DNA from: an uncultured Alkaliphilus sp.
GTDB taxonomy: Bacteria; Bacillota; Clostridia; Peptostreptococcales; Natronincolaceae
Length of the DNA: 64,000 nt
Reading direction: 5' to 3'
Assembly (NCBI GenBank): GCA_938074565.1
Contig: CALJEQ010000020.1
Span: 1-64,000 of the forward strand
Below the pieces are notes generated by a model. That model was not told where the DNA came from. It ran no database searches and saw nothing but the letters and a program-made list of their open reading frames with translations. The translations under genes and the position numbers were made by a program. Positions 1 to 64,000 of this stretch are shown piece by piece (the first letter of the stretch is position 1; each line of letters opens with the position of its first letter).

Positions 1-140
1 GTACCTCGGTTCGGTGCTTTGCCTCCAGCTTCCTTCAGATTCCACCTCACGATGGACACCCTTGCTCTTGGCTAACGGTTGGCACTACCAGCCCCCGTAC
101 TGGACTTTCACCAGCAAGTTCGCGCCCATGCTGGGCGCAC
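1..140 (-). mobile_element. Group II intron (class C-like), 5' end only
   Basis: Read on the minus strand, the intron starts at 140 with GTGCGCCCAGCATGGGCGC. It continues with the hallmarks of bacterial group II intron domain I, such as GTGAAAGTCC, AACCGTTAGCC, GCAAGGGTGTCC and TGGAATCTGAAGGAAGC. From memory this closely follows the 5' region of class C introns such as the Oceanobacillus one. The rest of the ribozyme and any reverse transcriptase lie beyond the left edge. The insertion point is 9 nt after the stem of the T-box terminator, and class C introns are known to favour intrinsic terminators. Class assignment is from pattern memory; identity as a group II intron is fairly sure. Confidence 0.85.
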
Positions 141-147
141 AATATAA

Positions 148-385
148 AAGTCCCTAAGCAAATGCTTAGGGACGAATTAACCGCGGTACCACCCTGATTA
201 CAGGTATATTAAACCTGTCTCTTGTACATGTTAACGTATGTCTACGGGATACTCTACTTTTTTTCAAGTCTCCAGCTCCGAGGTGATTTTCGTTAAAGGT
301 CTTCATCATAATCTTTCAGCCTATGATTATGTCTCTGTAAATTCGTCCTTTACTACTGTCCTCATCATTACTTGTTTATAAGTTT
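148..385 (-). promoter_or_regulatory. T-box leader (tRNA-sensing riboswitch)
   Basis: The minus strand carries the T-box core AGGGTGGTACCGCGG at 181-195, followed by an 11-bp terminator stem and a T run. Upstream there is a Stem I-like region with an AGAGA element, a GGCTGAAAG loop and a CCTCGGAG segment. T-box leaders sense uncharged tRNA and control aminoacyl-tRNA synthetase or amino acid genes by antitermination. The regulated gene would lie to the left and is not in the window; a group II intron now stands between them. I could not assign the specifier codon with confidence. Confidence 0.93.
150..173 (-). terminator. T-box regulatory terminator
   Basis: A perfect 11-bp stem (GTCCCTAAGCA / TGCTTAGGGAC) with a 2-nt loop is followed on the minus strand by TTTTATATT. 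It is the conditional terminator of the T-box leader and the apparent target of the adjacent intron. Confidence 0.9.
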
Positions 386-391
386 TATAAA

Positions 392-421
392 ATTATACAC
401 TTTATATCAACTTACTGTCAA
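392..421 (-). promoter_or_regulatory. Sigma-A promoter of the T-box transcript
   Basis: The minus strand has TTGACA (416-421), an 18-bp spacer and TATAAT (392-397), a perfect match at both hexamers. It sits just upstream of the T-box leader and gives a start site near 385. Confidence 0.8.
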
Positions 422-510
422 GATTACCACAGAAAAAGTTTTGATTTTCTGTTCTATTTTTAGCAAATTTTCATCTTCTATGCAAAAACTGTTATTGTTA
501 TCAAGTAATA

Positions 511-2541
511 TTAATCAATGATAAATTTACCGATTATTTCCCTAAGCTGAACAGCTAATTTTTCTAGATTTCCCGCATAATGAGTAACTTCTTCTATAGA
601 TGCCAACTGTTCTTCTGTTGCTGCCGATACTTGTTGAGTTGATGCTGACGTTTCTTCTGCTGAAGCTGAAACATTTTCTATCACACTAACTATTTCCTCT
701 TTTTGAGTCACCATTTCATTGGTAGATTGCTTTACCACCATCACTTGATCTTTAACAGATTCAATAGCTTGTGAAATTTGATTAAAAATAACTTCAGTTT
801 CTCGAACTGCTTCATTTTGTTCTTGGACAACTTCTTTTGCATCCTGCATTGCAAATACAGCTGATTGTGCTCTACTTTGAATATCCTCAATCAATTGTCT
901 TATTTCAGTGGTGGCTTTACCTGATTGTTCTGCTAACTTTCTAATTTCTTCAGCCACAACTGCAAATCCCCTACCTACATCCCCTGCCCTTGCCGCTTCT
1001 ATTGCTGCATTTAGAGCCAATAAATTTGTCTGGTCTGCTATTGAAGTTATAGTCTGTGTAATGGAACTAATTGCCTCGGAACTTTCATTAACTCCCTTAA
1101 CAATTTTGCCCACTTCTTCAGCGGCTTCACTACTTTCAAGTGTCTTTTCAATTAACAATTTGACAGTTTGAAGCCCTCTGACACTTAATTGGTTAGTTTC
1201 CTCTGACATTTCAAACACATGGTCTGTAGATTGTTGCACTTCCTCTATTTTATTGGATAAGTCATTTACTTTTATCGCACCTATTTCAGTATCTCTAGCT
1301 TGATCCCCTGCACTTATGGCTATTTCTCCTATGGTTAAAGCTACTTCATTGGTGGCTCTACTGGTTTGACTGGTTATATCCGTTAAAGAAGCAGAAGTTT
1401 CTACAACTGTCTTTGCAGATTGTTTAACTTCCATAATTAACACCTTTATATTTTCCATCATATCATTAAAACTATTACTTAGTTCCCCAAATTCGTCTAT
1501 TCGTTTTGTATCTGTTCTAACACTTAAATCTCCTGATGAAGCTTTAATAAAAGCATCTTTAATATGATTTAATGGTACAGCTATTCCCCTAGCTATGGCT
1601 ATAGCAATAATGCTGGCTAATACAATTGCTATAAACCCACCCATTATAATATAATCCCTTAACGCTTTTGTATCATTAACTAATTCCTTCTCATTCATAA
1701 TTCCTAATATTTTCCATCCAGTTCTCTCATCAGTAACATAACTGGTAAATCTTTTATTTCCTTCGTACTCATATCTAGCAAATCCACTATCATTATTACT
1801 CACTTCTTGCCAAAGCGCCTGTTGAGTCAATACGTCCGTTCCAATTAATGATTCTTCTGGATGAGACATAAAAATCCCTTCACTGGTGGCTAATACTATA
1901 AAACCTTCTCTACCCAAGGTTATATTTATTAACTTCTTAGCCATTAAGTCCATTTCTACATCAAAACCAATTACGCCTACCGTTTCACCATTTTGTACAA
2001 TGGCCTTAGTAACTGATATGGTAATATTACCAGTTATTGTATTAATATTGGGTTCAGACCAAGATACTTGATTCGGATTAGCTTTTGCTGTTAGATACCA
2101 TGCCTCTGTTCTAGGGTCATATCCATTTAGTTTAACAACTTTTGGGTATTTATAAATTTCACCTTTTTCATTTGCTATATATGTACTTATAACTGTATCG
2201 TTATTGTTATTGAAGTTCTCCAACAACTCAATTGCCTTTATTGAGGGATCAATTGATAAATTGTCACTGGAATCTTCTCCTTCAGCAAGGGCTTTTACTA
2301 TTGAATTCACCGCTAAAGCCGATAATTGATTTTCTATTCCACCCATATATTCGCTTAAAGATTCTTTTACTTCCCTTGTAGTTTGTTCTGTAGTTAAAGC
2401 TAGCTTATTATCTAATACATTAAATGCTTTCATATACGATGCTGTTCCCAATATAGCTACTGGCAAAAGAATAACAATAATCATCGTAAACAATAGTTGA
2501 CTTCTTACTTTTTTGTATTTTATATCTTTGTTTTTTTTCAT
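511..2541 (-). CDS. Methyl-accepting chemotaxis protein, dCache type (copy 1)
   Basis: This is a 676-aa transmembrane chemoreceptor that would pass an extracellular ligand signal to CheA/CheW. It has TM1 at about residues 15-38, a dCache_1 sensor at about 40-290, TM2 at about 293-316, a HAMP domain, and a long signalling coiled coil with the conserved tip [16 protein letters not shown] and [10 protein letters not shown]. In the ligand pocket the segment YDPRTEAWY (141-149) has Glu where amino-acid-binding dCache domains have Arg, and the later Tyr/Asp pair is absent, so its ligand is probably not a free amino acid. No C-terminal methylase-tether pentapeptide is visible. It is the last of four tandem paralogues. 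A GGAGGGAAG ribosome binding site precedes the ATG. Confidence 0.97.
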
Positions 2542-2649
2542 TTGACTTCCCTCCTAACATAATCTTTACGTATATTTAAATTTTCTTATTTTACCAATAA
2601 TAACTAATACATTATTCGACAATATTATAAAAACTCCTTTAAAAAATAA

Positions 2650-2680
2650 AAATCCCCAGTCAATATTTAACTAGAGATTT
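2650..2680 (-). terminator. Terminator after chemoreceptor copy 2
   Basis: An 11-bp stem (AAATCCCCAGT / ACTAGAGATTT with G-T pairs) is followed by a T-rich run on the minus strand, 32 nt after the stop of copy 2. Confidence 0.75.
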
Positions 2681-2711
2681 TTATATATAGTTTATGCTAA
2701 TGATTTAATTA

Positions 2712-4733
2712 TTAATTAACTATAAATTTATTAATTAATAACTCCAATTGTTCTGCTAAAATTTTGAGATCTGCTGCATGATGGGTTACTTCCTCCATCG
2801 ATGCCAATTGTTCTTCTGTTGCTGCCGATACTTGTTGAGTTGATGCAGATGTCTCTTCTGCTGTTACAGAGACATTTTCTATTACTTCAATTATTTCATC
2901 TTTTTGCATTGCCATTTCTTCTGTAGATTTTTGTACGGTAATCACTTGATTCATAACAGATTCTATGGCTGTAGAAATTTGATTAAAAATGCTTTCTGTT
3001 TCTTTAACGGCATCATTTTGTTTTTCAACAATACTTTTTGTATCATTCATTGCCCTTACAGCTAATTGTGCTCTAGTTTGTATATCTTCAATTAATTGTC
3101 TTATTTCTTTTGTAGCTTTACCAGACTGTTCTGCCAATTTTCTAATCTCCTCAGCTACAACTGCAAATCCTTTTCCAGCTTCCCCTGCTCTTGCAGCTTC
3201 AATTGCAGCGTTTAACGCTAGAAGATTTGTCTGCTCTGCTATAGAAGTAATAGTTTGAGTAATAGTACTAATTGACTCAGAGCTTTTATTTACCCCATCA
3301 ACAATCTTACCAACCTCACCAGCGGCATGACTACTTTCTAATGTTTTTTCTATTAATAACTTTACAGTTTCCAGCCCTTTCACACTTAATTGATTTGTTT
3401 CTTCTGACACTTCATACACATGACTTGTAGATTGTTTAACCTCATCTATTTTGTTTGCTAAACAGTTAATTTTCATTACTCCTATTTCTGTATCTTTAGC
3501 CTGTTCGCCTGCACTTTTGGCTATTTCTTCTATCGTTAAGGCAACTTCATTTGTGGCTGCACTGGTTTGTTGTGTAATATTTGCTAGTGCTGTTGAAGTT
3601 TCCACAACTGTCTCTGATGACTGTTTAACTTCAATAACTAAATCTTTAATATTTTCCACCATATCATTAAAACTATTACTTAATTGTCCAAATTCATCTT
3701 TATGTTTCAAGTTTGTTCTAACACTTAAATCTCCCATTGAAACTTTATTGAAAGCATTAGTAATTACATTTAAAGGTATTGATATTCCTATAGCTATAAT
3801 AGCGGCTATACCAATGGCTATAAAAGAAGCAATTATACTCCCTATAAGAATAAAGTTTCTTAATGCCTTAGTGTCGTCTACCAATTCATTATTGTTCATA
3901 ACTCCTAAAATTATCCAATCTATGCTATTAATTGCAGTAAAGCTTATAAATTGTTTATCACCATTATACTCATAATTAACAAAACCACTATCTTTTGAAC
4001 TGATTTCTTGCCAAATAGCTTGTTCTGTAAGTGTATTTGTTCCTACTACATTCTCATCCGGATGAGATATAAATACTCCATCAGTATTTATTAGTGCAAC
4101 ATAACCTTCACTACCCAATTTAGTTTTCATTAACTTATCTGTAATAACCTTCATATCAATTTCAAAACCTATTACCCCCAATACTTCTCCATTATGTACT
4201 ATAGCTTTAGCCACTGTAATAGTCACATCACGAAAATATGAGTTAATAGTAGGCTTTGACCACGTTGTAACGTTAGGGTTACTAACAGCAGTTTGATACC
4301 ATTGGGAAGTACTTAAACTAGTATCCCTTAGTTGATTGTTTTGTGGATTTTTATATTCATTGCCATTCTTAGATATAATGAAGGTATTAACCACAGAATT
4401 ATTATGTTGATTAAAATTTTCAAGAAGCTCGAAACCTAAGTTCTTATATTCATCAACTTCGTTTTCTTCTTTAGCAAGTTCTATAATAAAGGAGTTTTCC
4501 GCTAAAGCCGATACTTGATTTTCTATTCCAGCCATGTATTCAATCATAGTTCCCTTAACTTCATTAGTGGTTTGCTCAGTAGTCAAAGCTAGTTTTCCAC
4601 TTAAAATTTTAAAAGACCTACGATAAGAGGCTCCACCAATTAATCCCACTGGTAATAGAATTACTATAATCATAATAAATATAAGTTGATTTCTAATTTT
4701 CTTTGCTTTTTCTTCTTTTTTGGGTTTTGCCAT
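2712..4733 (-). CDS. Methyl-accepting chemotaxis protein, dCache type (copy 2)
   Basis: This 673-aa receptor has the same plan as its neighbours: basic N-terminus, TM1 at about 16-38, dCache sensor, TM2 near 290-312, HAMP and an MCP signalling domain with [16 protein letters not shown]. The sensor has diverged most of the four. The DPRxRxW motif is replaced by [10 protein letters not shown] (137-146), and GFD is GFE, so it lacks the universal amino acid-binding signature. It has its own ribosome binding site (GGAGGTTG) and its own terminator. The family call is secure; the ligand is unknown. Confidence 0.97.
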
Positions 4734-4832
4734 AAAACAACCTCCATTAATATAAAGTACTCTAGGATTACTAGGTCATCATCTCATTTTAACTAACCAC
4801 CACGTTGTTTTTACATTATATTCCAACCACAG

Positions 4833-4907
4833 AGCATGGTATAAATATAAGTGTATAAAAATTTACTTTCAACTATTAATATACCATGCTTATACACAGA
4901 AGTAAAC
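4833..4907. repeat. Interleaved inverted repeats between receptor genes
   Basis: Three inverted pairs occur in the order A-B-C-A'-B'-C'. They are AGCATGGTATA (4833-4843) with TATACCATGCT (4880-4890), GTGTATAA (4851-4858) with TTATACAC (4890-4897), and TTTACTT (4863-4869) with AAGTAAA (4901-4907). The order would allow a pseudoknot rather than a simple nested hairpin. They lie in the 435-bp gap upstream of chemoreceptor copy 2, where I see no gene. Function is unknown. Confidence 0.45.
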
Positions 4908-5110
4908 TTCATTATACAAAATCAAGCCTGTTTTCAAAACTCCGCATCCCTCCAAATAACTTATTCTTGTAATTTATAATAGGTACTTACCTAAATTCAC
5001 AACAGATTGCTAAATTTAGTTTTTTACATTCTACCTTCTGTAATTTGTTTAAATAAGCATCTTAACAATACTTGTTTTTTATTTAAAACTAATATATATA
5101 TACTTTTAAG

Positions 5111-5163
5111 AATAAATAAACCTTCAGTTATACACTTATTGTGTTAACTAAAGGTTATTTATT
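5111..5163 (-). terminator. Terminator after chemoreceptor copy 3
   Basis: A long AT-rich stem runs from AATAAATAAACCTTCAGTTA (5111-5130) to its near complement at 5145-5163. It lies just after the stop codon of copy 3 on the minus strand. Confidence 0.8.
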
Positions 5164-5168
5164 CTTAA

Positions 5169-7196
5169 CTACTCTACTTTAAATTTAGAAATAACTAGTC
5201 TAAGTTGATCTGAAAGTGTCTGTAAATTCATTGCATAGGAGGCTACTTCTTCAATAGCAGCCAATTGTTCCTCTGTTGCTGCTGAAACCTGTTGTGTAGC
5301 AGCCGATGTTTCTTCCGCAGTAGCTGAAACATTTTCAATTACACTAACAATTTCATCTTTTTGCATAACCATTTCACTGGTATATTCCCTTACTTCAGAA
5401 ACTTTTTCTATTACAGAAACAATTGAACTTGAAATTTCATTAAAAATTACTTCTGTCTCTTTTACTGCTATATCTTGTTCTCCTACAATCACCTTAGCTG
5501 CACCCATAGCACTAACTGCATGTTGAGCTCTATCTTGAATATCTATAATTAAATCGCTTATTTCTTTAGTTGCCTTGCCAGACTGTTCTGCTAGTTTTCT
5601 TATTTCATCTGCTACAACAGCAAACCCTTTACCCGCTTCTCCTGCCCTAGCAGCCTCAATAGCTGCATTCAAAGCCAACAGATTTGTTTGTTCTGCTATT
5701 TGGGTAATGGTTTGAGTAATAACACTAATAGCTTCTGAACTTTTATTTACACCTAAAACAATTGTACCTACCTCACCTGCCGAGTTGCTACTTTCCACTG
5801 TCTTTTCAATCAGCAGCTTAACAGCATCTAATCCTTTTTTACTTAATTGACCCGTCTTATCCGATAATACATATACATGATCTGATGACTGTTCTACATC
5901 TTCTATTTTATTTGCTAAAGAAGTTACTTTAATAACTCCAACTTCTGTATCCCTTGCCTGTTCACCAGCACTTTTAGCTATTTCTTCTATTGTTAAAGCA
6001 ACTTCATTTGTTGCCTGACTGGTTTGATTAGTAATGTTGGCTAGAGCAGCTGAAGTTTCCACCACAGTACCAGTTGAAATTTTTACTTCATTAATCAACC
6101 CTTTAATATTTCCAATCATTTCATTAAAACTATCACTTAATTCTTCAAATTCATCTCTTGTTTTTATACTTGTTTTAACACTTAAATCCCCAGAAGCAGC
6201 ACTACTAAAAGCTTCCTTTATCACTTTTAATGGATTAGAAATCCCTCTTGCTATAAATATTGCAACTATAGAACCCAAGACTACAGCCAATAATCCACCT
6301 ATACTAATATAGTTTTTAATGGATCTGGTATCATGTAATAACTCGGCTTCATTCATAATTCCAAGTATTTTCCACCCTGTACTTTCATTGGTAAGATAGC
6401 TTACAAATCGTTGGTTTCCTCTAAACTCATAACGAGCAAAACCTTCTTTATTGTTTTTTACTTCTTCCCAAAAAGACAGCCCTAACACTGTATCTGTACC
6501 AACTAGGCTGTTATCAATATGAAAAATTAGTATCCCTTCAGCATCAGTTAAAGCAATATAACCCTCTCTACCTAATTTTACTTCTCTTAACTTTTCATAC
6601 AAAATATCTAAATCTACATCAAAACCAATTACACCTACTATATTGCCATTATGTATTACCGTTTTAGCCACTGTAATAGTAGTTTCACCAGTAGATGCAT
6701 CTAAATATGTCTCAGACCATACAACCTTATTAGGATTAGCCATAGCTTCCTTATACCACGGTCTTACCCTTGGATCATAACTATCAGGCAACTGAACTTG
6801 TGGATATATATACATTCCACCTTTTTCCGTTCCAATATAATTGTTAATTACAGAAGTATTAGCTCGATTAAATTTTTCTAAAAGTTCCATCCCAATTGAT
6901 GTATACTCACCGTTAATAGCCTCACCCACTGCATTGTCTTTTGAAATTTCAACTATCATAGAACTTTGTGATAGTGCATCAACTTGATTTTCCAATCCCC
7001 CTAAAAATTCCTCTATGGCTACTCCAACTTCTTTAGTGGTTTGACCAGTGGTCAGAGCAAGTTTTTCATCTAAAATACCATATGCTTTACCATATGAAGC
7101 TGCTCCCAAAATACTTACTGGTACTAATATTACAAGTATCAAAGTAAATATCATTTTATTTCTGACTTTACTAAACTTTTTCTTTACCTTTGCCAT
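5169..7196 (-). CDS. Methyl-accepting chemotaxis protein, dCache type (copy 3), probable amino acid sensor
   Basis: This is a 675-aa receptor with TM1 at about 13-35, a dCache sensor, TM2 near 292-314, HAMP, and a signalling domain with [16 protein letters not shown]. Its sensor keeps the residues of the dCache amino acid-binding motif: YDPRVRPWY (140-148), then Tyr164 and Asp166, then the Asp of GFDVD (193). By family knowledge this predicts direct binding of an amino acid or related amine. The gene is monocistronic, with AGGAGGATC before its ATG and a strong terminator after its stop. Confidence 0.97.
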
Positions 7197-7438
7197 AAAA
7201 GATCCTCCTTAGTTTTAAAGTGCCTTTGCCCTACATTTTAGTTCATTCCTTTTTTCTAAGTTTGCTACTAACACCAATCTTCTTTGCATAACAATTAACA
7301 AAAACGTAATAATTGTATTACATCTAATATACCACATTTCTATAGGAAGGTGAAGATTACTCTATTATGTAAATTTTGTATGTTATGTCCAATATTTTCT
7401 AAGTGTTATATTTATGCAACATTTTTTTGTAACAAAAC

Positions 7439-7479
7439 AAAACCCTCCTATTCTATAACATCTAGAATAAGAGGGTTTT
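7439..7479 (-). terminator. Terminator after chemoreceptor copy 4
   Basis: The 17-bp arms AAAACCCTCCTATTCTA and TAGAATAAGAGGGTTTT pair nearly perfectly and are followed by a T-rich run on the minus strand. Confidence 0.88.
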
Positions 7480-7493
7480 AATTATTTATTAAG

Positions 7494-9518
7494 CTAGTTA
7501 ATATTAAATTTAGAAATCATTGACTGTAGTTGATCTGAAAGCTCTTGTAAATTTGTTGCATAAGATGCCACTTCTTCAATTGAAGCTAGTTGTTCTTCAG
7601 TAGCAGCAGATACTTGCTGTGTTGCAGCCGACGTTTCTTCCGCTGTTGCAGAGACATTACCTATTACACTAACGATTTCATCTTTTTGTATAACCATTTC
7701 ATATGTATATTCCTTTACTTCAGAAACACTATCCATAACAGAAGCAATTGAATGGGATATTTCATTAAAGATACTTTCTGTTTCTGTTACTGCTTTTACT
7801 TGTTCTCCTACAATAACCTTAGCTACACCCATTGCATTAACAGCAGCTTGTGCTCGCCCTTGTATATCTTCAATTAACTGACTTATTTCTTTAGTTGCTT
7901 TTCCAGACTGTTCTGCAAGTTTTCTTATTTCATCTGCCACCACTGCAAATCCTCTACCTGCTTCCCCTGCCCGTGCCGCTTCAATAGCAGCATTTAGTGC
8001 TAATAAATTAGTTTGTTCTGCTATTTGAGTAATGGTTTGAGTAATAACACCAATAGCTTCTGAACTTTTATTTACATCTACTACTATGGTACCCACTTCC
8101 CCAGCTGCTACACTACTTTCTGCGGACTTATCAATTAGTAATTTTACTGTTTCTAACCCCTTTTTACTTAACTGATTAGTTTCATCAGACACTCTATAAA
8201 CATGATCTGTGGATTGTTGAACACTTTCAATTTTATTGGCTAGATAATCTACTTTAATAGCCCCAGCCTCTGTATCTCTTGCCTGTTCTCCTGCACTTTT
8301 AGCAATTTCTTCTATAGTTAAAGCTATTTCATTTGTGGCACGACTTGTTTGATTTGTTATATCGGCTAAAGCAGCTGAAGTTTCTACAACAGTACCAGTG
8401 GACTGCTTAACTTCGCTAATTAACCCACTTATATTGTCCATCATTTCATTAAAACTATCACTTAACTCGCCAAAGTCGTCTTTGCTTATAACATTTGTTT
8501 TAACTGTTAAATCCCCTAAAGCTGCCTTAACAAAAGCGTCCTTAATTCTTTGAAGTGGATTTGATATTCCCCTTGTTATAAGGGAAGCAATAATGACCCC
8601 CAGTACAACAGCAATACCAATACCAATAAGAATATAATCTCTTATTGCCTTAGTATCCACCACAAGTTCTCCTTCATTCATTATGCCCAATATTTTCCAA
8701 CCTGTACTATCATTGGTTAGATAACTAACAAACCTTTCATGTCCATTGTATTCATATCGTGCGAAACCACTATGACTTGTACTCACTTCTTGCCAGAAGG
8801 TCTGTTTAGTTACTACATCTGTTCCTATTAAAGTCTTATCAGGATGATAGATTAAAACACCAGCTTCAGTAGCTAAAGCTGCATAACCTTCCCTACCCAA
8901 CTTAATTTCAACTAACTTTTCTGCCAACATGTTCATATCTATATCAAAACCAATAACCCCTAGTATATTGCCATTATGTACTATTGCTTTTGCTGCCGTA
9001 ACAGTATTTTCTCCTGTTGCTATATCTGAATATGGTTCTGTCCAAATAACTTTAGTGGAATTTGCTATAGCCTCCTGATACCAAGGTCTGACTCTTGGAT
9101 CATAATTATCTGGTAAATCTGTATCAGGATACATACCACCTTTTTGTGTCCCTATATAAGTATCAAATACAGAAACATTATGGTTTTTAGATTTCTCCAA
9201 CAGTTCCAATCCCAATGTCATATAAATATTACTTCCATCCAATAAATCTTGATTATCTTTAGCTATTTCAATACTAATAGAGTTTTCAGCAATAGCAGCA
9301 ACTTGACTTTCAATCCCTCGCATATATTCTTCTAACGCTTCTCCTACTTCCCTTGTGGTCTGTGATGTTGTTAAAACCAATTTTTCGTCTAATATACGAT
9401 AAGCCTTTCGATAGGTAGCACCCCCTAAAACAATAACGGGTATCAAAATTACTAGAATCATAGTTACTATTAGTTTGTTTTTAACTGTGCTAGTCTTCTT
9501 ATTTTTTTTCTTTGTCAT
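7494..9518 (-). CDS. Methyl-accepting chemotaxis protein, dCache type (copy 4), probable amino acid sensor
   Basis: This is a 674-aa receptor, first of the four in transcriptional order. It has a basic N-terminus, TM1 at about 14-36, a dCache sensor, TM2 near 292-314, HAMP and an MCP signalling domain ([16 protein letters not shown]). It shares the intact amino acid motif with copy 3: YDPRVRPWY at 139-147, Tyr163, Asp165 and Asp192 in GFDID. Copies 3 and 4 are clearly the closest pair, which suggests recent duplication followed by ligand tuning. The ribosome binding site is AGGAGGC before ATG. Confidence 0.97.
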
Positions 9519-9947
9519 AAAAAAGCCTCCTGACTTAAATAGTCTTTTGTAACTTCAACACAAACTACAACATCACTATAGGTACTAAAATTGCTATTAG
9601 ACTATAATGAATGTAATTAACTGCCTGTTTAACGTTTTATTAAATAACTAAAATAACTAAAGTCTGCATTTATATACAAATAATATATCACAATTTGATA
9701 TAAACGTAAACTTTATATTTCAAAGTTTGTTGTATTTTGTAGTATTTGGTTAAATGTAACTATTGTTTGAAATAACTTATTTATAAATCTAAAATACAAT
9801 ATATTTTTTATTTGAATGTGTTAATTTATATGTATTTAAATATTAATTAACTTTAAACTATTTTAATAATTACTATGTTATGAATAATTAAAAATAAAAT
9901 ATAATTTATCTTATTTAAATTTAACATTACAATTAATTGCTTTATAA
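9519..9947. other. AT-rich intergenic region without a recognised gene
   Basis: About 430 bp of very AT-rich DNA lies between receptor copy 4 and the SLH protein terminator. I find no ORF with a convincing start, no RNA gene and no recognised operator. It should hold the promoter of receptor copy 4, which I could not place. Confidence 0.5.
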
Positions 9948-9987
9948 CTTAAAAAGAGAATCCGTTTACAGAATCCTCTTTTTTAAG
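9948..9987 (-). terminator. Terminator after the SLH/FMN protein
   Basis: The arms CTTAAAAAGAG (9948-9958) and CTCTTTTTTAAG (9976-9987) pair around a loop. The hairpin lies 49 nt downstream of the stop codon of the minus-strand gene. Confidence 0.7.
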
Positions 9988-10035
9988 TGTCTTACTTATC
10001 GTCATCAATTTGGTAGAATTTTAGTGTATCCTTAA

Positions 10036-13000
10036 TTATTCTGCGATTAATTCTAACAACACTAACATTCTTTTTATCACAGTTACAGCTTCTGCCCTCT
10101 TACTATTATCTTGAGGTTTTAGCTTACCATTTTCATAACCTCGAATAATGCCTTCTTTCAGTGCCGATTGAACAGCTCCCTTAGCCCAAAGGTTAATTTC
10201 TTCTTGATCTATAAAATCAATAGTTTTAGTACTAATCTTATCTGAATTTTTTTCATTATAATAAGAATTAATAAAAGCATTTTCTAAAGCATTTCCCACA
10301 GCTTCTCTTATGCCTCTACTAGAAACTGTCGCTGTAGTTATTGTATCAACTTCTGTAGATTGTTTTTCTATTATATCGTCAATTATTCTTAAAGCTATAT
10401 TTACATATCCTTTTGTATCATTAATTTCTATAACTTCAATAATTGAGATGCTTCCACTTCTTATTTTTACATTAACTTTTATTTTTCCTTTTAAACCAGT
10501 TCCTACACCACTATATTCTCCATCTGATAACTGTGAAGGCGTAATACTTACTGGAATTTCAATAATTGGTGAAAGTTGAGTGCTACCCTCAATTAGCTGT
10601 ACAACCCTCATCACCATAACAATCATCTCTTCTCTTGTTATTTCTTTATTGGGCTTAAAAGTACCATCATTATAACCCTCGACAATTCCATATTCAACTG
10701 CAATACTAACATATTCTTCATACCAACTATTTTTTACTACATCTTTAAAATTATAATTTAACGTAGGTTTTGTCGCCTTTAAACCAAGACTTCGCACCAA
10801 CATTGTGGCAAATTCTGCCCTTGTTATTAGTTTTTCTGGCATAAACTCGCCATTAATACCTTCTACAATCTTTTTAGCTGCCAGTAATTCAATGTCTTCT
10901 TTACCCCAATGTTTTTCTATGTCCTTAAAGGTTATACTATTTTCCATCACACTATAAATACTGTTGGAATTCCTTTTAATAACAGCTATAATTTTATCGC
11001 CTTCTTCAACAAATACAGTTGGCACTGTCTTCCAAACACCATTTTCTAAAACAACCCCTGTTGCCTTTCTTGTATCAATTTTATGATCTATCACTAATCT
11101 TCTTTCTAAATATTGTTTTCCAAAATAACTTATTTCAAATTTTTCATTGGAGAACTCCGCCTCTAGAGTAAACTTCATTGGCTCCACCAACAACTTAGGT
11201 GTAGATGTTTCAACAGGTATACTTACTTTTTCAACTATAAGATTTACTCCCTTTAGCTCTCCTTTTGTAGCAATAAGTTCATTTAATGAAGTGATTTTAT
11301 AAGGAATTGTATAACTACCTCCATTAAATATTAACGTTAAATCTACTTCTTTTTTATTTAATTCCCTTATGCTATCTTTATCTAATTTAAGTTCAAGTTT
11401 CTTAACTTCTTCTTCAATAACAATTTCTATTTTTTTTACGTCCTTATGCTCTTTAAATATTTTACTAATTTCTTCAAAACCAACACTGCCAATAATATGT
11501 TGATTGCTTTGTTTTTCTAATTTTATTTTGGATAACTTCACAACAGCCTTAGCAGTTTGATTCTTGTGGTCATCTTCTTTAGTAACATCTCCTATTATTG
11601 CTGTTGCTCCTGTATAAGTATCTGTCGCTTTAGTATTTGTGTCAGTGTAGATTGGTTGAGGAAGCGGTTTGCTGGATGCACTAGATAATGCTTGATAAAC
11701 AGCCTGTCTAATACCATTACTGGTGATTGTAGCCTTTGTTACAGTGTCTACTGCTATACTTTGCTTATTAAGAATTTCAGTTGGTATTACTTCTTCAATT
11801 GCTTGTTTTACTTTTTCTGCATCTTGATAATTTTTTGAATCAACTGATTCTTTGTGTTCAATTACTTCAACAACAGTAATTCTTCCATTTAAAATAACCA
11901 ACCTTACTTTAATAGCTCCATTACGTCCATTACCTGTACCAAAATATTCTCCATCTGCTAAATCATTTACAATAGGAATTTCCCCCATTTTAACTTCAAT
12001 ATCTTTCAATTCTCCAATTTCCACTCCATACACAAGTACTTTAAAAGTTTCTTTTTTAATCACAGAATGTCTTGCCGTTAAAGTATATACACCATAGCCG
12101 TTCTCCACCACATCAACTAAAGTCCCTTTATTTAATGCAACCTGATGTTTTGGGATACTGTTTATTTCTTTACCTTCTACATCTTTAATTGTAATTGTAA
12201 ATGTAAAGTCTTTATCTACAATTACTTCTGTCACTGGCATTGTAATATTTGAATTATTCTTTGTTGGTAAAGTTACGCCTGAAGGTGCTACCACAATAAT
12301 AGGTTTAACTTCCAATATATCTTTTCCATCAAACCTTATTTTTACAGATTCATCATTTTTAACTTGCCATAACTTTAGGGTTATTGAATAAGACCCAGCT
12401 GTAATTTCATCTATATTTACTAAAGTTCCTTTGTTTAAACTAATTTTATCTTTAGCATTTGTTAGTAAGTTGTTTAGTCCATCCTTTAGTACCAACATTA
12501 ATGTAAACTCTTCATTTACAGTTACTTCTCCCATTGGTGGGCTAATGCTACTGTAATACTCATGGGGTGTACCCTCTTCCATAGTAGGGTATATTCTAAT
12601 ATCCTTTAATTCTACTATGTCTATTCCATTATACCTTACCTTAAAGGTTTCTTTCTCTTTTACTTCACTGTGTTTGGCAGTGATTTTATAGATTCCACTA
12701 CCTTCATTTACTACTGCCACTAATATACCTTTATTTAAAGTAATAAGTGCCGTATCTAAATTGCTTATGGTTTGGTTATTCAAATCTCTAAACTCCACTT
12801 TAAATGTAAAGTTTTCATTTTGCGATACCAACCCTTGTGGCATTTCTACAATATTACTCACAGGGCTTTGACTTGGAATACCTGGCAGTTCAACAGCTTT
12901 AATATTCATTTTAAATTCTTTGATGTCTACTCCATAAACTCTAACTTTAAATCCTTCATCCTTTTTAACTTGTTGGTGACTCATTGTTATTATGTATTGA

Positions 13001-13611
13001 TCTCCATCAAGGACTACATTTTCTACAATGCCTTTATTTAAGCTAATATCCTCAATAGCAATGTTATTAATAACATTATTATTTGCATCTCTAAATACTG
13101 TAGTTATTGTAAAACTTTCATTAACCACAGCCTCTGTTGGAAATAAAACCGTGGTATTACCCCCATTAGGCAATACTGCCCCTGTTGGAAGTTGTACAGT
13201 TACATCCTTTAATTCTAGAAATTCAACCCCATTTACAATTATTTTAAAAGTCTCTTTTACTGCCCGATCATGGGATGCTGTAATGCTGTATGTACCATCG
13301 TTATGATCTTCAATATTTAATAGATTTCCTTTATTTAACCCTATATTTGAAGCATTTAATCCGGTTACTGCTACATCATTAGCATCTTTAAATGAAACCA
13401 TAAAACTAAAAGGTTGTTTATAGACAACATTTTTTGGCACTACTCCTACAAAACCAGACTTGTTTTTGACTGGTGCCCCTGCCATAACTGTGAAACTACC
13501 TTCTGTTTCTGCTAGTACAGTTAATGGCATAAAAAAAACTGTCAAAATATTAAAAGATAACAGTGCAGTTAATAAAAGTGAAAAAATTTGTTTTTGTTTA
13601 TGTTCTAACAT
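10036..13611 (-). CDS. Fur-controlled S-layer protein with Ig-like repeats and two FMN-binding domains
   Basis: This is a 1191-aa exported protein. A signal peptide (about 1-34, ending VLA-ET) is followed by five Ig-like repeats of about 100 aa (near 55, 155, 255, 355 and 455), each with an LNKG motif. FMN-binding domain 1 spans about 550-645 with DTVTKATITS at 621-630. SLH motifs start near 894 and 955. FMN-binding domain 2 spans about 1029-1112 with DTITTATVSS at 1089-1098, inserted before SLH motif 3 (about 1135-1185). SLH triplets anchor proteins to cell wall polymer. FMN_bind domains carry FMN linked by ApbE to a Thr in a DxxTGAT-like motif; here the Gly is Lys or Thr, so flavinylation is uncertain. 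A canonical DTYTGAT occurs at 664-670 in the linker. The Fur box upstream suggests a role in iron acquisition or extracellular electron transfer (inference). No ApbE gene is in the window. Confidence 0.93.
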   Translation of the reverse strand: MLEHKQKQIFSLLLTALLSFNILTVFFMPLTVLAETEGSFTVMAGAPVKNKSGFVGVVPKNVVYKQPFSFMVSFKDANDVAVTGLNASNIGLNKGNLLNIEDHNDGTYSITASHDRAVKETFKIIVNGVEFLELKDVTVQLPTGAVLPNGGNTTVLFPTEAVVNESFTITTVFRDANNNVINNIAIEDISLNKGIVENVVLDGDQYIITMSHQQVKKDEGFKVRVYGVDIKEFKMNIKAVELPGIPSQSPVSNIVEMPQGLVSQNENFTFKVEFRDLNNQTISNLDTALITLNKGILVAVVNEGSGIYKITAKHSEVKEKETFKVRYNGIDIVELKDIRIYPTMEEGTPHEYYSSISPPMGEVTVNEEFTLMLVLKDGLNNLLTNAKDKISLNKGTLVNIDEITAGSYSITLKLWQVKNDESVKIRFDGKDILEVKPIIVVAPSGVTLPTKNNSNITMPVTEVIVDKDFTFTITIKDVEGKEINSIPKHQVALNKGTLVDVVENGYGVYTLTARHSVIKKETFKVLVYGVEIGELKDIEVKMGEIPIVNDLADGEYFGTGNGRNGAIKVRLVILNGRITVVEVIEHKESVDSKNYQDAEKVKQAIEEVIPTEILNKQSIAVDTVTKATITSNGIRQAVYQALSSASSKPLPQPIYTDTNTKATDTYTGATAIIGDVTKEDDHKNQTAKAVVKLSKIKLEKQSNQHIIGSVGFEEISKIFKEHKDVKKIEIVIEEEVKKLELKLDKDSIRELNKKEVDLTLIFNGGSYTIPYKITSLNELIATKGELKGVNLIVEKVSIPVETSTPKLLVEPMKFTLEAEFSNEKFEISYFGKQYLERRLVIDHKIDTRKATGVVLENGVWKTVPTVFVEEGDKIIAVIKRNSNSIYSVMENSITFKDIEKHWGKEDIELLAAKKIVEGINGEFMPEKLITRAEFATMLVRSLGLKATKPTLNYNFKDVVKNSWYEEYVSIAVEYGIVEGYNDGTFKPNKEITREEMIVMVMRVVQLIEGSTQLSPIIEIPVSITPSQLSDGEYSGVGTGLKGKIKVNVKIRSGSISIIEVIEINDTKGYVNIALRIIDDIIEKQSTEVDTITTATVSSRGIREAVGNALENAFINSYYNEKNSDKISTKTIDFIDQEEINLWAKGAVQSALKEGIIRGYENGKLKPQDNSKRAEAVTVIKRMLVLLELIAE

Positions 13612-13644
13612 AAAAAGCCTCCCTTAGTCTGTTGATATAAATCA

Positions 13645-13674
13645 ATATTAGTTCATAATGATTATCATTGTCAA
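13645..13674 (-). promoter_or_regulatory. Sigma-A promoter overlapped by a Fur box
   Basis: On the minus strand TTGACA (13669-13674), an 18-bp spacer and TAATAT (13645-13650) form a promoter 34 bp upstream of the SLH/FMN gene. The spacer is filled by CATAATGATTATCATTGTC (13654-13672, plus strand). This matches 16 of 19 positions of the Fur consensus GATAATGATAATCATTATC. Occupancy would block RNA polymerase directly, so the gene should be repressed in iron-replete cells. Confidence 0.82.
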
Positions 13675-13705
13675 TACTTAAATTTATATTAATAATATTT
13701 AAAAA

Positions 13706-13739
13706 AAATAAAACACAGGCATTTACCTGTGTTTTATTT
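13706..13739 (-). terminator. Terminator after lipA
   Basis: A perfect 14-bp stem (AAATAAAACACAGG / CCTGTGTTTTATTT) with a 6-nt loop lies 13 nt after the lipA stop codon. A-rich and T-rich flanks could make it work in both directions. Confidence 0.85.
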
Positions 13740-13751
13740 AAAAATTACAAA

Positions 13752-14618
13752 TTATTTAATTTTATTATTAGATAAAACCTCCGCGGCATAATAAGAACTT
13801 CTTACCAACGGGTCAGATGCTACATAACTAAACCCTAATTTTAAAGCTTTTTCCTTATAATGTTTAAAGACATCTGGAGAAATAAATTCCTTTATTGGAT
13901 AATGTTTTTTACTTGGGGCTAAATACTGTCCTATAGTTAAGAAGTCGCAGAAAACCTCTCTTAAGTCCTTTAATACCAACAGAATTTCTTCTTTTTCTTC
14001 CCCAAGCCCCACCATTAAACCTGATTTAGTAAAGATAGTTGCATCTAATTCTTTAACCTTCTTTAATAAGTCGATGGAACGCTTATACTCTGCCATAGAC
14101 CTAACTACTTCATATAGTCTAGGGACAGTTTCTATATTATGATTAATTATTTCTGGCTTTGATTCTACCACAGTTCTTAAAGCTTCCTCATTCCCTTGAA
14201 AGTCTGGTATTAAGACTTCAACGATTATTTTTTTATCTACCTCTTTAATGGCTCTTACAACTTCTGCAAAATGTCCCGCACCACCATCAGAAAGGTCATC
14301 CCTTGTTACAGAAGTGATGACAACGTGTTTTAAATCTAAAGCCACTGTTGCCTGTGCAATTTTTTCTGGTTCATGGGGGTCTACAACTTGTAGTTCTCCG
14401 TAGGAAATATTACAAAACTTACAATTTCTAGAACATTCCTTACCTAGAATCATAAAGGTTGCAGTTTTTTTATTAAAACATTCTAATCTATTAGGACAAT
14501 TTGCTTCTACACAAACTGTATTTAATGAAAGTTGTTTTAAAGTATTATTAACATAATCAAAATTAGGATCTCTTTTCAATTTTATTTTTAACCAATTAGG
14601 CTTACTATTAACCTCCAT
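13752..14618 (-). CDS. lipA: Lipoyl synthase
   Basis: This 288-aa radical SAM enzyme inserts two sulfurs into octanoyl groups on lipoyl domains. The auxiliary cluster cysteines are C36, C41 and C47 ([12 protein letters not shown]), and the radical SAM CxxxCxxC is C62, C66 and C69 (CSRNCKFC). The C-terminal RSSYYAAE contains the conserved Ser ligand of the auxiliary cluster. It follows lipB with only 2 nt between, so the two are co-transcribed and give the complete endogenous octanoyl-to-lipoyl route. Length is normal for the family. The lipoylated acceptor proteins (for example GcvH or a dehydrogenase E2) are not in the window. Confidence 0.97.
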
Positions 14619-14620
14619 AA

Positions 14621-15271
14621 CTACCGCCCTTCTCCATAATCAAAAACATGGCTAAAATAAGCTATCACTAATTTTTTTACAAAAGCTACATCTCCCCTTA
14701 TACCCGTTATTTTTTCTAGAGATGTAACCCCTTTATCTGTTATTCCACAGGGTATAATCCAATCGAAATGTTGAAGGTTTGTATTAATATTAAATGCAAA
14801 ACCATGCATTGTTACACCTTTTTTTACTACTAAGCCAATTGCTACGATTTTTTCATTCCCCACCCATACTCCTGTATGTTTACTAATTCGTTCTGCTTGA
14901 ATACCAAATTCGTTTTTTAACAATTGAATGAATACTTCTTCTATATTTCTAACAAAACTTTTAATACCTATTTTGTTACTCCTTATATCTACAATGGGGT
15001 AGCCCACCAGTTGCCCTGGTCCATGATAGGTCACATCTCCACCTCTATTGGTCTGAAACAAACAAATTCCCTGTTCATTTAAAAAAGTTTCTGATGCGAT
15101 GACATTTGATTTCATTGCATTACTACCTAAAGTAATGACAGGTGGATGTTCTACTAAAATTAGCGTATCTTCAATTTCATCCCTTTGTCTTTTTTCCAAA
15201 GCATCAAACTGTATTACTAGAGTTTTCTCATATTCACAACGACCTAAATCCATTGTTTTCAACAACCTCAT
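14621..15271 (-). CDS. lipB: Octanoyltransferase LipB
   Basis: This 216-aa enzyme transfers octanoate from acyl-ACP to lipoyl domains, the step before LipA. The substrate-binding motif [17 protein letters not shown], the KHTGVWVG segment and the catalytic Cys in IPCGI with the following KGVTSL are all visible. The ribosome binding site GGGAG stands 8 nt before the ATG. It is the first gene of the lipB-lipA operon. A possible 9-codon leader ORF lies upstream. Confidence 0.97.
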
Positions 15272-15302
15272 AGATTCAACTCCCTCACTTATGTTTAAGC
15301 TA

Positions 15303-15332
15303 TTAATACCCTACAATAATCTTTTGTAGCAT
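15303..15332 (-). CDS. Possible 9-codon leader ORF upstream of lipB
   Basis: The minus strand reads AAAGGAG, 8 nt, then ATG and an ORF encoding MLQKIIVGY followed by TAA, 31 nt before the lipB start. The coding part contains a CTACAA / TTGTAG hairpin. A consensus ribosome binding site before such a short ORF could mean a regulatory leader peptide, but chance is possible. Confidence 0.3.
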   Translation of the reverse strand: MLQKIIVGY

Positions 15333-15454
15333 ATTTTTTTCTCCTTTCTAGTTAAATTTAATAAGTACAAGTATTTCATAAAACATATTCCGTTATGTTT
15401 GTCCACTTTCATACTTTTAAAGCAAATCTATACTCTTCTTCATAATTCAATTTT

Positions 15455-15498
15455 AAAAAAAGGATTGAGTCTTCTTTAAAAGACTCAATCCTTTTTTT
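15455..15498 (-). terminator. Terminator after the SASP gene
   Basis: A perfect stem (AAAAAAAGGATTGAGTCTT / AAGACTCAATCCTTTTTTT) with a short loop lies downstream of the SASP stop codon. It is symmetrical enough to act on both strands. Confidence 0.88.
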
Positions 15499-15545
15499 AA
15501 ACACAATAAAACTGATTACTAAATAATAATTCTTAGTCATCTACA

Positions 15546-15845
15546 CTAATTATTATTTTTATTATTGTATTGATCTACTAATAATTGTTCTCCCATTTCC
15601 ACTAATCTTCTTGTCATTGTTCCACCTAAACTACCACCAATAAAACCTACAGTTCTTGACTGTAATGACCCTCTGTCATTAGCTTGATTAAATATATGCA
15701 TATCTTCTGCTATTTCTGCTTTTGCCCGTCGGAGAGCTTCCCTTGCTTTAGGGTCTACAAAGTTATTATTGACTTGGTTATTTAAATTATTCATGTTGTT
15801 ATTTATATTATTGTTTATGTTATTATTATTAAAATAATTGTTCAT
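15546..15845 (-). CDS. Alpha/beta-type small acid-soluble spore protein
   Basis: This 99-aa protein would coat and protect DNA in dormant spores. The conserved body starts at about residue 31 (DPKAREALRRAK) and includes EIAEDM, the germination protease-type region, and the signature GFIGGSLGGTMTRRLVEMGEQLL near the C-terminus. An unusual Asn-rich N-terminal extension of about 30 residues (NNNNINNNINNN) precedes it. I chose the start at 15845 because GAGGTGAT lies 5 nt upstream; an in-frame start 27 codons earlier has no such site. Monocistronic with its own terminator. Its presence shows the organism sporulates. Confidence 0.95.
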   Translation of the reverse strand: MNNYFNNNNINNNINNNMNNLNNQVNNNFVDPKAREALRRAKAEIAEDMHIFNQANDRGSLQSRTVGFIGGSLGGTMTRRLVEMGEQLLVDQYNNKNNN

Positions 15846-16033
15846 ATTATCACCTCGTATATTTGTTTTTAGTACCCTTATATTTTTAGTACCTGAGGTT
15901 AATCCATTCGAGGTAATATAATACATTTCATTTTTCGCTATTGTGTTTAAATATTATTTTCAAACTAAAATCGTTATTAACTAATAATAAGTATTGTTAT
16001 CAAAAGACAGGTGTCACCCATCATTAAATTTAA

Positions 16034-16192
16034 TTACCTGTTACCCTGCAAAAACTTCTTCTTTAATGCTACATGTTTTTCAAATTCTTCTTCAGAAGTA
16101 ATGCCTTTTTCTTTTAATTTAGTTAGCAGTTCAATCATCTTGATACAAAGCACCTTTAACTCTACCTCAATTTGATCTGATCTCTTTTCCAT
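16034..16192 (-). CDS. Small conserved-looking protein, unknown function (52 aa)
   Basis: An ATG at 16192 preceded by GGAGGTTATAAA opens a 52-codon frame. The product is highly charged and helical, beginning MEKRSDQIEVELK and ending HVALKKKFLQGNR, with a segment KLKEKGITSEEEFEKH that resembles short SHOCT-like helical modules. The strong ribosome binding site and balanced amphipathic composition support a real gene. No function can be assigned. Confidence 0.65.
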   Translation of the reverse strand: MEKRSDQIEVELKVLCIKMIELLTKLKEKGITSEEEFEKHVALKKKFLQGNR

Positions 16193-16665
16193 TTTATAAC
16201 CTCCAAAGTAAATCTTCTTAAACGATAAAATAAAATGCTATAACACAAGAGTACGTTGGCCTCTTACAATCTTTTTTATTCCAGTTATTAACTTTCTGCA
16301 TAATTTTTGAAATTCCTGTATCTTTTAATTTTTTTTTATCGACAAATTTTTCCTCATAATCATTAATTTTTGTAGAATATATGTAAATTATTGTTGTATC
16401 GTAGAATTATTTTATATTTTTATAACGATACATGAACTAATATAGCTTTACTTGACGATACTTTTTTAAATATTTATAATTAACTTTTGTAGCAGATAAA
16501 TTTGTGTATCTAAAAATAACTATTAAAAAATAAAAGTTTCATATATATAATATACCCAATAATTTACCAAAAAACAATGTTTTTGTTATTATTTTCATTT
16601 TTTTCTATAATCCATATTGAATATTATAAAATTACATAATAAAATTAGCATTTCCCCTTATGGGT
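16193..16665. other. AT-rich intergenic region
   Basis: About 470 bp lie between the LacI-family gene's stop and the 52-aa gene's start. I find no ORF with a ribosome binding site, no RNA gene and no clear terminator. Confidence 0.5.
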
Positions 16666-17685
16666 TTAAATATTTTCTTCAATTAAAAAGCATGACCCAT
16701 TTTCAACTAGTTTAAAATCTACTATTATATTTTCCTTGTGATTGCTATTTTTAATTTGTTCGAGTAATATCTTCATCCCTATAGCACCAAAATCGTACAG
16801 AGGTTGTTCTATTGTGCTAAGGGTAGGTACGGTATAGTTAATCATTTCAGTACCATCAAAACCAATTATAGAGATGTCTTTAGGAATACGTTTACCCACA
16901 TTATGAAGGGCTTTAATTGCCCCCATCGCCATTTCATCAGAAGCTGAAAAAACAGCTGTAATGGTTTTATCAATAGTTAATAAATTTTTCATCCCGATAT
17001 AACCGTCTTCAAATCTATAGTTACCATAATATAAGTAACTTTCGTTATAATTTATATCAAATTCAGCAAGAGCTTTTTTATATCCAATAACTCTTGGTAT
17101 TCCTGCGTTTGGATCGTCAACTTTTCCAGATAACATTGCTATTTTTTTATGTCCTAATTCACATAAATGTTTAACAGCAGTATATGCTGCTTTCTCATTG
17201 TCAATTGTCACACTGGAAAAGTATCCACTTTCATCTTTAGTGGCAACAAGAACTGTCGGTATACCTACTTTTTTTAATAAGTCAGCTATAGGCTCTGTTA
17301 TTGTATTGCTTGTAAATATTATTCCATCCACCATCTTATTGTTATATAAATTAATAGCCTTAATTTCATCTGCTTGTCTCATTTTTGTGTCATAAAGCAT
17401 TACACTGTAACCCGCCATATTTCCTATGTCTTGAATTCCTGTAACAATTTTCGATACGATGGGGCTGGAAATATCTGATATTATTACCCCTATTGTCTTA
17501 GTGTATTTAACCTTCAAACTTCTTGCTATGGCATTAGGTGTATAATTTAATTCTTTAATCACTTTTTCTACCCTAGTTTTCGTTTCAGCTTTAACGTAAA
17601 TATTATTTACAACTTTAGAAGCAGTACCTAAACTAACTCCAGCAAACTTTGCTACATCTTTTAACGTAATATTATTTTTAATCAT
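16666..17685 (-). CDS. LacI-family transcriptional regulator
   Basis: This is a 339-aa one-component repressor. An N-terminal HTH (ITLKDVAKFAGVSLGTASKVVNN) and hinge-helix (NYTPNAIARSLK) precede a periplasmic-binding-protein-like effector domain (GVIISDISSPIVSKIV through GFDGTEMINY). The start at 17685 is preferred because AAAGGTG lies 9 nt upstream; an earlier GTG at 17697 overlaps that site. No transporter or sugar gene is adjacent, so its regulon is unclear. A palindrome centred on AAACGTTT just upstream may be its own operator. Starch or glycogen genes elsewhere in the window are possible targets, but nothing in the sequence links them. Confidence 0.95.
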   Translation of the reverse strand: MIKNNITLKDVAKFAGVSLGTASKVVNNIYVKAETKTRVEKVIKELNYTPNAIARSLKVKYTKTIGVIISDISSPIVSKIVTGIQDIGNMAGYSVMLYDTKMRQADEIKAINLYNNKMVDGIIFTSNTITEPIADLLKKVGIPTVLVATKDESGYFSSVTIDNEKAAYTAVKHLCELGHKKIAMLSGKVDDPNAGIPRVIGYKKALAEFDINYNESYLYYGNYRFEDGYIGMKNLLTIDKTITAVFSASDEMAMGAIKALHNVGKRIPKDISIIGFDGTEMINYTVPTLSTIEQPLYDFGAIGMKILLEQIKNSNHKENIIVDFKLVENGSCFLIEENI

Positions 17686-17710
17686 AGCACAACTCACCTT
17701 TTAAAGTAGA

Positions 17711-17727
17711 ATATGAAACGTTTTATT
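17711..17727. promoter_or_regulatory. Putative LacI-type operator
   Basis: ATATGAAACGTTTTATT holds the CG-centred palindrome AAACGTTT (17716-17723), typical of LacI-family operators, 31 bp upstream of the regulator's start codon. Autoregulation is inferred from position only. Confidence 0.45.
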
Positions 17728-17805
17728 TTAATTATATAAATTTATTTTTATATAATCAATCATTATGTTGTCCTAATTTTATTATTTATTGTGGGTATAC
17801 ATCAT

Positions 17806-17831
17806 TTTAGTATATAGTTTTTAGTATATAG
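17806..17831. repeat. Tandem 13-bp direct repeat
   Basis: Two adjacent copies of TTTTAGTATATAG lie in the divergent intergenic region between the LacI-family gene and the 17982 gene. This could be a regulator binding site or simple slippage. Confidence 0.4.
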
Positions 17832-17914
17832 TCCTTTAATAATAAATGTACTTATATTCCTGTTTCTTTAGTAGTGTTAGGAGGTTTAATTATTTGACAT
17901 GAGTCTAAATTTCA

Positions 17915-17943
17915 TTGCCTTCCTACTAGTTAGACTATATAAT
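17915..17943 (+). promoter_or_regulatory. Possible promoter for the membrane-anchored protein
   Basis: TTGCCT (17915-17920), a 17-bp spacer and TATAAT (17938-17943) lie 39 bp upstream of the start codon. Confidence 0.5.
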
Positions 17944-17981
17944 TGTGAAGGAGCAGTGTAAAAAGAGGGGAGAACTGGAAT

Positions 17982-18473
17982 ATGACAGAATGTAAAAAAA
18001 GCAACGAAAGTACCACGCTTAAACAAAAGCTAAAAGCCATTAAAAAATCACATTTAGTAATACTAATTATTTCTATTATTTTTCTATTAGTAGCTTCAAT
18101 AGACTATGTGGGTTTTCGCAGTCCTCACAAGAAGTTTCTAGGTGATTGGCAGGTAATAGATAACAATTCCTACTATACCATTATGCATTTTCATAAAAAG
18201 GGCAAAATCTATAGGGAAGTTCATAGATTTAAGTCTACTACAGGTGATTACTTAGGTGGTGTGGAGATCACTGATAAGGAATGGGGTACTTATTACATTC
18301 AAGGAAAAACAATCTCTATTACGCTAGACCATTCTAAAGATATATATAAATTTAAATTTGATGATTCATATATTGACCGTACGACAGTAACCTTGAGTCA
18401 ATCTACAGAAAACAAAATTAAACTATTAAGTTATAAACGCTGGAGTAGCTTATTAGAATACATCGGATTTTAG
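17982..18473 (+). CDS. Membrane-anchored extracytoplasmic protein, unknown function
   Basis: This is a 163-aa protein with a charged N-terminus (about 1-24), one hydrophobic segment (LVILIISIIFLLVASIDYV, about 26-44) and a soluble domain outside the membrane. The domain has the alternating pattern of a small beta-barrel: FLGDWQVIDN, YTIMHFHKKGKIYREV, WGTYYIQGKTISITL and YKFKFDD. This resembles lipocalin-like or DUF4923/DUF5640-type domains that measure up a 'GxW' strand, but I cannot assign a family. GGGGAGAACTGGAAT precedes the ATG. It is one of few plus-strand genes here and is monocistronic. Confidence 0.8.
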   Translation: MTECKKSNESTTLKQKLKAIKKSHLVILIISIIFLLVASIDYVGFRSPHKKFLGDWQVIDNNSYYTIMHFHKKGKIYREVHRFKSTTGDYLGGVEITDKEWGTYYIQGKTISITLDHSKDIYKFKFDDSYIDRTTVTLSQSTENKIKLLSYKRWSSLLEYIGF

Positions 18474-18510
18474 AATTTACTCTTTAAGTTTTAGAATTAC
18501 CCTTTAAGTT
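18469..18510. repeat. Short tandem duplication at the 3' end of the 17982 gene
   Basis: TTTTAGAATTTACTCTTTAAG is followed by the near copy TTTTAGAATTACCCTTTAAG, starting at the stop codon of the gene. Confidence 0.45.
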
Positions 18511-18523
18511 TTGGACATAAAAA

Positions 18524-18604
18524 AACCCTAAGTATTTAAACTTGAGGTTAACTATAAAAAGCTTGTAGCAGTATTTATCATACCACTACAAGCTTTTATT
18601 TTAT
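18524..18604 (-). terminator. Terminators of the tRNA operon
   Basis: Two hairpins follow the last tRNA. The first (arms AAAAGCTTGTAG and CTACAAGCTTTT, about 18556-18600) starts directly after the CCA end and has T-rich tails on both strands, so it may also end the plus-strand 17982 transcript. The second (AACCCTAAGT / ACTTGAGGTT, 18524-18549) has a T7 tail on the minus strand. Confidence 0.78.
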
Positions 18605-18681
18605 TGGCGCGCCCTGAGGGACTCGAACCCCCAACCTTCAGATTCGAAGTCTGCAACTCTATCCGATTGAGCTAAGAGCGC
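18605..18681 (-). tRNA. tRNA-Arg (anticodon TCG)
   Basis: The 77-nt cloverleaf has acceptor arm GCGCTCT / AGGGCGC, a D-arm, a GGTTCGAGTCC-type T-arm and an encoded CCA. The anticodon loop CTTCGAA gives TCG, reading CGN Arg codons. It is the last gene of the six-tRNA cluster. Confidence 0.95.
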
Positions 18682-18710
18682 TTATATTTATTTAATTATT
18701 TTTTTTTTAA

Positions 18711-18787
18711 TGGCGTGCCCACAGGGATTCGAACCCCGGACTCTCGCCTTAGAAGGGCGATGCTCTATCCAGCTGAGCTACGGGCAC
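18711..18787 (-). tRNA. tRNA-Arg (anticodon TCT), copy 1
   Basis: 77 nt with acceptor GTGCCCG / TGGGCAC, anticodon loop CTTCTAA (TCT, AGA/AGG codons), T-loop GGTTCGAATCC and an encoded CCA. It is identical to the copy at 18997-19073. Confidence 0.96.
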
Positions 18788-18817
18788 ACTTTGAATAAAA
18801 CTATACATTGGTAAAAA

Positions 18818-18893
18818 TGGCTGGGATAGAAGGACTCGAACCTTCGGATGACGGAGTCAAAGTCCGTTGCCTTACCGACTTGGCTATATCCCA
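18818..18893 (-). tRNA. tRNA-Gln (anticodon TTG)
   Basis: 76 nt with acceptor TGGGATA / TATCCCA, anticodon stem ACGGA / TCCGT around CTTTGAC (TTG), T-loop GGTTCGAGTCC and an encoded CCA. Confidence 0.96.
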
Positions 18894-18898
18894 ATGTT

Positions 18899-18975
18899 TG
18901 GGGTGGATAATGGGATTCGAACCCACGCATGCAGGAGCCACAATCCTGTGTCTTAACCGCTTGACTATATCCACC
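18899..18975 (-). tRNA. tRNA-His (anticodon GTG)
   Basis: Acceptor GTGGATA / TATCCAC with the extra genomically encoded G at position -1 pairing with the discriminator C, the identity mark of tRNA-His. Anticodon stem CAGGA / TCCTG encloses TTGTGGC (GTG). CCA is encoded. Confidence 0.96.
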
Positions 18976-18996
18976 ATATTATATTTTTTAAAAAAG

Positions 18997-19073
18997 TGGC
19001 GTGCCCACAGGGATTCGAACCCCGGACTCTCGCCTTAGAAGGGCGATGCTCTATCCAGCTGAGCTACGGGCAC
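18997..19073 (-). tRNA. tRNA-Arg (anticodon TCT), copy 2
   Basis: Identical in sequence to the tRNA at 18711-18787, a recent or gene-converted duplication within one cluster. AGA is expected to be the main Arg codon in such an AT-rich genome. Confidence 0.96.
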
Positions 19074-19080
19074 ATTTTTT

Positions 19081-19154
19081 TGGAGCGGGTGAAGGGAATC
19101 GAACCCTCGCGGTCAGCTTGGAAGGCTGAAGTTCTACCACTGAACTACACCCGC
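19081..19154 (-). tRNA. tRNA-Gly (anticodon TCC)
   Basis: 74 nt with acceptor GCGGGTG / CACCCGC, anticodon stem TCAGC / GCTGA around CTTCCAA (TCC), T-loop GGTTCGATTCC and an encoded CCA. It is the first tRNA of the operon. Confidence 0.96.
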
Positions 19155-19197
19155 AAACCTTTTGTTTGTTAGGAATTTTTTTTCCTGACATTTAATA

Positions 19198-19226
19198 ATT
19201 TTATCACTTATTTAGGATTATGTCAA
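19198..19226 (-). promoter_or_regulatory. Promoter of the tRNA operon
   Basis: On the minus strand TTGACA (19221-19226), a 17-bp spacer and TAAAAT (19198-19203) lie 44 bp upstream of tRNA-Gly. This is a near-consensus sigma-A promoter, as expected for stable RNA. Confidence 0.8.
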
Positions 19227-19395
19227 TCTTTTTTTTAACTTACTATTAAACAACATAGTCCTTATTTGAGCAACGAAGTTAATTATATATAATATTTGGT
19301 GGATGGTCAATGCAATTCTTTTGTCAATATATATGATTTACATAAATTAAAGTTTATATACTCAATAATACTTATTTTTTCATCTATTATTAAAT

Positions 19396-19863
19396 TTAAT
19401 CTATTTCAAGAAATTTAATTTTTATGTCTTCCTCTAGTTCCATTACTACAATACTTCTTTGGGATCCGCCTCTAGGTTCTGAAACACTTCCAGGGTTTAA
19501 AAGAATCATTTCCTCTTCTTTTACATAACAAGGAATGTGACTATGTCCGAAAATAACTATATCTGCATTGACTTCTTTCCCTTTATAGAAAATAGTATTT
19601 AAGTTGCTTTTTATGTTATATTGATGTCCGTGACAAATAAAAAATCGTTTCCCTTGTATTTCTTTAATAAGTTCAACATCACCATTAGTATCGCAATTTC
19701 CCTTAACCCCTATTGCTTCTATTCCATATCTATTAGTAATGTAGTGGAGGTCACTGTTATTGTCTCCTGTATGGATAATTAAGTCTACATTTTTCAAATG
19801 TTCCATTGCCATATCAATATACTCACATCTTGAATGACTATCTCCCATTACACCAATTATCAT
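19396..19863 (-). CDS. YfcE/MJ0936-type metallophosphoesterase
   Basis: This 155-aa enzyme has the dinuclear-metal phosphoesterase motifs GDSHSR (8-13), HTGDNN, KGNCD, CHGHQYN and FGHSHIP, in family order. YfcE-like enzymes hydrolyse phosphodiesters in vitro; the physiological substrate is unclear. It is the last gene of gerM-rph-rdgB-yfcE, 6 nt after rdgB, the same order as gerM-rph-ysnA-ysnB in Bacillus subtilis. Confidence 0.93.
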   Translation of the reverse strand: MIIGVMGDSHSRCEYIDMAMEHLKNVDLIIHTGDNNSDLHYITNRYGIEAIGVKGNCDTNGDVELIKEIQGKRFFICHGHQYNIKSNLNTIFYKGKEVNADIVIFGHSHIPCYVKEEEMILLNPGSVSEPRGGSQRSIVVMELEEDIKIKFLEID

Positions 19864-19869
19864 AACTTA

Positions 19870-20478
19870 TTACCCCCCAAATTTTTCATTTAAGGCTATC
19901 TTTAACTTTTCTAAAGCCCGCCCTCTATGACTAATTTGGTTTTTAGTTTCAGAATCTAATTCGCCAAAGGTTTTATCAAATTGAGGTACAATAAACAGTG
20001 GGTCATATCCAAACCCATTAGTTCCAGATGCTTCAACACCAATAATACCTTCACACTCTCCCCTTAATACAATAGTTTCTCCATTGGGAAATACAGCCGC
20101 CATAGCACAAACAAAGCGTCCAGTTCTTTTATCCGTTGGTACACCCTCTAACATCTTCAAAAGTTTTGTATTATTCATCTCTGTTGTAGCCCCTTCTCCT
20201 GCAAAGCGGGCAGAGTATATACCTGGTTGTTTGTCTAAATGGTCTACCTCCAAACCAGAATCATCAGCAATGGAAAGGCAACCTGTCTTTTCCATAATTG
20301 TTGTTGCTTTAATTAAAGCATTTTCTTCAAAAGTTTTTCCATCTTCGATAATTTCAAGACCTTCTAAATTAAAATCTTTCATTGATTTTATTTCCAACGG
20401 AAAATCTGATAATATCTTTCTGATTTCCACTAACTTATGTTGATTTCCCGTAGCCACAACCGCCATATGTTTATCCAT
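19870..20478 (-). CDS. rdgB: XTP/dITP diphosphatase (non-canonical purine NTPase)
   Basis: This 202-aa enzyme cleans the nucleotide pool by hydrolysing dITP, XTP and dHAPTP to monophosphates. The N-terminal TGNQHKL (family TGNxxK), the EDGKTFEENA segment, ADDSGLEVD, the GIYSARFAG motif and FGYDPLF are all present. The start at 20478 fits AGGTGG 8 nt upstream better than a GTG four codons earlier. It lies in the rph-rdgB-yfcE cluster, between the two by 36 and 6 nt. Confidence 0.96.
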   Translation of the reverse strand: MDKHMAVVATGNQHKLVEIRKILSDFPLEIKSMKDFNLEGLEIIEDGKTFEENALIKATTIMEKTGCLSIADDSGLEVDHLDKQPGIYSARFAGEGATTEMNNTKLLKMLEGVPTDKRTGRFVCAMAAVFPNGETIVLRGECEGIIGVEASGTNGFGYDPLFIVPQFDKTFGELDSETKNQISHRGRALEKLKIALNEKFGG

Positions 20479-20514
20479 TAAACTTCCCACCTTATTTAAT
20501 AATAAATATTTATT

Positions 20515-21255
20515 TTACGCTTCAATTCCTATAAGAATTTCACCCAAAGCTTCTTTTTGATAATTGATTAATTGTTGATTTCCTAATTCACCAAGACGTA
20601 GCATTTCCATTAAATCTTCTCTAGAAAAAGGAGCTTCTTCACCTGTTCCTTGTACTTCCACGAATTGTTTATTATCCGTCATTACAATATTCATGTCTAC
20701 CTTAGCAGTTGAATCTTCTTGATAACAAAGGTCTAACAAAGGCTGACCATCAACAATACCCACACTAATAGCGGAAATCATATTTTTAATAGGTAATTTC
20801 TCAAAACCACCCTTTTCTTTTACTGTATTTAACGCATCCACCATTGCTACAAAGGCGCCTGTAATGGAGGCTGTGCGAGTACCCCCGTCTGCTTGAATAA
20901 CATCACAATCTATCCAGATGGTTCTTTCTCCTAAAGCCGTTAAGTCCACCACTGATCTTAAAGCTCTACCTATTAAACGTTGAATTTCTTGTGTTCTTCC
21001 TTCTACTTTACCTTTGCTGGATTCCCTTACTTTTCTTACCTGAGTTGAACCAGGAAGCATTCCATATTCTGCTGTAATCCAACCTTTCCCACTATTTCTT
21101 AGAAAATGAGGAACACGTTCTTCTACATTTGCCGTACAAATAACTTTTGTTTCTCCCATTTCAATTAATACAGAACCTCCTGCATGTTTTGTAAAGTTCC
21201 TTGTTATTTTAATTGGTCTAATCTCGTCAAATTTTCTACCATCTATTCTATTCAA
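20515..21255 (-). CDS. rph: Ribonuclease PH
   Basis: This 246-aa phosphorolytic 3'-5' exoribonuclease trims tRNA 3' ends. It begins [15 protein letters not shown]. It carries the RNase PH core [19 protein letters not shown] and [15 protein letters not shown], then [15 protein letters not shown] and the C-terminal [12 protein letters not shown]. Length matches the family. It lies directly upstream of rdgB, an arrangement widespread in Firmicutes. Confidence 0.97.
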
Positions 21256-21424
21256 GCTATCTCCATCCTTCCTATTATTTTATTGATCTCTATATCTTTT
21301 TTCATTTAGTATTGTATCATACTTTCCATATTTTTGGTGTAATTTACAAAGTTATTATTTCATTTTATCTTTAGCAGATATTAAAATACATATTCATTTA
21401 ACAAAATATATAAACGGAAAAAAA

Positions 21425-21442
21425 TCCGAGAAATTTCTCGGA
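21425..21442 (-). terminator. Terminator after gerM
   Basis: The palindrome TCCGAGAAATTTCTCGGA directly abuts the gerM stop codon and is followed on the minus strand by a T7 run. It implies that rph has its own promoter within 21256-21424. Confidence 0.82.
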
Positions 21443-22441
21443 CTAATATTCATTAAAGAATACAGGTAAATTTAAATTAACTTTTGAAGATAATTGAATT
21501 TCTGTACCTGAAGATAATAATCTAATTTGTGAAATGCTAGGTTCTATTTCCTTTAGTGTAAGTCCTATTTCATATACTAATGATTGTTGTATGCCCTCAT
21601 TATTAGGCATTCGTTTAATTTCTTCTGTAAGGTCTATGTAGGCTACTCCATTTTTAACAAACACATCATTTACAACCACTCCATCTGGAAGCTCACTATA
21701 TAGTCCAGAACCCTCCGGTGCCCCCTCTAACAGCGCCACCAGAGCTGATTTTACGTCTGCTTTTATTGCTTGAATACCTTTTGTTACAGGAACATAATAA
21801 TCATTTAGACCATTGGTGGAGGACTTGTAATATACCACTACAGGGATATTATCTTCCTCTATTTTTTCTGTTAAGTTAATGTTTTCTCTTTGTAAAGGCT
21901 CATCAATTCTAGTGCCAAATTTTAATTTATTCATTGTGTTTCCATTCACCAAAATTTGAACTTCATTAATTGCCTCAAATTCTGTAAGGGTGTATACAAT
22001 TGACTTAACAAGGGCTTTTTCTTCCACCTCGGTTTCATAACTTAATAAATTTTCACTAAAGTCTACTCTACATATTCCTTCGTTAATAGACATACCAATT
22101 ATATCTGTATTTGGTGGTAAAATAGGCATTAGTCCAACCACACTTAAGTCTTCTCTAAGTACTGGTTCATCCACTAGTTGCATCAAAGCACCTTTAGCTA
22201 TTCCTTCTTCCCACGGTATTTTTTTCATCACAGGAATTAATATTCCTTTATCATCACGGTAGTAAAGAACAGTTTCCCTTAAGCCATCTAAATCGTTTGC
22301 CTGACTATCTTCATCGATGATTAAACTAACATCCGTCTCCCCACTATCTCCCAAAAGCATCGATAGGGGATTTTGACATGCTGTAAGCAAAGTCATTAGA
22401 CATATTACAACTAACACATGAATCCATCTGTACCTTTTCAT
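21443..22441 (-). CDS. gerM: GerMN-domain lipoprotein
   Basis: This is a 332-aa lipoprotein with a lipobox LLTAC (Cys at about 22). It has two GerMN domains of about 110-130 aa each; the first starts near VLYYRDDKGILIPV, the second near VVYYKSSTNGLNDYYVPV. Each includes a 'CRVDFSENL' or 'AYIDLTEEI' strand. In Bacillus GerM is needed for sporulation and spore cortex and links engulfment complexes to peptidoglycan. Its place before rph-rdgB-yfcE reproduces the Bacillus order and supports the name. It has its own terminator. Confidence 0.9.
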   Translation of the reverse strand: MKRYRWIHVLVVICLMTLLTACQNPLSMLLGDSGETDVSLIIDEDSQANDLDGLRETVLYYRDDKGILIPVMKKIPWEEGIAKGALMQLVDEPVLREDLSVVGLMPILPPNTDIIGMSINEGICRVDFSENLLSYETEVEEKALVKSIVYTLTEFEAINEVQILVNGNTMNKLKFGTRIDEPLQRENINLTEKIEEDNIPVVVYYKSSTNGLNDYYVPVTKGIQAIKADVKSALVALLEGAPEGSGLYSELPDGVVVNDVFVKNGVAYIDLTEEIKRMPNNEGIQQSLVYEIGLTLKEIEPSISQIRLLSSGTEIQLSSKVNLNLPVFFNEY

Positions 22442-22537
22442 TGATTAATGTCCCCCTCAATCATAAAATACTTTCAAACATTAAAAAAGTAAGAAAGCTT
22501 TTATAACATTATATTAGAAGGGCATCAGTTCTATTCG

Positions 22538-23059
22538 TTATTTCTTCTTGTTTCTAGAAAAATATCCACCTCTTATAGATCTCGTATCCATTACTGTTAC
22601 AAATGCATTTTTATCGTGTTCATCAATCACGCTATAAAGTTTAGATAGACTTTTCCTGGCTAAAGTGACATTAATAAGATGTCTTATTCCTTGTCTACCA
22701 TAACCTTCAAACACAGTAACACCAAACCCTTCATTTCTTAATCTATCCACCAACTTCATAATTTCGTGGTCGGTAATTACCTGTACAATAATATCCCCCA
22801 ATGCCATTTTCTCTTCAAAAAATACCCCCATATAATTACCAGTTGCAAATCCTAAGGCATACACAATTACATTTATAGGATTATCTAATCCACTCAAAAC
22901 TTTACCAATTGCAAGAATATAAATTATAATTTCAAAAAATCCAATAATTGCTGCTTGTTTTCGCCTTCCCCTTACCACCATAATCATTCTTACAGTTGCC
23001 ATACTTACATCTGTAACTCTAGCAAAAAAAATGAATAAATAACCCCAAATAAATTCCAT
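22538..23059 (-). CDS. DUF2179/DUF5698-type membrane protein
   Basis: This 173-aa protein has about three N-terminal membrane helices (WGYLFIFFARVTDVSMATV, AAIIGFFEIIIYILAIG and the segment around INVIVYALGFATGNYMGVF). A cytosolic DUF2179-like alpha/beta domain starts at about 90 (IIVQVITDHEIMKLVDRL) with the typical GFGVTVFEGYGRQG and VMDTRSIRGGYF. The family is common in Firmicutes and related to the C-terminal domain of YitT proteins; its function is not established. An AGGAGGCATG ribosome binding site precedes the start. Confidence 0.88.
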   Translation of the reverse strand: MEFIWGYLFIFFARVTDVSMATVRMIMVVRGRRKQAAIIGFFEIIIYILAIGKVLSGLDNPINVIVYALGFATGNYMGVFFEEKMALGDIIVQVITDHEIMKLVDRLRNEGFGVTVFEGYGRQGIRHLINVTLARKSLSKLYSVIDEHDKNAFVTVMDTRSIRGGYFSRNKKK

Positions 23060-23123
23060 AACATGCCTCCTAACGAATATATATATTATATTCCACTACT
23101 ATCTTTATTTTAATCATTATATA

Positions 23124-23155
23124 AAAAAAAGACCATAAATTAAATGGTCTTTTTT
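23124..23155 (-). terminator. Terminator after the amidase gene
   Basis: The arms AAAAAAAGACCAT and ATGGTCTTTTTT pair perfectly around a short AT loop, 12 nt after the amidase stop codon. Confidence 0.85.
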
Positions 23156-23166
23156 GATGTATCTTA

Positions 23167-25245
23167 TTATTTAAATCTTGTTTCTTCAAAATATTGAACA
23201 ATTGCTTTATATAATGACTCTGCTACTTTTTGACGATATGCTTCGGTTGCCAATTTAGCTTCCTCATTTGGGTTTGATATAAAGCCCATTTCCGTTAATA
23301 CCGCAGGCATTTTAGTGTCTCTTAAAACTTTAACACCACTTCTAGCCACAATACCACGATTAGTACCACCTAAATCCTTAATCATATTATCTTGAAAAAT
23401 TTCAGCTAGTCTTTTATTATTCCTGTTATCTTTAGGGTCACTTTCACTTGGATAATATAGGTTTTCGATCCCCTGCGCACTTGGATTAGTAAAAGAATTG
23501 GCATGAACACTAACAAAGACATCTCCATTAACTTCATTAGCTATTTTAACTCGGTCATCAAGGTTTATAAATACATCAGTTGACCTAGTCATATGGGTTC
23601 TAAACCCAGCATCTGTTAATAATTTATTCAAACGCAAAGAAACGTCCAATACCACATGGGATTCTTTTAATTTTGATGAAACAGCACCAGGGTCTGTACC
23701 ACCATGACCAGGGTCAATAACAACTAAAATTTCTCTATACTTATTTTTATGTTTAAATTCTACTTCTAAATCTTTAGTTAATTCTGGAGAAAGCAACCGA
23801 TGATCTACATCCTTTTCCATTTCTATTAAAATCCGATCATGTTGATTGGAGCTTGTTCTGTCCACTGTTAACTTTTTAATCATGTGATCATTTACTTCAA
23901 TATCAGAAAACTGCAAACCCTCATTAGTTTTAGGTACTAATATTTCTATTATATTAGAATTTGCTAGACGTTTTACTTGGTAACGAGTAGGAGAATTACC
24001 TCTAAACACCAACTTTGAAACAGTCCAACTAGTTGCAGCATAACTTATATTGCTCAAAGGCTTTCCTTCTAAATGAACTAAAAGTTGATTATTTTTTACT
24101 TCAAAATGAAAATCTGCATAACTTTGCTGTTCTTGTAGATCAATTACCACCCTAACAATTTTATCATCTGGTTTATAAAGACTATCTGGCGCAAATTGAG
24201 AAACACGAAGATTTTTTGCCACCCTGCCATTAACAGATATATTATAGTTAGCTCCACTTAGTTGTGCATCTTTTATATCCACCACTAATCTTTCTGGATT
24301 ATTAAACCTTAAGACATTATAATTACTGACATTATCCCCTTCGATAACAACAACTTCTTTCATGTTTTGTTGTTCAGTTTTTACACTCTTTACATGATTG
24401 GTAAAACTAATAACCATATCACCAGTTGCAGGGTCATAACTAATTTTATGGGTTACTGCTGTGTCCAATTCTAGTACAACTCTTGTTTCCAATGGTTGTG
24501 TTTTAAATTGAGACATCCTTATTAATTTAACTCCACTATCAATAATAGGTAGTCTATATACACCATCTGCCTGCATATTTCTTTTATCAATTAAGTCGAA
24601 TCTTGTATTTTTTAAATCCACAACAAGACGTGTTGGATTAGTTAAGTTTGATACTTGATAGGACACTTCTTGATGGGTTTTAATTCTTATCTCTGGTAAA
24701 TAACCATTACCTACATTTATTGCCGACGCCCTTACAGCATTTACATTGGGAATTTCCACTGGCTTATGCTTAAGTAAAACGGTTTGTGTACTATTATTCC
24801 AATTTACTTCTAACCCTATGGTTTCTGCAACAAAACGAATAGGTACCATTGTACGGCCATTAATTAACTTTGGCGCAACAGCATCTGGTAACGGACTGTT
24901 TACACCATTAACCATCGCTATACTATTATTTATTTGTAAAACAATTTCCTTATCTACAGTCTTTACAACTACTTCTTGTTTTCCACTATTCCAATTTACA
25001 TCTGCCTGTATATTTTCCATAATAATACGCAAAGGAACTAAGGTTCTATCATTGTGTATTACAGGAGGTACATCCGATTGTATTAATTGGTCATTAATGC
25101 TTAATTGTGCCACCTTAAAAGTCACCAATCTTCCATCCATACTCATTTGAATAGTACCGGTACCATTGGTAGCCGCATTTGCATTAACAATCATCATCGA
25201 CACCAATAATTGTATTATCAATACAATCGACATCAGTTTCTTCAT
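23167..25245 (-). CDS. Exported N-acetylmuramoyl-L-alanine amidase with AMIN domains
   Basis: This is a 692-aa secreted murein hydrolase. Signal peptide is at about 1-24 (ending NANA-A). A copper-amine-oxidase-like N-terminal region at about 40-160 has two repeats (RTLVPLRIIMEN and RTMVPIRFVAET). Several AMIN-type beta domains at about 185-500 would target the cell envelope. A zinc Amidase_3 domain at about 510-690 has VVIDPGHGGTDPGAV, SVHANSF and the catalytic Glu in LTEMGFISNP. It cleaves the amide between MurNAc and L-Ala. The start at 25245 is chosen because AGGAGG lies 8 nt upstream and a signal peptide follows at once; a 17-codon upstream extension would bury it. Confidence 0.95.
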   Translation of the reverse strand: MKKLMSIVLIIQLLVSMMIVNANAATNGTGTIQMSMDGRLVTFKVAQLSINDQLIQSDVPPVIHNDRTLVPLRIIMENIQADVNWNSGKQEVVVKTVDKEIVLQINNSIAMVNGVNSPLPDAVAPKLINGRTMVPIRFVAETIGLEVNWNNSTQTVLLKHKPVEIPNVNAVRASAINVGNGYLPEIRIKTHQEVSYQVSNLTNPTRLVVDLKNTRFDLIDKRNMQADGVYRLPIIDSGVKLIRMSQFKTQPLETRVVLELDTAVTHKISYDPATGDMVISFTNHVKSVKTEQQNMKEVVVIEGDNVSNYNVLRFNNPERLVVDIKDAQLSGANYNISVNGRVAKNLRVSQFAPDSLYKPDDKIVRVVIDLQEQQSYADFHFEVKNNQLLVHLEGKPLSNISYAATSWTVSKLVFRGNSPTRYQVKRLANSNIIEILVPKTNEGLQFSDIEVNDHMIKKLTVDRTSSNQHDRILIEMEKDVDHRLLSPELTKDLEVEFKHKNKYREILVVIDPGHGGTDPGAVSSKLKESHVVLDVSLRLNKLLTDAGFRTHMTRSTDVFINLDDRVKIANEVNGDVFVSVHANSFTNPSAQGIENLYYPSESDPKDNRNNKRLAEIFQDNMIKDLGGTNRGIVARSGVKVLRDTKMPAVLTEMGFISNPNEEAKLATEAYRQKVAESLYKAIVQYFEETRFK

Positions 25246-25376
25246 TTGTTTGTCCTCCTCTTTATGTACTTTCCACTGATGGAAAATAGTAATCAATCCA
25301 TTTATTTTACTTGACAGAATTTGCTTAATCTACAAAATCTAACACTTTTCCCATTCAATCATTCTGCTATACTATA

Positions 25377-25406
25377 TTTATATCATTACATAAAAACTTA
25401 TGTCAA
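25377..25406 (-). promoter_or_regulatory. Promoter of the amidase gene
   Basis: TTGACA (25401-25406), an 18-bp spacer and TATAAA (25377-25382) on the minus strand, about 130 bp upstream of the start. The rest of the 362-bp gap holds only the next gene's terminator. Confidence 0.7.
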
Positions 25407-25511
25407 CATATCCAACTATTTGTAATAAACATGTAATTTATGACTTATTTTTGTAATACTTATAGACGAAGGTATATTTTGATCATCACAATTATTTTAA
25501 TACAACATAAC

Positions 25512-25559
25512 AAAAGCCAGCCATGACACGTATATAATAATACGATTCATGCTGGCTTT
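25512..25559 (-). terminator. Terminator after the AIR-synthase-like gene
   Basis: Long arms pair from AAAAGCCAGC to GCTGGCTTT with an inner CATGA / TCATG stretch. The minus-strand tail is TTTTGTT. Confidence 0.82.
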
Positions 25560-25607
25560 CATGAGTAAAATTCAATTATTAACAACTTACACATACATTT
25601 AAAAGCT

Positions 25608-26594
25608 TTAAATCACCTTATAAAGCTCGTCTACATCAGGGGCATCCAATGGAACAACCAACCCATTTTTAACAATACTACGGTCTTTTTCTGTTATTGT
25701 AGCCACTTCTGTAGCTTCTATGCCTGCCTCCTTAAAGGTGTTAAATAATGTATCTTTGTTTTCTGATGATACCGTCATCACCATAACGCCACTGGAGATT
25801 AAACGTAATGGATTAATATTCAGTAAATTGCAAATATCCGATGTTTCCTGCCGAATAGGAATTGCCTTTTCTTGTACCAAAATGCCTAACCCAGAGGCTT
25901 CGGCTAATTCCCAAAGAGCACCTAATATTCCACCCTCTGTAACATCATGCATACCAGTTACGATTCCTAGACCACCTGCCAATACCCCCTCTTTAACTAC
26001 ACTGATGTCTTTAGAAAAGTCTATGGCAGATTTCAGTACTGACTCATCTAACTGTTTTTTTAACTGATCAAATAGATCTGAAGCAATGATTGACACCCCT
26101 TCCAGACCTGCATGTTTTGTCATTATGACAGAATCCCCCACCCTTGCGCCTTTTGTAGCTACCATTTTATGCTTTAATTGTTTTCCTATGGCTGTGGTGG
26201 TAATTACCATGCGATTAACTGCATCAGTAATCTCAGTGTGTCCCCCTATTATTTCAACATTAATGGAGGTAGCTGCCTCGTTGGCATCCATCATTACTCG
26301 CTTTAAGTCCTCTTTTGTTGTTCCCTTAGGGGCTAAGATGGTCATCATTATTCCCAATGGTTCTACTCCATTGGAAGCTACATCATTACACGAAATATGT
26401 ACTGCTAAACTTCCTATAGCGTTCACAGCTCCCGTAATGGGGTCTGAACTTAATACACAAACAAAATCGCCAAAATCAACTACACCGCAATCTTCCCCTA
26501 TTCCAGGGCGAATTAATACCTCTTGTCTATGATGTGTTATATTTGAAAAGATAATTTCCTTTAAAACTTCTGTAGGAACTTTTCCTATTTCCAT
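25608..26594 (-). CDS. AIR synthase-related (PurM/HypE superfamily) protein
   Basis: This 328-aa protein has the two-domain PurM fold: an N-terminal ATP-binding half with GIGEDCGVVDFG and CNDVASNGVEPLG, then an EIIGGHTEITDAV loop and a C-terminal half with GMHDVTEGGILGALWELAE. HypE enzymes of this superfamily end in a PRIC-type Cys that is carbamoylated; this protein ends DELYKVI with no Cys, and no hyp genes are near. It is therefore not a standard hydrogenase maturation factor. The ATP-dependent substrate is unknown. The gene is monocistronic. Confidence 0.88.
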   Translation of the reverse strand: MEIGKVPTEVLKEIIFSNITHHRQEVLIRPGIGEDCGVVDFGDFVCVLSSDPITGAVNAIGSLAVHISCNDVASNGVEPLGIMMTILAPKGTTKEDLKRVMMDANEAATSINVEIIGGHTEITDAVNRMVITTTAIGKQLKHKMVATKGARVGDSVIMTKHAGLEGVSIIASDLFDQLKKQLDESVLKSAIDFSKDISVVKEGVLAGGLGIVTGMHDVTEGGILGALWELAEASGLGILVQEKAIPIRQETSDICNLLNINPLRLISSGVMVMTVSSENKDTLFNTFKEAGIEATEVATITEKDRSIVKNGLVVPLDAPDVDELYKVI

Positions 26595-26658
26595 TCTTTT
26601 TATTCCCCCTACATATAATACTTTATTAACGGTATTATATCATATCTACTTGGCTGAT

Positions 26659-27252
26659 TTAAGCTTCATCATTACAAAAAATACTTTGCCATTCTTGTAA
26701 TGTTAAAACACGATGGTCAGAAATAATATATAACACTTCAATATCCTGCGGTGGAATAGAATGAAGAATTAACACCTCTGCGTCATAACCATTTTTAAGA
26801 TCTTTTCTTTCCTTTAAATTATCTGAAAAGCTTAAAGAGGTATTCCAATACTCTTTTATTAATGATATTCCTTTTGTAGCAATGTAACCTTCCACCTTTT
26901 TAAACATTGGTACTTCCTTCATAATAAATGGTTCATAAACTTGGTTTGCCCTATTCTCATTGGCAACCCAACACCGTTCTATATCAATTTTAATACCTAG
27001 TACAACTGAATGGGAATGAAAAAGAGGAGCACTACGATAATTCATAGAAGCAAAAATAGCTTGGCTACGCTTAACCCAACTGGGAATATTTACAGAACGA
27101 TTGTGGTCAATAAACTGATGAAAATTATAATATTTTTCTGTGTAGGTCACCTTATCATCATATTTAATGCCTTCTTCTAATATTTTATGCAAATCATTAA
27201 TCGTTGCAATATGATACACTTTACCCGTTTTAGTATAATCATCAAAAAACAT
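26659..27252 (-). CDS. Unknown protein with faint DarT/DUF4433-like N-terminus
   Basis: The start at 27252 follows AAGGAGAGAGAA, giving 197 aa rather than a longer frame with no such site. The N-terminal VYHIATINDLHKILEEGI resembles the 'HiT-x-nLpsIl-xxGl' opening of DUF4433/DarT-type ADP-ribosyltransferase folds. Later segments RSQAIFASMN and VVLGIKIDIERCWVAN fit a compact alpha/beta enzyme. The C-terminal AEVLILHSIPPQDIEVLYII also occurs in that type of fold. No antitoxin macrodomain gene is adjacent, so a toxin role is not supported. Function is unknown. Confidence 0.75.
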   Translation of the reverse strand: MFFDDYTKTGKVYHIATINDLHKILEEGIKYDDKVTYTEKYYNFHQFIDHNRSVNIPSWVKRSQAIFASMNYRSAPLFHSHSVVLGIKIDIERCWVANENRANQVYEPFIMKEVPMFKKVEGYIATKGISLIKEYWNTSLSFSDNLKERKDLKNGYDAEVLILHSIPPQDIEVLYIISDHRVLTLQEWQSIFCNDEA

Positions 27253-27360
27253 TTCTCTCTCCTTACTCTGCATCTTATGGCAGTAATAATAATATGATAG
27301 CAATAATTACAATGCATGGACTTTTAAATTAATCATAAACTATTAGTAGGAGGTGGTCTT

Positions 27361-27519
27361 ATGATAATCATTTGTTGCAACAATCCCTGTGTTTATGAAG
27401 ACGATGGAAACTGCACTTTGACTCATGTGACTTCTGTTTCTCAATCATCTAATAAAAGCTGCGCTTACTTCAAAAGCAAAACAGAGAATATTGAACAAAA
27501 AGATACAAATCTATTATAA
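27361..27519 (+). CDS. Small Cys-rich protein, DUF1540-like (52 aa)
   Basis: ATG at 27361 follows a perfect AGGAGGTG site. The 52-aa product begins MIIICCNNPCVYEDDGNCTL and has six Cys, the last in KSCAYF. The spacing CxxxxCxYxxxGxC resembles DUF1540, a short putative metal-binding family of clostridia. A TA-rich hairpin follows the stop. It lies divergent from the 26659 gene. No function is known; a sporulation link is plausible for DUF1540 but not shown here. Confidence 0.72.
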   Translation: MIIICCNNPCVYEDDGNCTLTHVTSVSQSSNKSCAYFKSKTENIEQKDTNLL

Positions 27520-27551
27520 GCCATTCCAAGAAGTATTATGTAGTTATATAA

Positions 27552-27593
27552 AAACAAAATATTATTACTTAAGTAGGCTTAATTATTTTGTTT
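27552..27593 (+). terminator. Probable terminator after the Cys-rich miniprotein
   Basis: AAACAAAATA and TATTTTGTTT form a 10-bp AT-rich stem followed by a T-rich stretch on the plus strand. Confidence 0.5.
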
Positions 27594-27664
27594 GTTTTAA
27601 TTTTTACTAGTATCTAAAGAGACAAATAAATGGTGTTACATTCATCACACTTAAAAATGTTTAC

Positions 27665-27710
27665 AAAAAAACATGTTCCAACCAGTTAATCCTGGTGGGA
27701 ACATGTTTTT
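27665..27710 (-). terminator. Terminator of the feo operon
   Basis: Arms AAAAAACATGTTCC and GGAACATGTTTTT, with an inner ACCAG / CTGGT pairing, form a strong hairpin with T runs on both strands. The stop codon of the minus-strand zinc-ribbon gene lies inside it. Confidence 0.85.
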
Positions 27711-27856
27711 GTAGGGTTTTTTGATGGTTTAATAATGGAGCATCCTGAACAACCTTCACACTTTTTCATTGTCATTAAAATTGTATAACATCTAGGACAA
27801 CGTTGGTGCTGATTTGTATCCAATTTCAACTTACAGGTGGGACACGTTGTTTCCAT
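27686..27856 (-). CDS. Small zinc-ribbon protein of the feo operon (FeoC-like position)
   Basis: A 56-aa frame starts 12 nt after the feoB stop codon, with AAGGTG before the ATG. The product begins METTCPTCKLKL and contains CPRC, CEGCSGCS and a late Cys, nine Cys in all, arranged as a rubredoxin-like or zinc-ribbon pair CxxC...CxxC followed by a second Cys cluster. Small Cys-rich proteins commonly follow feoB in Firmicutes and are thought to assist or regulate FeoB; that role is inferred here from position. The coding end overlaps the operon terminator. Confidence 0.78.
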   Translation of the reverse strand: METTCPTCKLKLDTNQHQRCPRCYTILMTMKKCEGCSGCSIIKPSKNPTKTCSHQD

Positions 27857-27868
27857 TTTAACACCTTC

Positions 27869-29728
27869 TTAAATAATTATTTGTGCTAATATTCCCGCTG
27901 TTAAAAAAGCCATAATAAAACTACCAACCCATATAATAACAGATTCTTGCCAACTTCTTTCTTTAAAAACTACAATTATTGCCGCAATACAAGGTACAAA
28001 CAATGTAATAGCTACCAAAGCAACTACAACCTGTGCCCCCGTTATAATGCCTGCACTTGCTAAACTATCTAAACCAGCTGCACCAAAGTCTCGTCTAATA
28101 ATACCCATAACAAATGCTTGTGCAACCCTTGGATCTAATTTTAGGAATCCTTCTGTAATAGGAGCAAATACACTTATTACACTGTCTAATACACCTGTAA
28201 ACTGCATGATAGTAATTATTGCTGCTCCTAGAGCGAATAATGGTGCAGCTTCCTTCATAAAAGCTAATGATTTTGAATAGGTTTTTCTTAACACATTGCT
28301 TAATTGTGGTATTCTAAGTGGTGGTAAGTCAATTAACAAGTCAGTAGACTTTCCTGGCATCACTTTATTCAACAATGTACCTGTTAGTACAAACACTGTA
28401 AAAATTGTTACTACATAAATCATTAAATATTTAGCACCTAAAGGTGCTATTAAACCTACAATTACCCCTAGTTGAGCTGAACAAGGAATTGCTAAGCCTA
28501 ACAACATAGTTGCAATAAACCGCTCTCTTTTAGAACCTAATAATCGAGTAGTTATTGTAGCCATCGTAACACAACCAAACCCTAGTATCATTGGTATAAC
28601 AGCTCTTCCGTTTAGACCTAAATAAGTCAACATCTTGTCTACTAAAGTTGCAATTCTTGGAAGATAACCAGAATCCTCCATTAATGAAAGGAAGAAATAG
28701 AAACCAGCAACCAACGGTAGCAGTAGTCCTAATAAATAAACTGGAGTCATTGTGAACAGTCCGAATTCACCTATTACTAATTGTCCAATAAAATTCTCTT
28801 CCGTTACAAATTTACCTAGTAAATTTACAATAAAATCATAGTAGTATGTACCCATTATAACTTCTTCAGTTATTCCTACTACTGTTTGTGCTACAAAAAC
28901 ACCAACTGCTTGATACATTATATACAGAACAAATAATAATATTGGAATACCTGTAATTGGTTGAACCATCCATCTACCTAATTTTGTTTTAAAAGAGGCT
29001 TTTTGCATATCTTCAGTTACAACTTCTGTAACAATTTCGTCAATGTATTTTCTTCTTGATGAATATATTGTTTCCCTTAAGGTTTCATTAAACTTAGCAT
29101 CATGTCTTTTCTGGATATTTTCATCCTCTTCTAAAACCAATAGAGCTTCTGATTCTTCATCTACAGAATTAATTACCTTGTGTATATTTTCCTCAACAAT
29201 ACTTAGTCTATTTCCCTTTTTAGCATTATTTAATGCTTTTTTAACTTCATCTATTCCTTTTCCTTTTACTGCTACAGTAGGAATAACCGTTACGCCAAGT
29301 TTTTGGGATAACATATCGATATTAATTTTTCTTCCATTTCGTTCAACATCATCCATCATGTTAAGGGCAACAATAACAGGCTTGCCCATATCAATGATTT
29401 GTTGAGTTAGAAACAAGTCTCTTTCTAAATGCAGCGCATCTACTACATTTAAAATTATATCTCCATACAATATTACATCCCTTGCAACTCTCTCTTCATC
29501 ATTGAAGGATGAAACACCATATACTCCAGGTGTGTCTAATATTAAATCCTCTTTATATTTCCCATGGCTTATATCAACAGTTGTTCCTGGAAAGTTTGAA
29601 ACATCTACATATACTCCTGTAAGGGCGTTAAAGAAAACTGATTTACCAACATTTGGATTTCCCACTAGTACTATTTTTTTGCTACCTTCTGCTACTTCTA
29701 TGGTAGACGCTGGATTATGACAACTCAA
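27869..29728 (-). CDS. feoB: Ferrous iron transporter FeoB
   Basis: This 619-aa protein has a cytoplasmic G-protein domain (GNPNVGKSVFFNALTG as G1, VSNFPGTTVD as G2, DTPGVYG as G3, ALNMMDD as G4). A coiled linker follows, then a polytopic membrane domain starting near 255 with two Gate-type repeats (including GFGCVTMATITTR and the later segment from about 490). It imports Fe(II) under GTP control. It is somewhat shorter than the usual 650-700 aa because the linker is short. It lies 21 nt after feoA and 12 nt before the zinc-ribbon gene. A Fur box precedes the operon. Confidence 0.97.
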   Translation of the reverse strand: MSCHNPASTIEVAEGSKKIVLVGNPNVGKSVFFNALTGVYVDVSNFPGTTVDISHGKYKEDLILDTPGVYGVSSFNDEERVARDVILYGDIILNVVDALHLERDLFLTQQIIDMGKPVIVALNMMDDVERNGRKINIDMLSQKLGVTVIPTVAVKGKGIDEVKKALNNAKKGNRLSIVEENIHKVINSVDEESEALLVLEEDENIQKRHDAKFNETLRETIYSSRRKYIDEIVTEVVTEDMQKASFKTKLGRWMVQPITGIPILLFVLYIMYQAVGVFVAQTVVGITEEVIMGTYYYDFIVNLLGKFVTEENFIGQLVIGEFGLFTMTPVYLLGLLLPLVAGFYFFLSLMEDSGYLPRIATLVDKMLTYLGLNGRAVIPMILGFGCVTMATITTRLLGSKRERFIATMLLGLAIPCSAQLGVIVGLIAPLGAKYLMIYVVTIFTVFVLTGTLLNKVMPGKSTDLLIDLPPLRIPQLSNVLRKTYSKSLAFMKEAAPLFALGAAIITIMQFTGVLDSVISVFAPITEGFLKLDPRVAQAFVMGIIRRDFGAAGLDSLASAGIITGAQVVVALVAITLFVPCIAAIIVVFKERSWQESVIIWVGSFIMAFLTAGILAQIII

Positions 29729-29749
29729 TGTATATACCTCCTATCCTAT

Positions 29750-29968
29750 TTAAACTGCTTTAACTTCAATACTTTCAGCTAATCTTCTTCCTATAGCAAT
29801 TTCTTGCATTCTATTTTGTAAAATTATTGGACCTGCTGGGAGCTTTTCAGAACAAGTAAGTTTTGCGCCTTCTCCTATTCCCAATCTTATTGCTTGTGCT
29901 CTTATATTTACATCTGGTATTTTAACAATCTCAATTTGTTGTCCCCTTGTAACTTTATCAAGTTTCAT
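29750..29968 (-). CDS. feoA: FeoA, SH3-like partner of FeoB
   Basis: This 72-aa SH3-fold protein (GQQIEIVKIPDVNIRAQAIRLGIGEGAKLTC followed by GPIILQNRMQEIAIGRRLAESI) is the standard cytosolic FeoA partner that supports FeoB transport. AAGGAGG precedes its ATG. First gene of feoA-feoB-zinc ribbon, downstream of a promoter with a Fur box. Confidence 0.95.
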   Translation of the reverse strand: MKLDKVTRGQQIEIVKIPDVNIRAQAIRLGIGEGAKLTCSEKLPAGPIILQNRMQEIAIGRRLAESIEVKAV

Positions 29969-30049
29969 ATTAAATCCTCCTTATATTAAATAATGAATTA
30001 AATATTAGTGTTATTCTATACAACCAGTATTTGTTGTTACTGTGTACTT

Positions 30050-30108
30050 GATAATGATTTTCAATATAACTTATAAATAATTCTATCATACTAATTTTTA
30101 TCAGTCAA
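30050..30108 (-). promoter_or_regulatory. feo promoter with Fur box
   Basis: On the minus strand TTGACT (30103-30108), a 17-bp spacer and TAGAAT (30080-30085) form a sigma-A promoter. GATAATGATTTTCAATATA (30050-30068, plus strand) matches 16 of 19 Fur consensus positions and covers about +5 to +23 of the transcript. This fits iron repression of feoAB. Confidence 0.82.
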
Positions 30109-30219
30109 CATCTTCCACCTCAAAATAATTAAAAGTTTAATAGTTAGTATGTAATTTAGTCTATATACTATAAAACCAATACTTTTAATCTTCTTATCTA
30201 CTATTTTAGTAATATCAAT

Positions 30220-30248
30220 TTAACTTTACATGAAAAATATGTTAAAAT
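30220..30248 (+). promoter_or_regulatory. Probable promoter of the rubrerythrin gene
   Basis: TTAACT (30220-30225), a 17-bp spacer and TAAAAT (30243-30248), 32 bp before the start codon. No PerR-type box is evident. Confidence 0.5.
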
Positions 30249-30280
30249 ATTTATTATATATTAATTGAAGGAGGGCTTCT

Positions 30281-30685
30281 ATGAGTCTTAAAGGAACCCA
30301 AACTGAAAAAAATCTATGGATGGCTTTTGCAGGTGAAAGCCAAGCAAGAAACAAGTATATTTCCTACGGAAAAAAAGCTGTAGAAGAGGGACACAATGAT
30401 ATTGCTGACGTTTTCAAATCTACTGCTGAACAGGAAGAAGACCATGCCCTCGGTCTTTTAAAATATTTAAATGAAGTACACGATACTTTAACTAACCTTC
30501 GGCGGGCTTCTGAAGGTGAACATTATGAAACCACTACGTTATATAAGGAATATGAAAAGGTTGCTAGTGAAGAAGGTTTTGAAGAAATTGCAGACTATTT
30601 TAAGAAATTAAGGGTTACTGAAGCAGAACACGAAAAACAATATCTTTTACTAATGCAGAAATTAAGAAATCTTAAAGAAAAGTAA
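30281..30685 (+). CDS. Rubrerythrin-family protein lacking the rubredoxin domain
   Basis: This 134-aa ferritin-like diiron protein has the four-helix motifs GESQARNKY, EQEEDHALG, EEGFEEIADYF and EAEHEKQY, supplying the Glu and His ligands. Classical rubrerythrins (about 190 aa) add a C-terminal rubredoxin with CxxC pairs; this one ends at KLRNLKEK and has no Cys. Such short forms act as peroxide or oxygen scavengers with a separate electron donor, or in iron handling. GGAGGG precedes the ATG. It lies divergent from feoA and has its own terminator. Confidence 0.95.
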   Translation: MSLKGTQTEKNLWMAFAGESQARNKYISYGKKAVEEGHNDIADVFKSTAEQEEDHALGLLKYLNEVHDTLTNLRRASEGEHYETTTLYKEYEKVASEEGFEEIADYFKKLRVTEAEHEKQYLLLMQKLRNLKEK

Positions 30686-30735
30686 AAAGCGTATGTTGGA
30701 AGTATTTTATCAAACTTCTAACATACGCTTTTTTT
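30684..30735 (+). terminator. Terminator after the rubrerythrin gene
   Basis: AAAAGCGTATGTTGGAAGT pairs with ACTTCTAACATACGCTTTTTTT in an 18-bp stem with a T7 tail on the plus strand. Confidence 0.92.
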
Positions 30736-30746
30736 ATCCCTTAGTC

Positions 30747-30773
30747 ACCTTTTATTCTCTGCTTCATAGTATA
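30747..30773 (+). promoter_or_regulatory. Sigma-K-like promoter of LLFFFLLLV protein A
   Basis: AC (30747-30748), a 16-bp spacer and CATAGTATA (30765-30773) match the mother-cell sigma-K pattern AC-N16/17-CATAnnnTA, 42 bp before the start codon. The pattern has low information content, so this rests partly on its recurrence at two sister genes. Confidence 0.45.
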
Positions 30774-30815
30774 TAGTACAAAAGAAAACAAATTTCTTTT
30801 AAGGAGGTGGATACT

Positions 30816-30989
30816 ATGTCAACTTGTGTAAGCCCTATTTTCGGAGGTAAGAACAGCTTATTATTTTTCTTCTTATTACTAGTTATAATCTTCTGTAACT
30901 GTGGTCTTTTCACAGCTTATGGTGACAGCTTATTATTCTTCTTCTTGCTACTAATAGTTTTATTTGGTGGCAGAACTTTCTGGACTTAG
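30816..30989 (+). CDS. Tiny two-helix hydrophobic protein, LLFFFLLLV family member A
   Basis: This 57-aa protein contains two near-identical hydrophobic blocks, NSLLFFFLLLVIIF and DSLLFFFLLLIVLF, joined by a CNCGLF turn and flanked by FGG and GGR. It is one of four paralogues in this window (others at 46535, 46896 and 58287). The start at 30816 fits AAGGAGGTG 8 nt upstream, better than a GTG inside that site. It has its own terminator. It would be a membrane-embedded hairpin. I know of similar unnamed proteins in clostridial genomes but no function; a late sporulation role is inferred from the promoter. Confidence 0.85.
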   Translation: MSTCVSPIFGGKNSLLFFFLLLVIIFCNCGLFTAYGDSLLFFFLLLIVLFGGRTFWT

Positions 30990-31007
30990 CCTGTAGTAAG
31001 TTATTTT

Positions 31008-31042
31008 AAAAAAACAGTACTTCAATGAAGTGCTGTTTTTTT
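31008..31042. terminator. Bidirectional terminator between protein A and ligA
   Basis: A stem of AAAAAAACAGTACTTC and GAAGTGCTGTTTTTTT with a 4-nt loop lies between convergent genes and has T runs on both strands. Confidence 0.88.
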
Positions 31043-31057
31043 ATTAGCTCATTTCTA

Positions 31058-33064
<2,007 letters not shown>

Positions 33065-35257
33065 TTATGATTGGATGATTTCCAATTTAATAAAGCCTAC
33101 TGCAATTTTTTTAATTCCCCCACCTGGAAAAGCTATACTTAACATATCTCCATCCACTGCAACAATAGTGCCTGATCCAAATTTAGGGTGTTTAACCTTT
33201 GTACCCGCCTTTAAGTCTGCCTTATTGCTACTATTACCAACAGTTGGTTTTGTGGCATATTCATGTAACATATCTCCTCTAAATAGAGGCGATGTTTGAG
33301 CTTTTCGTACTTCTTTTTTACGTTCATATGGTTTTTGTATTTCTTTTGATATTAACTCTTGAGGTATTTCGTTAATAAACCTTGAAATACCATTATAACC
33401 TGTTCTTCCATATAAGGTTCTCATAACTGCATGGGACATATACAGTTTTTCCATTGCTCTAGTAATACCTACATAGCATAGTCTTCTTTCTTCCTCTTCA
33501 TTATCTTCATCCAGTGACATCTTTGAAGGAAAAATACCTTCTTCCATACCAGGTATAAAAACAACTGGAAACTCCAAACCTTTAGCACTGTGGAGGGTCA
33601 TCATCACCACTGCATCATCATCTTCTTCCATTTTATCTAATGGGCTCTCTAATGAAGTTCTGGCTAAAAATTCTTCCAATGTTTTTACTTCTGCATTTTC
33701 ATCAAAGTCCTTAGTTAAAGACTGAAACTCTTTAAGGTTTTCTATACGACCTTTAGCCTCAACTGTATTTTCTTCAATTAAAGCTTGAATATACCCTGTC
33801 CTTTCATAGACTTCGCCAACAATTTCTGTCACAGTCAATTCGTGCTTTCTTTGTATTAAATCTACTATTAATTCAGTGAAGTTTCCTGCTTGTACCTTCA
33901 CTCTAGTAGAAAGATCACCTATTTTATCTACATCTAATAAGGCACTAAACATACTTTCGCCCTTTTCAGCTGCATAATCTGCCACCCGTTCAATAGTCTT
34001 TAAGCCGATCCCCCGTTTTGGTACATTGATAATCCTTTGTAGCCCTACATTATCTACAGGGTTTTCAACAATCTTTAAGTACGCTAAAATATCCTTTATT
34101 TCCTTACGGTCATAGAATCTTGTACCACCATAAAGTTTATATGGAATTGCCTCTTTTAGCAATATTTCCTCTAAAACACGGGATTGAGCATTAGTTCTAT
34201 ATAATATAGCAAAGTCTGCATATTTTTTATTGTCTTCATTTCTTAATTTTTTAATGTTAATTGCTATATACTGGGCTTCATCATACTCATTTACTGCTTT
34301 ATGATATTGAATGATTTCCCCTTGTGGGTTTTCAGTATTCAATTTTTTACTTTTACGTTGTACATTGTTTGCCACTACACTATTGGCTGCATTAAGAATA
34401 TTTTCTGTTGAACGGTAATTTTGCTCCAACTTAATAACTTTAGCTGATGGAAAATCTTTTTCAAACCCAAGAATATTTTTAATATCAGCTCCCCGCCAAC
34501 CATAAATAGACTGGTCATCATCTCCTACCACACATAGGTTTTTGTGACTACGGGAGAGTAAACTCACTAATTCATATTGTGAAATATTGGTATCTTGAAA
34601 CTCATCCACCATTATGTATTGGAATTTTTCTTGATAATATCGTAAAACCGTTGGGTTTGTTTGGAACAGTTCTACTGTTTTCATTATTAAGTCATCAAAA
34701 TCTAGTGCATTATTACTTCTTAATCTATTTTGATACATTTCATAAATCTTACCTATTTTACTCAATCTAAAGTCATATGCATAGTTTTGCTGAAATTCTT
34801 TGAATCCCATTAATTGATCTTTAGCTCTACCAATTTCGCCTAGTACTGCCTTTGGGTTAAATAGTTTTTCGTCTAAGCCCTCTTTTTTTAGACATTCTTT
34901 AATAACCACCTCTTGGTCTGTGGTATCATAAATTACGAAATTCTTTTGATAACCTATTTTTTCAATGTCTTTTCTTAAAATACGTACACAAGAGGAGTGA
35001 AATGTACTTACCCATAGATCTCTACAGTAATCTCCCAAAAGACTTTGTATTCTTTCCTTCATTTCTTTAGCCGCCTTATTAGTAAAGGTAATGGCTAAAA
35101 CTTGGTAAGGTGATACATCCTTCTCTTCCACTAAGTAGGCTATTCGATGGGTTAGTACTCTAGTTTTTCCTGATCCTGCCCCTGCTAATATTAGCAATGG
35201 TCCTTCTGTATAACAAACAGCTTCCCGCTGTTGTTGGTTTAAGTGTCGTAAATCCAT
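33065..35257 (-). CDS. pcrA: ATP-dependent DNA helicase PcrA
   Basis: This 730-aa superfamily 1A 3'-5' helicase is essential for plasmid rolling-circle replication and repair in Firmicutes. Motifs in order are QREAV (Q motif), GAGSGKT (Walker A), TFTNKAAKEM (Ia), DEFQDTN (II), GDDDQSIYGWRGA (III), LEQNYRST (IV), TLHSAKGLEF (V) and VGITRAMEKL (VI). The C-terminal region ends in a Tudor-like segment (VKHPKFGSGTIVAVDGD). The start at 35257 fits GGGAG 7 nt upstream; a seven-codon longer form is possible. Operon with ligA. Confidence 0.97.
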   Translation of the reverse strand: MDLRHLNQQQREAVCYTEGPLLILAGAGSGKTRVLTHRIAYLVEEKDVSPYQVLAITFTNKAAKEMKERIQSLLGDYCRDLWVSTFHSSCVRILRKDIEKIGYQKNFVIYDTTDQEVVIKECLKKEGLDEKLFNPKAVLGEIGRAKDQLMGFKEFQQNYAYDFRLSKIGKIYEMYQNRLRSNNALDFDDLIMKTVELFQTNPTVLRYYQEKFQYIMVDEFQDTNISQYELVSLLSRSHKNLCVVGDDDQSIYGWRGADIKNILGFEKDFPSAKVIKLEQNYRSTENILNAANSVVANNVQRKSKKLNTENPQGEIIQYHKAVNEYDEAQYIAINIKKLRNEDNKKYADFAILYRTNAQSRVLEEILLKEAIPYKLYGGTRFYDRKEIKDILAYLKIVENPVDNVGLQRIINVPKRGIGLKTIERVADYAAEKGESMFSALLDVDKIGDLSTRVKVQAGNFTELIVDLIQRKHELTVTEIVGEVYERTGYIQALIEENTVEAKGRIENLKEFQSLTKDFDENAEVKTLEEFLARTSLESPLDKMEEDDDAVVMMTLHSAKGLEFPVVFIPGMEEGIFPSKMSLDEDNEEEERRLCYVGITRAMEKLYMSHAVMRTLYGRTGYNGISRFINEIPQELISKEIQKPYERKKEVRKAQTSPLFRGDMLHEYATKPTVGNSSNKADLKAGTKVKHPKFGSGTIVAVDGDMLSIAFPGGGIKKIAVGFIKLEIIQS

Positions 35258-35491
35258 TGTATAACTCCCTTCAACCATTTTTTTTACATATGTCTATCTT
35301 ACCCTATTTAAAATGGTTATACAATACAGTAAAAGACTCAAACATTTTCTATTACTATTAAGCTATTTGACAATATTATAATCTACTAAAAAAATAGCTC
35401 TAGGTATATACCCCATAGCTATTTCTACTTTAAACATTATTTTATTATTTTAAAAAGTTACAAAAAAGATATATATTAAAGAATTTAAATA

Positions 35492-35785
35492 TTATTTTCG
35501 TTTACTTGTTGTAGAATTTAGTAAATTACTTAAATTATTTCTTCTCTTTGCCTTAGTTCTTCTCTTTGTATTAAGTAAAGAGGTTTTTTTCCCCCGACCC
35601 AACTGTTGAAAATATTCATTTACACCTTCTGTCATAACGTCAATAGTACCCTTAGTTCTTCTTTTACTTTTTTTCCCTTTACCCCGCAGCTGTCTAGATA
35701 TTTTATCACCAATTGTTTCCTCTTTGCTTAAACCTAAGTTTATCAAAATTCTTTTAAGTCTTTCACCTGTGGTTAATCGTTTCAT
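35492..35785 (-). CDS. Small very basic protein, unknown
   Basis: This 97-aa protein is strongly basic throughout, with clusters KGKKSKRRTKG, LGRGKKTSLLNTKRRTKAKRR and a final TSKRK, and an amphipathic N-terminus (MKRLTTGERLKRILINLGLSKEE). The start at 35785 follows AAAGGAG. Such composition suggests nucleic acid or polyanion binding, for example in the spore, but I recognise no family. It is monocistronic. Confidence 0.65.
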   Translation of the reverse strand: MKRLTTGERLKRILINLGLSKEETIGDKISRQLRGKGKKSKRRTKGTIDVMTEGVNEYFQQLGRGKKTSLLNTKRRTKAKRRNNLSNLLNSTTSKRK

Positions 35786-35847
35786 CTTTAGTGGCACTCC
35801 TTTCATAGTTATACATAATGGTCATATATATGTTTATTATTTCTCTT

Positions 35848-35865
35848 AAATTAACTAGTTAATTT
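35848..35865. repeat. 18-bp perfect palindrome
   Basis: AAATTAACTAGTTAATTT lies 63 bp upstream of the basic protein gene. It could be an operator; AT-rich palindromes also arise by chance. Confidence 0.4.
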
Positions 35866-36042
35866 TAGAAGTACTTTATTGATTAATACCTACTCTTAAA
35901 TTATACATAAGATTTTTTAATATTACAAATTGTTTTTGTTTATTAAAAATATTTTTATTATTCACAATTTTTGCTTGCTTTTTGGTTATATTTATTATAA
36001 AATTTTAACACAAACAAAAAACTAAAGAAGGAGTGACTTGCC

Positions 36043-37890
36043 ATGAGAATGCAAACGTTTGCGAAGAGATCTACCATTGTTTTTCTTTTAATCTGTTTAC
36101 TATTTACCTCTTACTTTCAACTACCTAATGTTGATGTAAGCATCTCTGAGGCATCATCTATTGCTACTAACGGCACTATGATGCAATACTTTGAGTGGGA
36201 TCTACCTAATACTGGTACTTTATGGAATCAGGTTGCATCAGAAGCACCGAAACTTAAAAATGTAGGTATTACAGCTTTATGGCTACCACCTGCCTATAAG
36301 GGTGAAGCTGGGATTAACGATGTTGGTTATGGTGTATATGATTTATATGACTTAGGTGAATTTAACCAAAAAGGATCTATTAGAACTAAGTATGGTACAA
36401 GAACTCAATATTTAAATGCTATTAATACAGCTAAAGCTAATGGCTTACAAATTTATGCAGACGTTGTTTTCAATCATCTTGGTGGTGCAGATGCAACTGA
36501 ATGGGTTGAAGCCACTAGAGTAGCAAGTAACAATAGAAATCATTCTTTAGGTGATAAATGGATTCAAGCTTGGACAAGCTTTAACTATCCTGTTCGTAAT
36601 GGTAAATATTCCAACTTCGTTTGGAAGTGGTATCATTTTGACGGTGTTGATTGGGATCAATCCACTGGTGAAAAAGCTGTCTTTAGATTTAAAAATCAGT
36701 CTTGGGACTGGGAAGTTGATACCGAGAATGGAAACTATGACTATCTAATGTATGCAGACTTAAACATGGATCACCCAGAAGTTATTAATGAGCTTAAAAA
36801 CTGGGGTAGATGGTACTTAAATACAACAAAAGTTGATGGTTTCCGTATAGATGCCATTAAACATATTAGATACAACTTCTTCACTGATTGGCTAGGTACT
36901 TTAAGATCTGAAACTGGTAAAGAATTATTTGCAGTTGGTGAATTTTGGTCTCCAGACATTAATAAACTACATAATTACATATCAAAATCTCAAGGTACTA
37001 TGTCATTATTCGATGCACCTATACACTATAGATTTAAAACTGCATCAGACTCTTCTGGTAATTATGACATGAGAACTATTTGGAATAATACATTAATGAA
37101 GGATAGCCCTACTAAAGCAGTTACTTTAGTAGATAACCACGATACCCAACCAGGTCAATCACTGGAGTCATGGGTACAACCATGGTTTAAACCTCTTGCC
37201 TATACGTTTATATTAACTCGACAAGAAGGTTACCCTTGTGTATTCTACGGAGACTATTATGGTATTCCTAAGTTTAACATCCCTGCTATGAAGGATAAAT
37301 TAGATCCTATATTACTGGCTAGAAAAGACTATGCCTATGGAAAACAAAATGATTACTTAGATCATCATGACATTATTGGATGGACAAGAGAAGGTATTAC
37401 TGAACGCCCTGGTTCTGGTCTTGCTTCTTTAATTTCTGATGGACCTGGTGGTAGTAAGCGTATGTTTGTTGGTACACGACATGCTGGTAAAGTATGGCAT
37501 GATATTACTGGAAACAGAAAAGACACTGTAACTATTGGAAACGATGGGTGGGCTACCTTCCATGTAAATGGTGGTTCTAACTCTATTTGGGTAGAACAAC
37601 AGAATGGTAACACGGTAACTATTTATTACAAGAGAGGTTATTCAACCCCTTATATCCATTACAGACCTGTTGGTGGTACATGGACTACAACACCTGGAAG
37701 AGCAATGCAAAACTCTGAAGTTGCAGGTTATAGTAAAATAACAATTAACATTGGACCTGCAACCCAACTGGAAGCTTGCTTCAATAATGGAAGTGGTACG
37801 TGGGATAGTAATGGTGGTAGAAACTATTTCTTTAATGTAGGTACAAGCACCTACAATGCTGGTACGATAACCTCTGGCGTCCCTAAATGA
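36043..37890 (+). CDS. Secreted alpha-amylase (GH13_5) with starch-binding domain
   Basis: This 615-aa endo-amylase is exported by a signal peptide (about 1-38). The GH13 catalytic domain begins NGTMMQYFEWDLPN. The catalytic triad is Asp270 (GFRIDAIKH), Glu300 (AVGEFW) and Asp367 (VDNHDTQ), with spacing as in liquefying Bacillus amylases. A beta domain C (about 440-525) is followed by a CBM25/26-like module (about 525-610) starting NTVTIYYKRGYSTPYIHYRP and including the WTTTPG segment. It would hydrolyse external starch to dextrins. GAAGGAGTG precedes the ATG. Monocistronic with a strong terminator. Confidence 0.96.
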   Translation: MRMQTFAKRSTIVFLLICLLFTSYFQLPNVDVSISEASSIATNGTMMQYFEWDLPNTGTLWNQVASEAPKLKNVGITALWLPPAYKGEAGINDVGYGVYDLYDLGEFNQKGSIRTKYGTRTQYLNAINTAKANGLQIYADVVFNHLGGADATEWVEATRVASNNRNHSLGDKWIQAWTSFNYPVRNGKYSNFVWKWYHFDGVDWDQSTGEKAVFRFKNQSWDWEVDTENGNYDYLMYADLNMDHPEVINELKNWGRWYLNTTKVDGFRIDAIKHIRYNFFTDWLGTLRSETGKELFAVGEFWSPDINKLHNYISKSQGTMSLFDAPIHYRFKTASDSSGNYDMRTIWNNTLMKDSPTKAVTLVDNHDTQPGQSLESWVQPWFKPLAYTFILTRQEGYPCVFYGDYYGIPKFNIPAMKDKLDPILLARKDYAYGKQNDYLDHHDIIGWTREGITERPGSGLASLISDGPGGSKRMFVGTRHAGKVWHDITGNRKDTVTIGNDGWATFHVNGGSNSIWVEQQNGNTVTIYYKRGYSTPYIHYRPVGGTWTTTPGRAMQNSEVAGYSKITINIGPATQLEACFNNGSGTWDSNGGRNYFFNVGTSTYNAGTITSGVPK

Positions 37891-37911
37891 TGACTAAAGC
37901 ATTGTAATTTT

Positions 37912-37948
37912 AAAAACTCCCTTTATTTAATAGAGGGAGTTTTTTTTG
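37912..37948 (+). terminator. Terminator after the alpha-amylase gene
   Basis: AAAAACTCCCT pairs with AGAGGGAGTTTTTTTT around an AT loop, with a T8 tail on the plus strand. Confidence 0.92.
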
Positions 37949-38167
37949 GTTATTGTTTAAGGGGAAAATATTGTAGGTTCTGTTGAGAATTAACATTTAA
38001 TTTTACACCATATATTAATAATATTAATTTGTTTATTATTAAGTAATGTATTTCGTCGAAAAAACCAGAAAAAATATATCGACATTTAAACTATTAATTT
38101 TATAAAGAATCCTCCTTTGTTAACTTTAATTTAAAATATTTTTAACCATTCTATATTTTCTGCAAAA
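37949..38167. other. AT-rich intergenic region between convergent genes
   Basis: Convergent genes flank this gap. On the minus strand an AAAGGAGG sequence is present but no start codon lies at a workable distance. Degenerate Spo0A-box-like motifs (CGTCGAA, ATCGACA) occur near 38055 and 38088. I see no gene. Confidence 0.4.
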
Positions 38168-38199
38168 AAAGACACATAGAAAACCTCCTATATGTCTTT
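38168..38199 (-). terminator. Terminator after chemoreceptor 5
   Basis: AAAGACACATAG and CTATATGTCTTT pair with one G-T pair, and a T7 run follows on the minus strand. Confidence 0.8.
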
Positions 38200-38223
38200 A
38201 CTTGACTTTATATTTATTTAATA

Positions 38224-39723
38224 CTATATTCTTGAAATTTCTTGTAGTTCTCCACTAATTGCAGCTATCTCATGTATTTCTTTATATAAGTCGTTTATTC
38301 TATTGTTTTGGTCCTCTATAGAAGCTGCAATTTCTTCTGTTGTAGCTGAATGTTCTTCTGTAATACTGGCTATATTTTCTACTTTATCTTGAATATCATT
38401 AAAGATTATTGTCACTTGATTAATTTTTTCCACTTCTTCTTTAATACTGTTATTCATCTCATCAAATGACTCCACCATTTTGTTAAAAGCAATATTAACA
38501 CTTTCAACAATTTTGTTACTTTCTTTAACGGCTACATCACCTGTTGTAACCTCCCGTAGAGCCATAGTTTTTACATGATAAATTTCATCTGTAACATTAT
38601 GAATTTCTTTTACCATGTTTTTACTTTGTTCTGCTAGTTTTCTAACTTCATCAGCCACCACGGCAAAACCTTTGCCAGCTTCCCCTGCTCTGGCTGATTC
38701 TATAGCTGCATTTAAAGCAAGTAGATTAGTCTGTTCAGAAATTTGCGATATAGCAGATAAAAATGACTTAATTTTCTCCATATGTTCATCTAATTCTGTA
38801 ACTGTTGTAACGGCAGAACCCATTGCATTCTTTACCAACTTCATTTGTTGATTCATTATACTCATGTTACTAATTCCTTCTGTTACAAGTCCATTTACTT
38901 GCTGAGAAGATTTAAAAATTATTTGGGAGGCTTCTTGAGCTTCTTTAACAACTTCACCAGCCTTCATCATCCTATTATTAATATTGCTAATGCTGGCAGC
39001 TTCTTCTTCAACGCCTCTTGCCATTTCTTGTATAGCTTGATTTACAGTCTCACTAATTTCCTTAGTTGTTGCAATTTCGTCATTACTTCTACTAATATTC
39101 AAAGTTAAAGTACTTGAACTTTCTTTAATAACTTCCATTGTTTTCTGTAACTTAGTAAGTAATTCGGTGGTTTCTTTTTCTTTTTGTATACTTGCTATAA
39201 CCAATTGATTTCCCCATTTAGTAAGGAAGTCCAAAGCTAATAAATTACAATTTAGTATAAGCATACGAACTATAAAGTCTGATAAGTCTACATTTGCCCC
39301 CATAATATAGTGAGGATTAATGGCAAAATATACAATTAAAAGTAAGTTTAAAACAAAACCAAATGATAGTAAAATATCTCTTCTAAAATATAAAGAAGCT
39401 AAACTTATTGTGGCTGGAAGAACCATAAAAAATCTAAAAGCTCCATTTTCAAAATATAGTAAAGCCATAGCAATTAATGCTGGTATTAATGGCATTAATA
39501 CCCCTACAAACAATTCTGAAATTTTTACTTTTTTAGATAAGAAGTACAGTATAGTAGATAATAGGGCGGTTACTCCCATTAACATACTAATTCTTAATCC
39601 TACTTCCATTCCATGATTAAATGGGGCTTGTATTGAAAATATAATAGAACACACCAAGATAATAATATATATTACACGTGTAATCCTTTTGAAACTAAAT
39701 TTATTCTGTAAGTCCAAATCCAC
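38224..39723 (-). CDS. Methyl-accepting chemotaxis-like protein with multi-helix membrane domain
   Basis: This 499-aa protein has about six membrane helices in residues 15-170 (for example [24 protein letters not shown] and [17 protein letters not shown]) with no large external domain and no HAMP. The MCP signalling domain runs to the C-terminus with tip [35 protein letters not shown]. The sensor is thus within or near the membrane, unlike the dCache receptors at the left of the window. It may sense energy state or a lipophilic ligand (inference). Monocistronic with a terminator. Confidence 0.93.
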
Positions 39724-39898
39724 ACACTCCTTATAATATGACTAATTAAAAGCAAACAAAACTAGAATATATATAGTCCATTCTACACAATTATTCGAGA
39801 TTATTCAAGATTTATTCAGCGAATATAATGTAAATTCTATGTTAATCGACTTATATATTCTAATTGGCTTTTAAATATAGATTATGGATTTAGCTTTG

Positions 39899-41527
39899 CT
39901 ATTTTCTTTTATTATATTTGTTTTTTCCATCATAACTTTTTTGATTTCTTTCATTGTTATTACTTCTTTCATCTTTTCTACCTTTATCGTCAGTTCTGCC
40001 CTTGTCATTCCATTTGCCTTTTTCACCGGTTCTGCCCTTGTCATTCCACTTGCCTTTTTCGTCTGTTCTACCTCTGTCATTCCATTTTCCTTTATCTTCT
40101 GTTCTACTCTTGTCATTCCATTTTCCTTTATCTTCTGTTTTACCTTTGTCATTCCACTTGCCTTTTTCGTCTGTTCTACCCTTGTCATTCCACTTGCCTT
40201 TTTCATCTGTTCTGCCTTTGTCATTCCATTTACCTTTTTCGTCTGTTCTACCTCTGTTATTAGATCTTCCCCTGTCATTAGATCTTCCTCTATCATTAGA
40301 TCTACCTTTTTCAAAGGTTTTACTTTTTCCAGTAGATTTATTTTTATCATTAAACTTACCCTTAGACTTATGCTCTGATTGATTTGTTGTATCAACTTCT
40401 ACATCTAATTGCATGTTTAGAGGATACCTTTCTAATCTTTTATTAATACCCTCTTCAATTTCCTGTAAAGCTTTTCTATCTTTAAGAGCAGCAAAAGTAA
40501 CGGCAACACCCTTTTCTCCCGCTCTTCCAGTTCTTCCAATACGATGAATGTAGCCTTCTAAGTCTTGTGGCATATCGTAATTGAATATGTGGGTTACACC
40601 CTCTACATCAAGTCCCCTTGCAGCTACATCAGTTGCCACCAATATTTGAATTTTAGCTTTACGAAACTTCTCCATTACACGTTCACGTTTTGCTTGACTT
40701 AAATCTCCGTGTAATTCATCTGAATTATATCCATTACTTATCAATGCCTCATTTAATGTACTTGCTCTTCGTTTTGTACGACAGAAAACAATTGCTAAAA
40801 ATGGCTGTGTTTCCTCAATCACTTTCAACAAAGATGCTTGTTTTTGTCGGTCTGTAGTTTCCACCAACATTTGACGAATCTCTTTTAAGGTGATTTCTCT
40901 TCCCTTAGCCTGTACTTCTTTTGGATTAACCATAAACTTTTTAGCTAATCCACCTACTTCTTTAGGTATAGTAGCTGAAAACAATAAGGTTTGACGAGAT
41001 GGAGTTACTTTTTCAATAATTGTCTCAATATCTTGTAAAAAACCCATATCCAACATTTGATCAGCTTCGTCTAAAATCAACATATTTAATTGATTAAAAC
41101 GCAAAGTTCCTCTTCTTAAATGATCCATTATTCTTCCTGGTGTACCGATAACAATATGTACTTTACGCTTTAATTTTCTAATTTGTGCTTCAACATCTTG
41201 TCCGCCATAAACAGCTAAAACGCTTATACCCAGTCCTCTAGCTAATTTATCTGTTTCATTTTTAATTTGAAGCGCCAACTCTCTAGTGGGGGTTATAACT
41301 AATCCTTGTACATAAGGAAGTTCTGGCGATACTTTTTCCATCATTGGTAAAATAAAAGCCAAAGTTTTTCCTGTTCCTGTTTGTGCTTGGGCAATTACGT
41401 CATTTCCCTCCATAATATATGGAATTGCTTTTTGTTGTATAGGGGTAGGCTCTTTAATCCCCTGTTTAAGCAATTGATTAATTAGTTGTTGATTAACTCC
41501 TAGTTCATTAAAGTTATTTATGCTCAT
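39899..41527 (-). CDS. DEAD-box RNA helicase with repetitive basic tail
   Basis: This 542-aa helicase has the full motif set: PTPIQQKAIP (Q), AQTGTGKT (I), PTRELALQ (Ia), TPGRIMDHL (Ib), LDEADQMLDMGF (II), FSATIP (III), ATDVAARGLDVEGV (V) and HRIGRTGRAGEKG (VI). It resembles CshA/RhlE-type cold-shock and RNA-decay helicases. Residues 409-516 are three 6-aa RSNDRG-type repeats and seven 12-aa RTDEKGKWNDKG-type repeats, rich in Lys, Asp, Asn and Trp. This tail is expected to be disordered and to bind RNA, and could support condensate formation. Repeat-driven open frames on other frames across 39871-40395 are not genes. Confidence 0.96.
   Translation of the reverse strand: MSINNFNELGVNQQLINQLLKQGIKEPTPIQQKAIPYIMEGNDVIAQAQTGTGKTLAFILPMMEKVSPELPYVQGLVITPTRELALQIKNETDKLARGLGISVLAVYGGQDVEAQIRKLKRKVHIVIGTPGRIMDHLRRGTLRFNQLNMLILDEADQMLDMGFLQDIETIIEKVTPSRQTLLFSATIPKEVGGLAKKFMVNPKEVQAKGREITLKEIRQMLVETTDRQKQASLLKVIEETQPFLAIVFCRTKRRASTLNEALISNGYNSDELHGDLSQAKRERVMEKFRKAKIQILVATDVAARGLDVEGVTHIFNYDMPQDLEGYIHRIGRTGRAGEKGVAVTFAALKDRKALQEIEEGINKRLERYPLNMQLDVEVDTTNQSEHKSKGKFNDKNKSTGKSKTFEKGRSNDRGRSNDRGRSNNRGRTDEKGKWNDKGRTDEKGKWNDKGRTDEKGKWNDKGKTEDKGKWNDKSRTEDKGKWNDRGRTDEKGKWNDKGRTGEKGKWNDKGRTDDKGRKDERSNNNERNQKSYDGKNKYNKRK
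39998..40303 (-). repeat. Coding tandem repeats in the helicase tail
   Basis: Seven 36-bp units (39998-40249) encode variants of (R/K)T(D/E)(E/D)KGKWND(K/R)(G/S). Three 18-bp units (40250-40303) encode RSNDRG, RSNDRG and RSNNRG. The units differ by a few bases, which marks the array as prone to slippage and copy-number change. Confidence 0.9.
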
Positions 41528-41779
41528 TTAATATCTCCTTTTTCTCTTTATTATCTTTGTATGTCTACTCCTTATTGTACTCTATTTTTCTAATATATAC
41601 ATCATTAATGCATTAAATCTTTATAATAATTTTTTATATTTAAAAAACTTTAATGGTATTTACTTTTATTATTTTTTATCACCCCTCATTCTATTCAATA
41701 ATCTTAAATATTTATAAGAATACAATGATTCTTGTATAATGTTAGTATTCAAATATACAGCTTAATTCAAAATAGACAA

Positions 41780-41807
41780 AAATCACTTATATCTAACTAA
41801 GTGATTT
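41780..41807 (-). terminator. Terminator of the ABC transporter operon
   Basis: A perfect 10-bp stem (AAATCACTTA / TAAGTGATTT) with an 8-nt loop and a TTTTTGT tail on the minus strand, 50 nt after the second permease gene. The adjoining 41528-41779 upstream of the helicase shows no gene. Confidence 0.82.
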
Positions 41808-41857
41808 CTGTAGTATTTGCTTATATACACAAAATTAAGTAATTTTTATTCTAGGCT

Positions 41858-42715
41858 CTATATATTATTTTTTAATAACATATATGGAGATATTTTATTC
41901 ATTTTGTTAAGAATAATAATAGATAAAAAAAATGTAAATAACATACATATAACCCCCGTTATCAGCACGGTAATTAAATCTAAACTTATACTAGTTCTCA
42001 TTAAATTAGTTATTTCCATTTTAGATAGGATTCGACTTAAAATATTATTAAACAAAAATAAAGTGCTTATATATGCTAATATGCAACTTACTATAACCAT
42101 TATGCTACTTTCTGTAAATACTAATTTAAATAAATGACTCTTGTTATATCCTACAACTTTATATAAAGCAATTTCATATCTTCTTTCATTAATAAAAACA
42201 TTAACATTAATTATTACTGTTATAACGGTTGCCACCATAACAATACACAACGCTATAAAGCTAATAATCTTAATCGTTTTAATTAATTCTACATTTATAA
42301 TTGCTTTTTCATTTATAATTACCATATAATTTTCAGTGTTACTAAAATAGTGGGTAACCTTACTAATATTACGATAATCATCAACAGTTATTGTCATTTG
42401 TAAACTTATATTTTGATCTAATGAAATTATACTTACTTTCTCTATATGGGGTATTTTATATAATTCTTTAATAAAGTCTTCTACATCAACATTATAGCCT
42501 CCCCCAGAATACTCTAGTGTAAATTCTCTAAAAACCATTTCACCCTCTAGGTTATTTAAATTATCATCGATAAAATAAAAAGATGATATTGTAAAAAATA
42601 AAGAACATAAAATTAGTATAGTTGTGCAAGTATTAATTAATATACTAACAATAGTTTTGCCTTTATGTCGTCTAAGATTTATAAAAGATTGCTTTAATAC
42701 ATGCTGTAGAGTCAA
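41858..42715 (-). CDS. FtsX-like ABC permease (subunit 2)
   Basis: This 285-aa permease has a TM at about 18-42 and an extracytoplasmic domain to about 140. Three TM helices then follow (IISFIALCIVMVATVITVIINV; a second around VIVSCILAYISTLFLF; a third around LITVLITGVICMLFTFFLS), the FtsX/MacB topology. The motif NERRYEIALYKVVGYNKSHLFKLV is the usual cytoplasmic coupling segment. Its start overlaps the end of the 42712 gene by 4 nt, so the two permeases are translationally coupled and probably form a heterodimer. The extracytoplasmic domain is small. Confidence 0.92.
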   Translation of the reverse strand: MTLQHVLKQSFINLRRHKGKTIVSILINTCTTILILCSLFFTISSFYFIDDNLNNLEGEMVFREFTLEYSGGGYNVDVEDFIKELYKIPHIEKVSIISLDQNISLQMTITVDDYRNISKVTHYFSNTENYMVIINEKAIINVELIKTIKIISFIALCIVMVATVITVIINVNVFINERRYEIALYKVVGYNKSHLFKLVFTESSIMVIVSCILAYISTLFLFNNILSRILSKMEITNLMRTSISLDLITVLITGVICMLFTFFLSIIILNKMNKISPYMLLKNNI

Positions 42716-44007
42716 TTATTTTCACGTCCCTTACTTAAGGCTACTTTAGGTGAAATTTTTATAGCATACCTCATTGCATAGATACTCCCTAGTAATGGTA
42801 CTATAATACTGATAATAGCCGTTTGTAAAATCAAACTTAAATTAGTTCTTACTTTTATAGCCTGTACATACATTGAGCCATAGTTTGCTATTCCCCAGCG
42901 AAAAAAAACTATAAACCCAAGTAAGATTATACAAGATATTATAAAACTAATGATTCCTATAATAACAGCCTCAAAACTTGCTATTATGGTTAAGTTCTGA
43001 TTATTATACCCTATTGCCTTCATTAGTCCAATTTCACCTGTACGTTTCTTCATAGATTGGATCATAGTCAATGTAAGGTTTATTAATGAAGTAATTAGAA
43101 TTATTAACCCCAATATATTACCCGAATACAATATGTACTTGGATATTTCTCCTATAGGGCCTAATACCGCTGCTCTATTTACAACAAATCCCTTATTATT
43201 TAGTTTGGTAATCACATTTTCAACATTCTTTTGATTGTCTACTATAACACTGTAGGATATATTAAAATCTTCTGCCAGCCCTATATTATGCTGTTCAATA
43301 TTTGTATATATCTCTTTTAAGTCATTGAATGGTATTATTACATTATATGGATAAAAATGGTTAGGTACTATATCATATACCCCCACAACTTTAAAGCTAT
43401 AACTAAATTCTTTTATTATACTCATTTCATTAGAACTGTAGTCTCTTGCAAAATATTTTAAAGTTATTGTCTTCCCAATTAAGCTTTCTCCATCTATAAA
43501 ATCAACCTTCTCTTTTGAATAATCAATTTGAAAAGTTGTATCTGGATAAAACTTTTTTGGTATAATGCCAACATTGACATCTGTTGTATCAAAGAATTCA
43601 CCGGCAACAACTATATTTTCATACTGGTTCTTTCTTGACTTTAAAATCAATTTTTTAAAATTTGATTTTGAATCTGATTCAGTATTAAGAGTTTCTATAC
43701 TATTTACCTCTGTAACAATACCAAATAACTCCTCATTAAATTCTACAATATTATCATCACTATTTACTATATTTACAATTGTTTCTTTAACGTTAGGTTG
43801 AAGTTTAAAAGTATTTATTATTAATGTTCTATAATCCAATGAATTGTACAAGTATTCATCTATGTATTTACTCAAAGATGAATTTAATGTTGTTGTTAAT
43901 AATAGTATCGTCAAGGAAATTGTAATCATTAAAATATTTACAATTGATGCTCTTTTTCTTCTTAACAGATTTGTTAGGGCTAATGAAATATAATAGTTTG
44001 TTTTCAT
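42712..44007 (-). CDS. FtsX-like ABC permease (subunit 1)
   Basis: This 431-aa permease has an N-terminal TM (about 20-42), a MacB-like extracytoplasmic domain of about 240 aa, and three C-terminal helices (around GNILGLIILITSLINLTLTMI, AVIIGIISFIISCIILLGFIVFF and ILQTAIISIIVPLLGSIYAM). The segment KKRTGEIGLMKAIGYNNQNL is the coupling motif. FtsX-like exporters typically drive mechanotransmission, peptide or toxin export and antimicrobial peptide resistance rather than classic import. It lies 1 nt after the ATPase gene. Confidence 0.93.
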   Translation of the reverse strand: MKTNYYISLALTNLLRRKRASIVNILMITISLTILLLTTTLNSSLSKYIDEYLYNSLDYRTLIINTFKLQPNVKETIVNIVNSDDNIVEFNEELFGIVTEVNSIETLNTESDSKSNFKKLILKSRKNQYENIVVAGEFFDTTDVNVGIIPKKFYPDTTFQIDYSKEKVDFIDGESLIGKTITLKYFARDYSSNEMSIIKEFSYSFKVVGVYDIVPNHFYPYNVIIPFNDLKEIYTNIEQHNIGLAEDFNISYSVIVDNQKNVENVITKLNNKGFVVNRAAVLGPIGEISKYILYSGNILGLIILITSLINLTLTMIQSMKKRTGEIGLMKAIGYNNQNLTIIASFEAVIIGIISFIISCIILLGFIVFFRWGIANYGSMYVQAIKVRTNLSLILQTAIISIIVPLLGSIYAMRYAIKISPKVALSKGRENN

Positions 44008-44008
44008 A

Positions 44009-44674
44009 TTATTTCTCCTTTAAATTACCTTCTGTCATATAAAAAACCTCATCTGCATAATTTAGTACAATTTCATTATGTGATACAACTACAATGCTTT
44101 TACCTGCCTTAGAAAGCATCTTTAGATAATCAAATACTATTTTTTCACTTTCTACATCAAGGTTTCCTGTAGGTTCGTCTGCAAAAACACACATGGGGTC
44201 ATTTGCCAATGCTCTTGCCAAAGCAACCCGTTGTTGTTCTCCCCCTGATAATTGAGAAGGAAAATGATTATAGCGTTCTTTTAGTCCAAATAACTCTAAT
44301 AATTCTATTGATTTTTTCTGTTTGTTTTTATTTTTATAGTTTGGATTAATATGCATTGGAATCATTACATTTTCATAAGCCTTTAATGCAGGATTAAGAT
44401 GAAATTCTTGAAAAACAAATCCAAATTCTTTCATTCGTATTTTAGACTTATCTTTATCTTCCAGTGTTAATGCATCACATCCATTTACATATAATTTGCC
44501 ACTGGTGGGGTTGTCTAACATTCCAAGTAAGCTTAATAATGTTGTTTTTCCAGAACCAGACCTTCCCATTATTGCATAAAAACATCCTTTTTTAATTTCT
44601 ATTGATATATTATTTACAGCTTTTACATTCTTAAATTGCTTCACAAGGTTGTTTGCTACAATAACTGCTTCCAT
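44009..44674 (-). CDS. ABC transporter ATPase (MacB/LolD type)
   Basis: This 221-aa ATPase has Walker [10 protein letters not shown] (about 36-44), Q-loop FVFQEFHLN, signature [15 protein letters not shown], Walker [12 protein letters not shown] and a switch His in VVSHNE. The sequence type is that paired with FtsX-like permeases. It heads the three-gene transporter operon, behind a perfect 22-bp palindrome, and is separated from the upstream exported-protein gene by a strong hairpin. Confidence 0.96.
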
Positions 44675-44709
44675 AAAATTTAGCTCCTCAATATTAGATT
44701 TTGTATAAT

Positions 44710-44731
44710 AAATATATTTGCAAATATATTT
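44710..44731. promoter_or_regulatory. Perfect 22-bp palindrome before the ABC ATPase
   Basis: AAATATATTTG followed by its exact complement CAAATATATTT, centred about 46 bp upstream of the ATPase start. Position and symmetry suggest an operator. No regulator gene is adjacent. Confidence 0.5.
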
Positions 44732-44745
44732 TTACTTATGATAAA

Positions 44746-44781
44746 AGGATTAAATCTTAAGATACATTAAGATTTAATCCT
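44746..44781 (-). terminator. Terminator or attenuator between exported protein and ABC operon
   Basis: A perfect 15-bp inverted repeat (AGGATTAAATCTTAA / TTAAGATTTAATCCT) with a 6-nt loop is followed by TTTTATC on the minus strand. It lies 12 nt after the exported-protein stop codon. Read-through would let the peptide gene exceed transporter expression. Confidence 0.82.
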
Positions 44782-44793
44782 GCTGAATTACAA

Positions 44794-45240
44794 TTACTTG
44801 CTAGACATAGTAACTTGATTGCTTGACCAACTATCTACAGAATCACGTCTGTAATCACCCATTGGGTATGTATTATATATATAATATCTAAAGGTACCAT
44901 CTGACTGACCTGTATATGATGCAGAATAGGTACTATCAATAGTTTTTAAATTTAATGTTTTAGTGCCTTGTACAGTATAGCTAAAAGTAGTCTTTTTTTC
45001 TAGTTGAAACTCAGCATAATTGTCTCCAGTTGTTTCCCAATTTCTCCACGTTAATTTGTTATCTATTCTATGTGTTGACCCAACATAGTCTCTGTATGAT
45101 CCAAGAAGAGTACTTCGACTGCTTAAGCTAATAGACGTATTATATGAAGTATTAGCAAATGCAGTTATCCCCAACATAGACACCATCACAATTGTCATTA
45201 CTAAAAACAAAGCTCTTTTTTTTGTAGTTTTCTTCATCAT
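44794..45240 (-). CDS. Small exported protein next to ABC exporter, unknown
   Basis: This 148-aa protein has a textbook signal peptide (KKTTKKRALFLVMTIVMVSMLGITAFA-N, cleavage after about 30). The mature region of about 118 aa has no Cys and is rich in Ser, Thr and Tyr with alternating beta-strand patterns (YAEFQLEKKTTFSYTVQG, TFRYYIYNTYPMG). AAGGAGG precedes the ATG. Its neighbours are an ABC exporter with FtsX-like permeases and a promoter region with two Spo0A boxes. The layout recalls secreted bacteriocin or killing-factor loci with a self-protection exporter, but no known toxin family is recognised. Confidence 0.82.
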   Translation of the reverse strand: MMKKTTKKRALFLVMTIVMVSMLGITAFANTSYNTSISLSSRSTLLGSYRDYVGSTHRIDNKLTWRNWETTGDNYAEFQLEKKTTFSYTVQGTKTLNLKTIDSTYSASYTGQSDGTFRYYIYNTYPMGDYRRDSVDSWSSNQVTMSSK

Positions 45241-45332
45241 TCTAAAAAACCTCCTTAGTATTTTTAACTTCTAGATAACACTTGCAAACATTTTTAAAAA
45301 TTAGAAAAAAATTTAATAACTAATAATATGGG

Positions 45333-45362
45333 TTATTTTGCTGGTGCTCTATCGTAATTCAT
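45333..45362 (-). CDS. Possible 9-codon ORF with strong ribosome binding site
   Basis: AGGGAGGTG, 7 nt, then ATG and an ORF encoding MNYDRAPAK followed by TAA on the minus strand, upstream of the exported-protein gene. The ribosome binding site is as good as any in the window. It may be a translated leader or a small peptide. Confidence 0.35.
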   Translation of the reverse strand: MNYDRAPAK

Positions 45363-45492
45363 ATAATTACACCTCCCTATTTTATTTTATTTATTATAAG
45401 AAGCCTTTTAAATCTTCTTATTATCTTTACAATAAAACTCTTTATTAAGCTTCTGACAGCTATTTACTTTTACAGTTTATGTTTACTAAGTT

Positions 45493-45539
45493 ATTATATA
45501 ATGGTTTACTTAAATAATATGTCGAATCCCCCTGTCGAA
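45493..45539 (-). promoter_or_regulatory. Promoter region with two Spo0A boxes
   Basis: TGTCGAA occurs at 45520-45526 and 45533-45539 (plus strand), both exact matches to the Spo0A box. On the minus strand they lie over and just upstream of a poor -35 (CATATT, about 45516-45521), with TATAAT at 45493-45498. That is the layout of a promoter activated by Spo0A-P. The boxes are 13 bp centre to centre, wider than the 10 bp often seen. Confidence 0.6.
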
Positions 45540-45631
45540 ACCTTACAGTTTTATTACAAATTTATTTAATAATGCACTAAATCGTATATTTATGTTATGT
45601 TTTTAACAATTATAGTTGTAGAAAACAAAGA

Positions 45632-45700
45632 AAAATCTGCTGAAATTACACATCATGGTATATTCAACGATACCATAATCATATATTTATCAGCAGATTA
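45632..45700 (-). terminator. Terminator after the DUF3793 gene
   Basis: Outer arms AAATCTGCTGA and TCAGCAGATT enclose an inner ATGGTAT / ATACCAT pair, with TTTTTC following on the minus strand. Confidence 0.78.
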
Positions 45701-45760
45701 CTATAATAAGTTAACTAATATATATTCAAAATAAAATTTCTAAACCAAAATATATTTATT

Positions 45761-46345
45761 CTAAGCCGTCAATATTATATTCTCAGGTGTTTTGTGCTGT
45801 AACATCTTCTTCATTTCTTCCCTTGCTTCTTTAAAGGCTTTTCGCTTTTCATCAGAAAGTCTTGCATCTCCATAGACCCTCCAGCCTTCTACTTTTGTTA
45901 GGCTTAAAGAAGGATGACCAATAAAACCTAAAACATCCTTTAGTGGATAACCTAAAAATATTCCTATTTCATCTGGAATTATTCCATCATTTAAAATAGT
46001 TAGCAAGTGAGTTAAATAAGATTCTAATGTATATTGTTGGGGATACCCCATCATCTTTAAAAATTTCAAGTTTTTACTGTCTTTTAATGTTTCATCTAAT
46101 GCTATCGGATTGTAAAAGAATAGTTTTACACATTGTTGGCAATTCAGTTCTTGAAAGTTGATAAGTTTGGAATTTTCAAATAGATTTTTTACCTTTTTTG
46201 TTACTATGAGGTCTTTTTCTTTCCTTTGAGGAAAACTTAAAATTTCAGCTGGTTTAACCCCCAGTAACACTGGTCCTAAAAGTTCTGTATACCAATGCAG
46301 AAAGTCCTCATCATTATTTAAACAAAAACAATTATTTAGTCTCAT
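45761..46345 (-). CDS. DUF3793 family protein, iron-regulated
   Basis: This 194-aa protein of the DUF3793 family, common in clostridia, has no known function. It has an N-terminal segment ending LLGVKPAEILSFP, a central NCQQCVKLFFYN with a Cys pair, then GYPQQYTLESYLTHLLT, IGIFLGYPLKDVLGFIGH and WRVYGD. The start at 46345 follows AAGGTG by 7 nt; a TTG two codons earlier is less likely. A Fur box lies 26 bp upstream, placing it in the same regulon as feoAB and the SLH flavoprotein. Monocistronic. Confidence 0.88.
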   Translation of the reverse strand: MRLNNCFCLNNDEDFLHWYTELLGPVLLGVKPAEILSFPQRKEKDLIVTKKVKNLFENSKLINFQELNCQQCVKLFFYNPIALDETLKDSKNLKFLKMMGYPQQYTLESYLTHLLTILNDGIIPDEIGIFLGYPLKDVLGFIGHPSLSLTKVEGWRVYGDARLSDEKRKAFKEAREEMKKMLQHKTPENIILTA

Positions 46346-46370
46346 ATCCAAACACCTTCTTTCTCAAACT

Positions 46371-46432
46371 TAAAATGATTATTATTATCACTTGTATATT
46401 ATTATCATATACCATTCATTAAAAAATGTCAA
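46371..46432 (-). promoter_or_regulatory. DUF3793 promoter with Fur box
   Basis: On the minus strand TTGACA (46427-46432), a 17-bp spacer and TATGAT (46404-46409). TAAAATGATTATTATTATC (46371-46389, plus strand) matches 15 of 19 Fur positions just downstream of the expected start, as in the feo promoter. Confidence 0.78.
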
Positions 46433-46474
46433 AGTATTGATTAAAATAATAAAATCTTTATATTTAAATATAAC

Positions 46475-46513
46475 AAAAGGAGGGCTACTCCTTATGGAAG
46501 CATCCTCCTCTTT
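46475..46513 (-). terminator. Terminator after LLFFFLLLV protein B
   Basis: Imperfect arms with an AGGAGG / CCTCCT core and an inner GCT...AGC pairing, T-rich tail on the minus strand. Confidence 0.65.
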
Positions 46514-46534
46514 AATAATTATTAAAGTTTTTAA

Positions 46535-46729
46535 CTAGCAACCCCAGAATCTTCTTCCACCAAATAAAAGAACTAATAATAAGAAGAAGAATAATAAGCT
46601 GTCACCAGCATCTGCAAATAATCCACAATTACAGAAAATGATCACTAACAATAAAAAGAAAAATAATAAACTGGTGTCAGTACCACCAAATAAACCACCA
46701 AGCACACTTTTTTTAGCTACGTCACTCAT
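46535..46729 (-). CDS. Tiny two-helix hydrophobic protein, LLFFFLLLV family member B
   Basis: This 64-aa paralogue of the 30816 protein carries TSLLFFFLLLVIIF and DSLLFFFLLLVLLF blocks joined by CNCGLFADAG, with a FGG lead and a GGRRFWGC end. The start at 46729 follows AAGGAAGGTGA; the longer open frame has no ribosome binding site. It lies next to member C in the same orientation, but each has its own terminator and promoter candidate, so they are independent transcripts. Confidence 0.85.
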   Translation of the reverse strand: MSDVAKKSVLGGLFGGTDTSLLFFFLLLVIIFCNCGLFADAGDSLLFFFLLLVLLFGGRRFWGC

Positions 46730-46788
46730 ACATGTCACCTTCCTTATTTTATTCGATATGGATCTTTTGAACTCTTTCAAGTTCAATA

Positions 46789-46816
46789 TATTCTATGTAT
46801 TAATAATTAAAAGTGT
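46789..46816 (-). promoter_or_regulatory. Sigma-K-like promoter of LLFFFLLLV protein B
   Basis: On the minus strand AC (46815-46816), a 17-bp spacer and CATAGAATA (46789-46797) match AC-N17-CATAnnnTA, about 60 bp upstream of the start codon. Confidence 0.45.
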
Positions 46817-46856
46817 GTCATATCTTATTAAGTTAATGAATCTAAACATTTATGAT

Positions 46857-46890
46857 AAAAGGAGTGACTATACTATCAGCCACTCCTTTT
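46857..46890 (-). terminator. Terminator after LLFFFLLLV protein C
   Basis: AAAAGGAGTGACT and AGCCACTCCTTTT pair with one bulge, 5 nt from the stop codon, with T-rich flank on the minus strand. Confidence 0.82.
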
Positions 46891-46895
46891 ATTAA

Positions 46896-47090
46896 TTAAA
46901 AACCAATTAATCCTCTGCCACCAAATAGTAATATTAGTAATAAGAAGAAGAACAATATACTATCTCCTGAATCTCTAAAAATATTACAGTTACAGAAGAT
47001 AATTACCAATAGTAAGAAGAAGAACAATATACTGTTTCCTCCTCCAAATATATTACCAAGTATACCGGTTCCCTGTACTGCTCCACTCAT
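46896..47090 (-). CDS. Tiny two-helix hydrophobic protein, LLFFFLLLV family member C
   Basis: This 64-aa paralogue has NSILFFFLLLVIIF and DSILFFFLLLILLF joined by CNCNIFRDSG, with an FGGG lead and a GGRGLIGF end. The start at 47090 follows GGAGGTG. Leu-to-Ile changes at the same place in both internal repeats suggest that the two halves evolve together. Independent terminator. Confidence 0.85.
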   Translation of the reverse strand: MSGAVQGTGILGNIFGGGNSILFFFLLLVIIFCNCNIFRDSGDSILFFFLLLILLFGGRGLIGF

Positions 47091-47135
47091 AAAATACACC
47101 TCCATGTTAATTTTCTTACATTTTTCAACTCATTA

Positions 47136-47162
47136 CATGATATGTAGCTATAAAAAAGTTGT
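47136..47162 (-). promoter_or_regulatory. Sigma-K/sigma-E-like promoter of LLFFFLLLV protein C
   Basis: On the minus strand AC (47161-47162), a 16-bp spacer and CATATCATG (47136-47144), one mismatch to the sigma-K -10 pattern and also close to the sigma-E form CATACAnT. Confidence 0.4.
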
Positions 47163-47299
47163 GCATTTCCAATAGTATATTTTAAATTAATAACGAATTT
47201 CATTGACTTTATCTTAGAACATTTATAAGATTAAAGCATAATTTAATTATTATAGTTAATTTTAAGTTTATAAGTAAAACTGAATATGGGGTGATTCTT

Positions 47300-48523
47300 T
47301 TGAATATTATTGTACAAAAATTTGGTGGTACTTCTTTATCTACTGAAAATAGAAGAGAAATGGTTGTTAGTAAAATATTAAATTCAAAACATCAAGGGAA
47401 TTCTATAGTAGTGGTGGTTTCTGCAATGGGACGTAAAGGTGATCCCTATGCCACTGATACCATGAAAAATCTTGCTATTATTGATAATCCTAATTGTAGT
47501 TTAAAAAACTTGGATTTGTTAATGAGTTGTGGCGAAATCATTTCAGCCGTTTCATTGGCATCCATGTTAGAGAAGGCTTCTCATAAAGCTGTTGTTTTAA
47601 CGGGGGCACAAGCAGGAATATTAACTGATGATCGTTTTGGAAATGCTGAAATCCTTTCCATTGATGAAAAAAAAATACTTCCTTATTTAGAGGAAGATGC
47701 AATAGTAATTGTATGTGGTTTTCAGGGGGCAACTGCTCAGGGAGAAATTACAACGTTAGGAAGAGGTGGAAGTGATACCACAGCTACTGCTTTAGGAGTA
47801 GCTCTAGGGGCTGAGGAAGTTGAAATCTACACTGATGTTGACGGAATTATGACCGCTGACCCTAACGTTGTTCCTAATGCTAAGATTATTGATGAAATAA
47901 ACTATACAGAAGTTTTTCAAATGGCAGAAAAGGGTGCTAAAGTTATTCATCCTAGAGCTGTGGAAATTGCACAAAAGGGAAACATTCTAGTAAAGATTAA
48001 AAATACAATGTCAGACCATCCTGGCACTAGCATTCATTATTATTGTAAAAATGGTGTTAATCTTTATTCTTCACAAGGAAATGAAAAACTATTAACAGCT
48101 ATAACCCATAAAGACAATATTGCTCAAGTCTCTATCATAATGGAGGATGATTTGAATAGTGACAGTGAATTATTAACTACACTGGCAGATGCTAAAATTA
48201 GTATTGATATGATCAACTTTTTTGTAGATCATAAGGTTTTTGTTATTGAAGATTCACAAATTTCTCTAATAGAAAAACTTCTAAATAAATTTAATATTCA
48301 TTATCAAATTTTAAGAGATTGCAGTAAAGTTACCATCATTGGAAGTCGAATTACTGGAATTCCAGGAGTTATGGCAAAAATAGTTCAGTCTTTATCTAAA
48401 GAAGGAATTAAAATACTACAAAGTTCTGACTCCCACTCTACCATTTCATGTCTTGTAAAAAAAGACGATGCTTTTAAAGCTGTAAATGTGCTTCACGAAG
48501 CATTTTATTTAGATCAACTATAA
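47300..48523 (+). CDS. Aspartate kinase with C-terminal ACT domains
   Basis: This 407-aa kinase phosphorylates aspartate, the first step to lysine, threonine and methionine. It starts MNIIVQKFGGTSL (Lys7-Ser12 is the KFGGTS motif). GRGGSDTTA (near 152), the aspartate-binding YTDVDGI and DP motifs and FQMAEKGAKVIHPRA follow. Two ACT domains at about 255-405 predict feedback control by an end-product amino acid. A TTG start at 47300 is chosen because GGGGTG stands 6 nt upstream. Monocistronic; no lysine riboswitch or T-box was seen upstream. Confidence 0.94.
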   Translation: MNIIVQKFGGTSLSTENRREMVVSKILNSKHQGNSIVVVVSAMGRKGDPYATDTMKNLAIIDNPNCSLKNLDLLMSCGEIISAVSLASMLEKASHKAVVLTGAQAGILTDDRFGNAEILSIDEKKILPYLEEDAIVIVCGFQGATAQGEITTLGRGGSDTTATALGVALGAEEVEIYTDVDGIMTADPNVVPNAKIIDEINYTEVFQMAEKGAKVIHPRAVEIAQKGNILVKIKNTMSDHPGTSIHYYCKNGVNLYSSQGNEKLLTAITHKDNIAQVSIIMEDDLNSDSELLTTLADAKISIDMINFFVDHKVFVIEDSQISLIEKLLNKFNIHYQILRDCSKVTIIGSRITGIPGVMAKIVQSLSKEGIKILQSSDSHSTISCLVKKDDAFKAVNVLHEAFYLDQL

Positions 48524-48549
48524 AAAGAGCTTACTAATAAGCTCTTTTT
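48522..48549. terminator. Bidirectional terminator
   Basis: AAAAAGAGCTTA and TAAGCTCTTTTT form a perfect 12-bp stem between the convergent aspartate kinase and YerC-type genes. Confidence 0.9.
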
Positions 48550-48557
48550 CTTTTGGT

Positions 48558-48863
48558 CTACTTTTCGCTATTTTCCTCTAGTTTTTCCATCATTAGTTTA
48601 TATCCATCCGCTCCATAGTGTAGACACCTGTTCACTCTACTGATGGTGGCTGTACTGGCACCAGTCACTTCTTCTATATCGCTATAGGTTTTTCCCTCTT
48701 TTAATAACTTTGCCACCTGCAACCTTTGGGAAATAGATTGTATTTCTTTTATAGTACATACATCTTCAAAAAAACGATAACATTCTTCCATATTTTCTAG
48801 TTTTAAAATAGCTTCAAAAAGTTCATCAGTAAATTGATCTTTTATTTTAGGTTGATAAGACAT
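48558..48863 (-). CDS. YerC/TrpR-like DNA-binding protein
   Basis: This 101-aa protein of the TrpR/YerC-YecD family has an N-terminal helical dimer region and a TrpR-type HTH (ISQRLQVAKLLKEGKTYSDIEEVTGASTATISRVNRCLHYG). In Bacillus the yerC gene lies near pcrA; here it lies apart from pcrA-ligA. The regulated genes are unknown; regulation of amino acid genes is plausible for the fold. Confidence 0.93.
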   Translation of the reverse strand: MSYQPKIKDQFTDELFEAILKLENMEECYRFFEDVCTIKEIQSISQRLQVAKLLKEGKTYSDIEEVTGASTATISRVNRCLHYGADGYKLMMEKLEENSEK

Positions 48864-49003
48864 TCTCTCACCTCAGATTAATTAGTTTATATCTTTTATT
48901 TATTCTATTTATTTTCTCTTTCTCCTTTTATTTTTATTTGTTTTATAATCCATTTAATAATATAAATTAAATAATCTGAGGATTTTTTATTATTTCAATT
49001 TCA

Positions 49004-49798
49004 TTATTTTATATTTGAACTTAAATTAGACATAGCACCTTCTAAATTATCTCCAACTTCTTTTTGTTCTGCTGCTACTTCTTTTAATTCTTCTATTTCT
49101 TTAGAAACATTTACTACTTCTTGTTTTATTGTCTTTAATATATCCCCTATTTGTTTAGTAAATTCTTCACTATTGTTGGCAAGTTTTTGAACTTCTTTAG
49201 CCACAATCGCAAAACCTTTTCCTTGTTCCCCTGCTCTTGCTGCCTCAATAGATGCATTTAATCCTAATATATTTGTTTGTTGAGTAATTTGTCCCATTGT
49301 CTTAATTATTCTGTCCGTCTCTTTAACAAGTTCCATTGTTTTACTAGCAAATTCGTTTAAAGTTACACTTAAATTCATAGTATTATTAATACTAGACTTC
49401 ATTTTATCGATACTTTCTGAAGTTGCTTTGCTTAATAATGCTACCTGTTGTTTAACTTGTTCTTCCATATTTTCCAAAAGCTCTTCTTCTTTATACACCA
49501 ACAACATCATTAAATTAGCCGCTTCACTGGACATTACAATAATGTTGTTTTTATTTAATCGATCTATTTCATTACATACCTTTTGTACTCCAGTTACTTC
49601 TAATATAATATCTATTTCTTTTTGAAATAATAAATCTAATTTGTTGGTATGGAAAACATTTAGTTCTTTAGCCAATTTTATTCCTGGCGCATTATTATCA
49701 ATATCAACAATGCCTACCACATTTATTTGTGGCATTTTGCTTAGGATTTTTAAAATGGAAAAACCACCTTTTCCGCCCCCTACTAATGCTATATTCAT
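49004..49798 (-). CDS. Rossmann-fold / MCP signalling domain fusion protein
   Basis: This 264-aa soluble protein starts with a dinucleotide-binding motif ([19 protein letters not shown]) and the pattern of an NAD(P)-binding Rossmann domain similar to homoserine dehydrogenase or 6-phosphogluconate-type folds ([16 protein letters not shown], up to about 110). A coiled coil and a short MCP signalling domain follow, with tip [32 protein letters not shown]. There is no TM helix or HAMP. It would be a cytosolic receptor sensing NAD(P)(H) or a related nucleotide and passing the signal to CheA. The methylation helices are short. Start follows GGGGGAAAAAAT. Confidence 0.9.
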
Positions 49799-49975
49799 AT
49801 TTTTTCCCCCTTATTACATAAGTAATCGAATGTTTCTATATAACTTCTCTACTTAAAGACCTTATTCCTGCAATAATAAAAACATTCAAAAAATTACCAC
49901 ATTAAACTTTTCCATTTCTTCATATACTATTCTATATTACGATTACCCACTAAAAACAGAATGGAGAGTGGATTT

Positions 49976-50197
49976 ATGAAAAATAAATCTAGAGAAAGCT
50001 TTAGAAATCCACAAGATATAATAGATTCAACTTATAATAGAAGAGATTATGATATTTTAGAAAAAACAATGAACTCTTATGTTATGCCATTAGATATGGT
50101 AAAGAATATTGATGCTTATGGTTCAGAAAAATTTTACCAAGAGGCTTGGGATAAGGAAATCAAAAAATTAACTTCTCCAAATAATACCCTTAGTTAA
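49976..50197 (+). CDS. Small unknown protein (73 aa)
   Basis: The start at 49976 follows GGAGAGTG by 5 nt; a five-codon longer form is less well supported. The 73-aa product is polar and charged (MKNKSRESFRNPQDIIDSTYNRRDYD, later GSEKFYQEAWDKEIKK). A perfect hairpin terminator follows. A CATATACTA sequence lies upstream, resembling a sigma-K -10, but no AC is at the right distance. No family recognised. Confidence 0.7.
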   Translation: MKNKSRESFRNPQDIIDSTYNRRDYDILEKTMNSYVMPLDMVKNIDAYGSEKFYQEAWDKEIKKLTSPNNTLS

Positions 50198-50217
50198 GCA
50201 CCATTATTTATATAAAA

Positions 50218-50244
50218 GAAGAACACCTAACCATGGTGTTCTTC
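50218..50244. terminator. Bidirectional terminator
   Basis: GAAGAACACC and GGTGTTCTTC form a perfect 10-bp stem between the convergent small gene and the GH13 gene. Confidence 0.82.
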
Positions 50245-50246
50245 CC

Positions 50247-52157
50247 TTATCTTAATCTATCTATAAATATTTTTACTTCCAAAGGTCTTAATTCAATCTT
50301 CAAAGGTTCTTGTACTTTAATGTTTTTTTTGTCATCTAAAACATCAATTAAACCATCAGCCGAAACCCATTTATTTATATTAAGTTCCACCTTGAAAGTT
50401 TGATTAACACTTCTATTAAACAATATAATGGCTACTTGATTTTCTTTTTTTACACCAAAAACATCCTGATGATTTTTAATAGTTCTAATATAACCAAAAA
50501 CATCACCATCAGCGTAAATAACCTGCCATTCTCCTGTTTTAAGGGCATCATTATCATGGCGAAGTTGAATTAACTGCTTATACCAATTTAAAAGTTCTAT
50601 ATTTTCCATATCCCACGGATAAGTGCTACGGTTTGAAGGGTCTTCATATCCTTCCACCCCCACCTCGTCGCCATAATAAACACAAGGTACTCCAGGGAAA
50701 GTCATCTGAAAAACCACCATTAGCTTTAACCGACGAATTGCCAGTTCTGATTCTTCATCTGATCTTTTAAGCATTGTTAATATTCTAGGAATATCATGAC
50801 TTCCAATTAAATTCATTACACTATAAAAATGTTGTTTAGGATAATTTTCATATAAACTCATAAAAGCTAAGGCAGTTCCTTCTGCATCTACATTACCCAT
50901 GAAATAATCCAACAATATCTTCCTAAAGGGATAATTCATTGTGGAATCCAATTCTTCCCCTAATAAATATTGTCTACGTTCACCATAACTAACTTTATTT
51001 GATGCATCTTCCCATACTTCTCCAATTAAGATGGATTCTTCATCCACCTTCTTCATCTCCTGTTTAAAGGCTTTAACAAAGGCTCCTGGAAGTTCATCCA
51101 CCACATCCAAACGCCAACCCTTAACCCCCAACTTCATCCAATGCTTAATTACACTATCCTCATCATATATTATATAGTTTTGAAAAGAAGGATCCAATTC
51201 ATTTACATTGGGCATATTCCCAAAGCCCCACCAACAATCATAACTATTAGGAAATTTGTAAAATTTATACCATGAATAGTAGGGAGACTTTTGGGATTGA
51301 TATGCCCCTATTTCTTCATAATTACCCTCCCTATTAAAATAAACACTATCACTACCTGTATGGCTAAATACACCATCTAAAATTATTGAAATTCCCATTT
51401 CTTTAGCCTTTTGACAAAGGGTTTTAAAGATCTCTTCGTCTCCTAACATGGGGTCTATTGATTTATAGTTGGAGGTGTCATAACGATGATTACTGGGGGA
51501 TTCAAATATTGGATTTAAATAAATAATGTTAATACCTAATTCCTTTAAATAATTTAATTTTTTAATGATACCCAGTAAATTACCTCCATAAAACTCCCAC
51601 CTAAGAATGCCATAATCTCTAGGGTCTTTTATATAAATAGGTTTATCATACCAATTACTATAAATAAAACTATTTTTCTTAGGATTTAATACACTACCAT
51701 TTTCTAATCCATTATAAAAACGATCAGGAAAAATTTGATACATAACCGATTCTTTATACCAATGGGGTATAGTAAGATTTTTTTTATGGACTGTAATTTG
51801 ATAGGAATAGGGATTACATGAATATAGTTCCCCCAACCCTCCCAACATTCTATAATTATTACCATAATAGTGGGTACTTCCTTCTAAGTTTATTGTGAAA
51901 TAGTACCACATTACTCCAATTTCCGTTGGGATAAAGTCTCCTTTATAGATGTTGTAACCCTCTATTACTTCTTCCAAGTCCATTTGTACTTCCTTATATT
52001 GCTTACCATCTAACCATACTTTTATTTGCACCGAATTAATTGGTTTATTAGCTTGAATTTTTATGCGCAACTGTATTTTTTCGCTACACTCCACAGCTCC
52101 AAAGGGGTGACGATAATATTGATTATGGGAATCGTGCTTAGCAAATTTAATTTCCAA
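50247..52157 (-). CDS. Cytoplasmic GH13 glycosidase with CBM34-like N-terminus (neopullulanase/maltogenic type)
   Basis: This 636-aa enzyme has an N-terminal beta domain (about 1-125, CBM34-like), then a GH13 barrel starting YQIFPDRFYNG. Catalytic motifs are GWRLDVVDELP (Asp), LIGEVWED (Glu) and GSHDIPRI (Asp). No signal peptide is present, so it acts in the cytoplasm on glycogen, cyclodextrins or imported maltodextrins. It is the last gene of the glgB-glgC-glgD-glgA cluster, after a 169-bp gap with an unusual inverted/direct repeat element. The subfamily (GH13_20 versus a near relative) is not settled. Confidence 0.94.
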   Translation of the reverse strand: MEIKFAKHDSHNQYYRHPFGAVECSEKIQLRIKIQANKPINSVQIKVWLDGKQYKEVQMDLEEVIEGYNIYKGDFIPTEIGVMWYYFTINLEGSTHYYGNNYRMLGGLGELYSCNPYSYQITVHKKNLTIPHWYKESVMYQIFPDRFYNGLENGSVLNPKKNSFIYSNWYDKPIYIKDPRDYGILRWEFYGGNLLGIIKKLNYLKELGINIIYLNPIFESPSNHRYDTSNYKSIDPMLGDEEIFKTLCQKAKEMGISIILDGVFSHTGSDSVYFNREGNYEEIGAYQSQKSPYYSWYKFYKFPNSYDCWWGFGNMPNVNELDPSFQNYIIYDEDSVIKHWMKLGVKGWRLDVVDELPGAFVKAFKQEMKKVDEESILIGEVWEDASNKVSYGERRQYLLGEELDSTMNYPFRKILLDYFMGNVDAEGTALAFMSLYENYPKQHFYSVMNLIGSHDIPRILTMLKRSDEESELAIRRLKLMVVFQMTFPGVPCVYYGDEVGVEGYEDPSNRSTYPWDMENIELLNWYKQLIQLRHDNDALKTGEWQVIYADGDVFGYIRTIKNHQDVFGVKKENQVAIILFNRSVNQTFKVELNINKWVSADGLIDVLDDKKNIKVQEPLKIELRPLEVKIFIDRLR

Positions 52158-52194
52158 AGGAACTCCCCCCTTATTATTATTTTATAATCAAGGT

Positions 52195-52253
52195 CATGGA
52201 GTTCCTAAAGGTAAATTGTTACACTATAACGTAGAACCTAAAGGTAGTCCATG
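52195..52253. repeat. Composite repeat between glgA and the GH13 gene
   Basis: The 59-bp element is bounded by CATGGA (52195-52200) and TCCATG (52248-52253) and holds two direct copies of CCTAAAGGTA (52204-52213 and 52237-52246), each with an inner CCT/AGG symmetry. It could be a regulator site or an RNA structure in the operon transcript. Confidence 0.45.
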
Positions 52254-52326
52254 TCCTGTAATATTTATTAAATGCTGAAATACCTATATATTCTTATGTT
52301 ATGTATATTATTAAGATAAGAAACCC

Positions 52327-53757
52327 CTATAAGTCTAATAAATTTCTATATAAATTTACATATTGTTTAGCAGAATTATTCCAACTACAATCAGTCTTCA
52401 TAGCATTGTCTATTAATTTATTCCATACATTCTTATCTCGATAAAACCCATATGCTCTTCTTATGGTATGTAACATATCATGGGCATTATAATTACTAAA
52501 ACTAAACCCGTTTCCTTCTCCATTAAATTCATTATAGGGTTGAACTGTATCCTTTAAGCCCCCAGTTTCTCTAACAATAGGAATGCTACCGTATCTCATT
52601 GCTATTAATTGACCAATGCCACAAGGTTCAAAAAGGGATGGCATTAAAAACATGTCGGATGCAGCATAAATTCTATTGGCTAAATCGTTATCAAATTTAA
52701 TATTAGCAGACACTTTGTTGGGGTATCTCGATGCAATTCTCCTAAACAGTTCTTCATATTCTAATGTTCCCGTTCCTAAAACCACTAATTGAAGGTCTAG
52801 CTCTAATATCTCCTCCAACACATGTTCCACCAAATCTATCCCTTTTTGAGGAGTAAGTCGTGTAATAATAGCCATCATAGGAATATTTTCATCCATATGT
52901 AAACCTAGTTCTTCTTGAAGCTTTAACTTATTTGAAGCTTTTTTATTGATACAACCTTCTTCAAAGGGTATAATACGATGATCAGTTTTAGGGTTAAACA
53001 CATCATAGTCTATTCCATTTAATATTCCCTGTAGATGATCTCGACGTTTTCTAAGAAGACCATCTAATTTTTCCCCAAAAAAATCTGTCTGAATTTCTTC
53101 TGCATAGGTGGGGCTTACCGTTGTTATTCTTTCAGAGAAAGTTAATCCACCCTTCATAAAGCTAACTGCATCATAAAATTCTACTCCCTCTTGTGTAAAA
53201 TAACCTTCGTTTAATCCTAACAACTCTCCTAATATATCCTTTGAAAATATACCTTGAAACTTTAAATTGTGGATAGAAAATACGGTTTTAATAGAGCTGT
53301 AATATGGGTTATGTCGGAAATTTGCCTCCAATAGAACACTAATCATTCCAGTATGCCAGTCATGACAGTGAATAACATCAGGTTGAAAACCGATATAGGG
53401 TAAGACCTCTAAAACCCCTCTACAGAAAAATGCAAATCGTTCTGCCTCATCATAATAACCATATAAACCTGGTCTATCAAAGTAATAATCATTCCCTAAA
53501 AAGTAAAAAGTAACATTATTATATTGAAGGCTATGTATAACACATTCTTGATTTCGCCAACCAACAAGCACATTTACACGGGAAATTTCATTCATTCCAT
53601 CTCTATATTGTTGTGGTATATCCACATATCTTGGTAATATCACCCTTACATCTACGTTTTCTTTTTGTAATGCCATCGGTAATGAACCAATTACATCTCC
53701 TAAACCACCACTTTTTGCAAATGGAAATGCCTCTGATGCTGCAAATAGTATTTTCAT
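52327..53757 (-). CDS. glgA: Glycogen synthase (ADP-glucose, GT5)
   Basis: This 476-aa enzyme extends alpha-1,4-glucan from ADP-glucose. The N-terminal KSGGLGDV (15-22) binds ADP-glucose, VIHCHDWHTG and FSIHNL follow, and the C-terminal half has ITRLTPQKGIDL, PSLFEPCGIGQL and the RETGGLKDTV motif. Length is typical. It lies 23 nt after glgD in the glycogen operon. Confidence 0.97.
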   Translation of the reverse strand: MKILFAASEAFPFAKSGGLGDVIGSLPMALQKENVDVRVILPRYVDIPQQYRDGMNEISRVNVLVGWRNQECVIHSLQYNNVTFYFLGNDYYFDRPGLYGYYDEAERFAFFCRGVLEVLPYIGFQPDVIHCHDWHTGMISVLLEANFRHNPYYSSIKTVFSIHNLKFQGIFSKDILGELLGLNEGYFTQEGVEFYDAVSFMKGGLTFSERITTVSPTYAEEIQTDFFGEKLDGLLRKRRDHLQGILNGIDYDVFNPKTDHRIIPFEEGCINKKASNKLKLQEELGLHMDENIPMMAIITRLTPQKGIDLVEHVLEEILELDLQLVVLGTGTLEYEELFRRIASRYPNKVSANIKFDNDLANRIYAASDMFLMPSLFEPCGIGQLIAMRYGSIPIVRETGGLKDTVQPYNEFNGEGNGFSFSNYNAHDMLHTIRRAYGFYRDKNVWNKLIDNAMKTDCSWNNSAKQYVNLYRNLLDL

Positions 53758-53780
53758 TTATATTCCTCCCTCGTTAAATA

Positions 53781-54890
53781 TTATATGATTGCTTTTTTTT
53801 CAATTACAATAGGATAGCTTATTTCTCCCTTTAATCGCTTTCCTGCTGTTATGCAAACTTCTTTATCGATAATGACATTTTCTATAAATGCACCTTCTTT
53901 TATTTCGCTTTTTTGCATTATAATGCAGTTTTTTATAACCGCCCCTTTATGTACCTTTACCCCTCTAAATAATATACTGTTTTCTACAGAACCTTCGATA
54001 ACACAACCATTGGCTACCATTGCATTTTTCACTGTAGAGTGTTCCATATATTTAGCAGGTGGTTCGTCTTTAACCTTTGTATGAACTAAACCAGACTGAA
54101 AAAACAGTTCATTCCATATATTGGTATTCAATAAGTCCATATTATGTTTATAATAACTTTGAATAGAATCAATCTTTTCAAGATAACCATCGTACCGATA
54201 ACCATAAAGCTTATACTTATCAATATTTTTTATAAAACCATCCTTTACTAAATCGCAATATCCCCTCGAAATACAACCATCTATTAAGTCCAATAATATT
54301 TCTTTTTCCATCACATATAGCTCCATAGATGTTTTATTACCCTTGTGTCTTTTTGTGTTTACTGCCATATCAGTAATGCGTCCCTCTTGGTTAATATCCA
54401 ACATAGTATAACGATGATTATCTGATATATTCTCCATTTCTTTATATAAAATTGTTATATCTGCCTTTGATTCTTTGTGTTTTTCTACTATCTTTCTTAA
54501 ATCTAAATTAAAAACTAAATTATTACCTGAAATAACCACATAATTTTGACTACTACTTTGAATATAATCAAGGTGATTATAATAATACTGAATGTCTCCA
54601 CCTTGCATACCTAAGTTGTTGTATTTAGGTGGAAGAATATATAATCCATCTTTTTTTCTTACTAAATCCCATTCATAACCTGTTCTTACATGGTCCATTA
54701 AAGAACCATAATTATTTTGGGTAAGTACGCCAACATTACGTATACCTGAATTTACCATATTGGATAATATAAAATCTATTAAACGATAACGTCCTCCTGT
54801 TGGTACAGCCGCTAAAGAACGGTTATAGGTTATTCCTTTTAAACTTTCTTCACTGGTGGTATCGTTAATAATCCCCATAACATCTTTCAT
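53781..54890 (-). CDS. glgD: GlgD, regulatory subunit of ADP-glucose pyrophosphorylase
   Basis: This 369-aa homologue of GlgC lacks the usual GGxGxRL nucleotide-binding loop at its start (MKDVMGIINDTTSEESLKG) but keeps the fold (RYRLIDFILSNMVNSGI, QGGDIQYYY, and the left-handed beta-helix with VENSILFRGVKV). In Firmicutes GlgD pairs with GlgC and raises its activity while having little of its own. The start at 54890 follows GAGGAGG by 9 nt; that site lies inside the 3' end of glgC, so the genes are closely coupled. Confidence 0.95.
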   Translation of the reverse strand: MKDVMGIINDTTSEESLKGITYNRSLAAVPTGGRYRLIDFILSNMVNSGIRNVGVLTQNNYGSLMDHVRTGYEWDLVRKKDGLYILPPKYNNLGMQGGDIQYYYNHLDYIQSSSQNYVVISGNNLVFNLDLRKIVEKHKESKADITILYKEMENISDNHRYTMLDINQEGRITDMAVNTKRHKGNKTSMELYVMEKEILLDLIDGCISRGYCDLVKDGFIKNIDKYKLYGYRYDGYLEKIDSIQSYYKHNMDLLNTNIWNELFFQSGLVHTKVKDEPPAKYMEHSTVKNAMVANGCVIEGSVENSILFRGVKVHKGAVIKNCIIMQKSEIKEGAFIENVIIDKEVCITAGKRLKGEISYPIVIEKKAII

Positions 54891-54894
54891 ATCC

Positions 54895-56121
54895 CTATTC
54901 CTCCTCATTGTTGGCAAGTCTAGTCTCACACCCAAATTCTTGATAATTTTCCAAACTAATAACACTATTACTTTTAATTAATACCCCTTGAGGGATTTTC
55001 ATTTTTTCAGCAATTACAGTTAGTCCCGTATTATCCTTCTGTCCAATTTGGCAACAATCTTCCAACAGCGTTTCTTCTGCTATAATTGCTTTTTTTATGT
55101 ATACATTTTTTCCTATTTTTACATTTGGCATTATTACTGAATCCTCTATAACTGAACCTTCTCCAACATAAACCCCTGGGAAAAGCATACTATTTTTTAC
55201 TTCCCCAAATACTTGACAACCTTCATTAACCAGTGCCTTACTTATTACAGCTTCTGGTGCTATGTATTGTGGTGGTTGTGTTGGATTAACAGAATAAACT
55301 TTCCACTTATTATCATATAAATTTAATTCTGGGTTATCTGATAGCAAGTCCATATTAGCTTCCCATAAACTATCTAATGTGCCTACATCCTTCCAATATC
55401 CCTTAAAAGGATAGGCAAACATTTTTTGCTGGTCATGTAACATCTTAGGAATTATGTTTTTTCCAAAGTCATGGGAAGATTCAAAGTCATTTTCATCTTC
55501 AATTAAATAACTTCTTAACTTTTCCCAATTAAATATATATACCCCCATAGAAGCTAAGTTATTTTTTGCATTGACAGGTTTTTCTTCAAATTCTTCTATG
55601 GCACATTCTTCATTGGTGTTCATAATTCCAAATCGGAAGGTTTCTTCCCATGGTACTTCTATTACAGCTATAGTAACATCTGCATTTTTTTCTTTATGAT
55701 AGTCCATCATTAAAGAATAATCCATCTTATAAATGTGATCACCAGAAACCACCAATACATATTCTGGATTATATTGATCGATAAAATCTATGTTTTGGTA
55801 GACAGCATTGGCAGTACCCTTGTACCATTCTCCACCCTTATCCCTTACATAGGGGGGTAATACTGTAACTCCACCATTTTTTCTATCTAAATTCCAATGA
55901 CTACCAATACCTATATATGAATTAAGCACCAGTGGTTGATATTGGGTTAATACCCCCACTGTATCAATTCCAGAATTTGAACAATTGCTTAGGGTAAAGT
56001 CAATAATTCTATATTTACCACCAAAAGGTACTGCTGGTTTTGCTAATTTTTTTGTTAATATTCCTAAACGACTACCCTGTCCCCCTGCTAATAGCATTGC
56101 TATACATTCTTTTCTACTCAT
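54895..56121 (-). CDS. glgC: Glucose-1-phosphate adenylyltransferase
   Basis: This 408-aa enzyme makes ADP-glucose from glucose-1-phosphate and ATP, the committed step of glycogen synthesis. [26 protein letters not shown] provides the nucleotide loop, with [17 protein letters not shown] and a C-terminal beta-helix ([20 protein letters not shown]). It overlaps the end of glgB by 8 nt and contains the glgD ribosome binding site near its stop. Confidence 0.97.
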
Positions 56122-58039
56122 GTTTATCCCCCTTAACCTTTAGTTTTTTTGCATTTTTCATAGGTTTTAAATATATTGTTGCTAGTGGTGGCAATGTCAA
56201 CTGAATAGAGTATGGTTGATTGTGCCACGGGATTTTTTTTCCTTTTATTGATTCACTGTTTTCCACTCCCGAACCCCCAAATTTTTCTCCATCACTATTA
56301 AAAACTTCTTGATATTTTATTAATTGCGGCACTCCTATACGATAATTTTTTCTTACAACAGGTGTGAAGTTTGAAACAATAATCGTATAATCATTTTTTT
56401 TCTTACTGTGTCTCATAAAGGTGACTACACACTGATTATGGTCATGGGGATCAATCCATTGAAATCCCTTTTCTTCACAGTCTAGTTCCCAAAAGCTATT
56501 ATTATCTTTATAAAAATGATTTAATGTTTTTACATAATATTGTAAATTTCTATGGGAATCAAACTCTAATAAGTTCCAGTCTAATGAATTATTATAGTTC
56601 CACTCAATAAATTGACCAAACTCCCCTCCCATAAAGAGTAATTTTTTACCTGGATGAGCCATCATATAGCCATAAAATGCCCTTAAGTTTGCAAACTTCT
56701 GCCAATAGTCCCCTGGCATTTTGTTTAATAGAGACCTTTTCCCATGAACCACTTCATCATGGGATAGGGGCAAAATATAATTTTCTGAAAAAGCATAGAC
56801 AAATGAAAATGTTAGTAAATTATGATTCCACTTTCTAAAAACATCATCCCTTTCCATATAGCGTAATGTATCATTCATCCACCCCATATTCCATTTAAAG
56901 TTGTAGCCTAGCCCCCCTATGTCAGTAGGTTTAGTAATCATTGGCCATTGGGTGGATTCTTCTGCAATCATTAATGAATTGGGATAATACTTAAACACTG
57001 CTGTATTAAGTTTCTTCATAAATTCCACTGCTTCTAGATTTTCTTTACCACCATATTTATTTGGTTTCCATTCTCCCTCTTTTTTTCCATAGTCTAAATA
57101 CAACATATTTGCAACTGCATCTACCCTTAACCCATCTATGTGAAATACTTCAAACCAGAAAATGGCATTCGAAATTAAAAAACTATTTACCTCAGGTCTA
57201 CCTAAATCAAAATTCAGTGTTCCCCAGTCGTTTTCACTTCTAGCTTCATCTTGATATTCATATAAGTTTTTACCGTCAAACTTCCTTAACCCGTGGTCAT
57301 CTTTACAGAAATGACCTGGAACCCAGTCAAGTATGACACCTATCCCCTTTTGATGTAGATGATCTATTAAATACATTAAATCATGAGGTGTACCATAACG
57401 ACTGGTGGCGGCATAATAGCCTGTAATTTGATACCCCCAAGAACCGTCAAAGGGGTGTTCTGTCACTGGCATAAGCTCCACGTGGGTATAGCCCATCTCC
57501 ACCACATAGTTAGCTAATTTGGGAGCTAACTCTCTATAGTTTAAAAAACTATTATCTTTATTTTTTTGCCAAGAACCTAAATGGACTTCATATATATTTA
57601 TTGGTGAATTATATACTGCTTTATTTTTATTGTTTTCTATCCATTTATGATCTTGCCATTGGTATCCGTCTAAACAACAAACTTTAGATGCTGTGGCAGG
57701 TCTTACTTCCGAATAAAACCCATAGGGGTCTGCTTTCATTAATACCTCATTTTTTTCGGTAGTAATTTTGTATTTATACAATTCACCCTCCTGTATACCT
57801 TTAACAAAAATTGACCACAGACCTAAATCTGATACTTTTTTCATGGGATGTTGCTGTCCATCCCAATTATTAAAGTCACCCACCACATGTACAACTTTAG
57901 CATTTGGTGCCCATAGGGTAAACTTAGTGCCTTCAATATTATTTATTGTAGTCGGATGAGCACCTAATATTTTATAACTATGATAATTGATACCTTCATG
58001 GAAAAGATTCATATTATTGACTGTTATAGAAGTTGTCAT
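56114..58039 (-). CDS. glgB: 1,4-alpha-glucan branching enzyme
   Basis: This 641-aa GH13_9 enzyme makes alpha-1,6 branches in glycogen. An N-terminal CBM48 ([23 protein letters not shown], about 35-115) leads to the barrel with [35 protein letters not shown] (nucleophile Asp), IAEEST (acid Glu) and [12 protein letters not shown]. It is the first gene of the operon glgB-glgC-glgD-glgA-GH13. A GGAAGTGGGGGTTT stretch precedes the ATG. I could not place its promoter with confidence in 58040-58225. Confidence 0.97.
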
Positions 58040-58225
58040 AAACCCCCACTTCCTTTCATCTTCTTTTGATTGGTAACTTCTTTTTTTTCACAAGTGCTTT
58101 TTTTATGTCATTCTTTAATTGTTAAATTTTATTATTTAAAGCAACATTTTACTTTATGATGTAAATGACTCAGATATGATATATTTTTATAACTTTTTTT
58201 AAAATATTTTTATTCCATTTAATAT

Positions 58226-58260
58226 AAAAACCCCAGAGAGTAGATCTCTGGAGGTTTTTT
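58226..58260 (-). terminator. Terminator after LLFFFLLLV protein D
   Basis: AAAAACCCCAGAGA pairs with TCTCTGGAGGTTTTTT (with one G-T pair) around a short loop; T-rich tail on the minus strand. Confidence 0.85.
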
Positions 58261-58286
58261 AGATACAATATTTAATTATAGTTAAT

Positions 58287-58475
58287 TTATCTACCAAATA
58301 ATCTTGGGCCTGTAAACAGAAGAACTAATAGTAAGAAGAAGAATAGTAAACTGTCTCCCGCTGCTCTAAAGATACCGCAGTTCATAAAGATAATCACTAG
58401 TAATAGGAAGAAGAATAATAAGCTATTTTGACCTCCAAAAATACCTGCTACTGGACTAGTTCCACATTGTGACAT
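58287..58475 (-). CDS. Tiny two-helix hydrophobic protein, LLFFFLLLV family member D
   Basis: This 62-aa paralogue carries NSLLFFFLLLVIIF and DSLLFFFLLLVLLF joined by MNCGIFRAAG, with an FGGQ lead and a GPRLFGR end. The first Cys of the CNC turn is Met here, so only the second turn Cys is invariant or nearly so in the family. GAAGGTGGTG precedes the start at 58475. No sigma-K-like promoter was found for this member. Confidence 0.85.
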   Translation of the reverse strand: MSQCGTSPVAGIFGGQNSLLFFFLLLVIIFMNCGIFRAAGDSLLFFFLLLVLLFTGPRLFGR

Positions 58476-58676
58476 AAACGACACCACCTTCATTTTCTTT
58501 TTTGTAGTTAAAAGACTTAAAGTCTTACTACATATTACGTAAAAATACTTTTATTGCTACAAAATTTAAACTTAATATTAATATAACTTTTATTTTTTTT
58601 TCCTCTAATATTAAGGTTTTTATCAGTGTTAAACTGTACTTTGTCTAGAATTATTTGGTGTTTTAAATGTTTACAT

Positions 58677-58719
58677 AAAAATACCACCCATCGTTTTTAA
58701 TATGATGGGTGGTATTTTT
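58677..58719 (-). terminator. Terminator of the pur operon
   Basis: AAAATACCACCCATC pairs with GATGGGTGGTATTTTT in a perfect 15-16-bp stem, 32 nt after purD. Confidence 0.92.
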
Positions 58720-58750
58720 ATATATGACTACTTACTTTATATTTATTTAT

Positions 58751-60004
58751 CTATTTAATAGCAATATCTTTACGATAATGTTTACCCTCAAAATGAATTT
58801 TTTCTATGTTAACGTAAACTAAATGCCTAGCTTCTTCAATGGAATTACTTATGGCAGTAACCCCCAAAACCCGTCCTCCATCTGTTACTAAATTACCCTC
58901 TTTTATGGTAGTTCCAGAATGAAAAACAATAATATCTTCATCTAGACAGTTTAAACCTTCTATTTTTTTATATTTTTCATATTTTTCTGGGTACCCCGTT
59001 GATGCTAAAATAACACAAACAGAAGCTTTTTCACTCCAGTTTATTTCTATTGAGTTCAATTGGTTTATTAATAACTTTTGAAATATTTCCACCAAGTCTG
59101 TCTCTAAGCGGGTTAATACAACCTGCGTTTCAGGATCACCAAATCTCACATTATATTCTAAAACCTTTGGTCCATCTTGAGTAATCATTAAACCCACAAA
59201 CAAGATTCCTCTGTAGTCCATGTTTTCTTCTTGTATACCTTTAAGGGTGGGTTTTAAAATCTGCTCCATTACCTTTTCTGCCATTTCATTGCTATAAGTA
59301 TAATTAGGAGAATAAGTACCCATTCCACCTGTATTAGGCCCTTCATCACCATCGAATATCCTTTTATGGTCTTGGCTACCTACCATTGGTACAATGTTTT
59401 CACCGTCCACAAAACAAAGAATAGAAGTTTCTATCCCTTCTAAAAATTCTTCAATAATAACTTCACTACCTGCATCACCAAATACTCTATCCACTAAAAT
59501 TTCTTGCAAAGCTTTTTCTGCCTCCAGTAGGGTATTACAAATAAACACACCTTTTCCAGCAGCCAGTCCATCAGCTTTTATAACAACAGGAAGTTGATAC
59601 TGATTTAATAATCTTCTTCCTTCTTCAAAGGATGTTACTTGATTATATTTAGCAGTAGAAATTTTATACTTCTCCATAAATTTTTTTGAAAAAGCCTTAC
59701 TTCCCTCCAATTGTGCCGCTTGTTTTGATGGCCCAATAATATTTAAACCAGCTTTTCTATATTCATCAACAATACCCGACACAAGAGTACCCTCTGGGCC
59801 AACAATGGTCATATCAATGTTTATTTCCCGGGAAAATTCGACTAAAGCTGATATATCTTCCACCGATATATTTACACATTTCGCCATCTCACCTATTCCT
59901 GGATTTCCAGGGGCACAATATATTTCCGTCACCAATGGGCTTTGTTTCAACTTCCAAACAATGGCGTGTTCTCTGCCCCCACCACCAATAACCAATATCT
60001 TCAT
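58751..60004 (-). CDS. purD: Phosphoribosylamine-glycine ligase
   Basis: This 417-aa ATP-grasp enzyme makes GAR from phosphoribosylamine, glycine and ATP. It begins MKILVIGGGGREHAIVWKL and contains GPEGTLVSGIVD, KADGLAAGKGV, EEFLEGIETSIL and the metal-binding LEYNVRFGDPETQ. Last gene of purF-purM-purN-purH-purD; the 74-nt gap after purH is the largest in the operon. Confidence 0.97.
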   Translation of the reverse strand: MKILVIGGGGREHAIVWKLKQSPLVTEIYCAPGNPGIGEMAKCVNISVEDISALVEFSREINIDMTIVGPEGTLVSGIVDEYRKAGLNIIGPSKQAAQLEGSKAFSKKFMEKYKISTAKYNQVTSFEEGRRLLNQYQLPVVIKADGLAAGKGVFICNTLLEAEKALQEILVDRVFGDAGSEVIIEEFLEGIETSILCFVDGENIVPMVGSQDHKRIFDGDEGPNTGGMGTYSPNYTYSNEMAEKVMEQILKPTLKGIQEENMDYRGILFVGLMITQDGPKVLEYNVRFGDPETQVVLTRLETDLVEIFQKLLINQLNSIEINWSEKASVCVILASTGYPEKYEKYKKIEGLNCLDEDIIVFHSGTTIKEGNLVTDGGRVLGVTAISNSIEEARHLVYVNIEKIHFEGKHYRKDIAIK

Positions 60005-60078
60005 AGTTGCACCACCTTGTGTAGTTTAAAAGTTTATTTTCATGTAGTAGGTTTATAGCTTTATAACCCTTTTATCAT

Positions 60079-61608
60079 CTAATGTTTAAAGTGTCTAACC
60101 CCAGTAAATACCATTGTTATTCCTGCTTCATTGCAAGCCTTTATGGAGTCTTCATCCTTTACCGAACCCCCTGGTTGTATAATAGCTGTTATTCCCGCCT
60201 TAGCTGCCGCCTCTACACTGTCACTAAAAGGAAAAAAAGCATCTGATGCCAATACACTGCCTTTTAAGTCATGTATAGAATTTTGTATAGCATTTTCCAA
60301 TGCCCATATTCTACTAACTTGACCTGGACCAATGGCAAGGGTTTGTTGGTCTTTAACCATAACAATTCCATTGGATTTGATATGCTTTACTACTTTGAAA
60401 GCAAAATCTAAATCTAACAATTCCTTATCCGATGGCTTATTTTCCGTTACTACTTTTATTTCTTCTATTAAAATATCGTCCTTTTCCTGTAGCAAGATGC
60501 CACCTAATACTTTTTTAACATCATATGTTCCTGTTGGCATTCTTTTAACATCATTTAACTGAATTAATCTAACATTTTTTTTGTTTTTAAATATTTCTAG
60601 GGCTTCTTCTGTAAAGTCTGGTGCAATAACTACTTCTAGAAAAACATCCTTCATTAAATTTGCAGTGTCTCCATCAATTACATCATTGGCGGCTACAATA
60701 CCTCCAAATATTGATTGAGGATCAGCTTCATAGGCTTTTTTATAAGCTTGGTATATGGTGGATGCAGAAGCAACTCCACAGGGGTTCGTATGCTTCACTG
60801 CCACAACAGTAGCTTCATCAAACTCCTTTAACAATTCTAAAGCTCCATTGGCGTCATTTATATTATTAAAGGATAGTTCCTTCCCTTGAAGCTGTTTACC
60901 CTCCACTAGACTTCCCTCTTGTTTTCCAATCTCCCGATAAAATACAGCCTTTTGATGGGGATTCTCTCCATATCTAAGGTCTTGCACTTTTTCGTAGGTG
61001 ATGGTTAATGTTTCAGGAAACTCTTTTAAGTCTTTTCCTAAATATTCAGCAATTAAAGTGTCGTAATGACTTGTATGCTGAAAAACTTTTAGGGCTAACT
61101 TATATCTTGTTTCATGGGTGGTGTTACCCGCCAAAGATACTTCGTCCAAAATCTTATTGTAGTCTTTTGGATCAACCACCACTGTTACGTCTTGATGGTT
61201 TTTAGCGGCAGAACGCAACATAGTAGGTCCACCAATATCTATATTTTCTATGGCTTCTTCTAAGGTTACTTCTTCTTTTAGTATAGTTTCTTTAAAGGGA
61301 TATAAATTTATGACTACTAAATCTATGGGGTTTATATTTAATTGTTTTAGGGTTTCCATATGTTGTTGGTTTCCCCTAATGGCTAAAATTCCCCCATGTA
61401 TAACGGGATGTAGGGTTTTTACCCTTCCGTCTAAACACTCTGGAAAGCCCGTTACATCTGAAACATCAATGGCTTTTATGCCTGCTTCCCTCAATAACTT
61501 TGCTGTCCCTCCAGTGGAGAGTATTTGAATACCTAATGCCTCCAACTTACTTGCAAACTCCACAATTCCACTTTTATCCGATACACTAATTAATGCTGTT
61601 TTTATCAT
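60079..61608 (-). CDS. purH: Bifunctional AICAR transformylase / IMP cyclohydrolase
   Basis: This 509-aa enzyme carries out the last two steps to IMP. The N-terminal IMP cyclohydrolase half has [28 protein letters not shown] and the YPFK segment. The C-terminal transformylase has [23 protein letters not shown] and the catalytic Lys-His there, and [12 protein letters not shown] near the end. It lies 11 nt after purN. Confidence 0.98.
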
Positions 61609-61619
61609 CTTTTCACCTC

Positions 61620-62243
61620 TTATAATAATTTAACCCGATTACCTACAACTTCAACTTTACCCTCCACCAGCAGTTTTACTGCCATTGGAAGTATTTCATG
61701 TTCTATTGCCAATACTTTTTTTTGTACTGTTTGCCACTCATCATCAAAGTCAACCTCCACTGCTCTTTGAAGAATGATAGGCCCTCCATCGGTTTCTTCG
61801 TTAACAAAATGTACAGTTGCTCCAGTAATCTTTACTCCCCGTTTGATGACCTCTTGATGTACCCGTTCTCCATAATAGCTCTTTCCCCCAAAGCTTGGTA
61901 ACAAAGAAGGGTGTATGTTTATAATTCGATTACGATATACTCCTATTATTTCTGGGGGTATTATTGCTAAATACCCTGCTAAAACTACTATGTCTATTTC
62001 ATTTTTCTGTAAATTTTCCAACAAGAGTCTATCCCTTTCCCTAATGTCTAGAAAATCTTTCTTATCTAATACTAAGGTAGTTATACCACATTTTTCTCCT
62101 CTTGTTAATCCGTAAGCCCCATATTTATTAGAAATAACTAATTTTATTTCAGCATTGATTTTTCTTGCTTCAATATAATCAATTAAAGACTGGAGATTAC
62201 TTCCACTACCAGAAACAAGAACTGCAATTTTTACTTTTGACAT
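61620..62243 (-). CDS. purN: GAR formyltransferase, folate-dependent
   Basis: This 207-aa enzyme formylates GAR using 10-formyl-THF. [18 protein letters not shown] starts the protein; the catalytic set Asn-His-Asp is in [11 protein letters not shown] and the later EETDGGPII, with the VHFVNEETD motif. Its start overlaps the end of purM by 13 nt, so translation is coupled. Confidence 0.97.
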
Positions 62244-63268
62244 AATACCACCTGTTTCTGACCTTCTGTTATTTCTCCTATAATGGTGGCTTTTTCCCCT
62301 AATTTACTCAAAAGTTCTAATGCCTGTTCCGCTTCATTTGCCTTCATCACCAACATCATACCCACACCCATATTGAAGGTTTTGTACATTTCTTCTTGTG
62401 TAACATTTCCCATTTCTTGAATTAACTTAAAGATGGGAGGCACTTCCCAACTGCCCAACTGTATTTTTGCATTCACATTTTGAGGAAGTATTCTTGGTAT
62501 ATTTTCAAAGAAACCTCCTCCTGTGATATGGACAATTCCCTTTATCTCCATTTGTTTTAATAGTTCTAACACTGGTTTAACATAAATTCTAGTGGGGGTC
62601 AGCAATTCTTCCCCTAAGGTTTTTTCTAAACCTTTTAATTTAGTATCCACCGACAGCTTTATAACTTCAAAAAATAACTTTCTCACTAGTGAATATCCAT
62701 TACTATGGATACCACTGGAGGGTAGTCCAATGATGACATCCCCCACACCTATATTTTTTCCTGTTATTAGTTTAGATTGATCTACAATTCCCACAGCAAA
62801 ACCTGCCACATCATATTCATCTTCCGAATAAAAACCAGGCATCTCTGCTGTTTCTCCACCAATTAAGGAACACCCTGATTTTTTACAACCATTGGCAACT
62901 CCTTTAACAATTTCGGTTATATTTTCTGCTTTTAACTTTCCTGTAGCAATATAATCTAAAAAAAATAAAGGTTGTGCTCCTTGACATAAAATGTCATTAA
63001 CACACATTGCCACGCAATCTTCCCCTATGGTGTCATGTTGGTTCATCATAAAAGCTAGTTTAAGTTTTGTCCCCACGCCATCAGTTCCAGACACCAGTAT
63101 TGGCTCTTTCATTCCTACCAAATCCAACTTAAATAAGCCACCAAATCCCCCTATATCCGTTAATACTTGAGGGGTGAAAGTACCTCTAACATGTTGCTTC
63201 ATTAAATCTACAGCCCTCTGTCCTTCTTCCACATCTACACCAGCACTGCTATAGGTTATTTTTTCCAT
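62231..63268 (-). CDS. purM: AIR synthase (FGAM cyclo-ligase)
   Basis: This 345-aa enzyme closes the imidazole ring using ATP. It has [47 protein letters not shown] and the [12 protein letters not shown] loop, then [17 protein letters not shown] and [15 protein letters not shown]. It overlaps purN and lies 15 nt after purF. Confidence 0.98.
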
Positions 63269-63283
63269 ATCGACTTTCCCCCT

Positions 63284-64000
63284 CTATTTTTTATTTACTT
63301 TATATGGTTGCATTTCATCTAAGTTTATAGGGTAATTTCCACTAAAACAGGCATTACATAAAGTATCTTTTTGAAGTCCAGTTGATGTTAATAGTCCTTC
63401 TAAACTAATATAGCCTAAACTATCCGCCCCTAATATTTCTCTTATTTCTTCTACTGTTTTAATTGCTCCAATTAATTGACTACGGTCTGGTGTATCTATT
63501 CCGTAGTAGCAACTGTGGGCTACTGGTGGTGAACTTACCCTCACATGTACTTCTTTTGCTCCTGCCTTTTTTAATGAATTTATAATTTGCTTGCTGGTAG
63601 TTCCCCGCACAATTGAATCATCTATCATTACTATATTTTTACCTTTCACACTTTGTTTTAAGGGGTTTAACTTCAACCTTACCGTTGTCTCCCTTAAACT
63701 TTGCTCTGGCTGAATAAAGGTTCTGCCTATATATCTATTTTTTATAAAGCCCTCCCCAAAGGGTATTCCAGAAGCTTCTGCATAGCCAATGGCGGCTGGT
63801 ATTGATGTGTCGGGTACTGCAATTACCATATCTGCATCGACGGGATGTTCTTTCGCTAATAATATACCAGCATTTTTTCTAGCTTGATATACTCCAACTC
63901 CATCTATAACACTGTCGGGTCTAGCAAAATATATATACTCAAATATACAAGATGCCTTATTAGGGGTCTTTTCAAATTTTTTAATTTTATATCCGTTTTC
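63284..64000 (-). CDS. purF: Amidophosphoribosyltransferase, C-terminal part (cut by window edge)
   Basis: The open frame runs in from the right edge and codes for 238 aa of PurF, which makes phosphoribosylamine from PRPP and glutamine. Near the edge it reads SCIFEYIYFARPDSV, the family hallmark. VVIAVPDT-like MVIAVPDTSIPAA, KNRYIGRTFIQP, the PRPP-binding VMIDDSIVRGTTS and a C-terminal LCNACFSGNYP follow. The Cys in the last segments fits iron-sulfur cluster ligation as in Bacillus PurF. The N-terminal glutaminase domain lies outside the window. Confidence 0.97.
   Translation of the reverse strand, partial: ENGYKIKKFEKTPNKASCIFEYIYFARPDSVIDGVGVYQARKNAGILLAKEHPVDADMVIAVPDTSIPAAIGYAEASGIPFGEGFIKNRYIGRTFIQPEQSLRETTVRLKLNPLKQSVKGKNIVMIDDSIVRGTTSKQIINSLKKAGAKEVHVRVSSPPVAHSCYYGIDTPDRSQLIGAIKTVEEIREILGADSLGYISLEGLLTSTGLQKDTLCNACFSGNYPINLDEMQPYKVNKK

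Follow-up and report, generated by a model that had tools for sequence, protein, structure and literature searches.

A soluble chemoreceptor of an uncultured Alkaliphilus with a candidate NAD(H)-binding Rossmann-type input domain

What could be sensed by a chemoreceptor that has no membrane helix and begins directly with a Rossmann-type domain? This question is raised by a gene in a contig of an uncultured Alkaliphilus sp. (CALJEQ010000020.1, positions 1 to 64,000; this whole stretch of 64,000 nucleotides is called the window). An earlier note, made from the DNA letters, had read the gene product as a Rossmann domain fused to a methyl-accepting chemotaxis protein (MCP) signalling tip that would report on the NAD(P) pool or a related metabolite. 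The strand had not been given; we established that the open reading frame lies on the minus strand, with its ATG at 49798, its stop at 49004 and an AAGGGGG ribosome-binding site, graded good, just upstream of the ATG. The following features were assigned:

49004..49798, minus strand: soluble Rossmann-MCP chemoreceptor, 264 aa (open reading frame, Pfam, alignment to relatives)
49800..49812, minus strand: ribosome-binding site region, aagggggaaaaaa (sequence reading)
49484..49798, minus strand: Rossmann-type input domain, residues 1-105 (AlphaFold2 model, Foldseek/VIA, profile match to solved acetaldehyde dehydrogenases)
49763..49780, minus strand: putative GxGxxG dinucleotide-binding loop, residues 7-12, GGGKGG (conservation over 100 input domains)
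49703..49705, minus strand: D32, acidic residue closing strand 2, signature of NAD type (conservation in receptors and sigma54 activators)
49004..49483, minus strand: MCP signalling hairpin, residues 106-264 plus stop (Pfam MCPsignal, tip and motif analysis, Foldseek match to 3g67)

Architecture of the receptor and its input domain

The earlier note had described a cytosolic protein of 264 aa that combines a Rossmann fold, a dinucleotide-type motif and an MCP tip, and all of these assignments held in our analysis. The signalling half scored 89 bits against MCPsignal (PF00015; Pfam cut-off 34.6). The tip of the hairpin lies near E191, and residues N181 and E185-G190 are invariant in receptors of the same family. 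No membrane helix was found in the protein, nor is one expected, since the maximal Kyte-Doolittle hydropathy over 19 residues is 1.29. The N-terminus reads VGGGKGG and fits GxGxxG at G7, G9 and G12. In the AlphaFold2 model the strands of the input domain cover residues 2-6, 26-31, 64-67 and 87-89, and its last helix continues without a linker into the MCP hairpin. The whole architecture recurs in nine other receptors from the same family, which align end to end with the window protein at 52-69% identity. These independent relatives exclude an artefact of gene calling, assembly, frameshift or fusion, and a soluble receptor with a Rossmann input domain is very likely.

Taken alone, the window protein reached the Pfam cut-off of no NAD-binding family in the Pfam scan (NAD_binding_3, 16.6 bits), and we therefore examined the Rossmann half through its relatives. 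The acetaldehyde dehydrogenase model TIGR03215 was matched by the window protein with E=1.5e-5 and 24.5 bits (cut-off 282), although only over profile positions 3-98 of 285; this is not a full-length match, and the catalytic domain is absent. A profile made from a diverse 24-row alignment of the input domain (A5) found solved acetaldehyde dehydrogenases with E=4.4e-7 and inositol dehydrogenase with E=0.0016, and 22 of the 24 rows matched TIGR03215. One relative, P0003, exceeded two Pfam cut-offs by itself (GFO_IDH_MocA, 33.1; NAD_binding_3, 28.3 vs 24). AlphaFold2, supplied with four aligned sequences covering residues 1-108, modelled the N-terminus as a Rossmann-type domain (pLDDT 85.8, pTM 0.76). 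The closest structural match of this predicted structure was acetaldehyde dehydrogenase 1nvm (VIA Z 12.0 over 102 residues, 3.1 A), while GenD2 with bound NAD (6nor) gave a Z of 11.7 at 3.3 A, and the matches agree with a beta-alpha-beta fold. The A5 profile, the Pfam scores of P0003 and a predicted model with Z about 12 to NAD-bound dehydrogenases together place the Rossmann match above chance. Among solved structures, the input domain is nearest to the NAD-binding lobes of acetaldehyde dehydrogenase and of Gfo/Idh/MocA oxidoreductases. Likeness to the acylating acetaldehyde dehydrogenases (1nvm, 4lrs, TIGR03215) is confined to this lobe, whereas the catalytic domain of the enzyme has no counterpart in the receptor.

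Two groups of known proteins are useful for comparison. The Rex redox repressor also reads NAD(H) via a Rossmann domain, as we propose for the receptor. However, Rex has an N-terminal winged-helix DNA-binding domain, whereas the Rossmann domain of the receptor starts at residue 1 and its output is an MCP. The Pfam scan found no HTH in the window receptor, and two of the 24 A5 members matched the Rex model weakly. Among soluble chemoreceptors, TM14 (TM0014) of Thermotoga maritima was the top Foldseek match over the MCP hairpin (3g67, E=1.3e-6). It is likewise an MCP hairpin without membrane helix, but has 213 aa instead of 264, and we know of no Rossmann domain in it. The second match was the YfmS model 9a72. 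H. pylori TlpD, B. subtilis HemAT and YfmS are membrane-free receptors that feed CheA, as would the window receptor. To our knowledge, none of the input domains described for cytosolic chemoreceptors (CZB, globin and others) is a Rossmann fold.

Occurrence of the input domain and its outputs

We searched the input-domain profile in 398 genomes sampled across the phylum Bacillota and 198 genomes of the order. The domain was present in 115 of the 398 phylum genomes and 41 of the 198 order genomes, and 64 of the 115 stronger phylum places lie in frames of 215-340 codons, which is the length of short receptors. The 100 distinct proteins that we compared comprised 77 short soluble MCPs, four longer MCPs, 18 sigma54 activators (with one PAS domain, two or none, BkdR-type proteins included) and a single HD-GYP protein. 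The earlier note had set such short fusions apart from the classical receptor types; as a rarity the fusion can no longer be regarded, short MCPs being the commonest output of a frequent domain. A tree of the input domain required four output changes overall, compared to 21.7 in shuffles, on a short alignment that leaves many forks open. Spread by phage or plasmid was considered and dropped, as the viral loci examined and plasmids contained no match to the input domain. Several single cases were also seen. Very short Rossmann-MCP receptors of 224-228 aa have C-arms of only about 50-60 residues (L181, L182, L183), and the Alkaliphilus transvaalensis genome (L044) encodes the receptor twice, with ABC-transporter genes in the interval of about 6 kb that separates the copies. 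The HD-GYP protein (L172:5899-8169) has the order Rossmann-PAS-GAF-PAS-HD-GYP and possibly links the input domain to c-di-GMP breakdown.

The sigma54 activators allow a view on the genes that are found next to the domain. Two-PAS members (L164-L168, L170) are encoded upstream of ptb, a Glu/Leu-type amino-acid dehydrogenase gene, buk and lpd, which is the bkdR gene order; gene names at these loci were taken from sequence and from the Bacillus thuringiensis gene order (PMC4428206). In Bacilli, the sigma54 activator BkdR governs the breakdown of branched-chain amino acids, and BkdR-type proteins carry the same N-terminal Rossmann domain as the window receptor, but with a PAS-PAS-AAA-HTH output in place of the MCP. 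Two papers on BkdR mention PAS domains only (PMC4428206, PMC3734008), and an input domain of this kind is not listed where the sigma54 activators of Clostridiales were surveyed (PMC6615313). Genes for fumarase, succinate dehydrogenase and malic enzyme directly follow further PAS-sigma54 activators with the domain (L177, L178, L180), and another sigma54 protein with it precedes an amino-acid dehydrogenase and VorB. Genes of acyl-CoA pathways (ptb/buk, acyl-CoA ligase, MeaB) are found near these sisters as well. The NAD-linked catabolic neighbours fit a redox ligand without proving it, and acyl-CoA sensing fits part of them too.

Literature searches for Rossmann or NAD-binding domains in chemoreceptors yielded nothing relevant by title or abstract, within a coverage that includes few subscription papers. 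Cytosolic MCPs are a known kind, but the searchable literature appears to describe neither the input domain, nor how widely it occurs, nor that BkdR-type regulators share it. The Rossmann-MCP fusion occurs widely in Bacillota, apparently without having been named in surveys. A broader and more tentative idea, to which we give slightly less than an even chance, is that Bacillota have a portable and so far unnamed domain which senses NAD(H) and couples the redox state of the cytosol to at least three outputs. These would be swimming through soluble MCPs, NAD-linked catabolism through sigma54 regulators (BkdR and the fumarase/succinate dehydrogenase regulators) and c-di-GMP turnover through HD-GYP.

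Candidate ligand and proposed signalling

Among Rossmann enzymes, the classical mark of NAD(H), as opposed to NADP(H), is a GxGxxG loop combined with an acidic residue that closes strand 2. Both elements are present in the input domain. In the alignment of 100 input domains, G7, G9 and T69 are invariant and G70 nearly so, while G12 is absent only in the HD-GYP protein. D32 is found in 81/81 receptors, and the 18 sigma54 activators have 17 D and one E at this position. The invariant acidic residue favours NAD(H) over NADP(H). The aligned acetaldehyde dehydrogenases do not have an aspartate at the position of D32, and for this reason we infer a ribose contact of D32 from the general rule. Reading of the NAD(P) pool, as the earlier note had suggested, is the best-supported hypothesis, with the identity of the ligand deduced from sequence. 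Binding of a dinucleotide as such appears likely, and a function as NAD(H) redox gauge for taxis somewhat better than an even bet.

The signalling half differs from most other MCPs of the genome in the length of its C-arm, which comprises 73 aa past the tip compared to about 155 aa. Methylation sites for adaptation are typical of MCPs, though absent in some. Of the 19 other MCPs in the genome, 18 have at least one consensus site, and most of these sites are located 85-126 residues beyond the tip. In contrast, a scan for the strict consensus found none in the window receptor (P0001) and none in 62 of the 77 short receptors. Since the C-arm ends before the usual methylation zone and P0001 has no consensus site, the usual tuning by CheR/CheB is not expected. 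The protein is best read as a methylation-independent cytosolic receptor that may report the NAD(H) state to CheA.

As a whole, the data are best explained (probability about 0.6) by a cytosolic chemoreceptor in which an NAD(H)-binding half-Rossmann domain on an MCP bundle acts as an internal metabolic gauge; its ligand, dimer signalling and role in taxis are predicted from sequence and model. The half-Rossmann domain would be derived from, or be close kin of, the NAD-binding lobe of acetaldehyde dehydrogenase or Gfo/Idh/MocA proteins, placed directly on top of the MCP four-helix bundle. The GxGxxG loop would most likely be the binding site of NAD+ or NADH, and D32 would hold the adenosine ribose. 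Either occupancy or the NAD+/NADH ratio could alter the packing of the two subunits, and this change would be passed down the helix that joins the last strand to the MCP hairpin without a linker, thereby setting CheA kinase activity. The receptor would join the same CheA/CheW arrays as the other MCPs of the cell. Because a periplasmic sensor, a membrane helix and recognisable methylation sites are all missing, it might serve as an unadapting internal gauge of the metabolic state.

Rossmann folds can also accommodate CoA, nucleotide sugars or SAM, or stay empty, and the same soluble receptor might instead sense carbon flux by binding CoA or acyl-CoA, a nucleotide sugar, or a small aldehyde or ketoacid. 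Acylating acetaldehyde dehydrogenase, the closest enzyme family, handles CoA as well as NAD. The acyl-CoA genes near the sigma54 sisters point in the same direction, as do the matches of two of the 24 A5 members to CoA_binding and of three to PglD_N. Nevertheless, the classical NAD(H) signature is nearly invariant, 18 of the 24 members match GFO_IDH_MocA, and the domain that would hold the acyl group in the enzyme is absent; we consider another ligand unlikely. An input domain that binds no ligand and is only a cap for dimerisation or docking, for example of a metabolic enzyme, would suit its size of about 105 aa without a second Rossmann half and without a catalytic part. Yet the loop glycines and D32 are kept at 31-52% identity across different outputs, and this invariance makes a bound ligand hard to do without, so that a bare cap is quite improbable.

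A further alternative concerns the output, since the receptor could feed a chemosensory pathway for control other than swimming, or a partner other than CheA. The receptor gene stands alone, distant from the cheA/cheW genes, and a sigmaD-like promoter was found upstream of the receptor at 0 of 69 loci (2.2 expected by chance), which led us to reject sigmaD control. However, the genome encodes one CheA, CheW genes and three flagellins, and CheA occurs in 72/72 carriers of the receptor compared to 39/72 non-carriers (Fisher p about 1e-12). We treat this co-occurrence as a consistency check, because the carriers were drawn from both samples, order and phylum, and the non-carriers from the order alone, and because the same link would be seen with any MCP. 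A role apart from swimming, or with another partner, seems even a little less probable than the bare cap. In the preferred reading as an NAD(H) gauge, the receptor probably steers swimming by the internal redox state of the cell, as far as its sequence indicates. The link between chemotaxis and energy state is poorly known in anaerobes, and the receptor, being small and soluble and having a defined candidate pocket, opens the question to work on purified protein. Binding of NAD(H) by the domain, if it occurs, would explain what is sensed by a large group of soluble MCPs, and BkdR, a long-studied regulator, would gain a sensor domain left out of its descriptions.

Gene neighbourhood

The window receptor gene is flanked by a TrpR-like regulator and aspartate kinase on one side and by glycogen-metabolism genes on the other. 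Neighbours such as a purine operon and aspartate kinase were dropped as functional evidence, as they vary among relatives. Next to 10 of the 11 receptor copies of the family lies a divergent open reading frame of 78 aa (49961-50197, plus strand) without Pfam match. It also occurs in seven family genomes without a strong receptor match, hence we regard it as plain synteny and not as a functional partner. Outside one family, comparison of relatives revealed no conserved neighbour by which the receptor itself could be tied to redox genes. Within this one related family, seven receptor loci adjoin a divergent Nqr/Rnf operon, which is suggestive of a redox role.

Other genes of the window were noted in passing. 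The interval 46535-47105 (minus strand) encodes two small proteins that lack a Pfam match and contain the hydrophobic motif LLFFFLLLVIIFCNC in repeated form, and small open reading frames like this pair recur near the receptor in relatives. A DUF3793 protein is also encoded near the receptor (45761-46351, minus strand), and a cluster of four full-length MCPs is located at the start of the window (772-8165, minus strand).
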